Assembly: GCF_005239135.1 (NCBI RefSeq)
Contig: NZ_QKNX01000003.1
Coordinates: 310,001-374,000, forward strand
DNA from: Natronomonas salsuginis
GTDB lineage: Archaea; Halobacteriota; Halobacteria; Halobacteriales; Haloarculaceae
Direction: 5' to 3'
Length of the DNA stretch: 64,000 bases
Below are positions 1-64,000 of the stretch, in pieces (within the stretch, counting starts at the first letter, position 1; every line of letters begins with the position of its first letter). The notes beneath the pieces are model-generated. The model made no database searches and had not been told where the DNA came from. It saw only the letters and a program-made list of their open reading frames with translations. A program made the position numbers and the translations under genes.

Positions 1-2
1 GG

Positions 3-200
3 CCGGGGCTGACGCAGTTCGGCGAGCGCTTCGAGGTCGTCGCGACCGGGGCGAACGGCTCCGCCGCAGCCGAGACGACCGCCGATCTCGATCCCGTCTC
101 ACACTCCCCGGCGAACGCGGACACCTACGGCGGCGCACCGATCGCACTCGGCGTCGCGGTGCTCCTTCTCGGCTCGCTTCTCGTCGGTCGGGAGCGGTAG
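3..200 (+). CDS. C-terminal fragment of a membrane-anchored exported protein
   Basis: The frame is open from the left window edge and stops with TAG at 198-200, giving 65 residues of a larger protein. The tail has a hydrophilic Ala/Thr/Asp stretch, then one hydrophobic segment (about residues 44-61, containing IALGVAVLLLGSLLV) and ends in the charged GRER. That is the layout of a cell-surface protein held by a C-terminal transmembrane anchor with a short cytoplasmic tail. The main domain lies outside the window, so no function can be given. It runs in the same direction as argG, but argG has its own promoter. Confidence 0.6.
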   Translation, partial: PGLTQFGERFEVVATGANGSAAAETTADLDPVSHSPANADTYGGAPIALGVAVLLLGSLLVGRER

Positions 201-259
201 TTCGTCGATCGCGGCACGGTCGTGCTATCGCGTCCCATTCGACCGGCGTTTCGCAAGCA

Positions 260-290
260 TTTAATACCGCTCTGTGGATACTCACGAGTA
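260..290 (+). promoter_or_regulatory. argG-cluster promoter with palindromic operator candidate
   Basis: A TATA-like TTTAATAC lies at 260-267. The archaeal start expected about 26 bases downstream falls at 286-293, at the ATG of the leader ORF (292). Between them sits the palindrome TACTCACGAGTA (279-290: 5-bp arms, 2-bp centre), where a repressor would block initiation. The overlapping GTGGATACT (274-282) is repeated inverted as AGTATCCAC at 380-388. The palindrome and repeat are seen; their role as operators is inferred. Confidence 0.5.
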
Positions 291-291
291 C

Positions 292-381
292 ATGACGCGA
301 CCCTACCGCACCGGCGCGATCGCTTCCAGCGGTAGGTCCACTCTTCTCTCGCGACCGCGGCGGGCCGGTAGGCCCGAATAG
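292..381 (+). CDS. arginine-rich short leader ORF upstream of argG
   Basis: A 29-codon ORF starts at an ATG about 29 bases below the TATA centre, so it would be the first codon of a leaderless transcript. Seven of 29 residues are Arg (positions 3, 6, 15, 21, 23, 24 and 27), and two of those codons are AGG, which is uncommon in haloarchaeal genes. It stops at 379-381, 74 bases before argG. An Arg-rich peptide ahead of an arginine-biosynthesis gene suggests an attenuation or translational-sensing leader. Out-of-frame reading of GC-rich DNA also yields much Arg, so this may be chance; translation is not proven. Confidence 0.4.
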   Translation: MTRPYRTGAIASSGRSTLLSRPRRAGRPE

Positions 382-439
382 TATCCACTCCCCCGTCGCG
401 CTCGCCCCGATTTCAACGATGACCGTCCGGCCGACGGTC
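303..439 (+). promoter_or_regulatory. series of hairpins in the argG leader
   Basis: Three inverted repeats lie in the leader. The first pairs CTACCGC (303-309) with GCGGTAG (329-335) inside the short ORF. The second is a GGGCC/GGCCC stem with a 4-base loop at about 362-375, near the ORF stop. The third pairs GACCGTC (421-427) with GACGGTC (433-439) around a 5-base loop, 16 bases before the argG ATG. None is followed by a T-run, so they do not look like ordinary terminators. Control of argG translation or a ribosome-dependent switch is an inference. Confidence 0.4.
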
Positions 440-455
440 CCCAACCAACCACACA

Positions 456-1655
456 ATGTCAGATACCGAACACGTCGCACTCGCCTTCTCCGGCGGGCTC
501 GACACGACCGTCTGCGTACCGCTGCTCGAAGAAGAATACGGCTACGACGAAGTGATCGGCGTCACGGTCGACGTCGGTCAGCCCGAAGCGGAGTTCGCCG
601 AGGCCGAGGAGACCGCCGAGGCGCTCGACCTCGACCACTACGTCGTCGACGCGAAAGCCGAGTTTGCCGAGCTGTGTTTCGACGCCGTTCGCGCGAACGC
701 CTCCTATCAGGGCTACCCGCTCGGGACCGCCCTCGCGCGCCCGGTGATCGCCACCGCGATCCTCGAGGTCGGGAAAGAACACGGCTGCACCGGCCTCGCA
801 CACGGTTCGACCGGGAAGGGCAACGACCAACTGCGCTTCGAGGCCGTCTGGCGCGACTCCGATCTGGAGGTCATCGCCCCCGTCCGCGAACTCGGGCTGA
901 CGCGAAAGTTCGAACAGGAGTACGCCGAGGAGCGCGACCTTCCGATCGAGGGCGGTGACGAGGGGAAATACAGCATCGACACGAACCTCTGGAGCCGCTC
1001 GATCGAGGGCTCGGAGCTCGAGGAGCCGAGCTACGTTCCGCCGGAGGACATCTACGAGTGGACCACCGCGCCGACCGCCGAGACGCTCGAGATCCAGGTC
1101 GGCTTCGAGGACGGCTACCCGGTCAGTCTCGACGGTGACGAGATGGAGCCGGTCGCGCTCATCGAGGAACTCAACGACCTCGCCGGCGGCTACGGCGTCG
1201 GTCGCTCCGACATCATGGAGGACCGGATGCTCGGACTGAAGGTCAGAGAGAACTACGAGCACCCGGCGGCGACGACCCTGCTCAACGCCCACGCCGCGCT
1301 CGAGGACCTCGTGTTGACGAAGGAGGAGCGCGCGTTCAAAAAGCGGGTCGACCACGAGTGGTCCGAGAAGGGGTATCAGGGCCTCGTCAACGCGCCGCTG
1401 GTCCGCGCGCTCGAGGGGTTCATCGCCGAGACGCAGACCCGCGTCACGGGCAGCGTGACGATCCGCTTCGAGGGCGGGCAGGCCCGCCCGGTCGGCCGAT
1501 CCTCGCCGTACGCGGTGTACTCCGCGGAGGCGGCCTCGTTCAACACCGAGGACATCACGGGGAGCATCGAGCAGAGCGACGCGACGGGGGTCGCGAAGTA
1601 CCACGGGTTCCAAGAGCGTCTGGCGAACCGCGTGATCGGTCAGCACAACGAGTGA
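456..1655 (+). CDS. argG: argininosuccinate synthase
   Basis: Joins citrulline and aspartate with ATP to give argininosuccinate, the penultimate step of arginine synthesis, in the cytoplasm. The 399-residue protein has the N-type ATP pyrophosphatase P-loop AFSGGLDTT at residues 10-18 and the family signature HGSTGKGNDQ at 116-125; its length is normal for ArgG. The chosen ATG at 456 follows ACACA and places the P-loop close to the N-terminus, as usual. argH begins 4 bases after the stop, so the two form an operon. The unusual leader at 260-455 is probably its regulatory region. Confidence 0.97.
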   Translation: MSDTEHVALAFSGGLDTTVCVPLLEEEYGYDEVIGVTVDVGQPEAEFAEAEETAEALDLDHYVVDAKAEFAELCFDAVRANASYQGYPLGTALARPVIATAILEVGKEHGCTGLAHGSTGKGNDQLRFEAVWRDSDLEVIAPVRELGLTRKFEQEYAEERDLPIEGGDEGKYSIDTNLWSRSIEGSELEEPSYVPPEDIYEWTTAPTAETLEIQVGFEDGYPVSLDGDEMEPVALIEELNDLAGGYGVGRSDIMEDRMLGLKVRENYEHPAATTLLNAHAALEDLVLTKEERAFKKRVDHEWSEKGYQGLVNAPLVRALEGFIAETQTRVTGSVTIRFEGGQARPVGRSSPYAVYSAEAASFNTEDITGSIEQSDATGVAKYHGFQERLANRVIGQHNE

Positions 1656-1659
1656 GTCC

Positions 1660-3162
1660 ATGAGTGACGAGGACGGCGATCCGATCGACGGTTCGGCCGG
1701 CGGCTCCGGCGACGTCGTCCGCCGCGAGCGCTTCAGCGGCGGCCCGGCCCGCGGGTTCCTCTCGAGCCTCGCGGCCGACGAGCGCATCTTCGCGGCCGAC
1801 GTCGCTGTCGACCGCGCGCACGTCGTGATGCTCGACGAGCAGGACGTCATCGACCGCGAGGACGCGAGCGCGATCCTCGGCGCGCTCGATGCCGTCGAAT
1901 CGGCGGGCCACGCCGACCTCCCCGACGGTGAGGACGTCCACGCGGCCATCGAGACGGCCGTCATCCGGCGGATCGGCGACCGCGGCGGCCGGATGCACAC
2001 CGCCCGATCCCGCAACGACGAGGTGGCGACGTGCATCCGGTATCGGCTCCGCGAGGATGTCCTCGACGCGGCCGAGGCGACGGTCGAGGCCCGCGACGTG
2101 CTCGCCGACGTCGCCGAGGACCACACCGGGACGGTGATGCCGGGCTTTACGCACCTCCAGCCGGCTCAGCCGACGACGGTCGCACACTACCTGTGCTCGT
2201 ACGAGTCCGCGCTCGCGCGCGACACCGAGCGACTGCTCGACGCCTACGGCCGGATCAACCGCTCGCCGCTCGGCGGAGCGGCCTTCGCGGGGACGCCGTT
2301 CGATATCGATCGCGAGCGGACCGCGGAACTGCTCGGCTTCGACGACCTCGTCCGCAACTCGATGGACGCCGCCTCGGCGCGGGACTTTCTCGTCGAGACG
2401 ACCGCCGCGGTCGCCGCGCTCGCGACGACGCTGTCGGGGCTCGCGGAGGACCTCGTCGTCTTCTCGAACCTCGGCTACGTCGAGTTGGACGACGCCTACG
2501 CGTCGACGTCGTCGATCATGCCCCAAAAGAAGAACCCCGACACGATGGAAATCGTTCGGGGGACGGCGGGCGAGGCGGCCGCCGGGCTGAACGCGCTGTT
2601 GTCGATCCTGAAGGGCCTGCCCCGTGCGTACAACCGCGACCTCCAGCGCGCCCACCCGCACGCCTTCGAGGCGGTCGACGCCGTCGCCGAGGCGACCGAG
2701 GTCGCGGCCGGCGCGGTCGCGACAGCCGCGTGGGACGAATCGACGCTCGAAGCCGCCGCCTCCGAGGGGTTCTCGACGGCGACCGGCGTCGCGGATCTGC
2801 TCGCGATGGAGGGGCTCCCGTTCCGCACCGCCCACGAACTGGTCGCGCTCGCGGCCGAGCGGATGGGTGGCGGCGCGGACGTCGACGCCGCGTACGCGGC
2901 CCTCGACGCCGCCGCGAAGGACGTGCTCGACGCGCCGCTCGACGCTCGCGTCGATCGGGACACCGTCGAGGTCGCGCTCGATCCGGTCCAGAGCGTCGCC
3001 TCACGGGATTCGGTCGGCGGGCCGGCACCCGCGACGGTCGAACGCGAACTGACCCGCGTCGCGGACGGGCTGGATGCCGACCGCACGATGCTTCGAGAGC
3101 GCCGCGAGGCGCTCGGACGCGCCGGATCCAGACTCGACGAGGAGGTGTCCCGCCGTGCGTAG
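1660..3162 (+). CDS. argH: argininosuccinate lyase
   Basis: Splits argininosuccinate into arginine and fumarate. The 500-residue protein shows the fumarase/aspartase superfamily conserved regions: RSRND at 116-120, THLQPAQPTT at 164-173 and the mobile-loop signature SSIMPQKKNPD at 284-294, which carries the catalytic Ser. The N-terminus is longer and more acidic than bacterial homologues, typical of halophiles. It lies 4 bases behind argG and is followed by a 172-base AT-rich gap with a new promoter, so argGH probably forms its own transcript. Confidence 0.97.
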   Translation: MSDEDGDPIDGSAGGSGDVVRRERFSGGPARGFLSSLAADERIFAADVAVDRAHVVMLDEQDVIDREDASAILGALDAVESAGHADLPDGEDVHAAIETAVIRRIGDRGGRMHTARSRNDEVATCIRYRLREDVLDAAEATVEARDVLADVAEDHTGTVMPGFTHLQPAQPTTVAHYLCSYESALARDTERLLDAYGRINRSPLGGAAFAGTPFDIDRERTAELLGFDDLVRNSMDAASARDFLVETTAAVAALATTLSGLAEDLVVFSNLGYVELDDAYASTSSIMPQKKNPDTMEIVRGTAGEAAAGLNALLSILKGLPRAYNRDLQRAHPHAFEAVDAVAEATEVAAGAVATAAWDESTLEAAASEGFSTATGVADLLAMEGLPFRTAHELVALAAERMGGGADVDAAYAALDAAAKDVLDAPLDARVDRDTVEVALDPVQSVASRDSVGGPAPATVERELTRVADGLDADRTMLRERREALGRAGSRLDEEVSRRA

Positions 3163-3334
3163 CCGACGACTGCGACGGGGCCCGGCTCCACGAGTAAATA
3201 AAATATAGCTGACATTGATGTGGAGTTAAACCCTTAATCGGGACACTTGCACCGTTAGGTGTCGGTATTAGTTATTATGTAGTTCTGATAAGTTCGAAGC
3301 TTTTAAGTAGGTGTGTGGAGGAGTATACGGTACA
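3163..3334 (+). promoter_or_regulatory. AT-rich promoter region of the argW operon
   Basis: This gap is strikingly AT-rich against its neighbours. A TATA-like CTTTTAAGT at 3300-3308 lies about 30 bases upstream of the argW ATG, giving a leaderless or very short-leader transcript. GGAGGAG at 3317-3323 resembles a ribosome binding site, but would fall at or before the expected start of transcription. The short inverted repeat GACAC...GTGTC within about 3241-3265 is a possible operator. No gene was seen here. Confidence 0.55.
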
Positions 3335-3517
3335 ATGGCAGACGATACGATCACCGCGGAAGACCCCATCACGGGCGACGAGATAGAGATCCCCGCCAAC
3401 GTCGAGGTCGGCGAGATAATCGACAGCCCCATCACGGGTGCCGAACTCGAGGTCGTCTCCGTCGACCCCGTCGTCCTCGAAGAGGCTCCCGAACTGGAAG
3501 AGGACTGGGGGGAGTAA
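3335..3517 (+). CDS. argW: amino-group carrier protein ArgW/LysW, cysteine-less form
   Basis: A 60-residue acidic carrier protein. In the LysW pathway the alpha-amino group of glutamate (or aminoadipate) is joined to the C-terminal Glu of the carrier, protecting it while the side chain is converted. The diagnostic C-terminus EDWGE (56-60) and the core EVGEIIDSPITGAELEVVS match the family. Known LysW proteins carry a small zinc ribbon made of two Cys pairs; here those positions read DPITG (10-14) and SPITG (31-35) and the protein has no cysteine at all. The fold must be held without zinc. The nine arginine genes around it indicate arginine rather than lysine synthesis. Confidence 0.93.
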   Translation: MADDTITAEDPITGDEIEIPANVEVGEIIDSPITGAELEVVSVDPVVLEEAPELEEDWGE

Positions 3518-3521
3518 GGCG

Positions 3522-3590
3522 ATGAACGTCGGCGCGGATCGCCGTTCGAACGCCGCATCTCAGGTCGCGTTGGGGGTCGACGCCACGTGA
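3522..3590 (+). CDS. short ORF 1 between argW and argX
   Basis: A 22-codon ATG ORF begins 4 bases after the argW stop. Its first four codons (MNVG) match the first four of ArgX, because both lie in a 12-bp direct repeat. It stops at 3588-3590, overlapping the GTG of the next short ORF as GTGA. It is probably the remains of the former argX start, separated from the gene by a 124-bp duplication/insertion. It may now act only as a translational relay; no peptide function is proposed. Confidence 0.35.
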   Translation: MNVGADRRSNAASQVALGVDAT

Positions 3591-3649
3591 ACGCCGAGCC
3601 GACGACATCGTCTCAAGCTCACGAGCGATCACGGGGTGATCGCTCGTGA
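3587..3649 (+). CDS. short ORF 2, overlapping the argX start
   Basis: A 20-codon GTG ORF whose start overlaps the stop of short ORF 1 (GTGA at 3587-3590) and whose TGA (3647-3649) overlaps the GTG of argX (GTGA at 3646-3649). The same junction type couples real genes in this operon. Ribosomes finishing this ORF would open the hairpin at 3619-3649 and reach the argX start. The ORF itself is too short to judge as a protein. Confidence 0.35.
   Translation: MNAEPTTSSQAHERSRGDRS
3619..3649 (+). promoter_or_regulatory. 14-bp hairpin sequestering the argX ribosome binding site and start
   Basis: TCACGAGCGATCAC (3619-3632) is perfectly complementary to 3636-3649, with a GGG loop. The 3' arm contains GGTGATC, a strong match to the complement of the archaeal 16S 3' end, and the GTG start of argX at 3646-3648. 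Folded RNA would hide both. With the overlapping short ORFs, this looks like a translational switch or coupling device. It could alternatively be one arm of an inserted palindromic element. Confidence 0.55.
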
Positions 3650-4509
3650 ACGTCGGCGTCATCTACTCACGGATCCGCCGCGACGAGAAGCTCCTGTTGA
3701 GCGAGCTTCGCGACCGCGGCCACGAGGTGACGAAGATCGACGTCCGCAAGGAGCGCTTCAGCGTCCACGAGCCGCCCGAGGCCTTCGACGACGTCGACAT
3801 CGTCGTCGATCGCTGTCTCGCGACCAGCCGCTCGCGGTACGTCACCCGGTTCGTCGAGGCCTACGACATCCCCGTCGTGAACGATCCGGAGACCGCGGCG
3901 ATCTGCGCCGACAAAGCCAGGAACAGCCTCGCGCTCGCCGAGGCGGGCGTACCGACGCCCAGAACCGAGGTCACGTTCACCAAAGAGTCTGCGATGGAGT
4001 CCATCGAGACGTTCGGCTACCCCTGCGTGCTGAAACCCGTCATCGGGTCGTGGGGGCGGCTGATGGCGAAGATCGACTCCCGGGATGCCGCCGAGGCGAT
4101 CCTCGAACACAAGGAGACCCTCGGCCACTACGAGCACAAGGTGTTCTACATCCAGGAGTTCGTCGAGAAGCCGGGCCGCGACATCCGCGTGCTCGCCACC
4201 GACGGCGAGCCGATTGCGGCGATGGCCCGATCCTCCGATCACTGGCTGACGAACGCCGCGCGGGGGGCCCAAACCGAGTCAATCGAGATCACCGACGAGA
4301 TGGCCGATTTCGTCGAGCGCGCCTCCGACGCCGTCGGTAGCGGCTTACTCGGCGTCGACCTCATGGAGACCGGTGACTCCTACACCGTCCACGAGGTCAA
4401 CCACACCGTCGAGTTCAAAGCGCTCAACGAGGTCTCGGAGGTCGACGTGCCCGCCATCGTCGTCGACTGGCTCGAATCGCGAGCCCAGCTCGCCGAGGTG
4501 ACCGCATGA
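3646..4509 (+). CDS. argX: glutamate--ArgW ligase (LysX/RimK family)
   Basis: ATP-grasp ligase of 287 residues that joins the alpha-amino group of glutamate to the C-terminal Glu of ArgW. The N-terminus VGVIYSRIRRDEK and the C-terminal VNHTVEFKALNEVSEVDVP (around 253-271) are hallmarks of LysX/ArgX; the ATP-grasp core lies between (CVLKP near 126, IQEFVEKPGRDIR near 168). The GTG start is supported by homology and by the GGGGTGAT motif 5 bases upstream. It overlaps argC by ATGA. Substrate (glutamate, perhaps also aminoadipate) is inferred from the arginine neighbours. Confidence 0.94.
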   Translation: MNVGVIYSRIRRDEKLLLSELRDRGHEVTKIDVRKERFSVHEPPEAFDDVDIVVDRCLATSRSRYVTRFVEAYDIPVVNDPETAAICADKARNSLALAEAGVPTPRTEVTFTKESAMESIETFGYPCVLKPVIGSWGRLMAKIDSRDAAEAILEHKETLGHYEHKVFYIQEFVEKPGRDIRVLATDGEPIAAMARSSDHWLTNAARGAQTESIEITDEMADFVERASDAVGSGLLGVDLMETGDSYTVHEVNHTVEFKALNEVSEVDVPAIVVDWLESRAQLAEVTA

Positions 4510-5549
4510 CCGAGTCTCTGACCGCGAGCGTCGTCGGCGCGAGCGGTTTCACCGGCGGCGAACTGTTGCGACTGCTGTACGGGCACCCGGACTTCGAGAT
4601 CGCGCAGGCGACGAGCCGGAGCTACGGGAACAAGACGGTCGGCTCGGTCCACCCGAATCTGCGCGGAATGGACCTCCGCTTTTCGGACCCCGAGGAGCTC
4701 GAGTCGGTCGATGTGCTCTTCGCGTGCACGCCCCACGGCGTCTCGATGGAACACATCGATTCGTTCCGAGACGCCGCTGACACGGTTGTCGATCTGAGCG
4801 CGGACTTCCGTCTCGACACCGAGTCGGAGTACGACGAGTGGTACGACGGCCACGAGCGTCCCGAACTGCTCGCCGAGTCGGAGTACGCGCTGCCGGAACT
4901 CAACCGCGAGAACCTCCTCGACGCGGACCTGATCGCCTCCGGTGGCTGTAACGCCACGGCGGCGATCCTCGGACTGAAACCGCTGTTCGACGCCGATGTC
5001 CTGTCGGGCGGCGAGCGAATCGTCGTCGACGTGAAGGTCGGCTCCTCGGAGGGCGGTGCGGGCGGCGGCGAGGCCTCCTCACACCCCGAGCGCTCAGGCG
5101 TCGTCAGGCCGTACGCGCCGACGGGTCACCGCCACGAGGCCGAGATCGAGGCGTTCCTCGGCACGCAGGTGTCGTTCAGCGCCCACGCGGTCGACATGAC
5201 CCGCGGCGCCGCCGCGACCTGTCACGTCTACCCCGACGACCCGGTTTCGACGGCCGACCTCTGGAAGGCGTATCGCGGCAGCTACGCCGACGAGCCGTTC
5301 GTCCGCATCGTCGCGGGCGGCTCCGGGGTCTACCGCTACCCCGAGCCGAAGGCGGTCGCCGGCTCGAACTTTGCCGAGGTCGGCTTCGAACTCGACCCGC
5401 GCAACGGCCGGATCGTCGTCTTCTCGGCGATCGACAACATGATGAAGGGCTCCGCCGGGCAGGCCGTCCACGCGGCGAACGTCGCGCTGGGCCTCGAGGA
5501 GACCGCCGGGCTGGAGTTCACCGGGATGCATCCGGTGGGAGCGCCATGA
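4506..5549 (+). CDS. argC: [ArgW]-glutamyl-phosphate reductase (ArgC/LysY)
   Basis: NADPH-dependent reductase turning the carrier-bound gamma-phosphate into the semialdehyde. The 347-residue protein has the Rossmann motif GASGFTGGE at 11-19 and the thioester cysteine in SGGCNATA (Cys148). It overlaps argX upstream and argB downstream, both by ATGA, so the genes are translationally coupled. The length agrees with the ArgC/LysY family. Because the carrier protein is encoded in the same operon, the substrate is the ArgW conjugate, not N-acetylglutamyl phosphate. Confidence 0.95.
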   Translation: MTESLTASVVGASGFTGGELLRLLYGHPDFEIAQATSRSYGNKTVGSVHPNLRGMDLRFSDPEELESVDVLFACTPHGVSMEHIDSFRDAADTVVDLSADFRLDTESEYDEWYDGHERPELLAESEYALPELNRENLLDADLIASGGCNATAAILGLKPLFDADVLSGGERIVVDVKVGSSEGGAGGGEASSHPERSGVVRPYAPTGHRHEAEIEAFLGTQVSFSAHAVDMTRGAAATCHVYPDDPVSTADLWKAYRGSYADEPFVRIVAGGSGVYRYPEPKAVAGSNFAEVGFELDPRNGRIVVFSAIDNMMKGSAGQAVHAANVALGLEETAGLEFTGMHPVGAP

Positions 5550-6367
5550 CGGTCGTCGTCAAGATCGGCGGCGCGCGCGCTGTCGAACCGAAGGGCGCGC
5601 TGGCAGATGTCGCCGCGCTGGTCGCGGAGGGCACCGATGTCGTCGTCGTCCACGGCGGTTCGACGGCCGTCGACGACGCCCTCGAACGCATGGGCATCGA
5701 GCCCGAGTACGTCGAGACGCCCTCGGGCGTGGTCGGGCGGTTCACCGACGTCGAGACGATGGACGTGTTCAAGATGGCGATGGCCGGCCGGGTCAACACC
5801 GATCTCGTCACCGGCCTGCAGAACGAGGGCTGCGACGCCGTCGGGCTCTCGGGCGTCGACGGCGGACTGCTCACCGGGCCGCGCAAGTCCGCGGTCCGCG
5901 TCCTCGAAGACGGCAAGAAGAAGATCCGTCGCGGCGACCACTCCGGTTCGATTCAGTCGGTCAACGGCGACCTGCTGGAGACGCTGTTGGACGGCGGCTA
6001 CACGCCGGTCGCCTCGCCACCGATGTTGGCGGATGACGGCGTCGCCGTGAACACGGACGCGGACCGCGCCTCCGCGGCGGTCGCCGCCGAGCTCGACGCG
6101 ACGCTCGTCTCACTGACCGACGTGGCGGGCGTCTACCGCGACCCCGACGACCCGTCGACGGTCATCAACGACGTCGACACCCCGGACGCGTACGAGGAAC
6201 TGAAATCGGCCGCCGAGGGGTTCATGGGCCGGAAGGTGATGGCGGCGACGGAGGCGCTCGAGGGCGGCGCAGCGCGCGTCGTCATCGCGGACGCGAACGC
6301 CGAATCGCCGATCCGTTCGGCCCTCGACGGCGGCGGCACACACATAACTTCCGGCGCGATCGAATGA
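5546..6367 (+). CDS. argB: [ArgW]-glutamate kinase (ArgB/LysZ)
   Basis: Amino-acid kinase family protein of 273 residues that phosphorylates the side-chain carboxylate of carrier-bound glutamate. It has the N-terminal KIGGA motif (6-10), the HGG motif (36-38) and the C-terminal NTDAD and DVAGVY segments that bind ATP. It begins inside the argC stop (ATGA). The closest family is LysZ rather than the acetylglutamate kinase used with N-acetyl intermediates. Confidence 0.95.
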   Translation: MTVVVKIGGARAVEPKGALADVAALVAEGTDVVVVHGGSTAVDDALERMGIEPEYVETPSGVVGRFTDVETMDVFKMAMAGRVNTDLVTGLQNEGCDAVGLSGVDGGLLTGPRKSAVRVLEDGKKKIRRGDHSGSIQSVNGDLLETLLDGGYTPVASPPMLADDGVAVNTDADRASAAVAAELDATLVSLTDVAGVYRDPDDPSTVINDVDTPDAYEELKSAAEGFMGRKVMAATEALEGGAARVVIADANAESPIRSALDGGGTHITSGAIE

Positions 6368-6380
6368 CACCACACCAATC

Positions 6381-7508
6381 ATGAGCGGCTTCGTCTTCTC
6401 CGAGAAACCGATCGGCATCGAGCGTGGCGAGGGAGTGTATCTCTACGACACGAAGAGCAACGAGTACCTCGACTTCGGCGCGAGCTACGCCTGCACGCCG
6501 GTCGGCCACTGTCACCCGGACGTGGTCGACGCGGCGACCAGTCAACTCGAACGGCTGTTCTACGTACAGGCCTCCTACCCACACGCCGCGCGGACCGCAC
6601 TCTACGAGCAGTTGGCCGACGTGGCACCGCGCGACGTCGACAACGTCTGGCTCTGTAACTCCGGCACCGAGGCGAACGAGGCGGCGCTGAAGTTCGCCCG
6701 CCACGCGACCGGCCGGTCGAAGATCGTCGCCACGACACGCGCCTTCCACGGGCGGACGATGGGGGCGCTCGCGGCGACGTGGAAAGACGAGTACAAGGAG
6801 GGGTTCGGCCCGCTCGCCGGCGGTGTCGAGTTCGTCGAGTACGGCGACAGCGAGGCGATGGCGGAGGCGATCGACGACGATACCGCCGCGGTCATCATCG
6901 AACCCCTGCAGGGTGAGGGCGGGATCAACCCTGTCCCGAAGGAGTACCTCCAGTCAGTCCGCGTCCAGACGGCGACCTCGGGGGCCGCGTTGATCCTCGA
7001 CGAGATCCAGACCGGCCTCGGCCGCACCGGCGAGCTGTGGGCCGCCGACAAGTACGACGTCGTCCCCGACGTGTTGACGACAGCGAAGGGCCTCGCGAGC
7101 GGCCTCCCGATGGGCGCGACGCTGTGTCGCGACTGGATCGCGGAGGACTCGGGCAACCACGGCTCGACGTTCAGCGGCGGGCCGGTCGTCTCGGCGGCCG
7201 CCGGGGCGACCCTCGACGTGATCGAATCGGAGTCGTTGCCGGCCCACGCCGCCGAGATGGGCGCGTACATCCGCGACGGTATCGACACGCGCATGGGCGA
7301 CGATATCCGAGAGGTTCGCGGCCACGGCCTCATGATCGGCATCGAGGTCAAGCGCGGCTCGAACCGGCTGCTGCGCGACCTCGCGTTGAACCACGGCGTG
7401 TTGGCGCTGCCGGCCGGCCGGACCGTCCTCCGACTGCTGCCGCCGCTGACGGTCGAGAAGAAACACGCCGACGCGCTCCTCGACGCGCTGGAGGCGGTGC
7501 TGGCGTGA
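6381..7508 (+). CDS. argD: [ArgW]-ornithine aminotransferase (ArgD/LysJ)
   Basis: PLP-dependent class III aminotransferase of 375 residues that aminates the carrier-bound semialdehyde, using glutamate as donor. Visible landmarks are NSGTEANEAA (93-102) for phosphate binding, the LDEIQTG segment with Asp207, and the Schiff-base lysine in TTAKGLASG (Lys236). It starts 13 bases after argB and overlaps argE by GTGA. It is somewhat shorter than many bacterial ArgD proteins at the N-terminus, usual for the archaeal type. Confidence 0.95.
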   Translation: MSGFVFSEKPIGIERGEGVYLYDTKSNEYLDFGASYACTPVGHCHPDVVDAATSQLERLFYVQASYPHAARTALYEQLADVAPRDVDNVWLCNSGTEANEAALKFARHATGRSKIVATTRAFHGRTMGALAATWKDEYKEGFGPLAGGVEFVEYGDSEAMAEAIDDDTAAVIIEPLQGEGGINPVPKEYLQSVRVQTATSGAALILDEIQTGLGRTGELWAADKYDVVPDVLTTAKGLASGLPMGATLCRDWIAEDSGNHGSTFSGGPVVSAAAGATLDVIESESLPAHAAEMGAYIRDGIDTRMGDDIREVRGHGLMIGIEVKRGSNRLLRDLALNHGVLALPAGRTVLRLLPPLTVEKKHADALLDALEAVLA

Positions 7509-8611
7509 GCGAGTCGGGCTCCGGCTCGACCGCCGACACCGAGGCCCGCGAACTGCTGGAACGACTCGTCTCGATCCCCTCGCCGACGCCCAACGAGGAA
7601 GCGTGTGCCGCGGCGCTCGTTGACTTCTTCGAAGAGCACGGCCGCGACGTGTTCGTCGACGAGGTCGGCAACGTTCGCGCGCCCGCCGACGACAGCGTCC
7701 TCTACACCTCCCACATCGACACGGTGCCGGGCGACATCCCGGTCCAGATCGAGGAGGGCGAACACGGTCCAAAACTGTGGGGTCGCGGCTCGGTGGACGC
7801 GAAGGGGCCGCTCGCGGCGCTGGCCGTCGCGGCCGTCCGGACGGGCGTCTCCTTCGTCGGCGTCGTCGGCGAGGAGGTCGACTCCCGCGGGGCGCGCCAC
7901 CTCGTCGAAGACCGCGACGCGCCCGACGCGGTGGTCAACGGCGAGCCCTCGGGCTGGGACGGCATCACGCTCGGCTATCGAGGAATACTCAGCGGCACCT
8001 ACCTCTGCACCTCCGAGTCGGGTCACACCTCCCGCCCGGAGAACAACGCGATCCAGGAGGCGATCGCGTGGTGGTCGGCCGTCGAGGACAGATTCGACGG
8101 CGACGAGTACGGCGTTGCTCCGAAGGAGCAACGAGACGAAGCCGACGACGCCGGCGAAGTGCCGGTCTTCGAGCGCGTCACGCCGAAGCCGGTCGCGATC
8201 GAGGGCGGCGTGAGCGACGACGGGCTGGCGGTCGAGGCGACGCTCGACGCCCAGCTTCGCGTGCCGCCGCGCTACACCACCGAAGAGGTCAGAGAGCTGG
8301 CCGACGCCGAACTCACGGCGGGGACGGTCAACTGGACCGACGCCGTCGAACCGACGATGCAGAGCCCGAGAACGTCGGTCGCGCGTGCCTTTCGCGTCGC
8401 GATCAGGCGGGCGGGCGGCGATCCGCGTCTCCTCCGAAAGACCGGGACGGCCGACATGAACGTCTACGCCGGCGCGTGGGACTGCCCGATGGCGACGTAC
8501 GGTCCCGGGGATTCGGACCTGGATCACGCACCGAACGAACACCTCGAACTCCGAGAACTCGATCGCGCCGTGGCGGTGTTGGAGACCGTCGCGGCCGAAC
8601 TGACGCCATAA
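7505..8611 (+). CDS. argE: [ArgW]-ornithine hydrolase (ArgE/LysK)
   Basis: M20-type metallopeptidase of 368 residues that releases ornithine from the carrier protein. Metal and catalytic positions are visible: HIDTVPG (His70, Asp72), GSVDAKG (Asp98) and GEEVDSRGA (Glu123/124). The frame is open far upstream, but the GTG at 7505, overlapping the argD stop as GTGA, gives the normal N-terminus. A hydrophilic stretch around residues 200-220 is partly encoded by a perfect palindrome (8114-8132), which looks like a small in-frame insertion. Confidence 0.94.
   Translation: MSESGSGSTADTEARELLERLVSIPSPTPNEEACAAALVDFFEEHGRDVFVDEVGNVRAPADDSVLYTSHIDTVPGDIPVQIEEGEHGPKLWGRGSVDAKGPLAALAVAAVRTGVSFVGVVGEEVDSRGARHLVEDRDAPDAVVNGEPSGWDGITLGYRGILSGTYLCTSESGHTSRPENNAIQEAIAWWSAVEDRFDGDEYGVAPKEQRDEADDAGEVPVFERVTPKPVAIEGGVSDDGLAVEATLDAQLRVPPRYTTEEVRELADAELTAGTVNWTDAVEPTMQSPRTSVARAFRVAIRRAGGDPRLLRKTGTADMNVYAGAWDCPMATYGPGDSDLDHAPNEHLELRELDRAVAVLETVAAELTP
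8114..8132 (+). repeat. perfect 8-bp palindrome with 3-base loop inside argE
   Basis: GTTGCTCC and GGAGCAAC flank GAA. The element falls within the argE reading frame, in a stretch rich in Glu, Asp and Lys that is likely a surface loop. The same design (7-14 bp arms, 3-base loop) appears at 3619-3649, 25228-25244 and 44827-44845. The palindrome is certain; whether it is a mobile or functional element is not known. Confidence 0.5.
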
Positions 8612-8614
8612 CCT

Positions 8615-9508
8615 ATGAACTTCCTGAACATCGACGATCTGACACGCGAGGAACTCGACGACGTACTGACGCGCGCGACCGATCTGAAGGAGCGGACGGC
8701 CCGCGGCAAGACCGCCGAGGCGATGGACGGCAAGACCCTCGGTATGATCTTCGAGAAGCCCTCGACGCGGACGCGGGTTTCGTTCGAAACCGGCGCGACG
8801 CAGTTGGGGGGGCACGCGATCTTTCTCGGCCCCGACGACATCCACCTGGGGCACGGCGAACCCGTCCGCGACACCGCGCGGGCGCTGAGCCGGTACGTCG
8901 ACGTGATCATGGCCCGCGTCTTCGATCACGCCGACGTGGTCGAGCTGGGCGAGTACGCCACCGTCCCGGTCGTCAACGGGCTGACCGACGACGCTCATCC
9001 GTGCCAGACGCTCGCCGATCTGTTGACGATACGGGAGCGCTTCGACGGGTTCGACGCCCGCGTCGCGTGGGTCGGCGACGGGAACAACGTCTGTCAGTCG
9101 TTCGTCCTCGGCGCGGCGCTGGTCGGGCTCGATCTCGTCGTCGCCACGCCCGAGGGGTACGGGGTCGACGACGCGGTGTTGAATCGGGCGGCCGAGCTCG
9201 GGAGCGCCCCCGAGGTAGTCACCGACCCCGAGGCGGCCGTCGACGGGGCAGACGTCCTCTACACCGACGTGTGGGTGAGCATGGGCGAGGAGTCCGAGCG
9301 GGCGGAAAAGCTCGACGCCTTCTCGCGCGCCGGCTTTCAGGTGACCGAGGATCTGTTGAACGATCAGCTCCTCATGCACTGTCTGCCGGCCCACCGCGGC
9401 GAGGAAGTGACGGACGCGGCGTTGGAGAGCGACAACTCGATCGTGTGGGATCAGGCGGAAAACCGCTTGCACGCGCAGAAAGGGCTGTTGACGTACCTGT
9501 TAGCCTGA
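8615..9508 (+). CDS. argF: ornithine carbamoyltransferase
   Basis: Transfers the carbamoyl group to ornithine, forming citrulline for ArgG. The 297-residue protein shows the carbamoyl phosphate site STRTR (50-54) in EKPSTRTRVSFE and the ornithine-site signature HCLPAHRGEEV near 266. It starts 3 bases after argE and ends the arginine cluster. The converging thioredoxin gene follows 4 bases later. With argG and argH at the other end, all enzymes from glutamate to arginine except carbamoyl phosphate synthase are encoded here. Confidence 0.97.
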   Translation: MNFLNIDDLTREELDDVLTRATDLKERTARGKTAEAMDGKTLGMIFEKPSTRTRVSFETGATQLGGHAIFLGPDDIHLGHGEPVRDTARALSRYVDVIMARVFDHADVVELGEYATVPVVNGLTDDAHPCQTLADLLTIRERFDGFDARVAWVGDGNNVCQSFVLGAALVGLDLVVATPEGYGVDDAVLNRAAELGSAPEVVTDPEAAVDGADVLYTDVWVSMGEESERAEKLDAFSRAGFQVTEDLLNDQLLMHCLPAHRGEEVTDAALESDNSIVWDQAENRLHAQKGLLTYLLA

Positions 9509-9512
9509 GCGC

Positions 9513-9779
9513 TCAGGCACCGGCTTTGCCAAGCGCGGCTTCGATATCGTCGCGTTGGGTGACGCCGACGAACCGCTCGACGACGCCGTCGTCGTTTTCG
9601 ATGATGAGCGTCGGCAGCGATCGAACCTGATACTCGTTCGCGACGTCCTGTTTCTGGTCGACGTCGACCTTCTCGAACTCGACGTCGGGGTACTCCTCGG
9701 CGATCTCGTCGAGGATCGGGTCCTGGGTCTTACACGGGCCACACCAGTCCGCGTAGAAGTCTTTGAGCCTGACGGACAT
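9513..9779 (-). CDS. thioredoxin
   Basis: An 88-residue thioredoxin-fold protein with the redox motif WCGPC at 12-16 and the cis-Pro segment SLPTLII at 54-60. It probably reduces cytoplasmic disulfides. It is shorter than typical thioredoxins because the first beta strand and helix are trimmed. The open frame extends much further upstream, but the ATG at 9779 gives the normal N-terminus and lies 27 bases below the TATA-like CTTATGCG (about 9802-9810, minus strand), fitting a leaderless transcript. It is divergent from secG. Confidence 0.92.
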   Translation of the reverse strand: MSVRLKDFYADWCGPCKTQDPILDEIAEEYPDVEFEKVDVDQKQDVANEYQVRSLPTLIIENDDGVVERFVGVTQRDDIEAALGKAGA

Positions 9780-9872
9780 GGCTAGCGCTATCCCAGCCGA
9801 GCGCATAAGGGTTTTCCAAACGGCACGAAAATCGGTCGAAACGCTTAGGATGCCGGGGACGAATCGTGACGT

Positions 9873-10034
9873 ATGAGCAGCGGTCAAAACTCCGGCGGAC
9901 TCATGTCGAGTGCTGGTCTCGTGCGGTACTTCGACTCGGACGGCAGCAACACGCCGACGATGGATCCGCGGACCGTCGTCGCCTTCGGGGTCCTCTTGGG
10001 CGTACTCGTACTGATGTTGAACGCGACGGCCTGA
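9873..10034 (+). CDS. secG: preprotein translocase subunit SecG (Sec61 beta)
   Basis: A 53-residue tail-anchored membrane protein, the small third subunit of the SecYEG/Sec61 translocon. It has a Gly/Ser-rich N-terminus, the archaeal signature segment [12 protein letters not shown] (9-20), the MDPRTV motif and one C-terminal transmembrane helix (about 35-51). The ATG at 9873 lies 28 bases after the TATA-like ACGCTTAGG (9841-9849), so the transcript is probably leaderless. The XPD-like helicase gene follows with its own promoter. Confidence 0.9.
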
Positions 10035-10099
10035 TCGGCGCGGATCACTTTCGCCGCGGCCGCCGAACCCTTTTAACCGAAAGCGACGAACGACGAGTC

Positions 10100-12277
10100 G
10101 TGGCGACATCGGACGGCTACCGGCGGTATTTCCCCTACGACGAGCCGTACGACCACCAGACGGACGCGATGGGGAAGATACGCGAGGCGCTCGTCGAGGA
10201 GCGCGACGTGCTCTTTGAGGGAGCCTGCGGAACGGGCAAGACGCTCGCATCGCTCGTGCCGGCGCTCGAGTACGGGCAGGCGGCGGGCAAGACGGTCGTC
10301 ATCACGACGAACGTCCACCAACAGACCCGCCAGTTCATCGAGGAAGCGCGCGCGATCGCCGACGCGGAGCCGATCCGTGCGGTCGTCTTCCGCGGGAAGG
10401 CATCGATGTGTCACATCGACGTCGGCTACGAAGAGTGTCAGGCGCTCCGGGACACGACCCGCGAACTGGTCGACAAAGAGCAGGATATCGAGGAGTTGGA
10501 GCAACGGGAGGGCGAACTCCTCGACGCGAGCCGCTCCGGCGACGGCCAGGCGGCAGCGGCCCGTGGGTCGGTGATGGACGAGCTCGAAGAGCTCCAGATC
10601 GGGGTCGAGGCCATCCGCGACGAACAGAACATCTGCGAGCGCTACTACAACAACCTCGCTCGCGACACCGACGCGTTCTACGGGTGGCTCTACGACGACG
10701 TTCGGACGCCGGACGAGATCTACGAGTACGCTCACGAGCGAGACCTCTGTGGCTACGAACTGCTGAAAGACGGGATGGAGGGCGTCGATCTGGTCATCTG
10801 CAACTACCACCACCTGCTCGATCCGATGATCAGAGAACAGTTCTTCCGGTGGCTCGGCCGCGATCCGGAGGATATCGTCGTCGTCTTCGACGAGGCGCAT
10901 AACGTCGCCGACGCCGCCCGCGACCACGCAACACGAACGCTCGCCGAGCGGACCATCGACGGCGCGCTCGACGAACTCGACGGGGCCGAGGACGCGCGCG
11001 CGGATCCGGCAACGAACGTCATCGGGACGTTCCGCGACGCGTTGGTCGACACGTACGAGGCGTCGTTCGGCTTCGGCGACCGCGAGGCGGTCGACGAGGA
11101 GTGGACCGACGTGCCGATCGACAACGACACCGGTCGGGACGACCTCTCCGTTTCGTTCCTCCAGAACTACACGGGACAGGGGTTCGAGGTGGATCTCGAG
11201 CAGGCGCTCGCGCTCGGCGAGGAGTTGGACCGCCGCTACGAGCGCGCCTACAAGGAGGGCGAGGAGACGACACGAAAGGACTGTCCGACGCTCACGGCGG
11301 CGGCGTTCATCGAGCGATGGATGGAGTCGAGCGTCGAGCCCGGCCAGTACCCGGTGATGGGCGTCCGGCGCACCGAAACCGGCGTCGTCGGCCGCGCCGA
11401 GCTGTACACCTGCCTGCCGAGACAGGTCACCGAACCGCTGTTCGAGGAGCTCCACTCGACGATCCTCATGAGCGCGACGCTTCGGCCATTCGACGTCACC
11501 GAGGACGTGTTGGGGCTCGACGACCCGCTCACGATGGCCTACGGCGAGCAGTTCCCCGAGTCGCGGCGGCGAACCTACGCTGTCGAGACACCGGCGCTCT
11601 TCGCCAGCCAGCGCGATGATCCCGGGGTGCAGGCGACCATCGGCGACGTCATCGAGGACACCGTCCGGTTCACCCCCGGCAACACCCTCGCGTTCTTCCC
11701 GAGCTACGCCGAGGCCGAGCGGTATTATCACCGATTTTCGGGCGAATCGACCCCGTATCTCGACCGACCGGGAACTCGCGCTGAGGAGCTCCGACAGGAG
11801 TTCATCGCGGACGACGACTCGGTCCTGTTCACGTCGCTTTGGGGCACGCTGGCGGAGGGCGTCAGCTTCGACGACGACGACGCCCGAAGCGTGTTGGTCG
11901 TCGGCGTCCCGTATCCACACCTCGACGACCGGATGGAGGCCGTCCAGCGCGCCTATCAGGGCGCGTTCGGTGATGGCGACGCGGACGACGGGGACGCCGG
12001 CTGGCGGTACGCCGTCGAGATTCCAACCGTTCGGAAGACGCGGCAGGCGCTCGGCCGGGTCGTCCGCTCGCCCGAGGACTTCGGCGTTCGCGTGCTCGTC
12101 GACGAGCGCTACACGGGCTCGAAGCGCCACGATCTGGACGAGTACAGCGTCTACCCCAGCTTCCCGCCCGAGGAGCGCGACGAGCATATCGACATCGCGC
12201 CGGCGAAACTGAAGTTCGCGATGTTGAACTTCTACACCGACATGGACGCCTGGGACGGGTCGCCGCCGGCCCCGTGA
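10100..12277 (+). CDS. XPD/DinG-type superfamily 2 DNA helicase with Fe-S cluster
   Basis: ATP-dependent 5'-3' DNA helicase of 725 residues, likely acting in repair. Walker A is GACGTGKT (41-48) and Walker B is DEAHN. Between them four cysteines (in SMCHID, EECQAL, NICERYY and DLCGYEL) are spaced like the 4Fe-4S cluster of XPD. Motifs V and VI are recognisable near the C-terminus (SLWGTLAEGVSF and QALGRVVRSPEDFG). The open frame runs further upstream, but the GTG at 10100 fits the N-terminus and a TATA box (CTTTTAACC, 10070-10077) 27 bases away, indicating leaderless translation. Confidence 0.92.
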   Translation: MATSDGYRRYFPYDEPYDHQTDAMGKIREALVEERDVLFEGACGTGKTLASLVPALEYGQAAGKTVVITTNVHQQTRQFIEEARAIADAEPIRAVVFRGKASMCHIDVGYEECQALRDTTRELVDKEQDIEELEQREGELLDASRSGDGQAAAARGSVMDELEELQIGVEAIRDEQNICERYYNNLARDTDAFYGWLYDDVRTPDEIYEYAHERDLCGYELLKDGMEGVDLVICNYHHLLDPMIREQFFRWLGRDPEDIVVVFDEAHNVADAARDHATRTLAERTIDGALDELDGAEDARADPATNVIGTFRDALVDTYEASFGFGDREAVDEEWTDVPIDNDTGRDDLSVSFLQNYTGQGFEVDLEQALALGEELDRRYERAYKEGEETTRKDCPTLTAAAFIERWMESSVEPGQYPVMGVRRTETGVVGRAELYTCLPRQVTEPLFEELHSTILMSATLRPFDVTEDVLGLDDPLTMAYGEQFPESRRRTYAVETPALFASQRDDPGVQATIGDVIEDTVRFTPGNTLAFFPSYAEAERYYHRFSGESTPYLDRPGTRAEELRQEFIADDDSVLFTSLWGTLAEGVSFDDDDARSVLVVGVPYPHLDDRMEAVQRAYQGAFGDGDADDGDAGWRYAVEIPTVRKTRQALGRVVRSPEDFGVRVLVDERYTGSKRHDLDEYSVYPSFPPEERDEHIDIAPAKLKFAMLNFYTDMDAWDGSPPAP

Positions 12278-12310
12278 TCGCCCCGTGCGATCCGGCCGAG
12301 TCGCGCGTCT

Positions 12311-12910
12311 CTACACCGGATACTCGGCGTCGGGATCGACGACGCGATCCGGCTCGGCCGGCATCCGCCAGTCGGTGGCCAGTTCGAGAAACTGCACCAA
12401 CATCCGGCCGGTCGCCCCCCAGACCGTGTAGCCGTCGACGCGGAAGTAGTGGACCCGGATGTCGTCGTAGAAGGGGTGATCGCGTCGCTCTGACTCGTAG
12501 TTTCGGCGGTCGGTAAGCGCTGCGACCGGCAGGATCGCGATCTCGGCGACCTCGCGCTCGTCTGGGACGTACTCCGCGTCCGGGATCCGCGCGACGAAGG
12601 GTCGGACCGCGTAGTTCGACACTGTCGGGATGTCGTCGAGGCGGCCGACGATCTCGGCCGCCTCGGGGTCGAGTCCGATCTCCTCGAGGGCCTCGCGCTT
12701 CGCAGTCGTTTCGAGGCTGTCGTCGTCGGGTTCGCGCCCCCCGCCGGGGAAGCTCATCTGTCCCGGATGCTCGCCGAGATGGTCGGCGCGCTTCGTAAAG
12801 AGCAGGTACTCGCCGTCGGCGCGGGTGATGACCGGGACGAGGACGGCCGCCTCCCTGTCCCCCTCGACGGTTTCGACCGGTCCGTAGTTCACGACCCGCT
12901 CCCAGTCCAT
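12311..12910 (-). CDS. NUDIX hydrolase, CoA-pyrophosphatase type
   Basis: A 199-residue NUDIX protein, probably hydrolysing a nucleoside diphosphate derivative such as coenzyme A. The Nudix box occupies about residues 57-80 (GGGRE through REALEEIGL), preceded by GQMSFPGG, which is typical of the NudL/CoA pyrophosphatase subgroup. An ATG three codons upstream (12919) is possible, but the one at 12910 fits a TATA-like TATTAA (12932-12937) at leaderless distance. It converges with the helicase and is downstream of the 12932 gene. Confidence 0.9.
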   Translation of the reverse strand: MDWERVVNYGPVETVEGDREAAVLVPVITRADGEYLLFTKRADHLGEHPGQMSFPGGGREPDDDSLETTAKREALEEIGLDPEAAEIVGRLDDIPTVSNYAVRPFVARIPDAEYVPDEREVAEIAILPVAALTDRRNYESERRDHPFYDDIRVHYFRVDGYTVWGATGRMLVQFLELATDWRMPAEPDRVVDPDAEYPV

Positions 12911-12931
12911 GGGTAACATAAACCGTCGACG

Positions 12932-13393
12932 TTAATAGTTCGTCCCATCTCGGACGGTGTCGAGGAGCGCTCTGATCGCCGCGAGGTCGGGCCCGCCCCA
13001 CGTCTCGATGTCGTAGCTGATATCGACAAGCGCCGTCGCCCGGTTGCTCGCGTCGAGGGTCGCCGCACAGACTGCTTCCGTCCGGAGTCGATCGACCGCC
13101 GCGTCGGCGATTGCCGCCCTGTCGACCACGCCGCCGTCGATGTCGAGAATGTGCGGGAGGTCCTCCGCGCCCTCGGGGAGTTCGGGGAAGGCGGCCGGTC
13201 CGGGCGCCACGAGCCGATCCCCATCGTGGTCGAAACCGACGAGCGCGAAGGCCGCGAGTGCGTCGTCGATGGCGTCCTCCGGCGGCTCCTCGCCGCGCCG
13301 GTAGGCGAGCTCCGAGAGCGCGGCATTCGCTTGCTCGCGGGTCAACGCCCCGAAGAGATCGACGACGCCGGCAACCTCGTCGGGCGTGAACAT
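12932..13393 (-). CDS. conserved haloarchaeal protein of unknown function
   Basis: An acidic 153-residue soluble protein with an N-terminal MFTPDEVAGVVDLFGALT segment and an Ala-rich helical centre. It ends in a conserved-looking SYDIETWGGPD segment. No transmembrane helix, signal or catalytic motif is visible. The N-terminal half (two short helical repeats around TREQANAALSELAYRRG) could be a DNA- or protein-binding helical bundle, but that is only a structural impression. It lies 22 bases upstream of the NUDIX gene on the same strand and is divergent from dcd. Confidence 0.7.
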   Translation of the reverse strand: MFTPDEVAGVVDLFGALTREQANAALSELAYRRGEEPPEDAIDDALAAFALVGFDHDGDRLVAPGPAAFPELPEGAEDLPHILDIDGGVVDRAAIADAAVDRLRTEAVCAATLDASNRATALVDISYDIETWGGPDLAAIRALLDTVRDGTNY

Positions 13394-13505
13394 GTCCGGT
13401 TCTCCGCCGCCGATCGCCGTGAACGTTCCGGAGGAGGCGCGGAACGCGCCGACCGCCCCGCGCCCGACCGTTCGATTTTAAGGTCTCGGGGACCCCTGTC
13501 GGGAT

Positions 13506-14102
13506 ATGATCCTCTCCGACACCGACATCCGGCGGCGGCTGACCGACGGTGATCTCGTCGTCGAACCGCTCGCCGATCCGGAACTACAGATCCAGCCGGC
13601 GAGCATCGACCTCCGTCTCGGCCGGGAGTTCCTGGAGTTCCAGCGCACCAACATCTCCTGCATCCACCCGAACCGCGAAGGGGAAGTCGGCGAGTACGTC
13701 GAGGAGACCTACGTCGAGGAGGGCGAGGAGTTCATCCTCCACCCCGGCGACTTCGTCCTCGGGACGACCAAAGAGCGCGTCGAGATCCCGCCGGATCTCC
13801 TGGGGACCGTTCAGGGGCGCTCCTCGCTCGGCCGGCTCGCGATCGTCATCCACGCGACCGCGGGTATCATCGATCCCGGCTACCGCGGCCAGATCACCCT
13901 CGAACTGTCGAACCTCGGGACGGCACCGGTCGCGTTGAGCCCCGACATGCGCATCTCGCAGGTGATCTTCACGGAGCTGAAAAGCGCCGCGTCGTCGCCC
14001 TACGGCAGCGACCGCGGCTCGAAGTATCAGGATCAGACGGGCCCGCAAGCGTCGCGGATCCAGTCGGACGAGGAGTTCGGCGGCGAACAGTTGGAGCGAT
14101 GA
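13506..14102 (+). CDS. dcd: dCTP deaminase
   Basis: Deaminates dCTP to dUTP (or dUMP in bifunctional forms) for thymidylate synthesis. The 198-residue protein has the trimeric dUTPase-like fold signatures [31 protein letters not shown] and the catalytic-site [13 protein letters not shown] segment. Whether it is also a dUTPase cannot be told by eye. The ATG is 28 bases from the TATA-like GATTTTAAG (13474-13482). It overlaps the ThiR gene by 4 bases. Confidence 0.95.
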
Positions 14103-14998
14103 AATTCATCGAGGAGGTCGTCGTCGAGGAGTTCCTCCCGACGTTTCGAACCATGCTCGCAGGCGCGCTCCGCGAGCGCGGCCGGACTCAAAGCGAGGTC
14201 GCCGACCTGCTCGGGATCAGCCAGAGCGCCGTCTCGAAGTACGCTCACGGCGAGGTCGAGGTCAACGACGCGATCAAGTCGGACGATCGCGTCATAGAGT
14301 TGGTCGAACGACTCGCTGGAGGGCTTTCGTCCGGCGATATGAGCCGCGTTCAGGCGCTCGTCGAGACCGAGGTGTTGATCCGGCGGCTCGAACGCGGCGA
14401 TCTGCTCGCCCGCCGCCACGAGGCTGCGTATCCGCCGATCGCGGCGTACGACGGGCCGCTGGACATTCACGACCCCGAGGGTGAACTGCGGATGACCGAA
14501 CGTGTCAGGTCGTCGGTCAGACGCGGCGTCAGAACGCTCGAAAATACGAGCGGCTTCGCCGCGCTCATCCCCGCTGTGGGATCGAATCTCGTCGAGGCGC
14601 TCCCCGGCGCGACGACGATCGACGAGGTCGCGGGCGTCCCCGGACGGATCCTCGATATCAAGGGTCGCGCGACCGTGCCCGGCGATCCGGAGTTCGGTGT
14701 CTCGGCGCACGTCGCCTCGCTCCTACTCGCCACCCGCGCCGCCGGATCGGACGCACGCGCGGCGCTCAACGTCAGCTACGACGCCGAGACGATCGACGCG
14801 CTCGAATCGGCCGGCTACGTGGTCGCCGAGTTCGACGCCGACGCTGACCTCGAGGCCGCCGTCGCCGACGCCCTCGCCGAGACGCCGGACGCGGACGTCC
14901 TCTATCAGACCGGTGGCTTCGGGATCGAGCCGATCTGTTATCTGCTCGACGCCGACGCCTCCGCGGTCGTCGAGGCCGTTCGGCACGTCGCGCGATGA
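14099..14998 (+). CDS. thiR: ThiR-type transcriptional regulator (HTH plus ThiN domain)
   Basis: A 299-residue protein with a Cro/CI-like helix-turn-helix near residues 25-60 ([19 protein letters not shown]) and a C-terminal ThiN domain (about 120-299, with the [11 protein letters not shown] and [10 protein letters not shown] segments). Proteins of this architecture are archaeal repressors of thiamine biosynthesis and transport genes that sense thiamine phosphates. No thiamine genes are in the window, so its targets are elsewhere. It overlaps dcd upstream and the methyltransferase downstream by ATGA. Confidence 0.85.
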
Positions 14999-15693
14999 CG
15001 GCCCGCGATATCGCCGATTTCTACGGTCGGTGGGCCGGGCTGTACGACCGTCTCGCGACCGCGCCGGGGGTGGCTCGATGGCGTCGCGCCGCCGCCGAAC
15101 GGACCGCGACCGAGGGCGACGTCGTCGTCGAGATGGGCTGTGGGACCGGCGCGAACCTGCCGTATCTCGGCGACCGAGTCGGGCCTGACGGGTACGTGAT
15201 CGGCGTCGATATCGCTCGACCGCTGCTCGATCGCGCCCGAGATCGGGTCGACGGGTACGACAACGTCGCCGTCGTCCGCGGCGATGCGACGGTCCCGCCG
15301 ATCGCGCGTGTCGACGCCGTCCTCGCGACGTTCGTCTGTGGGCTCCTTTCTGATCCGGCGGGGGTCGTCGATCGGTGGTGCAAGGTGATCGGTCCGGGGG
15401 GCGGTCGCGTCGCGGTTCTCGACGCGACCACGAGCGATGATCCGCGCGGACGGCCGCTCAATCCGCTGTTCAGGGCGTTCGTCGCGGCGGGCGCTCCGGA
15501 CGGCGGTCTCGGTGACGTGCTCTCGGCCCCGTTCGGCCGGTTCGATGAGCCCTTGACGCGCCGCGTCGAGGCGTCTCGAACGGCGCTCGCCGACCGAACG
15601 GTCGATCGAACCTTCGAGACGTTCGGGCTCGGCTTCGTCGGCCTGTTTGCCGGCACCGTCGAGGCGGCTGAAATCGATCACCGAGCGGGCTAA
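14995..15693 (+). CDS. class I SAM-dependent methyltransferase
   Basis: A 232-residue methyltransferase of the UbiE-like type. Motif I is VVEMGCGTGANLPYLG (about 44-59), followed by an acidic motif II (VIGVDIA) and the RGDATVPP segment. The substrate, small molecule or lipid quinone, cannot be deduced. It is the last gene of the dcd-thiR-methyltransferase operon (ATGA overlap) and converges with the membrane hydrolase gene directly after its stop codon. Confidence 0.85.
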   Translation: MTARDIADFYGRWAGLYDRLATAPGVARWRRAAAERTATEGDVVVEMGCGTGANLPYLGDRVGPDGYVIGVDIARPLLDRARDRVDGYDNVAVVRGDATVPPIARVDAVLATFVCGLLSDPAGVVDRWCKVIGPGGGRVAVLDATTSDDPRGRPLNPLFRAFVAAGAPDGGLGDVLSAPFGRFDEPLTRRVEASRTALADRTVDRTFETFGLGFVGLFAGTVEAAEIDHRAG

Positions 15694-16176
15694 CTACGGT
15701 ATCCCGAGCGCGATCGCCTGACACAGCAGCGCGAACGAGAGCCCGACGCCGAGCATCGACGTGTTGGCGCGCGGGTTCGCGGCCGGCGTGATGTCGAAGC
15801 TGTGGTGCCACGCCGAGAGCGGATACAGCGGCCGGATCCCCATCGGCGTGATGCTGTCGGCGAGCAGGTGTGACCCGAGCGAGAGCGCCGCCGCGGTGCC
15901 GGCGGTCGCGGCCACCGTTACCTGTCGGCCGATCGGTGCGCCGGCGACGCCGGCGATCGACGCGACGACCGCCGTCCCACCCAGCACGAACCAGATCGTG
16001 TGCGTCGGCCCCCGGTGGTCGATCGGCAACAGCTCGTCCGCGTCGGGAGCGGTCGAACACGCCACCGCGACGGCAGCGCCGAACGCCGCCAGCCACGGGT
16101 CGGCGCCGCGGCTCAACGCCGCGCCGACGGGTCCGTAGACGAACAGCGCCGCTCCGACGTGTCCCCACCGGTACAT
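15694..16176 (-). CDS. membrane-bound metal-dependent hydrolase (YdjM/DUF457 type)
   Basis: A 160-residue membrane protein with about four hydrophobic segments. Conserved acidic and histidine residues sit at membrane boundaries: PDADELLPIDHRGPTHT (about 43-59) and GSHLLADSITPMGIRPL, then a W-H-H near SAWHHSF. These are the putative metal ligands of the YdjM/DUF457 family. Substrate and role are unknown. The start at 16176 is the ATG followed by YRWGH, the usual N-terminus of the family. Confidence 0.8.
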   Translation of the reverse strand: MYRWGHVGAALFVYGPVGAALSRGADPWLAAFGAAVAVACSTAPDADELLPIDHRGPTHTIWFVLGGTAVVASIAGVAGAPIGRQVTVAATAGTAAALSLGSHLLADSITPMGIRPLYPLSAWHHSFDITPAANPRANTSMLGVGLSFALLCQAIALGIP

Positions 16177-16201
16177 ACCCTCCGTTTCGCGTCGAACCGT
16201 A

Positions 16202-17503
16202 TCAACGCTCCGGGGGTGGGTGCGCCGACGCGACGGCGCTCGGCGGCTCCGACGACCGCGCGATTCGAGCCAGCGTCGTCGCCGGCACATCGACGGCGTC
16301 GAGGCGTTCGCTGAGATCGTCGGGGACGATCGAGAGCCGCGCCGCGAGCCGTCTGTCCCTGGCGATCTCCGCCGCGAGCGTCTCGACGCCTGATACGCCG
16401 CCGACGGCGGCCATCGACTCGGTCGCCGACGCGAGGCAGTCGGCTCGCTCGATCCGTTCTGCGGTTTCGAGGCGGTCCTCGATGCGGTCGATCCAGCCAG
16501 CCATCCCGTCCGGGACGCCATCTGTACACGGTTCAGCGTAGACCAGTTCGACCGCGGGCGGCGTCGGTCGAACCGGCGTGGCGAACCCCACGGGCGTTCG
16601 TCCGGCGGCGATTCGGGTCGTCACCCCGGTGTCGTCCCACCCGCCGAGCGGCTCGCCGTCGATTCGCGGAGGCCAGATCGTGCCGTCGAACGCTGGTTCG
16701 AGCCGGATTCGGTGGGGACGCTCGGCCTCGATCACGACCTCCACGAAGGTCACCCGTTCGGCCTCGATGGTGTCGACCGTCAGCGTCGGCATACGCCGTC
16801 TGGCGGCCCCTTCGTTGATAAACTCATGGGGCTCGGGAGCGATCCGATACACCGACGCGTCCAGCCACCGCGCTGCTTCACGGCGACTCTCGAACCGTCC
16901 ACAGGCCAACACGATCGGCGGTTCGACCCGGCCGATACGAATCAGCGCGAGCGCGGCCGAGATCGGATCGGCGTCGGCGTACCTTTCGGCGTCGCTGTCG
17001 GGGACCTTCGCCACCGCGGCGTCTACCATCGGCTCGACCGTTTCGAGCCGCTCTCGGCGCGCCGTTCGGCGCAGGTTTCCGAGCCGGTCCTCCAGCCGGA
17101 GCCGTGTCTCCCTCGAATCGCGGACGGCTCGGGCACGGCGTCTGGCCTCGGCGAGCGCCTCTTTCGCGGCGACGTGGTCGGTTTCGGCCTCCGACAGCTC
17201 CCGTATGGCATCGCGATACTCGTCGCGGAGGGAGCCGTCATCGGCCTCCTGCAATCGTCCACGGAGCGTCGCGACGCGCTCGCGTTTCGATTCGAGCTCG
17301 GTGGCCGTCTCCGCGACTCGTCGGCGGCCCGCCGTTCGCGACGGCACCGGCTCAGCAAGTCCCTCCAGTTTCGATCGCGTCTCGCGGCGCTCGGTATCGA
17401 CGCTCGTCTCGACGTCCAGCGATCGCGCGACTGCTGCGAGCGCGTCCACCCGGCGAAGCGAGAGCCCGGGCGCAACGACGCCGACGTGGTCGTAGAGGCT
17501 CAC
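16202..17503 (-). CDS. conserved haloarchaeal protein of unknown function, coiled-coil centre
   Basis: A 433-residue soluble protein. Residues about 30-160 are rich in Arg, Glu and Ala and look like a coiled coil; the middle has a conserved-looking segment around CGRFESRREAARWL, and the rest contains beta-rich stretches (MPTLTVDTIEAERVTFVEVVI). No enzyme motif was recognised. The GTG start overlaps the stop of the 115-residue gene upstream (GTGA). With the two small genes between it and mcm it forms a four-gene minus-strand group, hinting at a link with replication; this is context only. Confidence 0.7.
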   Translation of the reverse strand: MSLYDHVGVVAPGLSLRRVDALAAVARSLDVETSVDTERRETRSKLEGLAEPVPSRTAGRRRVAETATELESKRERVATLRGRLQEADDGSLRDEYRDAIRELSEAETDHVAAKEALAEARRRARAVRDSRETRLRLEDRLGNLRRTARRERLETVEPMVDAAVAKVPDSDAERYADADPISAALALIRIGRVEPPIVLACGRFESRREAARWLDASVYRIAPEPHEFINEGAARRRMPTLTVDTIEAERVTFVEVVIEAERPHRIRLEPAFDGTIWPPRIDGEPLGGWDDTGVTTRIAAGRTPVGFATPVRPTPPAVELVYAEPCTDGVPDGMAGWIDRIEDRLETAERIERADCLASATESMAAVGGVSGVETLAAEIARDRRLAARLSIVPDDLSERLDAVDVPATTLARIARSSEPPSAVASAHPPPER

Positions 17504-17847
17504 AGCTCTCGTCGCTTCATCGCCGCCGGATCCGGGTGCGGTGAACCGACCGCGAACTTTGCGTAGGCGACGTGCTCGTTCGAACGGTTCTCGTACGCCC
17601 GCGCGGCATCGCGAACCGGCTCGCGGACGTCGCGGAACTCGTTGAACGGCTCGGTTCGTTCCACCTGCACGTCGTCCGGATGCTTTTCGCGCAGCCGGAG
17701 CGCGAGAAAGGCACCGTGCTCGGTGTCGTCGAGCAGCGCCGCCCGCCCCAGTCGGCGGACGACACTCCCTCGGTGGGTCCGACACGCGTTTCGGAGCGAC
17801 GTTCGAGCGCCCTGCGAGTACGTCACGACCAACAACACGGTACTCAC
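17500..17847 (-). CDS. conserved haloarchaeal protein of unknown function, mcm-linked
   Basis: A 115-residue basic/acidic mixed protein beginning MSTVLLVVTYSQGARTSLRNAC. The opening beta strand and the HGAFLALRLREKHP segment suggest a small alpha/beta fold. No motif points to a function. It overlaps the 433-residue gene by GTGA and lies 30 bases below the 84-residue gene, so it is translationally tied to this cluster downstream of mcm. Confidence 0.7.
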   Translation of the reverse strand: MSTVLLVVTYSQGARTSLRNACRTHRGSVVRRLGRAALLDDTEHGAFLALRLREKHPDDVQVERTEPFNEFRDVREPVRDAARAYENRSNEHVAYAKFAVGSPHPDPAAMKRREL

Positions 17848-17877
17848 TGGACGCGTTTCGAGCTTAAACGTACGCCC

Positions 17878-18132
17878 TCATTCGAGCGGCCGAACGGTCG
17901 GTGCATCGGCGTCCGTCAACGCTCGTATCCGATCTCTCGCCTCCCGCTCCGAGGCGGCGACGACGATCGTCCCCTCGTCCGAGCGATACGCCGAAAGCTC
18001 GCCGTCGAACTCCGTCGCGAACGTTCGAACCGCGGCTCGGATCTGCCGCTCGCAGGTCTCCAGGTCGACTTCGCCGGCTTCCAGCGCCGACAGCGCTCCT
18101 TCGATCCGGCGGAGGGTGGCGATTCGGTCCAT
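17878..18132 (-). CDS. small conserved haloarchaeal protein, mcm-linked
   Basis: An 84-residue acidic protein that starts directly at the mcm stop codon (mcm ends at 18133). Its N-terminal half is helical (LRRIEGALSALEAGEVDLETCERQI) and the C-terminal half has a short beta hairpin (GELSAYRSDEGTIVVAAS). Zero spacing to mcm implies co-transcription and probably coupled translation. A role as a small MCM partner is possible but only inferred from position. Confidence 0.75.
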   Translation of the reverse strand: MDRIATLRRIEGALSALEAGEVDLETCERQIRAAVRTFATEFDGELSAYRSDEGTIVVAASEREARDRIRALTDADAPTVRPLE

Positions 18133-21100
18133 CTACACCGTCCGGAGATGGTCCGTCGTCGGTTCGTACACGTCGCCCTGCCGGCGGAGCTTCTCGATCT
18201 CGTGTTCGGCCTGCGATCGCTCCATGCCGATCTCCTCGGCGCGATCCAATATCGTCTCGATCGGCGCGCCCTCGTCGTACTCCGTCTCGATCTCCGCGAT
18301 CAGCGATTTGATGTTTTTGATGCGGTCGCGCTGGCTCTTGCTCCGGCCGGTCTCGACCACGTCCGCGTCGAACTCGCCGGTTTCGGGATCGACGCCGATG
18401 TCCTGCAGACACGATCGGACGATCTCGATGACGCGCTCGGCGTCCTCGCGCTCGACCGTATCCGACAGCCGCATCCGCGCGGAGGCCTCCGAGAGCCGGA
18501 CCAGTGCTTCGAGTTTCCGGGCCGTCACCGGTACCGGCGCGTCGTCGTCTTGGCCCTTCGAGCGCAGATCGACGTAGAAATCCCGTATCTCGACTTTCGC
18601 CTCCTCGGTCATCATCGGATAGCAGTTCCGCTTGGCGTAGGCGATGTACTTGCGAAGCAACTCCGCGTCGATCTCCGGTTCGACGTTCTCGGTGACGTTC
18701 TCGACCTCCTCCTCGGTGACGTTCGACGTCGTCGTGTTCTCGCGGTGGGTGAACAGTTCACCCGCGTAGTTCGTGTTGATGATGTGATCCGCCAGGTTTC
18801 CATCCTTCTCGGCGTCGGGCTGATCCGTGACGGTGAAGATCAGGTCGAATCGCGAGATGAGCGCCGGCTCCAGATCTATCTGCTCGCCGATCGACTCGTA
18901 CTGATCGAAACGGCCGTATTTGGGGTTCGCAGCGCCCAAAAGTGAGCATCTAGATTTGAGGGTGGCGTTAATTCCTGCCTTGCTGACGCTGATCGAGTTG
19001 TGCAGAACGACGCCTTGACTGATGAAGGTGTTCGTTGGCTCGACGGTCACGTCGTAGGCCCACTCGCAGGCGTGCTCTCCCTCGTTCGGGACTATCTTTA
19101 CATCGCGCACCCGGTAGTATCGAAGCTCGCAGCGTTCTTCGAGGTCAGATGCCCGCTTGTCGAACGATTCGAGAGCCTCTGAGATGGCTTTTTTCGCTAG
19201 CTCGGCCAGTCTCGTTCGTCGCTTTTGATCGTATCCACCGCTCTCGGCGTAGTGTATCGCGCTCGTCGTTTCGCCGTCGAGTCGCTCCGCCAGTTGCCGA
19301 CCCGACCAACCGACGACTTCGCGAACCTCGGAAAGCGTTTTTGCCGTTCGAATTCTCCTTTCGATCTCCTCCGCTCGCTCCCGAAGCCCTGTGAGTTCTT
19401 TTCGGACTGTTTCAATCTGGACGCCGTATCCCTCGTCGAGATGCGGCTTAAACCGACCAGTAAGCCGGACACCGAGTAACCGTTTGAGCTCTCTGATCTC
19501 TTTAGCTGCACCTGTCGGCAGTACGTCGTGGTGCCGCAACGTCTCGTTACTCCTCGTGACGAACGCAGCGGCGTCGTCGTAGCGCTCGTCCGCGGCTTCG
19601 ACGACCCGATTGACGAATCGTTCGGTCGAATCGCCCATCACGTACACTTTCCAAGAGTCCTCCGCGATGTCGTAGTGAATTCGGGAGCTAACACCGAGTT
19701 TCGAGAGTGCGTCAGCGTAATCTCTCGCCAGTCCTGTCGACGCCGTAGAAAACGACATCGCTTCGCTTTCGACGCCCCCGTCCCCGGCGAACGCCCCGAC
19801 TAGGAAGCGGCGGATGTTCTCTTCGGAACTCCCGAGCACCTGCGCCGGAATCCGTTTATCGCGTGCTGTGTGCATGAACTCCGGAAAGTTCCGCTCGAAC
19901 CAGCGGTACAGTTTGGTCGAGATCCATCGTTTTGTTACCGTTCCAGCCGCGTTTGTCGTATGGGAGCTTTTCATTCCGAACACCGACGACATAAGGTCGG
20001 CCATCCGATCCAACAATCGCTCGTTTTGGTTCGAAAAGCCGATCTCGTGAGCCGAGCCAGCGTATGAGTGCCCCTCGGCGACGAGGAATCCGAGCGCTTC
20101 TGCGAGATCACCGGTTAGCGTCTCCGGGAGTCGGACGTCCTTTTCTTTCCCCACGTGCGCTTCCGGGTCGAGCTCGACCGCCGCACTCGAGTTTGGAAGC
20201 TTTCGCGGTGCGGGTACGAAGGTCCCCGGTACCATCTCCCTGGCCGGAATCGTTCCCGTTTGGGTTCCATCGTCGACGAACATCGGATGCTCGGGCGTCA
20301 CGGTCACGGATCGTCCGTTCGAAAACGTTACCTGGATGAACTCGTCAGGAGCCTCGTGACGGCTCACCCGATCGATGGGACGCTTGCTCGTCTCGTTGGT
20401 GTCGAAATCGACGGAGTGAACGCCGACACCGTCGATCGGAAGGATCTCACAGTCGATGCCGTCGACGACCGCCTCGGGTTGCGCCTGCATCCGCTCGTCC
20501 ACGAAGTCCCCGATATTGATGCGTCGACCGTCTGAGAGCAGGATTTCGGTGTCAGGGTGGTATGATTGCTGCTCGAGCGCTTCGTGCATTGCCGAGCGAT
20601 CTTCCGGGCGCATCTTATCTAGCTCGTCGACAGCGGCGATTCCCTGATCGGCCAACACGAGCGCGCCGGCTTCCAGCGTCCACTGCTGGCCGTCGCCGAA
20701 GTCGTCGCGAACCGCGGCGGCGGTGAGTCCCGCACTGGACGAACCTTTACCAGAGGTATAAACCGACCGTGGAGCTAGGTTACGGACGTACTGGAGTAGC
20801 TGGGAGTTATGCGAGATGACGTTGTTCGAGACGTAGCTGTGGGTTCCCTCGACTTCGAGGTCGTAAACCCAGTCGTAATCAGGGTCGACGGGTTCGATCG
20901 AGTCGATCCGATCCCAGACGATATCGCTATCCACGAGCGCCCGAAGTCGTTCGATAGCTTCCTTCACCGACAACGCCGCGTCGATCCGCTCTAATACGGC
21001 CTCTTCCGCACCAGCCACGCGTCCACCGTCCGGAACGACTTCGTTTCGTTCGTAGTAGCTCACGGCGGACTGCTCTACGCCCATCCCGCTGGCTAACGAG

Positions 21101-23385
21101 GCCTGAGAGATGTTCAGCTCATCCCGGCTCTCGACGATGGTGTTCCAATTACCAGCGGAAACGGACTCGCGAAGCTCCGATAACTCGTCGAGCCTTTTCG
21201 AAAAGGCACGCAGAACCGTACGGAGGCTGGAACGGCTCGGATTTCTGTCACCCTGCTCGTAATGTTGGTACGTAGTTCGCGGAATCCCGCAGTCGAACTG
21301 CGACAGTTCGAGCCGCTCTCGAATCTCTCGCAGCTCGTTGCCGACGTTCGGAACGATGTCCGTATTCGTGTTCACGGAAACCTCTTCGAACGCCGAGGCT
21401 GCATCGGATTTTCGGTTGGTGACGAACCCTATCTCAGCTCTGTACCGCTCGAAATCCTGACCGCTGATCCTGAGTCGATAACTTCCGTTTGCCCTCGATT
21501 GTAACTGTGCTTGAATCTCGAACGAAAGCAACAGGCTTCGAACGCCCTCTAACAGTTCCCGACTCGTCGAGGCAACCGAGAGTTCGCGTTCCGTATCCGA
21601 AACCGTGCACTCACCATCGATGTACGCTCTCAAGAATCCTGCTTTACAGGGGCGCGTGGCACGGAATACCACTGGTGGTACGCGCTGTTCGGCGGAGCTT
21701 TCGAGCATTGCCGGCTCGATGCTTTCGAGGAATCGAACGAGCTCTCCGGACGAACAGACCAGTTCGTTCGCAGTCTTTTTACCATGTGGTTTCCGTTCGA
21801 AATAGTTTACTCCGAGTTGATCGAAGACCGATGCCGCATCATCGAGTATCTCTGCGTCGTTGTTCGTCAGCCAGATGCCGCCCGTGTTGTCGTCGCGGTG
21901 CTCGACGTACCCCTCCGCGACGATATAGCCGATCAACCGGGCGAGTTCGGGTGTCAGTTTATTGGGTGCCTCCAGCCGAACGGCGTTGTTCGATTTCGAT
22001 CTGCGGTAGGAAACGTCGAGGGTGTCATCGCCCGCCACCGGTAACGAGCGCGGTGCGGCGATGAACTTCCCTTCCTCCAGATCTTTCGTCTGACGGGCAC
22101 GAATACCCCCGTCAGAGCTAACGAACAATGGGTGGCTCGGCGTCACTTCCAACGTTCGTCCGGTTGCTGTTTCGACTCGATACATCCGTTCTGGCGTCTC
22201 GCGTTTCCATACTTTCGTCGCGCGTTGATGTCTGAGAACGCCGTCGTGGCTCATCGACGGGACCGCAAAATCGACCTCGTCGTAGACGCCGTCGTCTATC
22301 GGTTTTGGATCGTCGAGATTCGATTCTACGAGTTCTTTGAGCGGAACTTCGCTCCCGTCCGAAAGTGTAACTCTCGTGTCCCCTTTCGCGCACTTACCCG
22401 TACCGGGATCACCGATCAAGAGCATGTGCAGATCTCCCCGCGTCCGTGATCCGTCCGGGAGATGCTTCGTCACGCCCGAGAACAGCTGCATGATGATCGC
22501 GAGCTTCTCCTGGTCGTAGCCGTAGATCGAGGGGGCCATCGAGGCGATCATCTTCTCGTAGATGTCGGACTCGTTCGAGAGCTCGATGATCCGCTTTTTG
22601 TCCTCGTCGGTGATGTCCATGTCCTCGAACTGCTCGTCCTCGATCTCGACGGACATCCCGTCCATGTACACGTCGAAGATGGGGGACTTCTCCTGGTTCG
22701 ACCCCTGCTGGTCGAGGTGAAGGACGCCCGTCACGCGGACGTGATCGCCCGCGGTCACGTGTCCCGTGATGTCGTCGTCGATGTGGACGTCGATGCTCTG
22801 CGGCGTTTCGCCGCCGCGGAGTCCCTCCGGGGACTCCTGTACCCGGAGTTTCTGCGCGTCGACGAACTCCGACTGGTCGAAGTTGATTTCGAAGGGGCCC
22901 TGCCGCTCACAGCCCTGACACTCGTGTGGTTCGTAGAAATCGCCGGAGGTCTGCGGAATGCGCGTGAGGGTGCCGCAGCGCTGGCACTCGAAGGCCGCCT
23001 CGGTGACCTTCGGGCGCACGTCGGTCGCCTTCCGGACGATCCCCGTCACCTCGACGAGCTGGCCGCGGTGGCGCGCGCGAATGTCGCGGATGCCGGTCGT
23101 TTTCTGGAGGTTTTGGACGCGCACGTGCGCTTGACCCAGCTTCACGTCGACCGGCAGATCGTAGAGTCTGAGCGCCTCCTCGGCGTACTCGCGCATCTGG
23201 TCGGGTTGGGCGACGAAGTCGTCCGCGAGATCCGGATCGAACCGGTAGAGATCGTCCCAATCGATGTACAGCGAGCGCTTCTCGTTCGGGTACTTCTGGG
23301 CGAGTTGGCCGATCTCGTTGCGGTAGTAGTCCCGGTAGAACCCTTCGAACTTGTCGATGACTTCCGTGTTTTCCGCGCGAGCCAT
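18133..23385 (-). CDS. mcm: replicative helicase MCM, interrupted by two inteins
   Basis: The hexameric replicative DNA helicase. The 1750-residue precursor splices to about 698 residues, the normal haloarchaeal MCM length. Exteins show the zinc motif C-x2-C...C-x2-C (134, 137, 156, 159), Walker A GDPGTGK (325-331), Walker B VDELDKM and the arginine-finger segment SRFDLIF, then a C-terminal winged helix. Intein 1 follows the P-loop Lys directly; intein 2 splits EALEQQ/SISVSKAG. The frame opens 16 codons further upstream, but the ATG at 23385 fits the N-terminus MARAENTE and a TATA-like TTCTTATTC near 23416. Active helicase requires both splicing events. Confidence 0.96.
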   Translation of the reverse strand: MARAENTEVIDKFEGFYRDYYRNEIGQLAQKYPNEKRSLYIDWDDLYRFDPDLADDFVAQPDQMREYAEEALRLYDLPVDVKLGQAHVRVQNLQKTTGIRDIRARHRGQLVEVTGIVRKATDVRPKVTEAAFECQRCGTLTRIPQTSGDFYEPHECQGCERQGPFEINFDQSEFVDAQKLRVQESPEGLRGGETPQSIDVHIDDDITGHVTAGDHVRVTGVLHLDQQGSNQEKSPIFDVYMDGMSVEIEDEQFEDMDITDEDKKRIIELSNESDIYEKMIASMAPSIYGYDQEKLAIIMQLFSGVTKHLPDGSRTRGDLHMLLIGDPGTGKCAKGDTRVTLSDGSEVPLKELVESNLDDPKPIDDGVYDEVDFAVPSMSHDGVLRHQRATKVWKRETPERMYRVETATGRTLEVTPSHPLFVSSDGGIRARQTKDLEEGKFIAAPRSLPVAGDDTLDVSYRRSKSNNAVRLEAPNKLTPELARLIGYIVAEGYVEHRDDNTGGIWLTNNDAEILDDAASVFDQLGVNYFERKPHGKKTANELVCSSGELVRFLESIEPAMLESSAEQRVPPVVFRATRPCKAGFLRAYIDGECTVSDTERELSVASTSRELLEGVRSLLLSFEIQAQLQSRANGSYRLRISGQDFERYRAEIGFVTNRKSDAASAFEEVSVNTNTDIVPNVGNELREIRERLELSQFDCGIPRTTYQHYEQGDRNPSRSSLRTVLRAFSKRLDELSELRESVSAGNWNTIVESRDELNISQASLASGMGVEQSAVSYYERNEVVPDGGRVAGAEEAVLERIDAALSVKEAIERLRALVDSDIVWDRIDSIEPVDPDYDWVYDLEVEGTHSYVSNNVISHNSQLLQYVRNLAPRSVYTSGKGSSSAGLTAAAVRDDFGDGQQWTLEAGALVLADQGIAAVDELDKMRPEDRSAMHEALEQQSYHPDTEILLSDGRRINIGDFVDERMQAQPEAVVDGIDCEILPIDGVGVHSVDFDTNETSKRPIDRVSRHEAPDEFIQVTFSNGRSVTVTPEHPMFVDDGTQTGTIPAREMVPGTFVPAPRKLPNSSAAVELDPEAHVGKEKDVRLPETLTGDLAEALGFLVAEGHSYAGSAHEIGFSNQNERLLDRMADLMSSVFGMKSSHTTNAAGTVTKRWISTKLYRWFERNFPEFMHTARDKRIPAQVLGSSEENIRRFLVGAFAGDGGVESEAMSFSTASTGLARDYADALSKLGVSSRIHYDIAEDSWKVYVMGDSTERFVNRVVEAADERYDDAAAFVTRSNETLRHHDVLPTGAAKEIRELKRLLGVRLTGRFKPHLDEGYGVQIETVRKELTGLRERAEEIERRIRTAKTLSEVREVVGWSGRQLAERLDGETTSAIHYAESGGYDQKRRTRLAELAKKAISEALESFDKRASDLEERCELRYYRVRDVKIVPNEGEHACEWAYDVTVEPTNTFISQGVVLHNSISVSKAGINATLKSRCSLLGAANPKYGRFDQYESIGEQIDLEPALISRFDLIFTVTDQPDAEKDGNLADHIINTNYAGELFTHRENTTTSNVTEEEVENVTENVEPEIDAELLRKYIAYAKRNCYPMMTEEAKVEIRDFYVDLRSKGQDDDAPVPVTARKLEALVRLSEASARMRLSDTVEREDAERVIEIVRSCLQDIGVDPETGEFDADVVETGRSKSQRDRIKNIKSLIAEIETEYDEGAPIETILDRAEEIGMERSQAEHEIEKLRRQGDVYEPTTDHLRTV
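18997..20565 (-). mobile_element. MCM intein 2 with LAGLIDADG endonuclease
   Basis: A 523-residue in-frame intein starting with Ser (SYHPDTEILLSDG) and ending VVLHN before extein Ser, so it uses Ser1, His-Asn and Ser+1 splicing residues. Block B is TPEHPMFVDD. LAGLIDADG-like motifs are ALGFLVAEG and LVGAFAGDG, each keeping an acidic residue (Glu, Asp), so the homing endonuclease may be active. Near the C-terminus, VGWSGRQLAERLDG...AIHYAE looks like a helix-turn-helix. The insertion site is EALEQQ/SISVS. G+C is visibly lower than in the exteins, consistent with horizontal spread. Confidence 0.93.
20806..22392 (-). mobile_element. MCM intein 1 with LAGLIDADG endonuclease and tandem HTH
   Basis: A 529-residue intein inserted straight after the Walker A lysine (GDPGTGK/C...N/SQLLQ). 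It starts with Cys (CAKGDTRVTLSDG), has block B TPSHPLFVSSDGG and ends VISHN before extein Ser. The endonuclease motifs are LIGYIVAEG and FLRAYIDGEC; the second keeps an acid (Glu) but has Cys where Gly is usual. Between the endonuclease and the C-terminal splicing block are two helix-turn-helix-like segments (around LELSQFDCGIPRTTYQHYE and LNISQASLASGMGVEQSAV), probably for DNA recognition. AT-richer than its host gene. Confidence 0.94.
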
Positions 23386-23544
23386 TCTGCGTACACTCCC
23401 TTCGCGCGTGATCGAATAAGAACCTTGCCTCACCGGACCGGAAGTGAACGCCGCGATCGTGTCTCCCTCCGAGGGGTATCGAGCGCGTCACGTTCGCCAC
23501 GAGCCGTCGTCCTGCGGGATCGGTTTCGGCGTTCGCGTCAGCCG

Positions 23545-24726
23545 TCATTCGTCGGCCGGAGGGACCTCCGGATCCGGGCCATCATCCGGTTCTGAGGGCG
23601 CTCCTCCCTCGCCCGGCTCCGTACCGTCCGCGTCGACTCCCTCAGTCTCTGGCCGTCCGTCACCGGGGGTGGCGGGTCGGTACGTGTAGAGATAGCCGTC
23701 GTGAAGCACGTAGTAGGCCTCCTCGTTCGGGTCCTCGATGACGCTGTTGTTGGTGTCGATAGCGAAATCCACCAGCGAGCTCAGCGATGTCGCCGCGGCC
23801 CGCGGTCTATCGAACGCCTCCTTCGGGAGTTGCATCGTCGATATCCACTCGTCGAGATCCGTCCGATCGTCCTCGTAGGCGAGCAGCTCCCGCTCTGTGG
23901 GGGTGAGCGCGAGTTCCCCTCGACCGCGGGCGACCACGAGCCCGCCGAGCGCGGCGAGCGAAACCGCCAGCAGTGCTGGCGATCCGAAACTTCGAAGCGG
24001 TCCGGGCGACCGCTCGACCGTGACGGTTCGCATCGCCTCGCTGCGGTCGGTCAGCTCCCCCGGATCGTCGAGTCGGTAGACGCCCTCCTCGAGCGAGATC
24101 GGTAACGCGTGCTCTCGCGACGCTTCGACCTCCCGGCCGTTGACCCTCCCCACCATCTCGACGACCACACGGATCTCGACCTCGGCCTGCCCGGGCGGGT
24201 CGCCGAGCTGCTCCTCGATTCGGTCGGTCCGATTCGCCGTCTCGTTCATGTTGATCGCGAACGGAACCTCGATGGCTCCTCGAGGCGAGAGCGCCCCGTC
24301 TCGACTCGTTTCGAGCGGTTCGCTCGTCTCCCAGACGACCGTCGTGTTCTCGCGAGTCTGCTCGACGCCGCGGAGGACGAGTTGCACCCGAACGGTCGTG
24401 TTCAACTCGCCGCCGTCGCTCGCCTCGTACTCGAACGCGTACGTCCCGTTGAGCCACGGCGTGACTTCGGTGAAGTAGACCGACCGATCCTCGAGTGTGG
24501 TCCCGGCGGGATAGGCGGCGGTGTCCTCGGTCACCGTCGCCGAGTGCTCGAACGCCCCGGTCGTCTCCCACGACGAGCCCGGACGCTCCTCGGTCGTCGT
24601 GGGGGGCGAGGCGTACGTCACGTACGTGAGCCCGCCGCTGCCGACGACGAGGACGACCAACACGGCGACGACGATCGGAAATTGGGCGTCGAGCAGCGCT
24701 CGAAGTCGGCGAGATCCGGTGCTCAT
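23545..24726 (-). CDS. DUF5305-like membrane protein
   Basis: A 393-residue protein with an N-terminal transmembrane helix (about 16-34), a roughly 210-residue extracytoplasmic beta-rich domain containing several N-x-T/S sequons, a second helix near 250-270, and a cytoplasmic acidic, Pro-rich tail. The ectodomain pattern (TYAFEYEASDGG, EVPFAINMNETANR) matches what I know as DUF5305 proteins, which in haloarchaea often accompany signal peptidase I and exported small proteins. Such genes lie next to it. Function unknown; assembly or processing of a surface protein is an inference. Confidence 0.75.
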   Translation of the reverse strand: MSTGSRRLRALLDAQFPIVVAVLVVLVVGSGGLTYVTYASPPTTTEERPGSSWETTGAFEHSATVTEDTAAYPAGTTLEDRSVYFTEVTPWLNGTYAFEYEASDGGELNTTVRVQLVLRGVEQTRENTTVVWETSEPLETSRDGALSPRGAIEVPFAINMNETANRTDRIEEQLGDPPGQAEVEIRVVVEMVGRVNGREVEASREHALPISLEEGVYRLDDPGELTDRSEAMRTVTVERSPGPLRSFGSPALLAVSLAALGGLVVARGRGELALTPTERELLAYEDDRTDLDEWISTMQLPKEAFDRPRAAATSLSSLVDFAIDTNNSVIEDPNEEAYYVLHDGYLYTYRPATPGDGRPETEGVDADGTEPGEGGAPSEPDDGPDPEVPPADE

Positions 24727-24880
24727 CTCCGGAATCCATGCGTCCCCTGCGGTTTGTTATGCGCTTACTGGCTCCCGTAGGACTCGCTTACGACGCAACG
24801 GGCGTCGTCGTGGGGGTCGATCGATCTCGAACTCCGCTTTGCGGCGTATAACTTTGCGTGCGTCGCGTCACGCTCCGTTC

Positions 24881-25198
24881 ATGGACACGATCGCGAACCT
24901 CCCGAGCAGACCGCTCCGGGAACGAGATATCGCCCCACTGTGCGCCGACGATCGGCTCGACGCCGTTCCGTACGGTGGAATTCCCGACGCGGATTCGATC
25001 CGTATCTGCACGATCAAGGTCGCGACCGACGACACCGCACACGCACTCGGCGTCGACGACTCGGACGGACGGTGGACGCGGCTCGCGTCGGTCGACGCCG
25101 ACGACCTCGTCGCGGCCGACAGGCGACTCGACACCGCTCTCGACGAGTGGGTTCAGACCGTCTACGGCGGTGAGTTCCGGGTTCTGAAGTCGATCTGA
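24881..25198 (+). CDS. hypothetical haloarchaeal protein
   Basis: A 105-residue acidic soluble protein with no recognised motif. The ATG at 24881 is about 31 bases after the TATA-like CGTATAACT (24845-24853), and the reading frame has normal haloarchaeal codon use, which favours it over the overlapping antisense frame. The middle (SIRICTIKVATDDTAHALGVDD) could be a small beta sheet. It is divergent from the DUF5305-like gene. A short hairpin follows the stop codon. Confidence 0.6.
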   Translation: MDTIANLPSRPLRERDIAPLCADDRLDAVPYGGIPDADSIRICTIKVATDDTAHALGVDDSDGRWTRLASVDADDLVAADRRLDTALDEWVQTVYGGEFRVLKSI

Positions 25199-25227
25199 TC
25201 GGATTGCCCGCGTTGCCCTCCGCCTCG

Positions 25228-25244
25228 CGATCACCGCGTGATCG
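25228..25244 (+). terminator. 7-bp hairpin after the 24881 gene
   Basis: CGATCAC and GTGATCG flank a CGC loop, 30 bases after the preceding stop codon. No T-run follows, so a terminator role is weak. Its core resembles the inner part of the hairpin over the argX start (GCGATCAC...GTGATCGC). It may equally be a protein-binding palindrome. Confidence 0.3.
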
Positions 25245-25451
25245 ACGGCGTAAGCCGAGCCAAACTCAGCCGCACACAGTCTCTGCGGCCGCCGAACAGA
25301 CCGTTTGTCGGCTTCGATGGGGCTCTCTTCCGATTCCGCTTGTTCTCTATTCCAAAGGGGGATACCCACAAAGGCTGGAGTGCGCGCCGCAGTCGGTGGG
25401 TGCTCACACACCGAACTGGACGCGGCGCTCGACAACCGAGGGAGAACACCA

Positions 25452-26033
25452 ATGCAACGACGCAAATTCGTAATCGGTTTGGGATCGCTCGCGGCCGGGG
25501 CTAGTGCCGTGGTCGGCACCGGCGCGATCACGGAAACGAGTATGGAACGAGGGGTTCGCGGACGGGTCGCCGCTGATGGTCCGAATAGCGCGTACGTGGC
25601 AATAAACCCGTTACTTAACGGAGAACACCTCGAATTCAACCAGTCGACGGGAGAGATGCGCCTGTTCTTCGGTGATCTCGGAAGCGGAGGCGCTGGACTC
25701 AACCCCGATTCGAACAATCGATTTGACGCGATCTTCGAGGTGGAGAATCAGAATCCAGGTGGTAACCCTGTCCACGAATTCTGGCTCTGGATCGAGAACT
25801 CGCACCCGAGGCTGACGTTCTACCTTGACAGTCAACCCGGCAATTCGATCGAAGGCATCTCGAACGCCGAGTCGATGGGTAGCGGGAACGACGATCCCGT
25901 GCGCGCGCCTGTAGGCGTCCACATCGACCTGACTGACTCCGGGCTGACTGCGGGTGATAATCTCCAGTCGCTGTTCGACCCGAACGATGAGTTCGTCATT
26001 CACATGGAGAAGACGAACGGAAGTCCACCGTAA
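25452..26033 (+). CDS. exported TasA/DUF1102-like surface protein
   Basis: A 193-residue secreted protein. The N-terminus MQRRKFVIGLGSLAAGASA has a twin-arginine-like motif followed by a hydrophobic stretch and GTGA, the typical start of haloarchaeal exported proteins. The mature part is acidic, beta-rich and contains RGVRGRVAADGPNSAYVAI, a segment echoed in the 28213 product. The gene directly precedes the signal peptidase gene (69 bases apart). The arrangement recalls SipW-dependent TasA-type fibre or matrix proteins; DUF1102 similarity is from memory and unverified. G+C is lower than in flanking housekeeping genes. Confidence 0.7.
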   Translation: MQRRKFVIGLGSLAAGASAVVGTGAITETSMERGVRGRVAADGPNSAYVAINPLLNGEHLEFNQSTGEMRLFFGDLGSGGAGLNPDSNNRFDAIFEVENQNPGGNPVHEFWLWIENSHPRLTFYLDSQPGNSIEGISNAESMGSGNDDPVRAPVGVHIDLTDSGLTAGDNLQSLFDPNDEFVIHMEKTNGSPP

Positions 26034-26102
26034 ATAGAACGAGTACGAAAACGACGATATGGCCTCTTTACTTTTTTCGACGCTATTCGAAGCACTCCTG
26101 CT

Positions 26103-27239
26103 ATGCCGCTCAAGAAACATCATATCTCGACGTTACTGAGCGGCCTCCTCGTCTTGTTCGTCGTTTCACTCGTTCTGAGCGGATTGTTGGGCCAGCCAAT
26201 TTTGATCGGCTACGTCGAAACTGACAGCATGTCTCCAGCGCTGGATCCCGGAGACGGATTCGTTGCGATTCCTGCGGAACTCAGCGGCGAGATACACGAA
26301 AACGATGTCGTCGTATTCCAGGCTGAATTCCTCCACGGTGGGGGATTAGTCACCCACCGTGTCGTTGGAGAGACCGACTCCGGATACATCACGAAAGGGG
26401 ACGCGAATCCGATCGCGGACCAATCCGGACGCGGAGAGCCTCCCGTACAAAACGAGCAGATCGTGGCGAAAGCGCTTCAAATAAACGGACAGCTCGTGGT
26501 GCTTCCGAATCTCGGCGCGCTGGTCGAGACCATACAGGGTGTAGTCGAGGGGACGCAACTTCGTCTCGCGGGCCTTTTCGGAACTCGACTATTTCTCGGA
26601 GCGCACGGGATAGCGATACTCTCCTCGATCCTCCTCTTTTTCGTATATATCGGCTTAACTCTGCAAGAGACCGCTCAACGCCCCGGAAGGGAGTACGAAC
26701 GTGATTCGACTCGATCCACGGGGATGAGTAGTCACGTGTTCGTCGTCGCCATCATCCTGATGTTGGTTACCGCGACCACACTCGGGATGGTGCTCCCGAG
26801 TACGACACACGAACTGGAAGCGATCACATCGGACAGCGAAACGGTGACGTTGAACGTCGATAACGCGGGATTCCTTCCGGTGGTCGTACACTTCGAATCT
26901 AACAGCGGGTCGATCACGGTCGATCCACAACGTCTGTACGTCCCGTCGCAGTCCTCCCAAGAGGCAAAGGTGGTCCTGCCGCCGCCGGAGAGCGCGGATG
27001 ATATGCGTCGTTATCTCGATGAACGCCGATACTTCGCCCTCCTTCCGCAACCGATATTGACGACACTTTATCGGTTCCACCCCTGGGCCCCCATCCTCGT
27101 CATCGACGCGCTGATCGCGGTGCCGTTCTATCTGCTCGGGATCGGACTGCTCGGGACGGGTCGGATCCGGAACCGATCTCGGGACCGGGAACTTCCTGTC
27201 CTCACGCGCGTCCGCCGGATGTTTCGGGAACTGTACTGA
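26103..27239 (+). CDS. signal peptidase I (S26) fused to an extra membrane/extracytoplasmic half
   Basis: A 378-residue protein. The N-terminal half is an archaeal/ER-type signal peptidase: transmembrane helix 11-30, catalytic Ser42 in ETDSMSPAL, His85 in VTHRVVG (His replaces the bacterial Lys) and the GDAN box at 99-102. A helix at about 166-186 follows. The second half adds a helix (211-231), a beta-rich extracytoplasmic domain (about 232-328, with DNAGFLPVVVHFESNSGSI) and a final helix (330-351). It probably matures the exported proteins beside it, as SipW does for TasA. The extra half may bind substrate. G+C is visibly low. Confidence 0.85.
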   Translation: MPLKKHHISTLLSGLLVLFVVSLVLSGLLGQPILIGYVETDSMSPALDPGDGFVAIPAELSGEIHENDVVVFQAEFLHGGGLVTHRVVGETDSGYITKGDANPIADQSGRGEPPVQNEQIVAKALQINGQLVVLPNLGALVETIQGVVEGTQLRLAGLFGTRLFLGAHGIAILSSILLFFVYIGLTLQETAQRPGREYERDSTRSTGMSSHVFVVAIILMLVTATTLGMVLPSTTHELEAITSDSETVTLNVDNAGFLPVVVHFESNSGSITVDPQRLYVPSQSSQEAKVVLPPPESADDMRRYLDERRYFALLPQPILTTLYRFHPWAPILVIDALIAVPFYLLGIGLLGTGRIRNRSRDRELPVLTRVRRMFRELY

Positions 27240-27619
27240 TCGACCGGTCGTTTCGCACACGACGATCGGACTCTTGCCGAGGATCGTCGTCCGTCGTCGC
27301 GAAAGGCCCCCGACGGCGAACCGTTGACGCCCCTTACCATCGGTAGATTTCGCTTTCGATCCGTCGGCATTCTCCGACCGACATTCCGAAAAGTATCTCT
27401 CGCATATAATATGGTGTATCCCCCACATACTCCGCTCAGTAGCCGGGTACCGGCATTCATATACATGTGAAGTATAAGATACTGGATCATCGCTCTCCCG
27501 CTCGTAGAGAGTGTTTGTGGACGATGTTGGGAGTTCATAGCAAAGTACCCGTCAGGTGACGTGGCGAACGACATGGGGGCACTGGTCATCACTGAGGAAT
27601 TTAGGACAGCGATTCAACC
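27240..27619. other. 380-base intergenic region with hairpin and AT-rich segment
   Basis: No gene was recognised. ACGACGATC (27259-27267) pairs with GATCGTCGT (27282-27290) around a 14-base loop just after the signal peptidase stop; no T-run follows. An AT-rich part at about 27390-27490 holds TATA-like runs (CATATAATATGG near 27404 and CATATACATG near 27460). The 27620 gene may be transcribed from here with a long leader. CTCTC...GAGAG near 27494-27512 is a weak second hairpin. Confidence 0.4.
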
Positions 27620-28216
27620 ATGAGCAGCGTGGGATCGAACGGACCGTCGGTCCAGCGCTCGTCCGACGCCGTCCGCTTCTCAAGAGACGACACGCTGGAA
27701 GTGCTCAGCAACCGACGCCGTCGCTTCGCGATCCACTACCTCAAACAGCGAAACGGCGGACAGACGACCGTCTCCGAACTCGCCGAACGGGTGGCGAGCT
27801 GGGAGAACGACAAAGAGATCGACGAACTCACACACCGGGAACGAAAGCGCGTCCGGAACGCCCTGCGGCAGTTTCACCTGCCCAAGATGGACGAGTACGG
27901 GTTCCTCGAGTACGACGTCCAGCGCGGGACCGTCGCGCTCTCGGCGGCCGCCGCCAGGGAGGACTTCTACGTCGATTCGCTCACGGGAGGCGAGATCCCC
28001 TGGAGCGTTTACTATCTCGGCCTCTCGGGGTTGGGGATCGCCTGCGTGGCCGGGCTCTGGATGGGTCTGTTCCCGTTCACCTATCTCTCGCCGCTCGAAT
28101 GTGGCGTCTTTTTTGTCACCGTTCTCGTGGTTTCATCGCTCGGACACTTCTACGACAACTACTACCGGATGCGGCTGGGATCGCGCGAGAAACCGCCAGA
28201 GGTTGGACGGAAATGA
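27620..28216 (+). CDS. membrane-anchored winged-helix regulator (DUF7344-like)
   Basis: A 198-residue protein with an N-terminal winged-helix DNA-binding region (about 22-118: ALSNRRRRFAIHYL-like opening, TVSELAERVASWE, then RVRNALRQFHLPKMDEYGFLEYD) followed by two transmembrane helices (about 130-151 and 158-175). The pattern matches haloarchaeal DUF7344 proteins. DNA binding with membrane anchoring suggests a one-component sensor controlling nearby surface genes. It overlaps the next gene by ATGA, so the two are coupled. Confidence 0.75.
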   Translation: MSSVGSNGPSVQRSSDAVRFSRDDTLEVLSNRRRRFAIHYLKQRNGGQTTVSELAERVASWENDKEIDELTHRERKRVRNALRQFHLPKMDEYGFLEYDVQRGTVALSAAAAREDFYVDSLTGGEIPWSVYYLGLSGLGIACVAGLWMGLFPFTYLSPLECGVFFVTVLVVSSLGHFYDNYYRMRLGSREKPPEVGRK

Positions 28217-28617
28217 GCCGCCGCCGAATGCTGTTGCTCGCGGGCGCTTTCGTCATCAGTCTCGCGCTCGTGACGGGGACCAGCGGCGTGAGCTCGGTCA
28301 CGATGACCCGAGGGATCGACGGGGCCATCGTCGACGACCAGCGCGCCTACCTCGGGATCGAACAGACGGCCACCGCCGACGCCGGCACCGCCGTCCTCGA
28401 GGTGCGAATCACCAACCGACATCCAACTGCGGCGTTCACGACCATCGTGGTGACGATCAACGGGACGACCGTCGATCTCGGCGGTGGCGGTCCCGTCGCT
28501 CCTGGCGGGGCCGTCTCGCACACGTTCGAGTCGGTCCCCTGCGACGCCACGGCGGAGATCGAAGCGTCCGGAAGCGATCTTGGCATCGAACTGGAGCGCG
28601 CGGTGGCCTGTGCGTAA
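28213..28617 (+). CDS. small exported protein paralogous in pattern to the 25452 product
   Basis: A 134-residue secreted or lipid-free surface protein. MSRRRMLLLAGAFVISLALVT begins a signal peptide; the mature part starts near residue 27 and contains TRGIDGAIVDDQRAYLGIE, which lines up with RGVRGRVAADGPNSAYVAI of the 25452 protein. The rest reads as an immunoglobulin-like beta sandwich (AVLEVRITNRHP, TTIVVTINGTTVDLGGG). It is translationally coupled to the membrane regulator upstream. Likely a partner or minor subunit of the surface protein system; function unproven. Confidence 0.65.
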   Translation: MSRRRMLLLAGAFVISLALVTGTSGVSSVTMTRGIDGAIVDDQRAYLGIEQTATADAGTAVLEVRITNRHPTAAFTTIVVTINGTTVDLGGGGPVAPGGAVSHTFESVPCDATAEIEASGSDLGIELERAVACA

Positions 28618-28639
28618 AAACGTCGCCGCAGTAACTGAG

Positions 28640-28712
28640 TGGGACCGCCCGAATTTGAATCGGGGTTACAGCGTCCCAAACGCTGAAGGATACCAAGCTA
28701 CCCCACGGTCCC
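28640..28712 (-). tRNA. tRNA-Pro (anticodon UGG)
   Basis: Read on the minus strand, 73 bases fold into a cloverleaf: acceptor GGGACCG/CGGTCCC, anticodon arm CAGCG-TTTGGGA-CGCTG (anticodon TGG at positions 34-36) and T arm CCCGA-TTCAAAT-TCGGG. The discriminator is A and CCA is not encoded. No intron is present. It sits at the right edge of the accessory surface-protein region. tRNA 3' ends are common integration sites, but no duplicated tRNA end was found by eye to the left. Confidence 0.95.
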
Positions 28713-28796
28713 GCACCCGTCCGTAGCCGCCGCCACCGTGAAAACGTTTCGTTCTCGGCCCCAAGGGATTTAGCGCCACTTTGCGAACGGTTTCGT

Positions 28797-29084
28797 ATGG
28801 TTACAACGATCGAGGTCGCCCTGCTGGTCGCGGTGTTGGCGCTGTTGTTCGGCGCGTACCGGATCATCAAGGCGGTCAAGCCGTTCATCGTCAACGCCGT
28901 GGTCGGCCTGATTGTGTTGGTGATCGCGAGTTTCCTCGGCATCGGCGTCGAGATCACCCCGATCGCGGTGTTGATCTGCGCCGTCGGCGGGATCCCCGGC
29001 GCGATCCTCGTCATTCTCTTGGCGTATCTGGGGATCGCCTTCGCGGGAATGGCCGTTCCGGTCGGCGTGTTGGCGCTGGTGTAA
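28797..29084 (+). CDS. BofA-like small membrane protein
   Basis: A 95-residue hydrophobic protein with about three membrane segments and the motif PFIVNAVVGLIVLVIASFLGIGVEI, then GGIPGAILVILLAYLGIAF, matching the pro-sigmaK processing inhibitor BofA family as found in archaea. In Bacillus BofA restrains an intramembrane protease; in archaea, which lack sigmaK, the role is unknown. The ATG follows the TATA-like GGATTTAGC (about 28765-28773) at leaderless distance. It converges with the helicase gene. Confidence 0.8.
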   Translation: MVTTIEVALLVAVLALLFGAYRIIKAVKPFIVNAVVGLIVLVIASFLGIGVEITPIAVLICAVGGIPGAILVILLAYLGIAFAGMAVPVGVLALV

Positions 29085-29106
29085 GTTCGGTCGGCGCTCG
29101 TATCGC

Positions 29107-31137
29107 CTACCGATCCTCGTCGCGCAACTCGATCCCCGCGACGATCTCGTCGGGGCTCTCGCCGGAGCGGATCGCATCGAGCATGAAGAACGCCTCCGAC
29201 GGTTCGAGGAAGTGTTCGGTGATCGCCCGTCCCAGCGGCGTCGGCTCGAAGCCGTCGATGAACTCGTATTCGATGAGCTTGCCGAGGGCGTGTTTCGTCG
29301 GCACCTCGCCCACCATCCGGTCGTTCAGCCGCTTGGCTTTCCGCCCGGCGACGGTGATGTTGGCGAGCGTCTCCTCGATCGCCGCCGTCTCGTCGTAGCC
29401 CGTGATCACGGGCTCCATCTCGCCCTTCAGCAGTTTGAACGCCACCTCGTCCTCGGACATCTCCATCGAGTTGTGGTACGTCCCGTCGGGGTCGACGAGG
29501 AGGTACACCGTTCCCTGATCGTGGTAGTCCGGGCGGCCGGCTCGGCCGAGCATCTGCTCGAACTCCTGGACGTTGAGCCACTCGATCCCCATCGCCAGCG
29601 AGTCGAAGATTACCTGCGAGGCGGGGAAGTCGACCCCGGCGGCGAGCGCGGCGGTCGTGACGACGGCGGCGAGCTCCTGCTCGCCGAACTGGCGCTCGAC
29701 GCGCTTTCGTTGGCCGTAGTCGAGCCCGGCGTGGTACGGCGCGGACTCGTAGTCGAGTCGCCGCGAGATCTCGTGACAGCGCCGCCGGGAGTTCGTGAAG
29801 ACGATCGTCTGTCCGCGATACCCCTTCGAGGACTTCGCGTCGAACGCCCGGCGGACGAGCTTGTTCTCGATGTCGACCTTCTCGCTCCCGTCGGCGAAGG
29901 TGACGTGGCGCTCGATCGGGACCGGCCGTTCCTCGAACTCGATCAGCTGGGCGTCCAGTTGTCCGGCGAGTTCGGGCGCGTTGCCGACGGTCGCCGACAG
30001 GTACACCCACTGGGTGTCCGAGCCGGCCGTCTCGCAGTAGTGTTTCAACCGGGAGACGAGCCCGTCGAGGCGGTGTCCGCGCTCCTCCTCACCGAGGGTG
30101 TGGACCTCGTCGATGACGACGCTGCCGATGTCGCCGAGGTCCTTGCCGGTCCGGAGCGCGTGGTCGATCCCTTCGTAGGTGCCGACGATCACGTCGGCGT
30201 CCGGGTCGAACCGGTTGCCGTCGTCGCGAATGCGCGAGGCTCCGACCCGGATCGTCACGTCGAGGACGTCGCCGTAGTCGGCCTCGAAGTCCTCGTGTTT
30301 CTGGTTCGCCAAGGCGACGAGCGGGACGAGAAACAGCATCTTCCCCTCGCCCTTCAGCGCGCGATCGATCCCGGCGAGCTCGCCGACGAGCGTCTTGCCG
30401 GTCGCCGTCGCGCTCACGACGAGCTGGTCGCGCCCCTCGAGGAGGCCGTTTCTGACGGCGAGACTCTGCACCGGGAGCAGCTCGTCGAACGCCTGAAGCC
30501 GCGACTTCAACTCGCCGTGGACGTCGAGATCCCGCGTCGAGACGAGGTCGATCTCGTCGGTCGTCGCGCTGATCTCGTCGAACTTCGTCAGATCGGGATC
30601 GAGCTGTCCCGACAGGAGGTTGGCGACCCGTTCGAGGTCGCCCACCTCCAGGAGGAGCTCCTCCAGTCGGCCGCGAGCCCCCGAACGGAGCCCGCGGTAG
30701 TTCGCCTCCCGCTCTAGTTCCCGCTTCGCGCAGTCCGGGCAGATATACTCGTCGTCGGCTTTGATCGCCGTCTCGGAGGTCAGCGGCGAGTACCGACCCT
30801 TCCCCGCACAGACCCGACACGTCCGGACCTGCTTGGCGTCGAGCTGGTAGCCGGCCAACATCGCTTCGATCTCCTCGCGGCCCGCTCGTGGGGTCTGCTC
30901 GGAGATCCGTATCCGTGAGGCGCGCCGAGCCATCTCGACGAACTGCTCGGGCCGCCGCGGGATCTCGTCGTCACCGTCTTTGATTCGAAACCGTCCCGGT
31001 CGCGGTCCGGCGTCAGTCTCCTTCAGATCGAGCCGCCCATGGAGCAGTCGCTCGCCGTCACGGCGGACGACGACGGCGTACTCGCCGTCGCCCCCGTGGA
31101 GGAACAGCGTCCCCACCTCTGCGACCTGTTTCGACAC
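29107..31137 (-). CDS. DEAD/DEAH-box helicase with N-terminal zinc motif (DUF5814 type)
   Basis: A 676-residue superfamily 2 helicase. The N-terminal 200 residues form a haloarchaeal domain (DUF5814, as I recall it) with a zinc motif CRVC...CPDC. The helicase core has ATATGKT (Walker A, near 246), DEVH (Walker B), TTAALAAGVDFP (motif V) and QMLGRAGRPDYHD (motif VI), similar to Hel308/Ski2-type enzymes. Role in DNA or RNA metabolism is not certain. It starts with GTG inside the palindrome GACACGTGTC, and a TATA-like GAAATACC lies about 27 bases upstream. Confidence 0.88.
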   Translation of the reverse strand: MSKQVAEVGTLFLHGGDGEYAVVVRRDGERLLHGRLDLKETDAGPRPGRFRIKDGDDEIPRRPEQFVEMARRASRIRISEQTPRAGREEIEAMLAGYQLDAKQVRTCRVCAGKGRYSPLTSETAIKADDEYICPDCAKRELEREANYRGLRSGARGRLEELLLEVGDLERVANLLSGQLDPDLTKFDEISATTDEIDLVSTRDLDVHGELKSRLQAFDELLPVQSLAVRNGLLEGRDQLVVSATATGKTLVGELAGIDRALKGEGKMLFLVPLVALANQKHEDFEADYGDVLDVTIRVGASRIRDDGNRFDPDADVIVGTYEGIDHALRTGKDLGDIGSVVIDEVHTLGEEERGHRLDGLVSRLKHYCETAGSDTQWVYLSATVGNAPELAGQLDAQLIEFEERPVPIERHVTFADGSEKVDIENKLVRRAFDAKSSKGYRGQTIVFTNSRRRCHEISRRLDYESAPYHAGLDYGQRKRVERQFGEQELAAVVTTAALAAGVDFPASQVIFDSLAMGIEWLNVQEFEQMLGRAGRPDYHDQGTVYLLVDPDGTYHNSMEMSEDEVAFKLLKGEMEPVITGYDETAAIEETLANITVAGRKAKRLNDRMVGEVPTKHALGKLIEYEFIDGFEPTPLGRAITEHFLEPSEAFFMLDAIRSGESPDEIVAGIELRDEDR

Positions 31138-31223
31138 GTGTCACCGTAGTGTATCGTGGTATTTCAGGGGTTCGGCTCCGGATTCGACGTTCGGACGTTG
31201 GCGTCACGATACCGCGACGCACG

Positions 31224-31970
31224 TCACCGCGAAAACCCCTCGTCGAGGTCCGACGTGGCGTACACGCCGGCTCGCCAAGCCGTGTCGACGGCGGCCGTCA
31301 CGACGAGCCCGACGACGCCGACCCCACCGGCGAGCGTCGCGGACGATACGACTCCCGCGCCTAGCGTCGAGCCGAGCGCGACGCCGAGCCCCCACGCGAC
31401 GGCGACGAGCGTCGCTGTCGCGCCGACCCCGACGAACTGAACCTGACGCCGCCCGGGTTCCGGGACGACTCGGTTCGCCCGCTCGACCGCGAACGGCAGC
31501 GTCGGGGCGTCGAGCGCGATCGCCGGGACGACGAACGCGTCACAGCCGACCGCGACCTCCACGGCCGACACGTCGTCCTCGGTGAGCAGTCGCTCGGCCA
31601 GCGGACCGACCGCGAGGCGGGTCTTCACCCACCGATACAGCGGTTCGGCCCGCGAGGCGACCCGGCGGGCGGTTTCGGCTCCCGTCGGCGGCCGCCCCCG
31701 ATGCGTCCCGCCGACTGCGTGGGCGATGGCCACGCTACACGGCAGCCAGACCGCACCGCAGACCGCGAGGACGGCTGTTGAGCCAAGCGCCCACGCCAGC
31801 ACCGATCCCAGTCCGTCGAGAACGGTCGGGTCCGTGAGGGTCGTCCATGTGGTGACGGCGCGAACCAATCGCCATCCGGTAGCGACGACACCCCCGACGG
31901 CGGCGGCTCCGAGAAGCGTCCACGCGAGCGCGACCGGGGAGCCGACGTACGCACGGACACCCGTTGTCAT
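31224..31970 (-). CDS. multi-pass membrane protein of unknown function
   Basis: A 248-residue protein with two or three hydrophobic segments in the first 85 residues (AWTLLGAAAVGGVVAT, GSTAVLAVCGAVWLPCSVAIAHAV), a soluble middle (about 90-175) and two to three segments near the C-terminus. No catalytic motif was recognised. The start at 31970 (MTTGVRAYVG) was chosen over an upstream ATG at 31997 because it lies about 26 bases below an AT-rich promoter-like stretch. It lies downstream of uvrB on the same strand. Confidence 0.65.
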   Translation of the reverse strand: MTTGVRAYVGSPVALAWTLLGAAAVGGVVATGWRLVRAVTTWTTLTDPTVLDGLGSVLAWALGSTAVLAVCGAVWLPCSVAIAHAVGGTHRGRPPTGAETARRVASRAEPLYRWVKTRLAVGPLAERLLTEDDVSAVEVAVGCDAFVVPAIALDAPTLPFAVERANRVVPEPGRRQVQFVGVGATATLVAVAWGLGVALGSTLGAGVVSSATLAGGVGVVGLVVTAAVDTAWRAGVYATSDLDEGFSR

Positions 31971-32005
31971 ACCCGAGGCGTCGACGCGAGCGAACAAAAA
32001 GGGTG

Positions 32006-34057
32006 TCAGAACTCGTCGTCCGGCGTCGGCACGCCCTCGTCGGGCGCGTCGAGTTCGTCGAAGGTCTCTCGGAGGTCTCGGATCCGGTCCCGGATGTCGG
32101 CGGCGAGTTCGAACTCGAGGTTCGCAGCGGCCTCGTTCATCCGGCGCTCGAGCCGCTCGACGAGTTCCTCGGCCTCCTCGATCGAATTGGCCTCCAGCCC
32201 GGAGACGCCGTCGGTGTCGGTCTTCGAGCCGGGCAGGTTCGTCTCGCCGACGGCCTTCTCGATCGTCCGCGGTTCGTGACCGTGCTTGGCGTTGAAATCG
32301 GTCTGGATTTCCCGACGGCGGCGGGTCTCCTCGATCGCCGACCGCATCGAATCCGTCGTCTCGTTCGCGTAGAGGACGACCCGGCCGTTGACGTTTCTCG
32401 CCGCCCGTCCCATCGTCTGCACCAGCGTCGTCTCAGAGCGGAGAAAGCCCTCCTGGTCGGCGTCGAGGATGGCGACGAGGCTCACTTCGGGGATGTCGAG
32501 GCCCTCCCGCAGGAGGTTGATACCGACGAGTACCTGGATCTCGCCGAGCCGCAGCGAGCGGATCAGCTCGTGGCGTTCGAGCGTGTCCGTCTCGTCGTGC
32601 ATGTAGGCGACGTCGACGCCTGCGCCCTCGAGGTACTCCGTGAGGTCCTCGGCCATCCGCTTCGTGAGCGTCGTCACGAGGACGCGCTCGCCCTCCGGGA
32701 TCGTCTCGATACGCTCCATCAGGTCCTCGATCTGCCCGTCCGCGGCGGTGATTTCGATCTCGGGATCGACGAGGTGAGTCGGCCGGACGATCTGCTCGAC
32801 GACGCCCTCTGAGTGCTCGCGCTCGTAGTCGCTGGGCGTCGCCGAGACGTACAGCGTCCGGTCGGTCTTCTCCTCGAACTCCTCGAACGTGAGCGGGCGG
32901 TTGTCGTAGGCGGTCGGCAGTCGGAAGCCGTTGTCGACGAGCGACTCCTTTCGGGATTTATCGCCCGCGAACTGGCCCTTGATCTGCGGGATCGTCTGGT
33001 GGGACTCGTCGACGACGGTGAGGAAGTCGTCGGGGAAGTAATCGAGCAGGGTGTACGGGGCCTCCCCGGACTCCCGATCGGACATGTGCACGGAGTAGTT
33101 CTCGATGCCCGAGCAGTAGCCCGTCTCCTCGAGCATCTCGATGTCGAACGTGGTCCGCTCCTCGATGCGCTGGGCGGCGACGAGGTCGCCCTGTCGCTCG
33201 AAGTACCCCACCCGCCGCTCCAGCAACTCCTCGATCTCCTCGATGGCCTCCCGGAGGGTCTCCTCGGGCATCGAGTAGTGCTCGGCGGGGTGGACCAAGG
33301 CGGCCGGCTCCATCGAGACGACCTCGCCGTTCAGCACGTCGACCTTCATCATCCGGTCGATTTCGTCGCCCCAGAACTCCACACGAAGGGCGTGACGGCC
33401 GTACATCGGGTAGATTTCGACGGTGTCGCCGCGGACGCGGAAGGTCCCCTGCTGGAAGTCGACGTCGTTTCGCTCGTAGTTCAGGTCGACGAGCCGCTCG
33501 AGAAGCCCCTCCCGGCCCACCTCCTCGCCGGGCTCGAGCCGCATCGCCATCCCCTCGTAGTTCGTGGGGTCGCCGAGGCCGTAGATCGCCGACACCGAGG
33601 CAACGACAATCACGTCGTCGCGCGTGAGCAGCGACCGCGTCGCGGAGTGTCGCAGGCGATCGATCTCTTCGTTGATCGACATGTCCTTGTCGATGTAGGT
33701 GTCGGTGCGCTCGACGTACGCCTCGGGCTGGTAGTAGTCGTAGTAGGAGACGAAGTACTCGACGGCGTTGTCCGGAAAGAGGTTCCGGAACTCCTCGTAC
33801 AGCTGCGCCGCGAGCGTCTTGTTGTGCGCGAGCACGAGCGTCGGCTGTTGGAGCTGTTCGATCACCCACGAGACGGTGTTCGTCTTCCCGGAGCCGGTCA
33901 CCCCGAGGAGGGTCTGCTTTTCCGCTCCGGCCTCGTAGTCGGCGACCAGTTCCTCGATCGCCTCGGGCTGGTCGCCCGCCGGCTCGAACGGCGCGTCGAC
34001 CCGAAACGGGCGGTCCAGATCGGGGCGGTCGGGCTGGAGGGGGCCGGTGTCGCTCAT
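32006..34057 (-). CDS. uvrB: excinuclease ABC subunit B
   Basis: Damage-verification helicase of bacterial-type nucleotide excision repair, with UvrA and UvrC partners not in this window. The 683-residue protein has Walker A GVTGSGKT (52-59), the [11 protein letters not shown] beta-hairpin (near 105-115), Walker [12 protein letters not shown], helicase motifs in [17 protein letters not shown] and QTMGRAARN, and a C-terminal UVR domain ([20 protein letters not shown]) that binds UvrC. Haloarchaea are among the archaea that carry uvrABC. Confidence 0.97.
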
Positions 34058-34114
34058 TGTCGGGTAGTGGGGGTTGAGACACTTCAGGTGTGCGTTCGCG
34101 GCGGGCCCGACTCG

Positions 34115-35386
34115 CTATCTCGCGTCGTTCGACCGCCACAGCGCCGCCGAGATGAGTGCGGCCGTGAGCGGGACGACCGCGAGGAGGACGAACAGGGCCC
34201 GTTGGGTCGTGTACGCGAGCATCGCGCCGCTGAAGGCCGCCCCGAGCGAACCGACGCCGAAGACGCCGACGAACATGTAGCCGTACGAAAGCCCGCGAAC
34301 GTCGGAGGTCGAGTAGTCGGCGACGATCGCCTGCAGGAGGGGCTGCTCGCCGAAGAGCACGAAGCCCAACAGCGCGCTCACGGCCAACAGCGCGAGCAGC
34401 CCGCTGCTGGCGGCGGGCACGAACAGGACGCTGATCACCGTCAGCGCGAAGAAGGCCCCGACGGCGGCTTTTTCGGGGGGCATCGCGTCGCTCAACCGGC
34501 CGCCGACGTACTGGCCGCCCATGCCGACGACCAGCAGGCCGACGAACACGTAGCCGGACGGTTCGACCGACTCGCCTGCGATCGTGACGGTCGCGAGGCT
34601 CTCGTAGCTCGCCAGCATATCGGGCAGGAACGTCAACACGCCCCGGTAGAAGAACCCCTCGAGGATCAACATCGGGAACGCGATGAGGAACCCGCCGGCG
34701 AAGATCGTCCGCGTGTCACCCAGGATCCCTCGGATCGGCGGGAGCGATCCGGGGGCGTCCTCCGGGTCGGTCGCGGTCGGTTCGTCTTCGCCGCCGTCGG
34801 TGGCTTCGCCCCCGCCGACCGGTTCGACGGCGGCCAACTCGTCGACGGAGACGTAGATTGTGTAGACCGCGGCGGCGAACGCCGGCACCGCCATGGCAGC
34901 CGCGACGAGTCGCCACTCGAAGGCGATCAACAGCGTGGTCGCGACGAGCGGCCCCAGCGCGATGCCGACGTTGCCCGCGATACCGTGGTAGCCCAACCCC
35001 GCGCCGCGCTCCGTGACGCCCGTACTGATGAGCCGGAGTCCGGCCGGATGGTAGGCGCTCGCGGCGAGCCCCCACACCGCCAGTGCGAGCGTCACGCCCG
35101 CAAGGCCGTCGACGACCGCGAGCAGGGCGAACGACGCCCCCATCCCGAGCAAACAGCCCACGAGTAACCGCTTCGAGCCGTACGCGTCCGTCACGATACC
35201 GCTCGGAGCTGAGCCGATGCCGTAGAGGGCGTACCCGACGGCGACGGCGATGCCGAGCGTCGCGGAGCCGACTCCCAGGCCGGCGATCCAGGCGGTGATG
35301 AATATCGGGATGGCCAACTCGTACATGTGAACCATCCCGTGTCCCAACATCGTGATCGAGAGGATCGATCGGTCGTTGCCGTTCAT
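34115..35386 (-). CDS. MFS transporter
   Basis: A 423-residue membrane protein with about twelve hydrophobic segments and the signature loop GIVTDAYGSKRLLVG between helices 2 and 3, typical of the major facilitator superfamily. An acidic cytoplasmic loop (DGGEDEPTATDPEDAPG) separates the two halves near residue 205. The transported compound is not deducible. The ATG has an AT-rich promoter-like stretch upstream (about 35418-35430). Confidence 0.88.
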   Translation of the reverse strand: MNGNDRSILSITMLGHGMVHMYELAIPIFITAWIAGLGVGSATLGIAVAVGYALYGIGSAPSGIVTDAYGSKRLLVGCLLGMGASFALLAVVDGLAGVTLALAVWGLAASAYHPAGLRLISTGVTERGAGLGYHGIAGNVGIALGPLVATTLLIAFEWRLVAAAMAVPAFAAAVYTIYVSVDELAAVEPVGGGEATDGGEDEPTATDPEDAPGSLPPIRGILGDTRTIFAGGFLIAFPMLILEGFFYRGVLTFLPDMLASYESLATVTIAGESVEPSGYVFVGLLVVGMGGQYVGGRLSDAMPPEKAAVGAFFALTVISVLFVPAASSGLLALLAVSALLGFVLFGEQPLLQAIVADYSTSDVRGLSYGYMFVGVFGVGSLGAAFSGAMLAYTTQRALFVLLAVVPLTAALISAALWRSNDAR

Positions 35387-35462
35387 TCGTGTCGAATCAC
35401 TGTCCCGGTCGTCTGTCGATTACTTAACGATAGCGAGCGGCCGAGTGAGGGTCAAACCGGAC

Positions 35463-36278
35463 TCAGTCTATCAGGCCGTAGCCCCGCTTGAACAGGTATA
35501 CGTCCAGCGCGATGACGGCGGCCGCGAAGCCGCTCAACACCCCTAACGAGACGAGCGGATCGACCTCCTGGTAGCCGAGGAAGCCGAACCGGACGCCGTT
35601 GACCATGTACACCATCGGATTGAGCAGCGAGAGCGTCCGATACAGCGGCGGTAGGATGTCGAGCGAGTAAAAGACCGCCCCGAAGAACACCAGCGGTCGG
35701 AGAATGAACTGGCTCATCACGGTCAGGTCGTCGAAGTCGTTCGCCACCAGCCCGCCGATGACGCCGAGCGAGGCGAAAAGCAGCGGGACGACGATCATGA
35801 ACGCGGCGAGATACAGCGGCTCGGCGATCGGCACCGGCGTGAATATCAGGCCGATCGCGACGATGATGACCCCGACGACGACGCCCCGGAGGGCGGCCGC
35901 GAGGATGTACGCGAGCACCATTGAGGTGTACGAAAGCGGCGAGGTGAGCGTCTCGTGAATGTACTCGTTCCATCGGCCGTGAAAGATCGAGAACGACGCG
36001 TTCTCGAAGGCGTTCGAGATCGCGCCCAACACGACGAGTCCCGGCAGCAGGAAGACGATGTAGTCGAAGCCGGCGATGTTGTCAATCCGCTGGCCCAAGA
36101 CGACGCCGAAGACGGCGAAGTAGAGCACGTTCGTGATCGCGGGCGGGACGAAGGTGTTCGTCGGCCGCCGGACGAACCGCAGGATCTCCCGTCGGAGCAG
36201 CGAGCGAAAGCCGACGCCGAAGACGCCGTTGGCCGCCGCCGAGTCTGCGGGTCGAGAGGTACCCGTGTCGGCGCTCAC
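35463..36278 (-). CDS. ABC-2 type transporter permease
   Basis: A 271-residue permease with six hydrophobic segments, of the ABC-2 family (FRSLLRREILRFVRRPTN start; SFSIFHGRWNEYIHETLTSP loop; ADFL-type C-terminal LNPMVYMVNGVRFGFLG). It pairs with the ATPase encoded just upstream; the GTG start overlaps the ATPase stop as GTGA. This gene pair resembles NodJ/DrrB-type exporters of drugs or polysaccharide. The longer upstream frame in the same register is not used. Confidence 0.9.
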   Translation of the reverse strand: MSADTGTSRPADSAAANGVFGVGFRSLLRREILRFVRRPTNTFVPPAITNVLYFAVFGVVLGQRIDNIAGFDYIVFLLPGLVVLGAISNAFENASFSIFHGRWNEYIHETLTSPLSYTSMVLAYILAAALRGVVVGVIIVAIGLIFTPVPIAEPLYLAAFMIVVPLLFASLGVIGGLVANDFDDLTVMSQFILRPLVFFGAVFYSLDILPPLYRTLSLLNPMVYMVNGVRFGFLGYQEVDPLVSLGVLSGFAAAVIALDVYLFKRGYGLID

Positions 36279-37228
36279 TGGATCACCCCCAGCGGCTCGG
36301 CGTTCTCCTCGGTCCGGGTCATGTCGACGAACACCTCTTCGAGCGAGGCTCGCTGGATGTCCAGATCGAGTACCTCGTGGCCCTCGTATTCGAGCGCCCG
36401 GAGAAGATCCGGCGCGACCGCGCCGCCGCCCTGTGCCGTGACGACGAGCGTCGAGCCGTCGAGGCGGGTCTCGACGATCCCCTCGACGCCGAGTTCCGGG
36501 ACGCTCGCCGGCCGATCTGCGAGCGTCAGATGCACCTGATCGGTGCCGCGCGAGCGGAGTTCGTCCGGCGTCGACACATCGACGACCCGGCCCGAGTCGA
36601 CGATCGCGACCCGATCGCAGAGCCGTTCGGCCTCCTCGATGTAGTGGGTGGTGAGCAAGATTGTGGTCCCCTCGGCGTTGAGTCGCTCGATGACGTGCCA
36701 CAGGTCCCGGCGGAGCTGGACGTCGACGCCCGCCGTCGGCTCGTCGAGGATGAGCAGCTCGGGGTCAGTCACGAGCGCTCGCGCGAGCAGGAAGCGCCGT
36801 TTCATCCCGCCGGAGAGCCAGTCGAACCGCGTCTCGCGTTTGTCCCAGATGCCGACCGTCTTCAGCGCTTCCTCGGCGCGGCGCTCGGCCTCCGCGGGCG
36901 GAACGCCGTGGTAGCCCGCCTTGTGTTCGAGCACCTCGTGGATCGGGAAGAATCGATCGACGTTGAACTCCTGCGGCGCGATCCCGATCCGATCGCGGGC
37001 CCGCCGGTAGTCGGTTTCGACGTCGAAGCCGAACACCTCCGCCACGCCGCCGCCCTTGCGGACGAGGCCGACGAGGACGTTGATGAACGTCGTCTTCCCC
37101 GCGCCGTTCGGGCCGAGCAGCCCGAAGAACTCCCCGCGGTCGACTTCGAACGTCAATCCGTCGAGCGCCTGCACATCGCCGTAGGCTTTCCGGAGGCCGT
37201 CGGCGCGTATCGCGGGTTCCGATTGCAT
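36275..37228 (-). CDS. ABC transporter ATP-binding protein
   Basis: A 317-residue ATPase with Walker A GPNGAGKT, Q-loop APQEF, signature LSGGMKRR, Walker B LLILDEPTAGVD and the H-loop TTHYIEEAE. After the nucleotide-binding domain comes a C-terminal domain of about 90 residues with the LEEVFVDMT motif typical of the DrrA/NodI group. It energises the permease encoded next to it for export across the cytoplasmic membrane. Confidence 0.93.
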   Translation of the reverse strand: MQSEPAIRADGLRKAYGDVQALDGLTFEVDRGEFFGLLGPNGAGKTTFINVLVGLVRKGGGVAEVFGFDVETDYRRARDRIGIAPQEFNVDRFFPIHEVLEHKAGYHGVPPAEAERRAEEALKTVGIWDKRETRFDWLSGGMKRRFLLARALVTDPELLILDEPTAGVDVQLRRDLWHVIERLNAEGTTILLTTHYIEEAERLCDRVAIVDSGRVVDVSTPDELRSRGTDQVHLTLADRPASVPELGVEGIVETRLDGSTLVVTAQGGGAVAPDLLRALEYEGHEVLDLDIQRASLEEVFVDMTRTEENAEPLGVIQ

Positions 37229-37298
37229 ACCGAACGGTCGGGTCGCGAGGCGGTTAAGCGGCGTGAAAGCCGCGCGTTCGGGAGTCGCTCTCGGATCG

Positions 37299-38336
37299 TC
37301 ACACCCGGCGGACCACCCACAGCGTCGCGATCCCGCCGACGGCGATCACGAACCAGTAGCTCGTCAGCCGGTAGATCGTCGTCACCGCGAGGGCGTCCGT
37401 CGCCGTCAGGCCAGCGAGAACCGGCAGGAGGACGAGGAGCGTCCCCTCGATCGCGCCGATCCCGCCCGGCAGCGGGGTCGACCCGGCGATCACGGTCACG
37501 GGAACGAGGAAGCAGACGAGCGGGATCGAGACGGCCGCCCCGAGCGCGATCCCCGAGAAGTACAGCGGCAGCGCGAATAGGACCCAGCCGACGTACGCGA
37601 AGCCGACCGCGACGAGGATCGCCCGCGGCGACCCCGCGATCAGGTCGATCGACGCGTACAGGCGGTCGATCCGGTCGCCGACCGACTCGACCGAGAAGCG
37701 ATCCGTCCGTCCGGCAATCGGCGCGAGACACCGCAACGCGCCGGCGCGAACTCTGGCGCGGAACCGCCAGCCGACGGCGACGAGCAGCGGCAACGCCACC
37801 GCGACCCCGACGAGCGCGATCGCGAGCGGCCGTATCCGCGCCGTGAGTTCCGCGGTCGCGAGCAGGTAGCCGAGCCCCGCGATACCGACGGTGAAAAACG
37901 GGAGCAGGCGGACGAGGTCGGCGACCACGACGCTCGCGAGCGCCTGCTCGTAGGTCGCGTCGGTGTCTCGCGAGAGGATGTACGCGATGAACGGCTCGCC
38001 GCCGGCCTGCCCCATCGGCGTGACGTAGTTCGCGAACGTCGCGGCGAAAAAGGTCACGACGAGCCGCCGGTAGGCGACGGTCACGCCGACCCGTTCGAGG
38101 ACGATCTGCCACGTCTTCGCCCACGCGAACAGACACAGGAGCGTCGAGCCGCAGGCGACGAGCACCCACTCGACGCGGGCCACCCGGAGCCGTTCGATCG
38201 CTCGCTCCCATCCGACGACCGCGCCGAGGAGATACACGAGGAGGACGGCGACGGCGAACCCGAGGAGGGTTTTGAGCGCTGTCCGCCGGTCGATGAGCCC
38301 GGCGCCGAGGCCGCCGTCGTGAGTCACTGTGTACAC
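37299..38336 (-). CDS. flippase-like membrane protein (YbhN/AglD C-terminal type)
   Basis: A 345-residue protein with about eight transmembrane segments and the conserved TPMGQAGGEPFIAYIL and PLPGGIGAIEGTLL segments of the lysylphosphatidylglycerol synthase transmembrane / UPF0104 family. Members are thought to flip or modify lipids, including dolichol-linked sugars in haloarchaeal glycosylation. It lies 42 bases downstream of the glycosyltransferase gene on the same strand, which supports a shared role in making a glycolipid or glycan. Confidence 0.85.
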   Translation of the reverse strand: MYTVTHDGGLGAGLIDRRTALKTLLGFAVAVLLVYLLGAVVGWERAIERLRVARVEWVLVACGSTLLCLFAWAKTWQIVLERVGVTVAYRRLVVTFFAATFANYVTPMGQAGGEPFIAYILSRDTDATYEQALASVVVADLVRLLPFFTVGIAGLGYLLATAELTARIRPLAIALVGVAVALPLLVAVGWRFRARVRAGALRCLAPIAGRTDRFSVESVGDRIDRLYASIDLIAGSPRAILVAVGFAYVGWVLFALPLYFSGIALGAAVSIPLVCFLVPVTVIAGSTPLPGGIGAIEGTLLVLLPVLAGLTATDALAVTTIYRLTSYWFVIAVGGIATLWVVRRV

Positions 38337-38378
38337 GTCTCCGTTCCGTCTCGAACAACCCGTCGGTTCGTTCGCCGG

Positions 38379-39659
38379 TCAGTTGCCGGTCTTCGTCACC
38401 TGATACCACTCGCCGTCCCACGTGAGCGCATACTCGAACAGCGCCTTGACCGTGAGCACGCCGTGGCCGAAGTAGATGATCGGGGCCAGCGCGATCGACC
38501 ACGACGGGACGCCGACGCGTCCGTCGAGGACGTCCCGTCCCCAGACGCCGAGGATCGTGCCGAAGATGCTCGCCAACGGAAGCAGCGCCGTCTCCCAGCT
38601 GAAGACGAACAGCAGGAGCACCTGCGCCGAGAGAATGAGCAGGATCGCGCCCGCGAGCACCGCGCCGACGGATCGGCCAATCGTGACGAGGTCCGTCCCG
38701 CCGAGGTCGCCCTCCAGCGCCTCGCGGATCCGCCTGTGGACGACCTGCACGTGGCCGATCCGCCAGCGCTTGCGTTGGCCCCACAGATCACGGAGGGTGT
38801 GCGGCGTCTCCATCGAACTCGTGCAGCGACTGTTCCGCGCGACGGTCAGATCGGCGCGATGACACTGGTGGGAGAAGTAGATATCTTCGGTCAGCATGTC
38901 CGCGTAGCCGCCGACCGCGTCGAACGCCTTGCGGGTGAACCCGGTCGCCGAACTCTGACAGTGGGTGAATCCGACCAGTTCGCCGACGAGATAGCCCGCC
39001 TGGACGATGACGCGCTCGCAGTAGGCGATCGTCCCGACCGCGTCCGTCGGGCGCGGGACGCGACGTCCCTGAAAGACGTCCGCCTCGCCCGTGAGGTCGC
39101 ACATCGCCGTCGAGACGAACGCTGGCGAGGCCCGCTCGTCGGCGTCGAAGACGACGAAGTGATCGGCGTCGCTCGCCTCGACGGCGGTGTTGATCGCCGT
39201 CGCCTTCGAGCCGGGGACCGCGTTCGTGAGCCACTCGACCGCGTCGTGTTCGCGGGCCAACTCGACGGCCCGCTCGCGCGTTTTTCCGTCGTCCGGTTCG
39301 ACCACGATCGTGATCGAGAGCGGCCCGTAGTCGTTGTCGAGGAGGCTCGACACGCTCCGATCGACGACGTCGGCGTCGCGGTAGGCGGGGACGATCGCCT
39401 CGACGGGCGGTCCGGCGGTGACTCGCTCGTCGTCGGGCGTGCCGCTCCGCCAGACCTCGTAGATCAACAGCAGCCCGGTCGCGGCAACGCCGACACTGAA
39501 CGCGCCGACCGACAGCAGTGCTTCGAGCACGGTGATGACGAGCCACCCGATCCGAATCGTCCAGATGTCCGCGAAGCTGTACACGCCGAGCCCCAGCAGT
39601 CCGACGATCCCGAGACTCGTCGCGGATTTCTCGGCGACGTGGGCGATCCTCGGCAGCAT
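38379..39659 (-). CDS. membrane glycosyltransferase family 2
   Basis: A 426-residue processive-type GT2 enzyme. Two helices at the N-terminus, then the catalytic domain with VEAIVPAYRD, VVFDADE (DxD metal site), a TEDIYFSHQ segment and the GQRKRW motif (QxxRW type), followed by three or four C-terminal helices. Sugar and acceptor are unknown. An ATG nine codons upstream (39686) is possible; 39659 fits better with the AT-rich promoter-like stretch near 39688-39700. It probably shares a transcript with the flippase-like gene. Confidence 0.88.
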   Translation of the reverse strand: MLPRIAHVAEKSATSLGIVGLLGLGVYSFADIWTIRIGWLVITVLEALLSVGAFSVGVAATGLLLIYEVWRSGTPDDERVTAGPPVEAIVPAYRDADVVDRSVSSLLDNDYGPLSITIVVEPDDGKTRERAVELAREHDAVEWLTNAVPGSKATAINTAVEASDADHFVVFDADERASPAFVSTAMCDLTGEADVFQGRRVPRPTDAVGTIAYCERVIVQAGYLVGELVGFTHCQSSATGFTRKAFDAVGGYADMLTEDIYFSHQCHRADLTVARNSRCTSSMETPHTLRDLWGQRKRWRIGHVQVVHRRIREALEGDLGGTDLVTIGRSVGAVLAGAILLILSAQVLLLFVFSWETALLPLASIFGTILGVWGRDVLDGRVGVPSWSIALAPIIYFGHGVLTVKALFEYALTWDGEWYQVTKTGN

Positions 39660-39783
39660 TGGCCGGGATTTGTGCCCTGACGGCATTTCAACATTTTCAT
39701 CCGGTTCGAGCGCGGCTTCGGATGGCGAACGGGTTCACCATTTCTGCCGTCAGTTCTCGCACGGGAGCCGACAGTCGCACCCG

Positions 39784-40068
39784 TTAGGGGTCATCTTCGG
39801 CCGGAACCACGTCCCGGTGTCTGACGACGACCGGCAGCACCTCGCCGCTTTCGACGGCTTCGAGTCGATACGACGCGCGGTCCATCTCGCGTTCGGGTCC
39901 GCTTCCCCCGTCGACGACCTCATCGCGATCGGGCCCGTCGACGAAGACGTGGACGACGCGACAGATCTCGCCGTCGAACGGGCTCTCGGCGTCCGCGTCG
40001 GTGAGTCGGACGCGGACCCGGTCGCCGACGTCGTAGGGATCCTCGGGTGGCGGCTGGGTGTTCGGCAT
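39784..40068 (-). CDS. small acidic hypothetical protein
   Basis: A 94-residue very acidic protein starting MPNTQPPPEDPYDVGDRVRV. The order of short beta strands (GDRVRVRL, GEICRVVHVFV, ASYRLEAVE, PVVVRHRDVV) suggests a small beta barrel such as an OB or SH3-like fold. No function can be assigned. The frame extends upstream, but the ATG at 40068 has a TATA-like CATTACC about 32 bases away. It is divergent from the aminotransferase gene. Confidence 0.6.
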   Translation of the reverse strand: MPNTQPPPEDPYDVGDRVRVRLTDADAESPFDGEICRVVHVFVDGPDRDEVVDGGSGPEREMDRASYRLEAVESGEVLPVVVRHRDVVPAEDDP

Positions 40069-40161
40069 GCTCGTCTCGCGTGTTCGTGCCGGCGCGGGTA
40101 ATGCGTTGTCGTCGCGGCGGATCCCGACGTATATACTCCCGCCGCCCGTACGCCGCCTCAG

Positions 40162-41328
40162 ATGGTCTCTAAGCGCGCGCGTGAGGTGACGCCCTTCATG
40201 GCGATGGACGTGCTCGAACGGGCGAACGAACTGGACGACGTCGTGCATCTCGAGGTCGGCGAGCCGGACTTCGAGCCGCCCGAGGCGGTGTTCGAGACGG
40301 CGATCTCCTCACTGCGCGACGGGAACACGAACTACACCGCCGCGCGAGGGAAACCCGAACTCCGGCGTGCGATCGCCGCCCACTACGACCGCGAGTACGG
40401 CGTCGCGGTCGACCCCGGTCGCATTGTCGTGACGCCCGGCACGTCGCCGGGGCTGCTCCTCGCGCTCGCGGCGCTCGTCGATCCGGGCGAGGAGGTCGTC
40501 CTCACGGACCCCCACTACGCCTGCTATCCGAACTTCGTGCGGACCGTGGGTGGGACCGTTCGGACGGTTCCGCTGCGACCTGAGGACGGCTTTCAGCCGC
40601 GCGCTGACGCGTTCGAGGCGGGGCTGTCGGCGTTGACGCGGGCGTTGCTCCTCAACTCGCCGGCGAATCCGACTGGCGCGGTGATGGATGGCGAGACGCT
40701 CGCCGACGTGGCCGACCTCGCCGAGGCCACCGACACGACGCCGGTCGTCGACGAGGTGTACCACGGGCTCTCCTACGACGTCGACGAGCACACGATGCTC
40801 GAGTACACCGACGACGCGTTCGTACTGAACGGCTTCTCGAAGCGCTTCGCGATGACCGGGTGGCGGCTCGGCTGGCTGATCGTCCCCGAGGCGTACGTCG
40901 ACGCGGTGAACCGCCTCGCGCAGAACCTCCTCATCTGCGCGCCGAACTTCGTCCAGGACGCGGGCGTCGCCGCCCTCGAGACGCCGCCGGACCGGCTGGT
41001 CGAGATCCGCGAGACCTACCGCGAGCGCCGCGACCTGCTCGTCGACGCCGTCGCGGAGTGGGGGCTCGACCTCGGCTACACGCCGCAGGGGGCGTACTAC
41101 CTGCTGGTCGACGTGCGCGAGCTTCCGGGCGACGCCCTCGACGTCGCGGACTTCCTGCTCGAAGAGGCCGGCGTCGCGGTCACCCCCGGCGTCGATTTCG
41201 GCGAGGGGGCCGCCGACTATCTCCGATTCTCGTACGCGACGGACATCGAGGCGATCGAGGGGGCGATCGAGCGGATCGACGCGGCGCTTTCGACGTACGG
41301 CGAGATCCCGTCAGAGGCGGGGAACTGA
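40162..41328 (+). CDS. PLP-dependent aminotransferase, aspartate/aromatic type
   Basis: A 388-residue class I aminotransferase. NSPANPTG (165-172) and the Schiff-base lysine in FSKRFAMTGWRLG (Lys227) identify it; the N-terminal EVGEPDFEPP is the usual substrate-lid region. It probably transfers the amino group of aspartate, glutamate or a branched/aromatic amino acid; exact specificity cannot be read. The ATG lies 28 bases after the strong TATA box TATATACT (40130-40137). Confidence 0.9.
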   Translation: MVSKRAREVTPFMAMDVLERANELDDVVHLEVGEPDFEPPEAVFETAISSLRDGNTNYTAARGKPELRRAIAAHYDREYGVAVDPGRIVVTPGTSPGLLLALAALVDPGEEVVLTDPHYACYPNFVRTVGGTVRTVPLRPEDGFQPRADAFEAGLSALTRALLLNSPANPTGAVMDGETLADVADLAEATDTTPVVDEVYHGLSYDVDEHTMLEYTDDAFVLNGFSKRFAMTGWRLGWLIVPEAYVDAVNRLAQNLLICAPNFVQDAGVAALETPPDRLVEIRETYRERRDLLVDAVAEWGLDLGYTPQGAYYLLVDVRELPGDALDVADFLLEEAGVAVTPGVDFGEGAADYLRFSYATDIEAIEGAIERIDAALSTYGEIPSEAGN

Positions 41329-41542
41329 CGCGCGTCCACCTCACGCCCCGTCCTCGACCCACGAGCGGGGGAGATGCTCGACCGTCCCGTCGACCGCCAC
41401 TGGCGGGTCGGCGAGGTCTGCCACGAGGTCGATGATCTCCCGTCCACAACTGGGTTGATAAAGCCGATTTACAGCCAGAGACCGATCAGTGTCGTGGCCA
41501 CAGAGTCAAGCTTTATACCTTCGTCACGGCCACGTTTCGGTA

Positions 41543-42259
41543 ATGGGACTCCGCTGTTCGATACTCGGCCACGCCTTCGAGGACGCTGGGGTAGAGCGCG
41601 AACGAGAAGAACAGGGCAGCGAGGTGGTTACCACCGAGCGCGAGATAGAGCAATGTCGCCACTGCGGCGCCGAGCGCGTCGTCTCCGAGAACACCGAGGT
41701 CGCGGCCGTCGTCGACGCCGACGACGTCGGGATCGAACCCGGGGGCGGCGACGCGATCGACACCGACGATACGAACAGTGCGGAATCGGCAACCGGCGGG
41801 ATCGCCGGAGCGGTCGAACGGAGCGGCGTCGAGGGCGAGGCGCTCGACAACTCGGAGACCACCTCGGCGACCGCCGGTACGGACGAGCCGGCATCCCCTG
41901 CGTCTCCGACCGATGCCGAAGCGCCGCTCGATGCTGCGGGCGACGACGAGGGTGACGACTACGACGAGACGCCGCCGGACCCCGAGACGGAGGACGCGGA
42001 GATCCTCACCGATGACGACGACGAGCAGCAACGACGCCCCGGCCAGTGGCCCGACGATCCCGAGGATTCGAACGTCGATACCGACGGGTCTGACGCCCCG
42101 CTCGATCCGGGCAATGAATCGCTCTCTGGCCTCACAGTCCCCGAGGGGAGGATCGTCTGTCCGGAGTGTTCGTTCAGCATCGAGGCCAACTCGGGGTACC
42201 GCGAGGGAGACCCCTGTCCCGAGTGCAACGCGTGGCTCGAAGCCGAACGAAACCAGTAA
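41543..42259 (+). CDS. DUF7093-like protein with two zinc-ribbon ends and an acidic linker
   Basis: A 238-residue protein starting MGLRCSILGHAFE, the N-terminal signature of a haloarchaeal family I recall as DUF7093. C-x2-C pairs are present near residue 38 (CRHCG) and at the C-terminus (CPECS...CPECN), joined by about 130 residues of Asp/Glu/Ser/Thr-rich, probably disordered sequence. Zinc and nucleic-acid or protein binding are plausible. The ATG is 28 bases below the TATA box CTTTATACC (41511-41519), a leaderless arrangement. Confidence 0.75.
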   Translation: MGLRCSILGHAFEDAGVEREREEQGSEVVTTEREIEQCRHCGAERVVSENTEVAAVVDADDVGIEPGGGDAIDTDDTNSAESATGGIAGAVERSGVEGEALDNSETTSATAGTDEPASPASPTDAEAPLDAAGDDEGDDYDETPPDPETEDAEILTDDDDEQQRRPGQWPDDPEDSNVDTDGSDAPLDPGNESLSGLTVPEGRIVCPECSFSIEANSGYREGDPCPECNAWLEAERNQ

Positions 42260-42285
42260 ACCGTCGGGTTTCGATATTCCTCGAC

Positions 42286-42678
42286 ATGGAAGAGTACAAA
42301 ATGCGACGTGGGGAGTATCTCGAAGAGCGCGTCCCCGATCTGAAAGCGACGATCGAGGAGTACTTCGGACCGATCACGGGCACTGAGGAGTTCAAAGGTA
42401 GCGACCTGTACATCGTCGGTGAACCGGACAATCCGGTGTTCACCCGAATCGTCGCGGGCGCGGTCTCGTACTCCGGTAAGAAGGACAAACTCGCCGTCCA
42501 CTTCGAGGAACGCGAGCTGCAGGACCTCATGGAGACGGGCGACGTCGACGCGGCCGGCGACGCGAACACGGCGAAAAACGACTTCCTGCTCGAGTGTACC
42601 GGTCGGGACGCGAAGTCGCGGCGCGAGTCGATGAAACGCTCCGTCGAAGACGACGCCGAGACGCCGGACAACGTCTGA
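42286..42678 (+). CDS. DUF5611 family protein
   Basis: A 130-residue protein whose start MEEYKMRRGEYLEERVPDL and core (YFGPITGTEEFKGSDLYIV, FTRIVAGAVSYSGKKDKLAVHF) match the archaeal family DUF5611. It is mostly alpha/beta and soluble, with an acidic tail. Biochemical role unknown. It starts 26 bases after the DUF7093-like gene and could be co-transcribed with it. A second possible start is the Met at residue 6. Confidence 0.8.
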   Translation: MEEYKMRRGEYLEERVPDLKATIEEYFGPITGTEEFKGSDLYIVGEPDNPVFTRIVAGAVSYSGKKDKLAVHFEERELQDLMETGDVDAAGDANTAKNDFLLECTGRDAKSRRESMKRSVEDDAETPDNV

Positions 42679-42733
42679 CGACCGCCCGCTCGTCCCGTCG
42701 TTTTTTCTCGGTCGCGCCCGACAGGACTGTACG

Positions 42734-43168
42734 ATGCTCGCATTCGATCCCTCGGAGTTCGAGTCCGAAGATATCGGCGAACGATCGGCGCTCCTCGAGA
42801 TGGACCACGAGGCCGCCGTCGACCACGTCCGAGAGACGGCCGAATCGGTCGGCTTCGGCGTCCCCGTCGAGTTCTCTCCCTCGGAGCTGCTCAACGAGAA
42901 GGTAGACGCCGACCGCGACCCCTACTACGTGTTGGGCGCGTGCAACCCCGCGGTGGCTGACAAGGCGCTCGATCAGTCGCTCAAACAGGGGGCGCTCTTC
43001 CCCTGCAACTTCGTCATCTGGGAGGAAGAGCCCGGTCTCCAGCGCGTGTATCACGCCTCGATCATGAAGATCGGCCGCCTCGTCGGGTTGGCCCCCGACA
43101 ACGACGCGTGGGAAGGCATCGTCGCTGAGACCGGCGACCTGGTCGACGCCTTTTACGACGAGCTGTAG
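42734..43168 (+). CDS. DUF302 domain protein
   Basis: A 144-residue protein with the DUF302 pattern: AAVDHVRETAESVGFGVPVEF, then YYVLGACNPAVADKALDQ and GALFPCNFVIWEE. Members occur in bacteria and archaea; a dimeric alpha/beta fold is known, the function is not clear. It has an N-terminal extension of about 25 residues. It lies 54 bases upstream of the radical SAM gene in the same direction. Confidence 0.85.
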   Translation: MLAFDPSEFESEDIGERSALLEMDHEAAVDHVRETAESVGFGVPVEFSPSELLNEKVDADRDPYYVLGACNPAVADKALDQSLKQGALFPCNFVIWEEEPGLQRVYHASIMKIGRLVGLAPDNDAWEGIVAETGDLVDAFYDEL

Positions 43169-43222
43169 CGGCGGGGCGGAACGTACGACTTTTGCGTCTC
43201 GGCGGTCAAACGGGAACAACGA

Positions 43223-44215
43223 ATGATCTCGAAGGGCTGTGAACAGTGCGCCGTCGGGGGGAAGATGGTGCTCTTCGTCTACGGATACTGCGACCAGCGC
43301 GACTGTTTTTACTGCCCGCTCGGCGAGAACCGCAAGAACGTCACGCAGGTGTACGCCAACGAGCGCCCCGTCGAGTCCGACGCGGACGTCATCGAGGAGG
43401 CCAAGCGGATGGAGGCGCTCGGCACCTCGATCACCGGCGGGGAGCCCCAGGAGGCCATGGACCGGACCTGTCGATACCTCAGCCTTCTCAAGGAAGAGTT
43501 CGGCGAGGATCACCACACCCACCTCTACACGGGAATCACCGGCGGCCGGCAGAACATGCGCCGCCTGGCCGAGGCCGGCCTCGACGAGATTCGATTTCAC
43601 CCACCCTACGAACTGTGGGGCGATCTGCACGGCACCGAATGGGAAGAGATCCTCCACATCGCCCGCGAGGAGGGGCTCACCCCTGCCTTCGAGATCCCCG
43701 GCATCCGCGCGGAACCGGAGTTTCTGGAGTTTCTGGACGAGGGCGCGGCCGACTTTTGCAACATCAACGAGTTCGAGATGTCCGACGGGAACTACCGGCG
43801 GATGCAAGAGCAGGGCTTCGAGCTCAAGGAGGACCACATGTCGGCCGTTGAGGGATCCCACGACATCCTCGAGGAGATGGGCGACCACGAGCGCGTGTAC
43901 TTCTGTACGAGCGTGTTCAAGGACGCCGCTCAGCACCGCTCGCGGCTCAAGCGGATGGCCCGGAACATCCGCCGGGAGTTCGACGACATCACCGACGACG
44001 GGACGCTCGTCTACGGGAAGACGTGGGAACCGGAGGCCAGATTGCGCGAGCTCGGCGTCCCCGAGGAGTTCTACACGGTCAAATCCGAGCACGTCGAGTT
44101 GGCGTGGTGGCTCTTAGAGGAGATGATCGAGGACGGCGACGTCGAGCGCGGCGAGATCGTCGAGCAGTACCCGACGTACGACGGGACGGTCGTCGAGCGG
44201 ACGCCGCTGGCGTAA
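43223..44215 (+). CDS. radical SAM protein with C-x4-C-x2-C motif
   Basis: A 330-residue radical SAM enzyme. The cluster-binding cysteines are Cys23, Cys28 and Cys31 (CDQRDCFYC), a C-x4-C-x2-C spacing instead of the usual C-x3-C-x2-C. ITGGEPQE (70-77) is the SAM-binding GGE motif, and an extra CxxC pair (Cys6, Cys9) is near the N-terminus. TIM-barrel segments follow (HLYTGITGGRQNMRRLAEAGLDEIRF). The substrate is unknown. The C-terminal 60 residues (HVELAWWLLEEMIEDGDVERG) form a helical tail. Confidence 0.88.
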   Translation: MISKGCEQCAVGGKMVLFVYGYCDQRDCFYCPLGENRKNVTQVYANERPVESDADVIEEAKRMEALGTSITGGEPQEAMDRTCRYLSLLKEEFGEDHHTHLYTGITGGRQNMRRLAEAGLDEIRFHPPYELWGDLHGTEWEEILHIAREEGLTPAFEIPGIRAEPEFLEFLDEGAADFCNINEFEMSDGNYRRMQEQGFELKEDHMSAVEGSHDILEEMGDHERVYFCTSVFKDAAQHRSRLKRMARNIRREFDDITDDGTLVYGKTWEPEARLRELGVPEEFYTVKSEHVELAWWLLEEMIEDGDVERGEIVEQYPTYDGTVVERTPLA

Positions 44216-44385
44216 CTGAGCAGCTGCATGTCCAGTTCCCTGTTGTAGCCTATCAGAAGTTATCGACTTCTATGGATGTTTTCGAGCGGCGATTCGCTCG
44301 GCTCGACCAACACTAAGATCTGGCCTTGTAGAGTCCACCTGTTGATAATAGGTTTAAACAGCCGCGCTGAATAGAGGGTGCATAG
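44216..44385. other. AT-richer gap, possible insertion-sequence remnant
   Basis: Base composition drops sharply after the radical SAM stop. A short open frame ends in the residues MDVFERRFARLDQH at about 44273-44314 and has the feel of a transposase tail, but I cannot name a family. GATAATAGGTTTAAACAGCC at 44344-44363 is AT-rich and might be a terminal sequence. No inverted termini were found by eye. This is a weak suggestion only. Confidence 0.25.
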
Positions 44386-44595
44386 TCACCATCTTGAGTC
44401 GGTGACCATCTCTAAGGCGACTTTCCCGGGACCAATAACAAGCATCCCACTAATAAATACAACTACAGCTTTTATTTCCCAACTCAATCCCCCCCAGATT
44501 CCTTCTTTTGGGAGGTAGGACCAAAGATACGCAAATATTATCACCAACAAAACTGAGCCGATTACGCTTTTTCCAATCTCCGAGGCCGTCGACAT
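44386..44595 (-). CDS. small two-helix membrane protein in an AT-rich islet
   Basis: A 69-residue protein with transmembrane helices at about 11-27 (VIGSVLLVIIFAYLWSYL) and 40-60 (WEIKAVVVFISGMLVIGPGK). The ATG at 44595 is 27 bases below a good TATA box (TTTATATCC, 44618-44626 read on the minus strand), so it appears to be expressed leaderless. Codon use is AT-rich and not acidic, unlike its neighbours, which suggests recent acquisition. No homologue is recognised. Confidence 0.6.
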   Translation of the reverse strand: MSTASEIGKSVIGSVLLVIIFAYLWSYLPKEGIWGGLSWEIKAVVVFISGMLVIGPGKVALEMVTDSRW

Positions 44596-44617
44596 ATCTG
44601 ATTATTTACAATCCATG

Positions 44618-44627
44618 GATATAAATT
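44618..44627. promoter_or_regulatory. TATA element usable on both strands
   Basis: GGATATAAAT reads as a TATA box in both directions. On the minus strand it is correctly placed for the small membrane protein starting at 44595. On the plus strand it would start transcription at about 44649, at the left end of the candidate structured RNA. Use in both directions is inferred from spacing. Confidence 0.45.
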
Positions 44628-44648
44628 CCGGCAATACACCACTAAATC

Positions 44649-44805
44649 ACCTTGCTGAGTGCGTGCTCTCTACACAGCACGCTAGTCTTGTCTGATTCTA
44701 AGGGTTCAGAATCAAAAAGAAACGGCGGTCGTTTTAGCATCCGTGTCCTCGCTTCGCTCGGACGCGGTTCACCGGACGCGACCGAAGGGAGCGTCCGGCC
44801 TTTTT
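44649..44805 (+). ncRNA. candidate structured small RNA with terminator
   Basis: In a gap without coding sequence, a plus-strand TATA box (44618-44627) is followed by a 7-bp hairpin (GCGTGCT 44661-44667 with AGCACGC 44676-44682), another 7-bp hairpin (TGATTCT 44693-44699 with AGAATCA 44708-44714), and CCGGACGC (44772-44779) pairing with GCGTCCGG (44791-44798), followed by CC and a TTTTT run (44801-44805). The last looks like an intrinsic terminator. Both small hairpins have 8-base loops. The elements are seen; existence of the RNA is inferred. Confidence 0.4.
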
Positions 44806-44826
44806 GATCGATGTTTTTGCAGGAGC

Positions 44827-44845
44827 GGTTCGCCGCAGGCGAACC
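44827..44845. repeat. perfect 8-bp palindrome with 3-base loop upstream of the TRAM gene
   Basis: GGTTCGCC and GGCGAACC flank GCA. It lies between the candidate RNA terminator and the TATA box of the TRAM gene. It has the same design as the palindrome inside argE (8114-8132). No function is assigned. Confidence 0.45.
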
Positions 44846-44903
44846 CGGCGGAGAAAAAGATCGGACCCACAAGCGTTTAATCGACTGGCGGGCAAGATGA
44901 CGT

Positions 44904-45365
44904 ATGCCCGAATGCCCACTCGCGGACGACTGCCCCAGTTTCTCCGAGCGGATCGAAGGCATGGGCTGTCAACACTACGGCGACCGCGGCGGTGCCGAGT
45001 GGTGCTCCCACTACAACCAACCGATCCGCGATCTCAAACAGCAACCCGTACAGCTCGGCGAGGAGGTCGTCGTCGACGTCGAGGATATCCACGAATCGGG
45101 GGCTGGCGTCGGCCGGACCGAGGACGGCTTCATCGTGATGGTCGACGGCGTGTTGCCGGACGCCCGCGCGAAGGTCAAGATCACGGAGGTCCGTTCGAAC
45201 CACGCCCGCGCCGACGAGGTCGAACGGCTCCCGATGGACGAGGAGATCGACGATAGCGCCGCCAACGACGCCGACGCTGACGACGAACCGGACGACCGAA
45301 GCGACCGCGAGAAGGCACTCGACCGCGGGCGGTTGGGCAGCCGCGAGAACTTCTGGGGCAACTAG
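44904..45365 (+). CDS. TRAM-domain protein with N-terminal cysteine motif
   Basis: A 153-residue protein. Four cysteines at 4, 10, 22 and 34 could bind zinc or an Fe-S cluster. A TRAM domain, an RNA-binding beta barrel, occupies about 48-108 (LGEEVVVDVEDIHESGAGVGRTEDGFIVMVDG...DARAKVKITEV). The C-terminal 45 residues are acidic and flexible. Small TRAM proteins act as RNA chaperones or regulators in archaea. The ATG is about 27 bases below the TATA box GCGTTTAATC (44873-44882). Confidence 0.85.
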   Translation: MPECPLADDCPSFSERIEGMGCQHYGDRGGAEWCSHYNQPIRDLKQQPVQLGEEVVVDVEDIHESGAGVGRTEDGFIVMVDGVLPDARAKVKITEVRSNHARADEVERLPMDEEIDDSAANDADADDEPDDRSDREKALDRGRLGSRENFWGN

Positions 45366-45418
45366 CGCCCGGTGCCGCGAGTGTGCCACTATCGACGCGT
45401 CGAACGGTGTGAGATTCG

Positions 45419-45874
45419 ATGACGATTCCTGACGCGGACGAACTGCTCGGGGAGGTCGGATTCGACGCTGAGACCAGCGTGTTGACCCGCCGACAGGCTG
45501 AGGTGTTCGCGCTCCGCGAGCGCGACATTCCGCAGGCGGAGATCGCCGAGGCGCTCGGCACGTCGAGGGCGAACGTGTCGAGCGTCGAGTCGAGCGCGCG
45601 AGAAAACATCGCCAAAGCGAAAGAGACCATCGCGTTCGCCGAGGCGCTGACGGCCCCCGTCCGGCTGACCGTCGAACGCGGTACCGATCTCTACGACGTG
45701 CCGAACGAGGTGTATTCAGCCTGCGACGACGCCGACGTGAAGGTGAACAGAACGGCTCCGGAGCTGATGAAGCTCATCGGCGACGCCGCTGGCGACGCCA
45801 TCGTCGGCCGCGAGGTCAGACGCGACATCACCGTCACCGTCACCCACGACGGTCGCGTGACCGTCCGAATGTAG
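45419..45874 (+). CDS. Tfx-family DNA-binding protein
   Basis: A 151-residue transcription regulator. The N-terminal helix-turn-helix (TRRQAEVFALRERDIPQAEIAEALGTSRANVSSVESSARENI region, residues about 23-66) resembles sigma-type/LuxR HTH and is the signature of the archaeal Tfx family. The C-terminal half (FAEALTAPVRLTVERGTDLYDVP onward) is the Tfx ligand or dimer domain. In methanogens Tfx binds molybdoenzyme gene promoters; no such genes are nearby here. Confidence 0.87.
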   Translation: MTIPDADELLGEVGFDAETSVLTRRQAEVFALRERDIPQAEIAEALGTSRANVSSVESSARENIAKAKETIAFAEALTAPVRLTVERGTDLYDVPNEVYSACDDADVKVNRTAPELMKLIGDAAGDAIVGREVRRDITVTVTHDGRVTVRM

Positions 45875-45918
45875 TCGAGGCGACCGGATTTTTATACGAC
45901 CCGCTGCGTGTGGCCGAT

Positions 45919-46707
45919 ATGGATCTCGGAATCGAGGAGAATGCGGCGTTGGTTACGGCCGGAACCGCCGGGCTCGGGCTCGCGAGCGCCGAGGCGCTGG
46001 TGAGCGCAGGGTGTGACGTCGCCGTCTGCGGCCGCAGCGGCGATCGGCTCCAGCGTGCCGAAAGACGGCTCGAGGCGGCCGGCTCCGGGGACGTACTCGC
46101 GATGCGAGCGGACATCACGGCCCCCGACGATATCGAGGCGTTCGTCGAGGGGACGATCGACGGGTTCGGTCGACTCGACCACGTCGTCACGAGTGCTGGC
46201 GGCCCGCCGCCGGGGGCGTTTCTCGACACTACCGACGAGGATTGGTACGACGCCTACGACCTCCTCGTGATGAGTGTCGTTCGGACCGTTCGCGCCGCAC
46301 AGCCGACGCTCGCTGCCGACGGCGGCGGAACGATCGTCACGATAACTTCCCGCAGCGTCAGGGAGGTGCTGGACGACCTCGTGCTCTCGAACTCGGTTCG
46401 GCGAGCGGTACTCGGGCTCACGAAGACGCTGGCCGACGAGTTCGCTCCCAAGATCAGGGTCAACAGCGTGCTGCCCGGCGCCCACGAGACGGACCGGATA
46501 GAGGAGTTGATCCAAGACGGCGTCGACCGAGACGAGTACGAGACGTACGGCGATGGTCTCGACGAGTGGTCCGATGGAATCGCGCTCGACCGCGTCGGTG
46601 ATCCCGGCGAACTCGGCGACGCAGTCGCCTGGCTGTCGAGCGAACGGGCGTCTTACGTCAACGGCGTTGCCGTGCCAATCGACGGTGGATCCATGCGGGG
46701 GATCTGA
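45919..46707 (+). CDS. atypical short-chain dehydrogenase-like protein lacking the catalytic Tyr/Lys
   Basis: A 262-residue Rossmann-fold SDR protein. The cofactor motif TAGTAGLG is at 13-20. Where active SDRs have Y-x3-K, this one reads LSNSVRRAV (156-164), placing Ser at the Tyr position and Arg at the Lys position; NAG is replaced by SAG (92-94). It belongs with an SDR subgroup carrying LSN-x-x-R and may use different chemistry or only bind nucleotide. The ATG at 45919, rather than GTG at 45910, fits the TATA box TTTTTATAC (45889-45897). Confidence 0.82.
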   Translation: MDLGIEENAALVTAGTAGLGLASAEALVSAGCDVAVCGRSGDRLQRAERRLEAAGSGDVLAMRADITAPDDIEAFVEGTIDGFGRLDHVVTSAGGPPPGAFLDTTDEDWYDAYDLLVMSVVRTVRAAQPTLAADGGGTIVTITSRSVREVLDDLVLSNSVRRAVLGLTKTLADEFAPKIRVNSVLPGAHETDRIEELIQDGVDRDEYETYGDGLDEWSDGIALDRVGDPGELGDAVAWLSSERASYVNGVAVPIDGGSMRGI

Positions 46708-46795
46708 CCTCGATACGGCGTCGCAATCGGCGATACAGCGGCGAAGCCAGACGGTATTTCATCGGCCGCTCGTGTCGAGGCCATCCAACGCCACA

Positions 46796-47056
46796 TCAAC
46801 GAGACCTTCTGATGCACTGGATCGAAAGCAGATACACGGGGATCGAAATGAAGACGACGAAGCTGACTAGCGCGAGCAGACTCCGAATCCGCTCCGAGTC
46901 GACGAACTGCTCGCCGTGTCGAACGACGAGGAACAATACGAGCGCTCCGGCGGCGACGGCGAGACTGGCGCCGACGGTGAACGCGATCGCGGCGAGTGCC
47001 CCCTGGACGCAGCCCCTGTGAACGCCCACGGTTCGGCTATCTTCGGAATCGGCCAT
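46796..47056 (-). CDS. small membrane protein of unknown function
   Basis: An 86-residue protein with two hydrophobic helices (about 18-47: GALAAIAFTVGASLAVAAGALVL...; and 60-80: LLALVSFVVFISIPVYLL) and short charged ends. No motif is recognised. It starts at an ATG shortly before the 47079 gene's end on the same strand, so it may be downstream in a two-gene unit. It converges with the SDR gene. Confidence 0.55.
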   Translation of the reverse strand: MADSEDSRTVGVHRGCVQGALAAIAFTVGASLAVAAGALVLFLVVRHGEQFVDSERIRSLLALVSFVVFISIPVYLLSIQCIRRSR

Positions 47057-47078
47057 TAGCCCATCGCGGGACGGATCG

Positions 47079-47372
47079 TCACCTCGGCCCCCACGTTTCG
47101 ATTCGCTCCTCGCGGATGTCCTCGACGCAGCCGCGGCAGTCCGGGTGCTCGGGATCGTAACACGACGGGCGGGCATCCGAGTCGAGCGACACGGCTCGCT
47201 TTTCAGCGTGGCGCCGACAAACGACCCGTGCCCGCCCCTCGTCGTCGGTCGGCAGGTTCGCGAGCGCCGCGCTTTTCGCGTCGGTGTAGGCGCGTTTCGT
47301 CTCCTCGTACTGTCTCCCGACCGCGTGGAGTTTCGTCCGGAGGAGGCGTTCGAGACGACGACGATTGCTCAC
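47079..47372 (-). CDS. small haloarchaeal zinc-binding protein (DUF7091-like)
   Basis: A 97-residue protein with a basic N-terminal helix region (SNRRRLERLLRTKLHAVGRQYEE) and C-terminal cysteines and histidines (VVCRRHAEKRA, SCYDPEHPDCRGCVEDI) that could hold zinc. The pattern fits a haloarchaeal family I recall as DUF7091. The GTG at 47372 was chosen because it lies about 27 bases from the TATA-like CTATTATG (about 47395-47402). It is divergent from rpa3. Confidence 0.7.
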   Translation of the reverse strand: MSNRRRLERLLRTKLHAVGRQYEETKRAYTDAKSAALANLPTDDEGRARVVCRRHAEKRAVSLDSDARPSCYDPEHPDCRGCVEDIREERIETWGPR

Positions 47373-47525
47373 ACCGGCGACTAGGGGCGCAAACATAATA
47401 GGAGTGATCCTCTGCATCCCAACCGTGCTCGGCTTCACTTTCACCGCGCTACCGACGGTTTTTATACCATCAGGAACCAACCAGCGTACGTCTCCCACTG
47501 AAAACACGCGGAGACGGAAACACCC

Positions 47526-48455
47526 ATGACAGACCTGCGAAAGCACGCAGCAGACATACACGAACAGTTCTCCGACAGCCTCAATCTCACCGTCGACGAG
47601 ATCGAAGACCGCCTCGAGACGCTCGTCTCCGAGTACCGCGTCCCGATCGACGAGGCCCACCGAAGCATCGTCTCGTCGTACCTCGACGAGGCGGACATGG
47701 ACCGAGACGACCTCTCCGGCGGCTCGACCGAAGCGGCCACCGTCGCCGACGTCGACGCGCCCGAGGAGTGGCTCGATCTCACGGTCAAGATCGTCGACCT
47801 CTGGGAGCCGGGTGCCGACTCGATCGCACAGGTCGGGCTCCTCGGCGATGAGACCGGCACGATCAAGTTCACCAAGTGGGCCAAAAGCGACCTCCCGGAA
47901 CTCGAGGAGAGCGCGGTCTACCGGCTCGGAAGCGTCGTCACTGACGAGTATCAGGGTCGGTTCTCCGTGAAGCTCAACTCCTCGACGACGGTCGAGGAGC
48001 TCGACACCGACATCGAAGTCGGCGACGACTCGACGGAGGTCGAGGGCGCGCTCGTCGATATCCAGTCCGGCTCCGGACTCATCAAACGCTGTCCCGAGGA
48101 GAACTGCACCCGCGTTCTCCAGAACGGCCGCTGTTCGGAACACGGCGAGGTCGACGGCGAGTTCGACCTCCGGATCAAGGGCGTCCTCGACGACGGCGTC
48201 GAGATTCACGAGACGATCTTCAACCAGGAGTCGACCGAGGAGCTGACCGGTATCACCCTCGACGAGGCCCAGCAGATGGCCATGGACGCTCTCGACACCG
48301 AAGTTGTCGTCGAGGAGATGCGCGAGGCGGTGTTGGGCCGCTACTACCGCGTGTCCGGCCCGACGCTCGGCCGCTACGTACTGGCGAACGATATCGAGCG
48401 ACTCGGCGCGCCGACCGACGCCGAGAGCGTGCTGATCAAAGCGAGGTCCCTGTAA
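47526..48455 (+). CDS. rpa3: replication protein A, RPA3 type
   Basis: Single-stranded-DNA-binding protein of haloarchaea, used in replication and repair. The 309-residue protein has an N-terminal helical region, an OB fold at about 80-165 (LDLTVKIVDLWEPG...GTIKFTKWAKSDLP...YQGRFSVKLNSSTTV) and a zinc motif with Cys189, Cys194, Cys203 and His206. A TATA box (GTTTTTATACC, 47458-47468) and a GGAGACGG ribosome-binding-like site (47510-47517) precede the ATG, so this transcript has a leader. The stop overlaps the next gene. Confidence 0.93.
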   Translation: MTDLRKHAADIHEQFSDSLNLTVDEIEDRLETLVSEYRVPIDEAHRSIVSSYLDEADMDRDDLSGGSTEAATVADVDAPEEWLDLTVKIVDLWEPGADSIAQVGLLGDETGTIKFTKWAKSDLPELEESAVYRLGSVVTDEYQGRFSVKLNSSTTVEELDTDIEVGDDSTEVEGALVDIQSGSGLIKRCPEENCTRVLQNGRCSEHGEVDGEFDLRIKGVLDDGVEIHETIFNQESTEELTGITLDEAQQMAMDALDTEVVVEEMREAVLGRYYRVSGPTLGRYVLANDIERLGAPTDAESVLIKARSL

Positions 48456-49051
48456 TGAGTGCATCCGTCCCCACCCGCGAGGTCGCCCGACGCGCCTTCG
48501 CGACCGAGTTCAACGACGCAACGTACACATTCAAAGAGTCCGACGACGACCGCGCCCCGGTCTACTCGCTGTTGCCGACCGGCCAGCCGGCCAACCGGGT
48601 GTTCGTCGCCGGCACGCTGACCGAAACCGAGGACGTGGGCAACGACTCCGAGTACTGGCGCGGCCGGATCGTCGATCCGACTGGAACCTTCTTCACCTAC
48701 GCCGGGCAGTACCAGCCCGAGGCGACCTCCGTGCTCCGCGAGGCGGAGACGCCGGCGTACGTGACTGTCGTCGGGAAACCCCGCACGTACGAGACCGACG
48801 AGGGCGACGTGAACGTCTCGCTCCGTCCTGAATCCATCTCCGTGGTCGACGACGCGACGCGGAACCGCTGGGTCGTCGAGACGGCCGATCGAACGCTCGA
48901 TCGGATCGAGGCGTTTGACGGGACCAACGAGTACGCCACGATGGCCGAAACCCAGTATGGGTCGGACCTGTCGGTGTACCGCGATGCGGTAATCGCGGCG
49001 CTTGAGGACCTCGAACTCGAATCCGACGCCGAGGTCGCTCCGGAACCGTAG
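48455..49051 (+). CDS. rpap3: RPA3-associated protein
   Basis: A 198-residue partner of RPA3. It begins MSASVPTREVARRAFATEFNDATYTFKES and contains an OB-like domain (NRVFVAGTLTETEDVG...YWRGRIVDPTGTFFTYAGQYQPEA), the COG3390 pattern. In haloarchaea the rpa3 and rpap3 genes are always paired and the proteins copurify. It overlaps the end of rpa3 and is co-transcribed with it. The C-terminal 60 residues are helical and acidic. Confidence 0.9.
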   Translation: MSASVPTREVARRAFATEFNDATYTFKESDDDRAPVYSLLPTGQPANRVFVAGTLTETEDVGNDSEYWRGRIVDPTGTFFTYAGQYQPEATSVLREAETPAYVTVVGKPRTYETDEGDVNVSLRPESISVVDDATRNRWVVETADRTLDRIEAFDGTNEYATMAETQYGSDLSVYRDAVIAALEDLELESDAEVAPEP

Positions 49052-49070
49052 CTCCTCACCCGGTTCGGCG

Positions 49071-50051
49071 CTAGATTCCGACCGCCGACAGCCCCGCGAA
49101 CATCACGTCGCCGAACGCCAACGCGACCACGAGGCCGGCCAACATCGGGACGATAAACGGGATGCCGGGCGTGATCCAGATCGACTCGCGATCCGACTCC
49201 GAGAGCGTCGAGAGCCCCTCGCGGAGCTCTGTCGGCGTGGTCCCGTACGCCGAGTGTTCGGCGAGGAACGCCGCCGCACCCCACGGATCGTCGTCGACGG
49301 GGTCGACGGGGCCGTCCTCGTCGATCGTCCCATCACCGAGCGAGCCGTCGCCCGGGTCGTTCGCGTCAACCGGCACCGTCCCGCGGTATCGCTGCGGGTC
49401 CGCGCGAAGCGCGGAAAACGAGATCCCGCGCCACCGGAGATACATCCGTAGTGCGTCGATGTCGAGCCCGCTGCGCGTGAAGCCGTCCGGCGTCTCCAAC
49501 AGCCGCCCGTACGCCGTCGGCACGTCGCGTAGCGAGACGGGGTGGCCGACGAACATCGCGGGCGTGAACGTCCCTTGCGGGAGGTTTCGCACCGCGAGCG
49601 CGGCGGGATACAGCAGCCCGACGAGTACCGTGTTCGAGAGGATGCTAAAGGAGAACACCCCGAGTGACGCGCCGTACACCGGATACGTCCCGCCGAGCAC
49701 CTGATACGTCGGGTACACCGGAAACAGAACCGCGAGGGTGATGATCGCCTTCGCGTCCGCGCCGCCGAAGCCGCCGATCCGCCAAAAGAAGTAGCCGAGC
49801 GGCGCGACGAACCCGAGCGAGAGGACCGTTTGGACGGCGAACAGCCGCCGCTGAACCCCCGTGAGATCCCCGATCGTGAGCACGTCCCAGAGGAGCGCGA
49901 TCAGTCCGACGGCGACGAGTGGGTACCACGTCCAGTTCGGGACGCGACGGGTCCGTAGATCGCGGGCGGCGGCCCACGCGAAGACGGGGACGGCGAGCAG
50001 ACGTAGGAGATCGGGGCCGGTCGCGACCCCGAACAGCAGTGACGAGGACAC
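49071..50051 (-). CDS. archaeal prepilin peptidase (A24 family, PibD type)
   Basis: Membrane aspartic peptidase of 326 residues that cleaves type IV pilin-like and archaellin signal peptides. The first catalytic Asp is in RDLRTRRVPNW (Asp31) and the second in GGFGGADAK (Asp99), a GGAD version of the GxGD motif. About six to seven helices are visible. A hydrophilic insert of roughly 120 residues (about 170-290, acidic) precedes the last helix. The TATA box CTTATAAA (about 50074-50082) is at the right distance. Confidence 0.9.
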   Translation of the reverse strand: MSSSLLFGVATGPDLLRLLAVPVFAWAAARDLRTRRVPNWTWYPLVAVGLIALLWDVLTIGDLTGVQRRLFAVQTVLSLGFVAPLGYFFWRIGGFGGADAKAIITLAVLFPVYPTYQVLGGTYPVYGASLGVFSFSILSNTVLVGLLYPAALAVRNLPQGTFTPAMFVGHPVSLRDVPTAYGRLLETPDGFTRSGLDIDALRMYLRWRGISFSALRADPQRYRGTVPVDANDPGDGSLGDGTIDEDGPVDPVDDDPWGAAAFLAEHSAYGTTPTELREGLSTLSESDRESIWITPGIPFIVPMLAGLVVALAFGDVMFAGLSAVGI

Positions 50052-50212
50052 GTCCGTCTTTGCGTTCAGCTCCCTTATAAACGCCCGTCATCGATCACGA
50101 TGCGGAACGGAGCGGTGAACGACCGCGCCGGCAGCCGGTCAGACGATCTCCACCGGAAGCGGAGGGGCTACCCACAGCGAGTCGCCGTCGGAGTGGATCC
50201 CGCGCCGCCCCG

Positions 50213-50770
50213 TCACTCGGCCGCGTCACAGATCGCGAGGAAGTTCTCGAAGACCGCCTCGCCCTCCTCAGTGTGGGCGACTTCGGGGTGCCACTGGACG
50301 CCGTAGAGATCGCAGTCCGTGTCGCTCATCGCCTCGATCCCGCAGATGTCGCTCTTGGCGGTTCGGACGAACCCCTCGGGGAGATCCTTCACCTCGTCGG
50401 CGTGGCTGGCCCACACCCGCGTCTCCGGTGCGAGCGAGCCGACGAGCGGGTCGTCTTCGTCCTCGATCTCGACGGTCACGTCGGCGTAGCCGCCGTAGTC
50501 GCCCGAATCGACCCGTCCGCCGAGCTCCGCGGCGATGAGCTGCATGCCGAGACAGATCCCGAGCACGGGCACGTCGAGATCGAGGTAGTCGGCGGAGCGT
50601 CCGATTCGATCCATGTCCGGGCCGCCCGAGAGGACGACACCGTCGGCGTCGACCCTTTCTGGTGGGGTGTCGTTATCCACGATCTCGGTGTCGACACCGA
50701 GATCGCGCAGCGCGCGGTGTTCGAGGTGGGTGAACTGCCCGTGGTTGTCGACCACGACGATTCGAGTCAT
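50213..50770 (-). CDS. guaA: GMP synthase glutaminase subunit A
   Basis: The 185-residue class I glutamine amidotransferase subunit of the two-subunit archaeal GMP synthase. It supplies ammonia to the separate ATP-pyrophosphatase subunit, not found here. The catalytic Cys73 is in GICLGMQLIAAELGG, and His/Glu are in GVQWHPEVAHTEEGE. The VSGGP-like LSGGPDMDR segment is at 48-56. Length and start agree with archaeal GuaAa. Confidence 0.95.
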   Translation of the reverse strand: MTRIVVVDNHGQFTHLEHRALRDLGVDTEIVDNDTPPERVDADGVVLSGGPDMDRIGRSADYLDLDVPVLGICLGMQLIAAELGGRVDSGDYGGYADVTVEIEDEDDPLVGSLAPETRVWASHADEVKDLPEGFVRTAKSDICGIEAMSDTDCDLYGVQWHPEVAHTEEGEAVFENFLAICDAAE

Positions 50771-50902
50771 TGGGTGTCCGTATCGGACCGGTGGGTAAAA
50801 ATGGTCTGATACGGCGATTCAACGCTATTTGGCGCTCGACTCGGGCTCGTCGCGACGGTGCGGAGCGGTAGCTACAAACGGCGTCCACCCGCACCGCCGA
50901 CA

Positions 50903-51166
50903 ATGGCAGACACCGAGCGCCTGTGGCTCGTGGCCCGCGAGTACGGCGACGAGTCGCTCGTCGAACTCGTGTACGCGACGCCCGACGGAGCCCACTGCGT
51001 CGTGAAACACTTCAGCGTCCAACTGCTTCGGGCGAAGGAGATCACCGCCGCGATCGAGGTCGCCCCTGATCGGCTCGAATCAGTCGGCGACCCGGAGACG
51101 CGCGAGCGATACGCCGCGGAGGTCGACCGCGTCCGGGATCGACACGATCCCGAGGACGTGCTCTGA
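50903..51166 (+). CDS. small haloarchaeal hypothetical protein
   Basis: An 87-residue acidic protein starting MADTERLWLVAREYGDESLVELVYATPDG. It has beta-strand-like and helical segments and a basic/acidic C-terminal helix (ETRERYAAEVDRVRDRHDPED). No motif is recognised. It sits between guaA (divergent) and the ABC exporter genes, with its own start 132 bases from guaA. Confidence 0.65.
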   Translation: MADTERLWLVAREYGDESLVELVYATPDGAHCVVKHFSVQLLRAKEITAAIEVAPDRLESVGDPETRERYAAEVDRVRDRHDPEDVL

Positions 51167-51240
51167 TCCTTTGGTAGGTTCTTTCACGCGCCGTCGAAGC
51201 CTCAAGGCATATAACGCGTCGGACGGAACCGAGAGACAAT

Positions 51241-52149
51241 ATGGCCGCCATCGAACTCGACGGCGTCGAAAAGTCGTTCGGAGACGTGCGAGCGCTCCGC
51301 GGCGTTGATCTCGAAGTCGGCGACGGTGAGATCTTTGGGTTTCTCGGTCCGAACGGCGCGGGAAAATCCACGACGATCAACATCCTCTTGGATTTCGTCC
51401 GTCCCGACGCGGGATCGGTTCGCGTGCTCGGCCGTGACGCCCGCGAGGACAGCGTCGCGGTCCGGGAACGAACCGGCGTCCTGCCCGAGGGGTTCGACGT
51501 GTACGACCGGCTGACCGCGAAAGAACACGTTCAGTTCGCCATCGACTCGAAGGAGGCCGACGAACAGCCGTACCCGATCTTAGAGCGAGTCGGCCTCGAG
51601 GACGCGGCCGACCGGCGGGCCGGCGGGTTCTCGACCGGAATGCGGCAGCGACTCGCGCTGGCGATGGCGCTCGTCGGTGATCCGGACCTCCTGATACTCG
51701 ACGAGCCCTCCTCGGGGCTCGATCCGAACGGCGCGCGCGAACTCCGCGAGATCGTCGAGAGCGAGGCCGACGGCGGGACGACGGTCTTCTTTTCGAGCCA
51801 CATTCTGGGTCAGGTCGAGGCCATCTGTGACCGCGTTGGGATCATCCGCGACGGCGAGTTGGTCGCCGTCGACACGATCGACGGGCTCAGAGAGAACGTC
51901 GGCAGCGGTTCGACGCTCGTCGTCGAGGTCGATTCGGTGCCCAACGACGCCGAACATCGGTTGAAGAGCCTCGACGGGGTTTCCGAGGTGGCCGTCGACG
52001 GAACGACGCTCAGAATCACCTGCGAGGACGACGTCAAGATGGACGCCGTCTCCGAACTCGAAGACGCCGGGGCGGACGTCTCGGACTTCTCGACCGAGGA
52101 AGCGTCGCTCGAGGATCTCTTCACGGCCTACACGGAGGGCGACCAATGA
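51241..52149 (+). CDS. ABC transporter ATP-binding protein (exporter)
   Basis: A 302-residue ATPase with Walker A GPNGAGKS, signature FSTGMRQR (an STG version of LSGGQ), Walker B LLILDEPSSGLDP and H-loop SSHILGQVE. A C-terminal domain (about 215-302) ends in ASLEDLFTAYTEG, as in NosF/BcrA-type exporters. The ATG follows the TATA-like GCATATAAC (51208-51216) at leaderless distance. It overlaps the permease gene by ATGA. Confidence 0.93.
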   Translation: MAAIELDGVEKSFGDVRALRGVDLEVGDGEIFGFLGPNGAGKSTTINILLDFVRPDAGSVRVLGRDAREDSVAVRERTGVLPEGFDVYDRLTAKEHVQFAIDSKEADEQPYPILERVGLEDAADRRAGGFSTGMRQRLALAMALVGDPDLLILDEPSSGLDPNGARELREIVESEADGGTTVFFSSHILGQVEAICDRVGIIRDGELVAVDTIDGLRENVGSGSTLVVEVDSVPNDAEHRLKSLDGVSEVAVDGTTLRITCEDDVKMDAVSELEDAGADVSDFSTEEASLEDLFTAYTEGDQ

Positions 52150-52985
52150 GTTGGCTCGCCGTCGCGAAGAAGGACTTCTCGGACGCGATCCGCTCGCGAC
52201 TGATGCTCGCCGTCGCTGTGATCTTCGTCGCCTTCACCGGCGGCGGCATCGCGCTGGGATCCGCGTTCGGAATCGAGAGCGGGGCGGTCGTCGTCCTCAT
52301 CCTGCAGGTGTTGTTGAGCGGGATGAGCATCTTCATCCCCCTGATCGCGATCGGGATTGCGTATCAGTCGATCGCGGGCGAACGGGAGAGCGGGAGCCTG
52401 AAGCTCCTGCTCTCGTTACCGAACTCGCGGCTCGACGTCGTTATCGGCAAGTTTCTCGGTCGGCTGGGCGTGTTGAGCGTCGCCGTCGTCATCGGCTTCG
52501 TGTCGATGCTGCTCGCGACGGCGATCACCTTCGAGGGCGACATCCAGGCCGACGTCATCCTCACGTTCATGCTCGCGGTGTTGCTGTTGACGATCGTCTT
52601 CGTCAGCATCGCCGTGAGCGTCTCGGCATTCTCGGATTCGACGTTCTCCGCGGCCATCGGCGGATTCGGCCTCTTCGTGGTCTTCCAGTTCGCCTGGGGC
52701 GGACTCGTCTTTCTCGCACGATACGTGGTCAACGGCTTCGAGACGCCCGCCTTCGGCGCACAAGCTCCCGAGTGGGCGCAGGTGCTGTTCGTCGTCAATC
52801 CGATGACCGGCTGGCAGCAGGCGACGGCGTGGCTCCTCCGTCGCGTCTCCGAGGATCAAAGCACTCAACAACAGGCCGCCGACGCCTTCTATCTTGAGCC
52901 GTGGTTCGGATTCGTCGTGTTAGCGTTTTGGATCGTCGTCCCGCTCGTCGTCGGCTACCTCCGGTTCGACTCGGTCGATCTGTAG
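52146..52985 (+). CDS. ABC transporter permease (NosY/ABC-2 type)
   Basis: A 279-residue integral membrane protein with six hydrophobic segments, starting MSWLAVAKKDFSDAIRSRLML, the common opening of NosY-type permeases, and with the IAGERESGSLKLLLSLPNSR loop typical of ABC-2 exporters. It works with the ATPase encoded upstream and is coupled to it by ATGA. The cargo is unknown. Confidence 0.9.
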   Translation: MSWLAVAKKDFSDAIRSRLMLAVAVIFVAFTGGGIALGSAFGIESGAVVVLILQVLLSGMSIFIPLIAIGIAYQSIAGERESGSLKLLLSLPNSRLDVVIGKFLGRLGVLSVAVVIGFVSMLLATAITFEGDIQADVILTFMLAVLLLTIVFVSIAVSVSAFSDSTFSAAIGGFGLFVVFQFAWGGLVFLARYVVNGFETPAFGAQAPEWAQVLFVVNPMTGWQQATAWLLRRVSEDQSTQQQAADAFYLEPWFGFVVLAFWIVVPLVVGYLRFDSVDL

Positions 52986-53241
52986 GATCGATCGCGCCCG
53001 AACACGTTCGTTTCGATCGCCGTCCGTCACCCGTCGAACGATCGTCTGACACCAGTTCCGCCGAGCTTCCGTACTGCGGTTTCACTTTCGCCCTGCATGC
53101 ACGGGTTTTATAATATATCCAGCCTTCAAACAGGTTGCACACGCTCCTTCCCTTCTGTCGGCGCTATCATTGGAGCCGACGGCTTCGACGATCCGATTCG
53201 AGCCCCGGAAGGCATACCACGCCCGCCCGGATAGATCGGGT
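52986..53241 (+). promoter_or_regulatory. region upstream of ilvA with two promoter candidates
   Basis: No gene was seen. A strong AT-rich TATA run (GTTTTATAATATATCC, 53103-53118) would start a transcript about 105 bases before the ilvA ATG. A second TATA-like GGCATACCA (53211-53219) is 27 bases from the ATG, for a leaderless transcript. Between them GTCGGC (53158-53163) can pair with GCCGAC (53176-53181). Two alternative transcripts, one with a leader hairpin, are possible. Confidence 0.45.
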
Positions 53242-54450
53242 ATGATCGGACTGGCTGACGTGACGGCGGCCCGAGCGCGCGTCGCCGAGACGGCCCGCGA
53301 AACCCCGCTGGAACGCTCGAGCACGTTCTCGAATCGAACCGGCGCGGACGTGCGACTCAAACTCGAACACCTCCAGCGGACCGGCTCGTTCAAGATCCGC
53401 GGTGCGACGAACAGGATCGCCCTCCTGAGCGAGGCCGAACGCGAGGCCGGGGTCGTCGCCGCGAGCGCCGGCAATCACGCGCAGGGCGTCGCCCTGGCGG
53501 CCACGAAAATCGGCGTCGATTCGACGATTGTGATGCCCGAGTACGCCCCGATCTCGAAGATCGACGCCACGCGATCGTACGGGGCGACGGTCGAACTCCA
53601 CGGCGTCGACTACGACGCGGCCGCCGAACGCGCCCACGAGATCGAACGCGAGGAGAACCGCACGTTCGTCCACGCCTTCGACGATCCGTCGGTGATGGCG
53701 GGGCAGGGCACGATCGGCCTCGAGATCGCCGAGCAGTGCCCGGAGGTCGACACGGTCGTCGTCCCGATCGGCGGCGGCGGCCTCATCGCCGGCATCTCGA
53801 CCGCGATCACGGAACTGACCGATGCCCGTGTGATCGGGGTGCAGGCCGAGGGTGCCGCGAGCGCGGCTCGCTCGCTGGAGATCGGCCGGGTCGTCGAGCG
53901 CGAGTCGGTCGATACGATCGCCGACGGCATCGCGACCAGAAAAATCGGCGAGTCGACGTTCGAGGTGATCAAAGCGCGCGTCGACGAGGTCGTCACGGTC
54001 ACGGATCCCGAGATCGCGAACGCGCTCACCTCGCTGTTGGAGCGCTCGAAGACGCTCGTCGAGGGGGCCGGCGCGGTCCCGCTCGCGGCCGTCCTCGAAC
54101 GCCGCTTCGAGTACGACGATGGGGAGACGATCGTTCTCGCGCTCTGCGGCGGCAACATCGACCTCAACGTGCTCACGACGGTCATCACCCGCGGGCTGGT
54201 CGAGCGCGGCCGCTTCCTTCGCATCAAGACCGTGCTGAAGGATCGTCCCGGCGCGCTGGAGGAACTCGTGGAACTGCTCACCGAGTACCGGACGAACATC
54301 CACGCGATCGAACACGATCGGGCCTCGAAGGACATCGCGATGAACGCCGCCGAGGTCGAACTCGACCTGGAGACCCGCGGCCACGAGCACGTCGCGGAGC
54401 TGTTGGGCGAACTGGAGGACCGCGGCTACGAGGTCGAGGTCGTCTCCTAA
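53242..54450 (+). CDS. ilvA: threonine ammonia-lyase
   Basis: PLP enzyme deaminating threonine to 2-oxobutanoate, the first step toward isoleucine. The 402-residue protein has the PLP lysine in GSFKIRGA (Lys51), SAGNHAQGVA, the Gly-rich phosphate loop GGGGLIAG, and a C-terminal ACT-like domain (about 325-402) for regulation. The frame opens 24 codons upstream without ATG or GTG; the ATG at 53242 gives the usual N-terminus MIGLADV. Confidence 0.93.
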   Translation: MIGLADVTAARARVAETARETPLERSSTFSNRTGADVRLKLEHLQRTGSFKIRGATNRIALLSEAEREAGVVAASAGNHAQGVALAATKIGVDSTIVMPEYAPISKIDATRSYGATVELHGVDYDAAAERAHEIEREENRTFVHAFDDPSVMAGQGTIGLEIAEQCPEVDTVVVPIGGGGLIAGISTAITELTDARVIGVQAEGAASAARSLEIGRVVERESVDTIADGIATRKIGESTFEVIKARVDEVVTVTDPEIANALTSLLERSKTLVEGAGAVPLAAVLERRFEYDDGETIVLALCGGNIDLNVLTTVITRGLVERGRFLRIKTVLKDRPGALEELVELLTEYRTNIHAIEHDRASKDIAMNAAEVELDLETRGHEHVAELLGELEDRGYEVEVVS

Positions 54451-54474
54451 TCGCCGTTCACTCCGAACCGACGC

Positions 54475-55980
54475 TCACTCGAGCCACTCGAGGAACGTCC
54501 CGTTTATCAGCGTCTCCGACTGCGCGTCGATGTAATCGGACTGCATCCCCCAGATCGCCTGCGCGAACGGCTCGCCCGCGTCCATGCGCGTCCGCACCCG
54601 ATCGTGCTTCCACTGGGCCGGCGTCATCCGGCGATCGACGCGCTCTCTGAGCGGCTGGATGTAGCGGTTCGCCTCCCCGGCGTCGAGCCCCCGGAGCTCC
54701 AGCCCATCGCGGGCGAGTTCGAACAGTTCGGCGTACAGCTCGTCCGTGTCCGTCGTCTCGGTCCCGTCGGCGGTGATCCACGACAGCTCCGCGGAGAGAC
54801 CGTCGCGAACGGCGGCGTAGAAGTTCTCCCGCGCCGTCTCCCACGACTGTTGGTAGACTGGGTGCTCACGCCGGGGCAGGCTCTCGAGGAGGCCGGCGAA
54901 CACTGCGAGCAGCGAGATCGTCCCCCGAATCGTCGGCTGCCCCGGGAGTGGCCGGAACTCGATTCGGGCGTTGGCGTTCGTCCGCGTCGAGCCGCCGAAT
55001 ACCGGGCGAACCCACCGCCAGAAGCTCCCGTGTTTGTGCCGGAAGTGGGCGAACTCGTCGTCGAAGCGGCCCTTCGGTTCGAGCTCCGCGGGGACAACCG
55101 TCTCGTCGCTCGCGATCCGATCGAGCGCCTCGTCGATGCTATCGATGTCCTCCGGGAACGTCACCTTCTTGATGTCCGCGGGGTTGAGCACCGACTCGAA
55201 CACCGGGACTCGATTTTCCATCCAGCACTCCTCGAGTACCGTTGCCCCGTCGGCGTCGTAGAGATCGGGCGGGAAGAACGGCGAGTTGACCGAGACGGCG
55301 AGCAGCGGTCCGGCGGCCCGAAGGGCGTACCGGAAGTGCTCCGGGAGGTCGTGGGCGTGCGACACTTGATAGTGCGGCTGGATCGACGTGATGAGGCTCT
55401 CGGGCATCACGGTGTCGGCCAACAGCGAGACGTGCGGCGCGTCGAGCTGTAACTCGGCGGCGTAGTCGGTGTTGGCCATCGCGTGATACCGCACCGCCCG
55501 CGACATGTTCGTCGCCATGCGGACGCCGTCCTGCTCGATGCTGTCGGTCAGGTACGTCGCGGCCGTCTCGCCGATCGGCGGCACCGTCCACATCCCGTCG
55601 CTGACGAGGGTCATCCCCTCCCGGGCGACCTCCATCTCGGCGGCGTCGAGCTTCGCTTGCACCTCCGCTTCCTGTGCGCGAAGCCCGTACGACGACAGCG
55701 GCTGCGGTGCCGTCGAGAGTTCGGCGTTGTGCAGTCCGAGCTCCTTCTCGAATCCGATATATTCGAGGAGTCGTCGTGGCACTCGCATGAGCGCGTCCGT
55801 CTCGGCGTCGACCGCGTAGAACTCGTACTCCAGCCCGACGATCGCCTGCGGGTTATCGAACGTCCCGTCGTCGATCTCCTCGCGCAACGACGCGGTTTCG
55901 GCCTCGATCCGCGATGCGAACGCTTCGGCATCGATATCGAGCGCCTCCACGATCTGCGACGCGAGCTCGGAAGCGGACAT
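54475..55980 (-). CDS. glutamate-cysteine ligase-like carboxylate-amine ligase (GCS2 family)
   Basis: A 501-residue protein of the GCS2 family: VGLEYEFYAV near 48, the ELGLHNAELSTAPQPLS segment, RPLPGQPTIRGT-like region near 340 and a helical C-terminus. True ligases make gamma-glutamylcysteine, which haloarchaea use as their main thiol. This protein is longer than I would expect for haloarchaeal GshA, so it may be a paralogue with another substrate. The frame extends upstream, but the ATG at 55980 (MSASELASQIVEALDID) is the best start. Confidence 0.7.
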   Translation of the reverse strand: MSASELASQIVEALDIDAEAFASRIEAETASLREEIDDGTFDNPQAIVGLEYEFYAVDAETDALMRVPRRLLEYIGFEKELGLHNAELSTAPQPLSSYGLRAQEAEVQAKLDAAEMEVAREGMTLVSDGMWTVPPIGETAATYLTDSIEQDGVRMATNMSRAVRYHAMANTDYAAELQLDAPHVSLLADTVMPESLITSIQPHYQVSHAHDLPEHFRYALRAAGPLLAVSVNSPFFPPDLYDADGATVLEECWMENRVPVFESVLNPADIKKVTFPEDIDSIDEALDRIASDETVVPAELEPKGRFDDEFAHFRHKHGSFWRWVRPVFGGSTRTNANARIEFRPLPGQPTIRGTISLLAVFAGLLESLPRREHPVYQQSWETARENFYAAVRDGLSAELSWITADGTETTDTDELYAELFELARDGLELRGLDAGEANRYIQPLRERVDRRMTPAQWKHDRVRTRMDAGEPFAQAIWGMQSDYIDAQSETLINGTFLEWLE

Positions 55981-56109
55981 GCTCGTCTCTGGGCGCGGCA
56001 GGGATTTGAAACGTGTGACTCGCGGTCGTCGGACCGCGGTCAGAACGGTCCGAGGAAGCGAACGCAGCCGCACGACATCGCGAGAACGCCGACGCTCGGC
56101 CGCCTCCGC

Positions 56110-59100
56110 TCACCGCGCGAGCGCGTCGGCGACGAGTTCGATCGGCGTGGGCGGCTCCTCGGAGACACTCTCGCGGTTGTGTAGCTGCGTCCGGCAGGAT
56201 GCGCCCGGGGCGACCACCCGATCGCCGTCGCTGTCGTCGAGCTGGTCGTAGAGAATGTTCGCGATCGCGTCGCTCATCGAGCCGTGTTCGGTCTCGTAGC
56301 CGAACGAGCCGGCCATCCCGCAGCAGCCCGAATCGAGCGGCTCGACGTCGTAGCCGGCCCGCCGGAGCACCCCGACGGCGTGGTGGTCCTTCGCCGTCGC
56401 CTTCTGGTGGCAGTGGCCGTGGTAGGCGAGCGAGTCCTCGTCGGCGTCGAACGAGAGGTTCCGATCGAGACCGAAAGTGTCGAGATACTCACAGACGCCG
56501 TAGGTGTGCCCGGCGACGGTTTCCACCACGTCCCCGGAGCGAAGGTCGAGGTAATCCGACTGGAACATCACGGCGTCGGAGGGCTCGATCACGACGACGT
56601 CGTAGCCGTCGGCGACGAGCGGCCCCAGCACGTCGAGGTTGTCGAGCGCCGTCCGCTTCGCCGCGTCGATGAACCCCTTCGAGAAGGCTGGTCGGCCCGT
56701 ATCACCGACGCCGTCGGGGATCGTCACCGCGACGCCCGCGGCTTCGAGCGTTTCGAGGGCCGCCTCCCCAGCGGCAGGGTTGCAGTAGTTCGTGATCGTG
56801 TCCGGATACAGCGCCGCCCATCGGACGGGATCGTCGCCGTCGGTCGCTGCCACGGCTCGCGCGACCGACCCCTCCTCGCCGCCGCGCGCCTCGAACCGGT
56901 CGTGGAACGTCTTCCGGTGGAATTCCGGCAACGGGCGGTTCGGCTCGATCCCGAGGGTCCGTTCGAGCAGCGCTCGCGCGCCCGGAAGCGCCGCAGCGGC
57001 GTTGGCGACCGGCGCGAGCGCGCTGCCGAGTTTCGCCGCCGTCTCGAAGTTGGCGAAGAGTCGATCCCGGAGTTTCGGTCCGTGTCGCTCGTGGTGTTCG
57101 TGCGTCACTTCGGCCTTCAGCTTCGCCATGTCGACGCCGCTCGGACAGTCGATCTTACAGCCCTTACAGCCAACGCAGAGATCCAACACTTCGGTCTTGA
57201 ACTCGTCGGTGAACGCCTCCTCGGGATCGAGGTTTCCGTTCATCGCCTCCCGGAGGGCGTTCGCCCGCCCGCGAGTGCTCGTGATCTCCTCCTTGGACGC
57301 ACGAAACGTCGGACACATCACGCCGCCGGTGGTCGACTGCTCGCCCCGACAGCCGCCGCAGCCGTGACAGAGTTCGATCATCCCTTGCATGCCGTTCTCG
57401 TTGTCCCAGTTCAGTTCGGTATCGAATCCGGCGTCGAACGCGTAGTCGGGACCAAACCGGTGATCCTCGGTCATATCCGTCGGCTCGTCCTCCCGGAAGA
57501 CGACCTGTCCGGGATTCAACAGCCACTCGGGGTCGAACGCCGTCTTCAGCTCCTGGAACGTCGCCCAGAGCTCGTCGCCGTAGAGCTTGTGGTTCCACTG
57601 GGTCCGCGCGCGGCCGTCGCCGTGTTCGCCCGACACCGATCCGTCGTACTCGACGACGAGATCCGTCGCCGCGTCGGCGATCGACTCCATGGCCTCCAGG
57701 CCCACCTCGGTCTTGGTGTTGACCAATGGGCGGATGTGCAACACGCCTGGGCCGGCGTGGGCGTAGAAGCTGGCGTAGGTGTCGTGCTCGTCGAGCATCG
57801 CCTGGAAGTCGGCGACGAAGCCGGGCAGGTTCTCCGGCGGGATCGCGGTGTCCTCGACGAACGCGACGTGCTTCTCGTCGGTGGTCCGGCTCAGGAGGAT
57901 CGGGAGTCCGGACTTGCGGAGCTTCCAGACCTTCGCTCTGCTCTCCTCGTCGTAGGCCTCGATGGCGTCGAACGCCCGCCGCTCGGCGTCGGGTTCGGGC
58001 ACCGCCTCGGCCGGTTCGCTCGCCGGCTCGTACTCGGGTAGCCGATCGGCGAGCAGCGTGGCGACCTTCCGCTCGGCCTCCTCGCGATCCTCGGCGTAGA
58101 ACTCGACGATGAGAACAGCACCGGTCCCCTCCGGAAGCATCTCCGTGACCGGCGCGAACTCCGGCGTCTCGCGGGCGAGGTCGAGCAACACGTCGTCGAT
58201 CACCTCGGTCGCCGCCGGGTCGTGCTCGACGATCGGGGAGACGTCTCCCATGGCGTCGCCGACCGAGTCGTACGCGAGCAGCACCATCCCCTTCGTTTCG
58301 GGGATCGGCTCCAGCGACACGGTCGCCTCGGTGACGATCGCGAGGGTCCCCTCGCTGCCGCAAAGCAGTTTCGCGACGTTGATCGTCCCGCCGTCCGAAT
58401 CCGGCTCGCCGACGCCGCGAGTCGCGCCGCGGGCGTCCTCGACGAGCCAATCGAGGTTGTACCCCGAGACGTTCCGCTTCAGGTCCGGATACCGCTCCTC
58501 GATCAGATCGCCCGTCTCGTCGAGGATCCGCGCGATCTCGGCGTAGATCGACGATTCGAGGTCGTCGCCGTCGGCGAGCTCGGGGAGGTCGTCGAGGTCG
58601 ACCTCACCGAAGGTCGTCACGGTCCCGTCGGCCAGCACCACCTCGACGGACTCGACGTACGCGTCCGTCTTGCCGTACTGCAGCGAGTGTGCGCCCGTCG
58701 AGTTGTTGCCGATCGCGCCGCCGAGCGCGCTCTTGTCGCCCCACGCCGGGTCGGGGGCGAACTTCAGCCCGTGCGGTTCGATCGCCTCGTTGAGCGTCCC
58801 GAGGTAGATCCCCGGCTGGGCCGTCGCCGTTTCGATCTCGAGGTCCGTCTCGACGAGATCGTTCATGTACCGGCTGAAATCGAGGACGACCGCCTCGTTG
58901 ACGGTCTGCCCCGCGAGGCTCGTGCCGCCGCCCCGAGGAAGTACCGGAATCGAGCGCTCGGCGCAGTAGCTGACGGTCGCCGCGACGTCGTCGGTCGAGG
59001 TCGGGAAGACGACCCCGATCGGCGTCACCTCGTAGATGCTGGCGTCGGTCGCGTACAGCGACCGCGAGTACGAATCGAATCGGACGTCGCCGTCGACGAC

Positions 59101-59217
59101 GCCTTCGAGGCCCCGGAGTAGATCCGGGCGGTCGACCCCGTCGTCGCGGTAATCGTACCGAACCCGGGAGTCACCGGCCGGATCTCCGTCGGCGCTCGTG
59201 CGCACGTGTTTCGACAT
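56110..59217 (-). CDS. FAD-linked D-lactate dehydrogenase-type oxidase fused to Fe-S CCG protein
   Basis: A 1035-residue membrane-associated oxidase. The N-terminal part is a VAO-type FAD-binding domain (PRGGGTSLAGQTVNEAVVLD, GNNSTGAHSLQYGKTDAYV, LLCGSEGTLAIVTEAT). Next come two 4Fe-4S clusters (CHGCGGCRGEQ and CVGCKGCKIDCPSG) and C-terminal CCG heterodisulfide-reductase-like repeats (YHGHCHQKA, LDSGCCGMAGSFG). This is the DLD/GlpC fusion layout seen in prokaryotic D-lactate dehydrogenases passing electrons to quinone. The substrate could be another 2-hydroxy acid. Start at 59217 by homology-like N-terminus. Confidence 0.9.
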   Translation of the reverse strand: MSKHVRTSADGDPAGDSRVRYDYRDDGVDRPDLLRGLEGVVDGDVRFDSYSRSLYATDASIYEVTPIGVVFPTSTDDVAATVSYCAERSIPVLPRGGGTSLAGQTVNEAVVLDFSRYMNDLVETDLEIETATAQPGIYLGTLNEAIEPHGLKFAPDPAWGDKSALGGAIGNNSTGAHSLQYGKTDAYVESVEVVLADGTVTTFGEVDLDDLPELADGDDLESSIYAEIARILDETGDLIEERYPDLKRNVSGYNLDWLVEDARGATRGVGEPDSDGGTINVAKLLCGSEGTLAIVTEATVSLEPIPETKGMVLLAYDSVGDAMGDVSPIVEHDPAATEVIDDVLLDLARETPEFAPVTEMLPEGTGAVLIVEFYAEDREEAERKVATLLADRLPEYEPASEPAEAVPEPDAERRAFDAIEAYDEESRAKVWKLRKSGLPILLSRTTDEKHVAFVEDTAIPPENLPGFVADFQAMLDEHDTYASFYAHAGPGVLHIRPLVNTKTEVGLEAMESIADAATDLVVEYDGSVSGEHGDGRARTQWNHKLYGDELWATFQELKTAFDPEWLLNPGQVVFREDEPTDMTEDHRFGPDYAFDAGFDTELNWDNENGMQGMIELCHGCGGCRGEQSTTGGVMCPTFRASKEEITSTRGRANALREAMNGNLDPEEAFTDEFKTEVLDLCVGCKGCKIDCPSGVDMAKLKAEVTHEHHERHGPKLRDRLFANFETAAKLGSALAPVANAAAALPGARALLERTLGIEPNRPLPEFHRKTFHDRFEARGGEEGSVARAVAATDGDDPVRWAALYPDTITNYCNPAAGEAALETLEAAGVAVTIPDGVGDTGRPAFSKGFIDAAKRTALDNLDVLGPLVADGYDVVVIEPSDAVMFQSDYLDLRSGDVVETVAGHTYGVCEYLDTFGLDRNLSFDADEDSLAYHGHCHQKATAKDHHAVGVLRRAGYDVEPLDSGCCGMAGSFGYETEHGSMSDAIANILYDQLDDSDGDRVVAPGASCRTQLHNRESVSEEPPTPIELVADALAR

Positions 59218-59347
59218 GGTCCGACCACGGAGTGTGGGGTAATCAGCGTGGCGACGAAAAATGCAGCCAGAACCCTCTCGGCGTCTCAGCACGGTCCCGC
59301 GAAGAACGTCGCTGGACGGCGTCGCGAGGCCGCCACGGCGCGTCCGG

Positions 59348-60688
59348 CTAACGCCTGACGAGACTGTACGCTCGTCCCCGTTCGTGTAGCGTCTCCGGTT
59401 CGTCCGAATCCCAGTACCCCGAGATGTCCCCCCGCTCGGCGAAGAAGATCCGGTCGCCGTGCGGGACCGCCTCGCTCGTCACGTGCCCGATGCCCTCGAC
59501 GCGCCAGCGCACCTCCCCGGTCGTCTTGTCCAGCGCGTACAGGTGGGTGTCGTAGGAGCCGACGAGGATCGTCCCCGAGGTGACGGTCAGCGAACCGAGG
59601 ACGGTCCCGCCGACGTTCGTCGACCACAGCTCCTCGCCCGTCTCCGTGTCGAGCGCGTACACGCGGTTGTCGTCGCTGCCCATGTAGACCACGCCGGCGT
59701 CGGGGTCGATCCCGGGGTTCGACATGATGACCCGTCCCGTCTCGAAGGACCACTTCTCGGTGCCGTCCCGCAGGTCGAGACAGTAGAAGTGGCCGTCCCA
59801 CGAGCCGACGAACGCGTGGCCCTCGTAGGTCGGGATCGTGCCCTTGATCTCCCCGTCCGTCTGGAACTCCCAGGCCGGGTCGAGCGACGGGAACTCCCAG
59901 GCGTAACACACCCCGTCGTTCGAGCCGGTCAGCATGCGTTCGGTCGCCGGGTCGATCGACGTCGACGGGTGGGGCATCCCCCACAGCCGGCCGTCCTTCC
60001 AGAGCGGCTGGCCGGTCGCGGCGTCGAGCGCCCACATCTTCCCCGAGGGGGGCTCCCAGGGGAAGTTGTACTCGGCGACGACGTAGATGATCCCGTCCCA
60101 GTACGCCGGGCTCGATCCGATCGCGACCGCCGCGTCGAGCCGCCAGTTCGAGGTCTTCCAGACGCGCCGTCCGGTTTCGACATCGTAGGCGTACACCGAT
60201 CCGTCGTAGCCGCCGATGTAGGCGGTGCCGTCGACGACGAGCGGCGTCCCATGGAAGCCGAGCCCCCTCGACGCGCCGGTCTCGACGGACCACAGTCGCT
60301 CGCCGTCCGGGCGCACCGCGTGGAGCATCCCGGTGTCGGAGGGGATCAACACCGTCTCGCCGTCCGGCGTCGGTCGCGGACTGGATTTCGCCGCGGTGTG
60401 GCCGATCCCGTTGACCGGCATCGACCACTCGATCTCGACGCGCTCGGCGACGACCGCGTCGGGGTAGTACCCGAGCCGGCGCAGCCCCTGTCTGAACATC
60501 GTGATGCCGTCGTCGTCGGGGTACGTCTCGTCGTAGGGCAACAGCGCCGGGTCGAAGTCCGCCTGTGTGCGATCGTAGTCGCTTCGAAGGTGCGCCCAGC
60601 CGGCCCCGCTGCCGACGGCGAGTGCGCCGAGGCTCGCCAGCGCTCCACGACGGGTCAGTCCGCTACCGCCGTCCGATCGGTCCGACAT
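59348..60688 (-). CDS. exported PQQ-like beta-propeller protein
   Basis: A 446-residue secreted protein. The N-terminus has a twin-arginine motif (LTRRGALASLGALAVGSGAG), then repeated blades such as VYAYDVETGRRVWKTSN, MWALDAATGQPLWKDG, FYCLDLRDGTEKWSFE, VYALDTETGEELWSTN and LYALDKTTGEVRWRVE, the WD-like PQQ repeat. It probably forms an eight-blade propeller at the cell surface, as a scaffold or, if it binds PQQ, an oxidoreductase. No PQQ metal-binding residues could be confirmed. Confidence 0.87.
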   Translation of the reverse strand: MSDRSDGGSGLTRRGALASLGALAVGSGAGWAHLRSDYDRTQADFDPALLPYDETYPDDDGITMFRQGLRRLGYYPDAVVAERVEIEWSMPVNGIGHTAAKSSPRPTPDGETVLIPSDTGMLHAVRPDGERLWSVETGASRGLGFHGTPLVVDGTAYIGGYDGSVYAYDVETGRRVWKTSNWRLDAAVAIGSSPAYWDGIIYVVAEYNFPWEPPSGKMWALDAATGQPLWKDGRLWGMPHPSTSIDPATERMLTGSNDGVCYAWEFPSLDPAWEFQTDGEIKGTIPTYEGHAFVGSWDGHFYCLDLRDGTEKWSFETGRVIMSNPGIDPDAGVVYMGSDDNRVYALDTETGEELWSTNVGGTVLGSLTVTSGTILVGSYDTHLYALDKTTGEVRWRVEGIGHVTSEAVPHGDRIFFAERGDISGYWDSDEPETLHERGRAYSLVRR

Positions 60689-60807
60689 TAGTTCGCGGGA
60701 TGGTCTCCGTCGATATAGTGGTCCCGGTCGGTGGCTCTCGCCGCCTCCAGCCGTCGCGTCGGGGTTGCAGAAAGCACTTATGAGCGATCCGTTTACACCG
60801 AGATAGT

Positions 60808-63207
60808 ATGGAGTGGGCCTTGGTCGTCGCGTACCTCCTCGCGCTCGCGGTGTTCGCCGCCCTCGGCGCGCCGATCGCGGCGCTGTGCTTTCGGCACCTC
60901 CCTCGCCGGGGCGCGGCGTTCGCCATTCCGGCGGCGCTGGCCCCGTTCGCGATCGCCGTCTTCTGGATCGGCCAACTCACGTTCGGCCTCCACACGCTCG
61001 CGCTCGGCGTCGCCGTCGTGCTGGCCGGCTCGGTCGCCGCGCTCAGGACGGGTGTCGCCCCCGAGTGGCGGGCCGTGGCGTCGATGTACGGCGTCTTCGT
61101 CGTCGGTTTTCTCGTCATGGTCGTCTTCCGGGCGGCGAGTCCGGGGCTCACGCCGGTCGGCGGCGAGCAGTTCCTCCACTTCGGCCTCGTCAACGCCCTC
61201 GAACGGGCGAACAGCCTGCCGCCGGAGGACATGTGGTTCGCCGGCGAGCCGCTGAAGTACTACTACGGGACGCAACTGCAGGTCACCGGCCTCTCGATGC
61301 TCACCGGGACGCCGGTTCGCTACGGATTCAACCTCGGCATCGCGACGTTCTACGGGCTCCTGTTCGTCGTCGCCTACGGGCTCGGGGGCGCGATCGTCCA
61401 CCGCCGCGGGTATTCGCACCGTCTCGGCGGCGTCTTCGCGGCGTTCTTCGTTGCGCTCGCGGGCCCGACGACGACGACGATTCGCCTCGCGACGCCGCAC
61501 CTGCCCGACGCGATCGCCGAACCGGTCTCTCGCGCCGCGTTCGGCTTCGTCGCCAGCCGGTTCAACGGCGGCGATCTGGCGCGGACGGTCGCGGAGCTGT
61601 CGAACCCGGGCGAGTGGTACTGGTGGTACACGAGGTACGTCGTCCCCGGAACGATCCAAGAGGTGCCGCTGTACTCGTTCGTCAAGGCCGACCTCCACGG
61701 GCACGCGTTCGCGAACGGCTACGTCCTCTTCGCGGGCGCGCTCGCCTTCGCCTACTACGTCACCCCAGCCGCCGACCGCCGGCTCCGGGCCGGGATCCTC
61801 TTCGGGGGCCTCGGGTCGATCGCCGGCCTGTTCGGCTTCATGAACACGTGGTCGCTGCCGACGGTCGCCGGCCTGACCGTGTTGGCCGTCGCGCTCGCCG
61901 ATCCCCATCCGGACACGCTGCTGCCGGCGTCGTGGCGCGAGCGACTTTCGCTTTCGGCGACCGCCGCGGACGACCGCCCCCGCCTCCTCGATGAACTCCG
62001 GCGGCTGACGCTGGCCGTCGTCGCCGGCGGCGTCGTCCTCCTCGTCGGCGTCGCCGTCGCCTCGCCGTTCCTCGTGTTCGGCCACGTCCCGACGAACGAC
62101 GGGATCGGGTTCTTCCCGCCGCGGAGTTCGCTCGGCCCCTTCCTGGTCATCTACGGCGGTCTCGTCGCGGTCTTCGGGCTCTACGTCGCGACGCGCGGCC
62201 GGCCGGCGATCGCCGATGTACCGGGTCGATGGGTGGCCGGCGGCGCGCTCGCGCTCCTCGCGGCCGTCGCGGCGACGATCCTCGCCCTCGATTTCGCCGT
62301 TCTCGCGGTGCTCGGCCCGCTCATCTTCGCCGGCTGGATACTGGTCCGCTCCGGTCGCGGCGACTTCGCCGTCGTCCTGCTGATCGCCGGAACCGGGCTG
62401 CTCCTCTCCTTCGAGGTCGTCCACGCGCGCCTCCCGCTGATCCCCCAACCGCGCTGGAACACGTCGCTGAAGGTCGCCGTGCAGGGGTGGACGCTCGGCG
62501 CGGCCGGCGCGGGGGCGGCGATCGCCGTCCTCCTCGCCCGATCCGCCGAGCGGCTGGCACCTGGCGTGCAGTCCCTGCGATCGACCGCCGCCGATTCGGC
62601 GTCAAACGACGGTCCGACAGCCGACCGCGATCCCGTCCCGACGCTCCGGGCGGCGGGCACGATCGCTCTCGTTGCGATGGTCGTCCTCGCGAGCGCGGTG
62701 TTCCCGGCGATGGTGTTCAGCGTCGAGGTCGGCTCGAAGCTGGACGACTCGCGCTACGATTCCTCGCTCGACGGGTTCGCCTACGTCGAGGCGTTTCACC
62801 CGCAGGAGTACGACGCGCTCCGGTGGCTCGACGAGCGATCGGGCCACCCGACGGTCGTCGAAGCGCCCGGCGACTCCTATCGCTGGACCAGTCCCGCCGC
62901 GACGTACTCGGGGCTCCCGGGGGTGATCGGCTGGGACCACCAAGCGGAGTACCGCAGCGCCGAGGCGTACGAGCGCCGAGTGGCCCACGTCGACGAGCTC
63001 TACACCGCCGAGTGGGACGTCGCCGCCGCCCACCTCGCCCGCTACAACGTCACCTACGTCTACGTCGGCCCGAACGAGATCGAACGATACGGCGAGGACA
63101 TGCGCTCGTTCGACCGCGAGGCGTTCCCCGTCGCGTTCGAGGGCGGCAACGTGACGATCTACGAGATCGACCGCGACGCCCTCTCCGTTTCCGGTCAGGA
63201 ATCGTAG
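60808..63207 (+). CDS. DUF2298 multi-pass membrane protein
   Basis: A 799-residue protein with more than a dozen hydrophobic segments, matching DUF2298 (the archaeal/chloroflexal YYY-motif family): AGEPLKYYYGTQL near 145-157, NPGEWYWWYTRYVVPGTIQEVPLYSF around 270-295 and a soluble C-terminal domain (about 640-799). Such proteins resemble membrane glycosyltransferases of the GT-C type. A TATA-like ACTTATGAG (60777-60785) is 27 bases from the ATG. Confidence 0.87.
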   Translation: MEWALVVAYLLALAVFAALGAPIAALCFRHLPRRGAAFAIPAALAPFAIAVFWIGQLTFGLHTLALGVAVVLAGSVAALRTGVAPEWRAVASMYGVFVVGFLVMVVFRAASPGLTPVGGEQFLHFGLVNALERANSLPPEDMWFAGEPLKYYYGTQLQVTGLSMLTGTPVRYGFNLGIATFYGLLFVVAYGLGGAIVHRRGYSHRLGGVFAAFFVALAGPTTTTIRLATPHLPDAIAEPVSRAAFGFVASRFNGGDLARTVAELSNPGEWYWWYTRYVVPGTIQEVPLYSFVKADLHGHAFANGYVLFAGALAFAYYVTPAADRRLRAGILFGGLGSIAGLFGFMNTWSLPTVAGLTVLAVALADPHPDTLLPASWRERLSLSATAADDRPRLLDELRRLTLAVVAGGVVLLVGVAVASPFLVFGHVPTNDGIGFFPPRSSLGPFLVIYGGLVAVFGLYVATRGRPAIADVPGRWVAGGALALLAAVAATILALDFAVLAVLGPLIFAGWILVRSGRGDFAVVLLIAGTGLLLSFEVVHARLPLIPQPRWNTSLKVAVQGWTLGAAGAGAAIAVLLARSAERLAPGVQSLRSTAADSASNDGPTADRDPVPTLRAAGTIALVAMVVLASAVFPAMVFSVEVGSKLDDSRYDSSLDGFAYVEAFHPQEYDALRWLDERSGHPTVVEAPGDSYRWTSPAATYSGLPGVIGWDHQAEYRSAEAYERRVAHVDELYTAEWDVAAAHLARYNVTYVYVGPNEIERYGEDMRSFDREAFPVAFEGGNVTIYEIDRDALSVSGQES

Positions 63208-63267
63208 TCCCCCCGCTGAAGCGTCGAAAACGCGTGGATTTAACCGCCTGCCTGATGTGCGTGACCT

Positions 63268-63288
63268 ATGAACAGGGAGGGACGATGA
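63268..63288 (+). CDS. six-codon leaderless minigene overlapping the SDR start
   Basis: ATG-AAC-AGG-GAG-GGA-CGA-TGA. The ATG lies 26 bases from the centre of TATA box GATTTAACC (63238-63246), exactly where a leaderless transcript would begin. The TGA overlaps the SDR ATG as ATGA, and the minigene contains GGGAGGGA, a good Shine-Dalgarno site 3-5 bases before the SDR start. It may pass terminating ribosomes to the SDR gene. Translation is not proven. Confidence 0.4.
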   Translation: MNREGR

Positions 63289-64000
63289 CGCTCGACGGGA
63301 CGACCGCGTTCGTCACCGGCGCGAGCCAGGGTATCGGGCGAACTATCGCGCTGACGCTCGCCGAGGAGGGCGCGAACGTCGCCCTCGCCGCCCGCGGCGA
63401 GGGAATTCACGAGACGGCCGCCGCCTTCGACGACTCGCGCGCGCTCGCCGTCGAGACGGACGTGACCGACGAGGAGTCGGTCGCCGCGTCGATCCAGCGG
63501 ACCGTCGAGACGTTCGACGGACTCGACTGTCTCGTGAACAACGCGGGCATCGCCGGCCCCACCGCGCCAGTCGAGGAGGTCACGGTCGGAGAGTGGGAGC
63601 GCACGATGGACGTCAACGTGACCGGCATGTTCCGCTGTGTCAAACACGCGGCTCCGCACCTCCGGGCGAGCGACCGAGGAAGCGTCGTCAACGTCTCCTC
63701 GATCAGCGGAAAGCGCCCCCTGGAGGGCCGAACTCCGTACACGACTTCGAAGATGGCGGTCATCGGACTCACGCGGACGCTGGCGTTCGAACTCGGCGAC
63801 GATGACGTGACCGTCAACGCCGTCTGTCCCGGCGCGACCCGGGGCCCGCGGATCGACCGCGTGATCGAGAACCAGGCCGAACAGCGCGGCGTCTCCTTCG
63901 AGGCGGCGAAGCGCGAGGTGTTCACCGACGACACCGCGCTCGGACGGCTAACAGAACCGGAGGATGTGGCCGGAATGGTCGCTCACCTCGCCAGCGAGCG
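63285..64000 (+). CDS. short-chain dehydrogenase/reductase, truncated by the window end
   Basis: The first 238 residues of an SDR oxidoreductase, likely 3-oxoacyl reductase (FabG) or sugar/steroid dehydrogenase type. The cofactor motif TGASQGIG is at 11-18, NNAG follows, VSSIS carries the catalytic Ser and YTTSK the Tyr and Lys. The C-terminus is not in the window. The ATG at 63285 is preceded by GGGAGGGAC as ribosome binding site. The substrate cannot be told. Confidence 0.9.
   Translation, partial: MTLDGTTAFVTGASQGIGRTIALTLAEEGANVALAARGEGIHETAAAFDDSRALAVETDVTDEESVAASIQRTVETFDGLDCLVNNAGIAGPTAPVEEVTVGEWERTMDVNVTGMFRCVKHAAPHLRASDRGSVVNVSSISGKRPLEGRTPYTTSKMAVIGLTRTLAFELGDDDVTVNAVCPGATRGPRIDRVIENQAEQRGVSFEAAKREVFTDDTALGRLTEPEDVAGMVAHLASE

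Follow-up and report, generated by a model that had tools for sequence, protein, structure and literature searches.

Five genes on a 64-kb stretch of Natronomonas salsuginis DNA (the window) raise the question of whether this haloarchaeon encodes a surface fibre with its own signal peptidase, and whether such a system would be new, as a first-pass annotation had proposed. The ORF list of the window confirmed all five genes and their coordinates, which are collected in Table 1 together with two further features of the locus.

Table 1. Position and family assignment of the features of the locus (window coordinates)
Feature	Position	Strand	Details
DUF5305 membrane protein	23545..24726	-	393 aa; Pfam PF17231 E 2e-52
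Sixth ORF, small, acidic, between DUF5305 and X1	24881..25198	+	105 aa; without family
X1 exported pilin-like protein	25452 (ATG)..26033	+	193 aa; similarity to 9p0a
SipW-like ER-type S26 signal peptidase	26103..27239	+	378 aa; TIGR02228 E 2e-14
A+T-richer gap, S26 to wH	27240..27619	.	380 bp; GC 0.539
DUF7344 winged-helix (wH) membrane protein	27620..28216	+	PF24035 E 1e-28
X2 small exported Ig-like beta-sandwich protein	28213..28617	+	134 aa; no Pfam match

The cluster had been described as a block of low G+C, and this held for X1 (0.577), the S26 gene (0.575) and the gap that follows it, all below the window value of 0.661, but not for DUF5305 (0.672) and X2 (0.679), which are of normal composition. 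The gap is probably the site of the promoter of the wH-X2 unit. The start of X2 overlaps the stop of wH (ATGA) and the two genes are probably translationally coupled; among 69 adjacent wH-X2 pairs, 48 lay within 7 nt of each other and 26 overlapped as ATGA, counts in which short distances are favoured because the nearest start codon was taken. The sixth ORF was rejected as a part of the module, as a search of 60 genomes brought up a single weak match elsewhere and it is not conserved with the other genes. A tRNA-Pro gene lies directly downstream of the cluster; integration at this site was also considered and rejected, no tRNA repeat of at least 12 bp being found between 15 and 40 kb. The MCM helicase gene at 18133-23433 (minus strand, 1766 aa) carries two internal intein-like stretches, apparently two inteins, with a G+C content below that of the window.

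X1 starts with a twin-arginine leader (MQRRKFVIGLG...GTGA), followed by ITETS, the mature part beginning at approximately position 25527 (Ile26). A single-sequence phmmer search of the PDB with X1 returned one match, chain C of 9p0a ('Pilin', E 3.9e-6), an entry released on 2025-07-23 with the title 'Structure of Natrinema sp. J7-2 Tafi pilus'. A first X1 profile, in which close relatives of 9p0a were included, matched this chain with E 8e-41, and a second profile, built from X1 plus 13 further proteins, syntenic or paralogous, and with the close relatives of 9p0a left out, matched it over almost the full length with E 7.4e-28. The resolved chain of 9p0a has 188 residues and ends at residue 215, and so should begin at Phe28, right after GTGA; its leader follows the pattern RR...GTGA|F, and the GTGA|Ile of X1 aligns with the Phe28 position.

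The AlphaFold2 model of mature X1 (pLDDT 81.6) found 9p0a as its top structural match in the PDB (Z 9.3 over 132 residues, 3.4 Å), a moderate similarity. Donor-strand pilins filled almost all of the top rows, with the Pyrobaculum bundling pilus 7ueg second (Z 7.9), the Sulfolobus thread 7pnb fifth (Z 7.2) and FimA-type pilins at Z 6-7.7. The same model gave nothing below E 1e-3 in Foldseek, where the TasA fibre 8aur was ninth and weak (E 0.074). Single-sequence search, profile search and predicted fold agree that X1 is homologous to the solved haloarchaeal Tafi pilin 9p0a, and in this respect the proposal of a SipW/TasA-like fibre module was well founded; X1 is the sole candidate for a fibre subunit in the window cluster. 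No viral relatives of X1 were found by exact peptide patterns.

In the small exported partner X2, the end of the leader and the strand motif that follows (GTSG|VSSVTMTRG...) correspond to those of X1. The profile of the X2 family matched 9p0a with E 3.8e-13, and comparison of the X1 and X2 profiles gave a probability of 98.7%, chiefly over the leader and N-terminal strands, which makes the two proteins homologous. AlphaFold2 folds X2 (pLDDT 87.1) into a compact sandwich of Ig-like type whose N-terminus is disordered, and a fold search with this model yielded generic Ig/FnIII-like sandwiches only. Cys110 and Cys133 both recur in several relatives. The free N-terminus was of low confidence in the predicted models of both X1 and X2, which would fit polymerization by donor strand. 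A weak sequence resemblance links X2 to TafC-type proteins (E 0.0024; 17.1 bits vs a cut-off of 410), and the equivalent of X2 at one other locus (L042) matched TafC with E 6.7e-9. TapA (PMC10151520, PMC9674648) and Saci_0405 (PMC9715654) are proposed fibre-starting or capping subunits, and by analogy X2 is most likely a minor subunit that initiates or caps the fibre.

The peptidase passes the cut-off of TIGR02228, the ER-type/archaeal signal peptidase I model (53.7 bits vs 51.85), and lies under the equivalog cut-off of SipW NF046067 (E 1.3e-7; 31.4 bits vs 190). Residues S42, H85, D100 and D106 were invariant in an alignment with 18 relatives; a Ser-His-Asp, ER-type arrangement is expected of SipW-like enzymes. 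Four TM segments are predicted, with an extra ectodomain of ∼100 residues (∼231-330) between TM3 and TM4. This ectodomain matched none of the curated families. Its identity as a pilin domain like those of X1 and X2 was rejected in the absence of profile similarity, its PDB matches were designed armadillo repeats with no passing stretch and were treated as artefacts, and a match to Cep192_D3 in the window protein (E 0.0015, under cut-off) was absent from nine relatives. By its sequence, the peptidase of the window belongs to the long, SipW-like kind of S26 enzymes and bears an extra ectodomain.

The DUF5305 protein has an N-terminal TM segment, an extracellular domain, a second TM segment, a conserved cytoplasmic domain and an acidic tail (two predicted TM in all), and the cytoplasmic part is the best-conserved region of the alignment. 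No mention of DUF5305 was found in the open literature searched. Its co-occurrence and topology suggest that it most likely anchors the processed subunits in the membrane or takes part in their assembly. The DUF7344 protein, which joins a winged helix to two C-terminal predicted TM segments, is probably a membrane-bound regulator.

Linkage of these families was counted within 6 kb of the long S26 gene at 35 loci, 32 of them from relatives and the other three being the window cluster and its two sisters. DUF5305 was present at 28, X1-type genes at 30, DUF7344 at 27 and X2-type genes at 17, as compared with no DUF5305, X1 or X2 at five generic S26 loci. Of 59 named loci from haloarchaea whose flanks were complete, every one had X1 or X2 near the long S26 gene, the individual totals being 56 for DUF5305, 57 for X1, 42 for X2 and 48 for DUF7344. 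Both counts identify S26, the exported TasA-like subunits, DUF5305 and the membrane winged-helix protein as a recurrent module, and the synteny of peptidase, DUF5305 and exported partner envisaged by the first-pass annotation extends across Halobacteria. When 60 genomes were surveyed for long S26 (E of roughly 1e-9 or lower), 40 had both long S26 and DUF5305 and 19 lacked both, while one had S26 without DUF5305 and none had DUF5305 without S26; DUF5305 accompanies long S26 in 40/41 genomes (Fisher 1e-14, a value overstated by the relatedness of the genomes). Recurrence of the module families across Halobacteria is far beyond chance. The commonest gene order is X2< wH< X1> S26> DUF5305>; the window cluster has the same gene set, but rearranged. 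Many haloarchaeal minimal clusters contain a single X1 adjoining S26 and DUF5305.

The N. salsuginis genome holds three long S26 genes, all of which have X1-type neighbours, in addition to one other match to S26. One sister cluster, C4 (L007:3793-12370), contains several exported proteins of Taf-like type along with DUF5305, DUF7344 and S26; the other, C2 (L009:7686-14372), contains S26 and three paralogous X1-type genes without DUF5305. A third DUF5305 gene (C1; L180, ∼182948-183601) has a DUF7344 gene near it and no S26 or X1, and may serve the C2 cluster. An orphan TafE/TafA-like gene (C7; L008:8570-9187) of low GC3 (0.48) sits amid housekeeping genes with no peptidase nearby. Three loci of other haloarchaea (L072-L074) carry S26 enzymes of a shorter subfamily (326-331 aa), with X1, X2 and DUF5305 but no DUF7344 nearby, possibly a second version of the module.

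The best NCBIfam match of X1 was TafE (E 1.3e-7; 31.5 bits vs a cut-off of 155), and TafA was also matched (E 1.3e-5; 25.4 bits vs 190); as the Taf matches in the window lie under the curated cut-offs, orthology to the named Taf proteins is not established by them. Eight genomes carry closely spaced genes for TafA, TafC and TafE, a few kb apart, whose products all pass the NCBIfam cut-offs; the clusters that were read over their whole length include S26 and DUF5305 (L086), DUF7344 and DUF5305 (L088) or DUF7344 and S26 (L066). Since the Taf genes that pass the cut-offs sit among the same families as are present in the window, S26, DUF5305 and DUF7344, the window module appears to be a cluster of the same kind with divergent subunits. 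It shares with the Tafi pilus of Natrinema sp. J7-2 (9p0a) homologous exported subunits, the RR...GTGA leader and the predicted fold. It differs from the named Taf systems in that X1 and X2 score far under the Taf cut-offs, there is one X1, X2 is short and without the C-terminal part of TafC, and DUF5305 is on the opposite strand. Taken together, the window cluster is very probably a minimal, divergent archaeal fimbria cluster of the Tafi (TasA-like) type. The suggestion of an undescribed system does not stand, given that the Tafi pilus has been solved, NCBIfam has TafA, TafC and TafE, and the same families surround Taf genes that pass their cut-offs. What the analysis adds is the minimal divergent cluster itself, the close pairing of DUF5305 with S26 throughout Halobacteriota, and the peptidase ectodomain; part of these results may already be published with 9p0a.

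X1 had been labelled TasA/DUF1102-like, and this description stood as regards fold and leader layout but not as regards the family models: neither X1 nor X2 matched TasA/camelysin PF12389 or SipW-signal TIGR04088 at E 1, and the match of X1 to DUF1102 (PF06510) was below threshold (E 0.0076; 16.9 bits vs a gathering score of 22.2). The cluster resembles TasA/TapA/SipW of Bacillus subtilis in its dedicated ER-type peptidase, a leader that ends with a motif of the G-T-x-A type, a predicted beta-sandwich subunit with an N-terminal donor strand and a small accessory subunit; it differs in the unmatched models and the weak Foldseek match to 8aur, and has DUF5305, DUF7344 and the peptidase ectodomain in addition. 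The sipW-calY1-bc_1280-calY2 operon of Bacillus cereus likewise places a SipW-type peptidase beside two exported subunits, the camelysins (PMC10151520); DUF5305 and DUF7344, which that paper does not name, are both present in the window, where X1 and X2 miss the camelysin Pfam model. TasA and the Sulfolobus thread subunits polymerize by donor strand (PMC9674648, PMC9715654). The Pyrobaculum calidifontis bundling pilus (7ueg) and the Sulfolobus thread (7pnb) are archaeal donor-strand pilins and structural matches of X1, but their sequence similarity to X1 is slight (the X1 profile reached 7ueg with E 1.8).

Outside Halobacteria, DUF5305 was detected in 24 genomes of a phylum sample, and at all ten of the loci fetched an S26 gene lay within about 5 kb. 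Exported neighbours at 4/10 of these loci passed both the PF12389 gathering score and the TIGR04088 cut-off. These camelysin/TasA-type loci are L170, L172, L174 and L178, the last three with two S26 genes each. At L177, DUF7344, DUF1102-type subunits, S26 and DUF5305 occur together, and a syntenic relative there is a clear DUF1102 protein (E 6.7e-35). Shared partners tie the haloarchaeal cluster to true SipW/TasA-type systems, though X1 misses both models, and the kinship of X1 with TasA rests on fold, leader layout and the camelysin-bearing DUF5305 loci of other archaea.

The best reading of the cluster is that X1 would be exported, probably via Tat, and kept in the membrane by its leader until the co-encoded S26 enzyme cuts after GTGA and frees the N-terminal strand. 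That strand would then insert into the incomplete beta-sandwich of a neighbouring subunit (donor-strand complementation), giving a thin extracellular fibre which X2, with its X1-like leader and strand motif, would start or cap. DUF5305 would anchor the processed subunits or help to assemble them, and the DUF7344 protein would regulate from the membrane. Export, GTGA cleavage, polymerization and the part given to X2 are each held with less confidence than the identity of the cluster itself. A more speculative extension, which we consider doubtful, is that DUF5305 and the S26 ectodomain form a membrane assembly platform, with peptidase, chaperone and anchor in one complex, in which the ectodomain would hold open the groove of the newly cut subunit.

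The presence of one X1 only in the window cluster, the ordinary Ig-like domain of X2 and the best score of X1 being to TafE, an adapter according to NCBIfam, would also suit surface adhesins or S-layer-associated envelope proteins that have the pilin fold without polymerizing, and for which S26 is merely the peptidase. The nearest solved homologue of X1 is, however, a fibre subunit, and a single X1 stands by S26 and DUF5305 in many minimal clusters, where it is the only candidate for a major subunit; we regard this alternative as unlikely. The match to TafE could also indicate a minor or adapter subunit working with pilins of C4, C2 or the C7 orphan, as the same genome offers two further clusters with S26 as well as the orphan gene of TafE/TafA-like type. 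This is somewhat easier to entertain but still improbable, as the window cluster has its own S26, DUF5305, wH and X2, a minimal set found again in many genomes. The clustering of small exported subunits would also suit a type IV pilus or archaellum-like system, with a class III leader and dependence on PibD, but here the peptidase is a type I S26 enzyme, the twin-arginine leader with its GTGA|I cut has no class III motif, the predicted fold is that of a beta-sandwich pilin and the ORFs on either side of the cluster showed no assembly ATPase, which makes such a system extremely unlikely.

Read as a Tafi-type fimbria cluster, the locus extends these fimbriae to a minimal and divergent gene set and shows the module to be widespread in Halobacteria. 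DUF5305 gains a functional context, as it accompanies SipW-like peptidases with hardly an exception and forms a link between the Taf loci of haloarchaea, archaeal DUF1102 loci and true camelysin loci. The cluster raises the testable question of how cells that have neither outer membrane nor usher assemble and anchor donor-strand fibres. The proposed DUF5305-S26 platform, if true, would be the equivalent of chaperone-usher assembly in archaea that lack an outer membrane, acting on SipW-type fimbriae throughout Halobacteriota.
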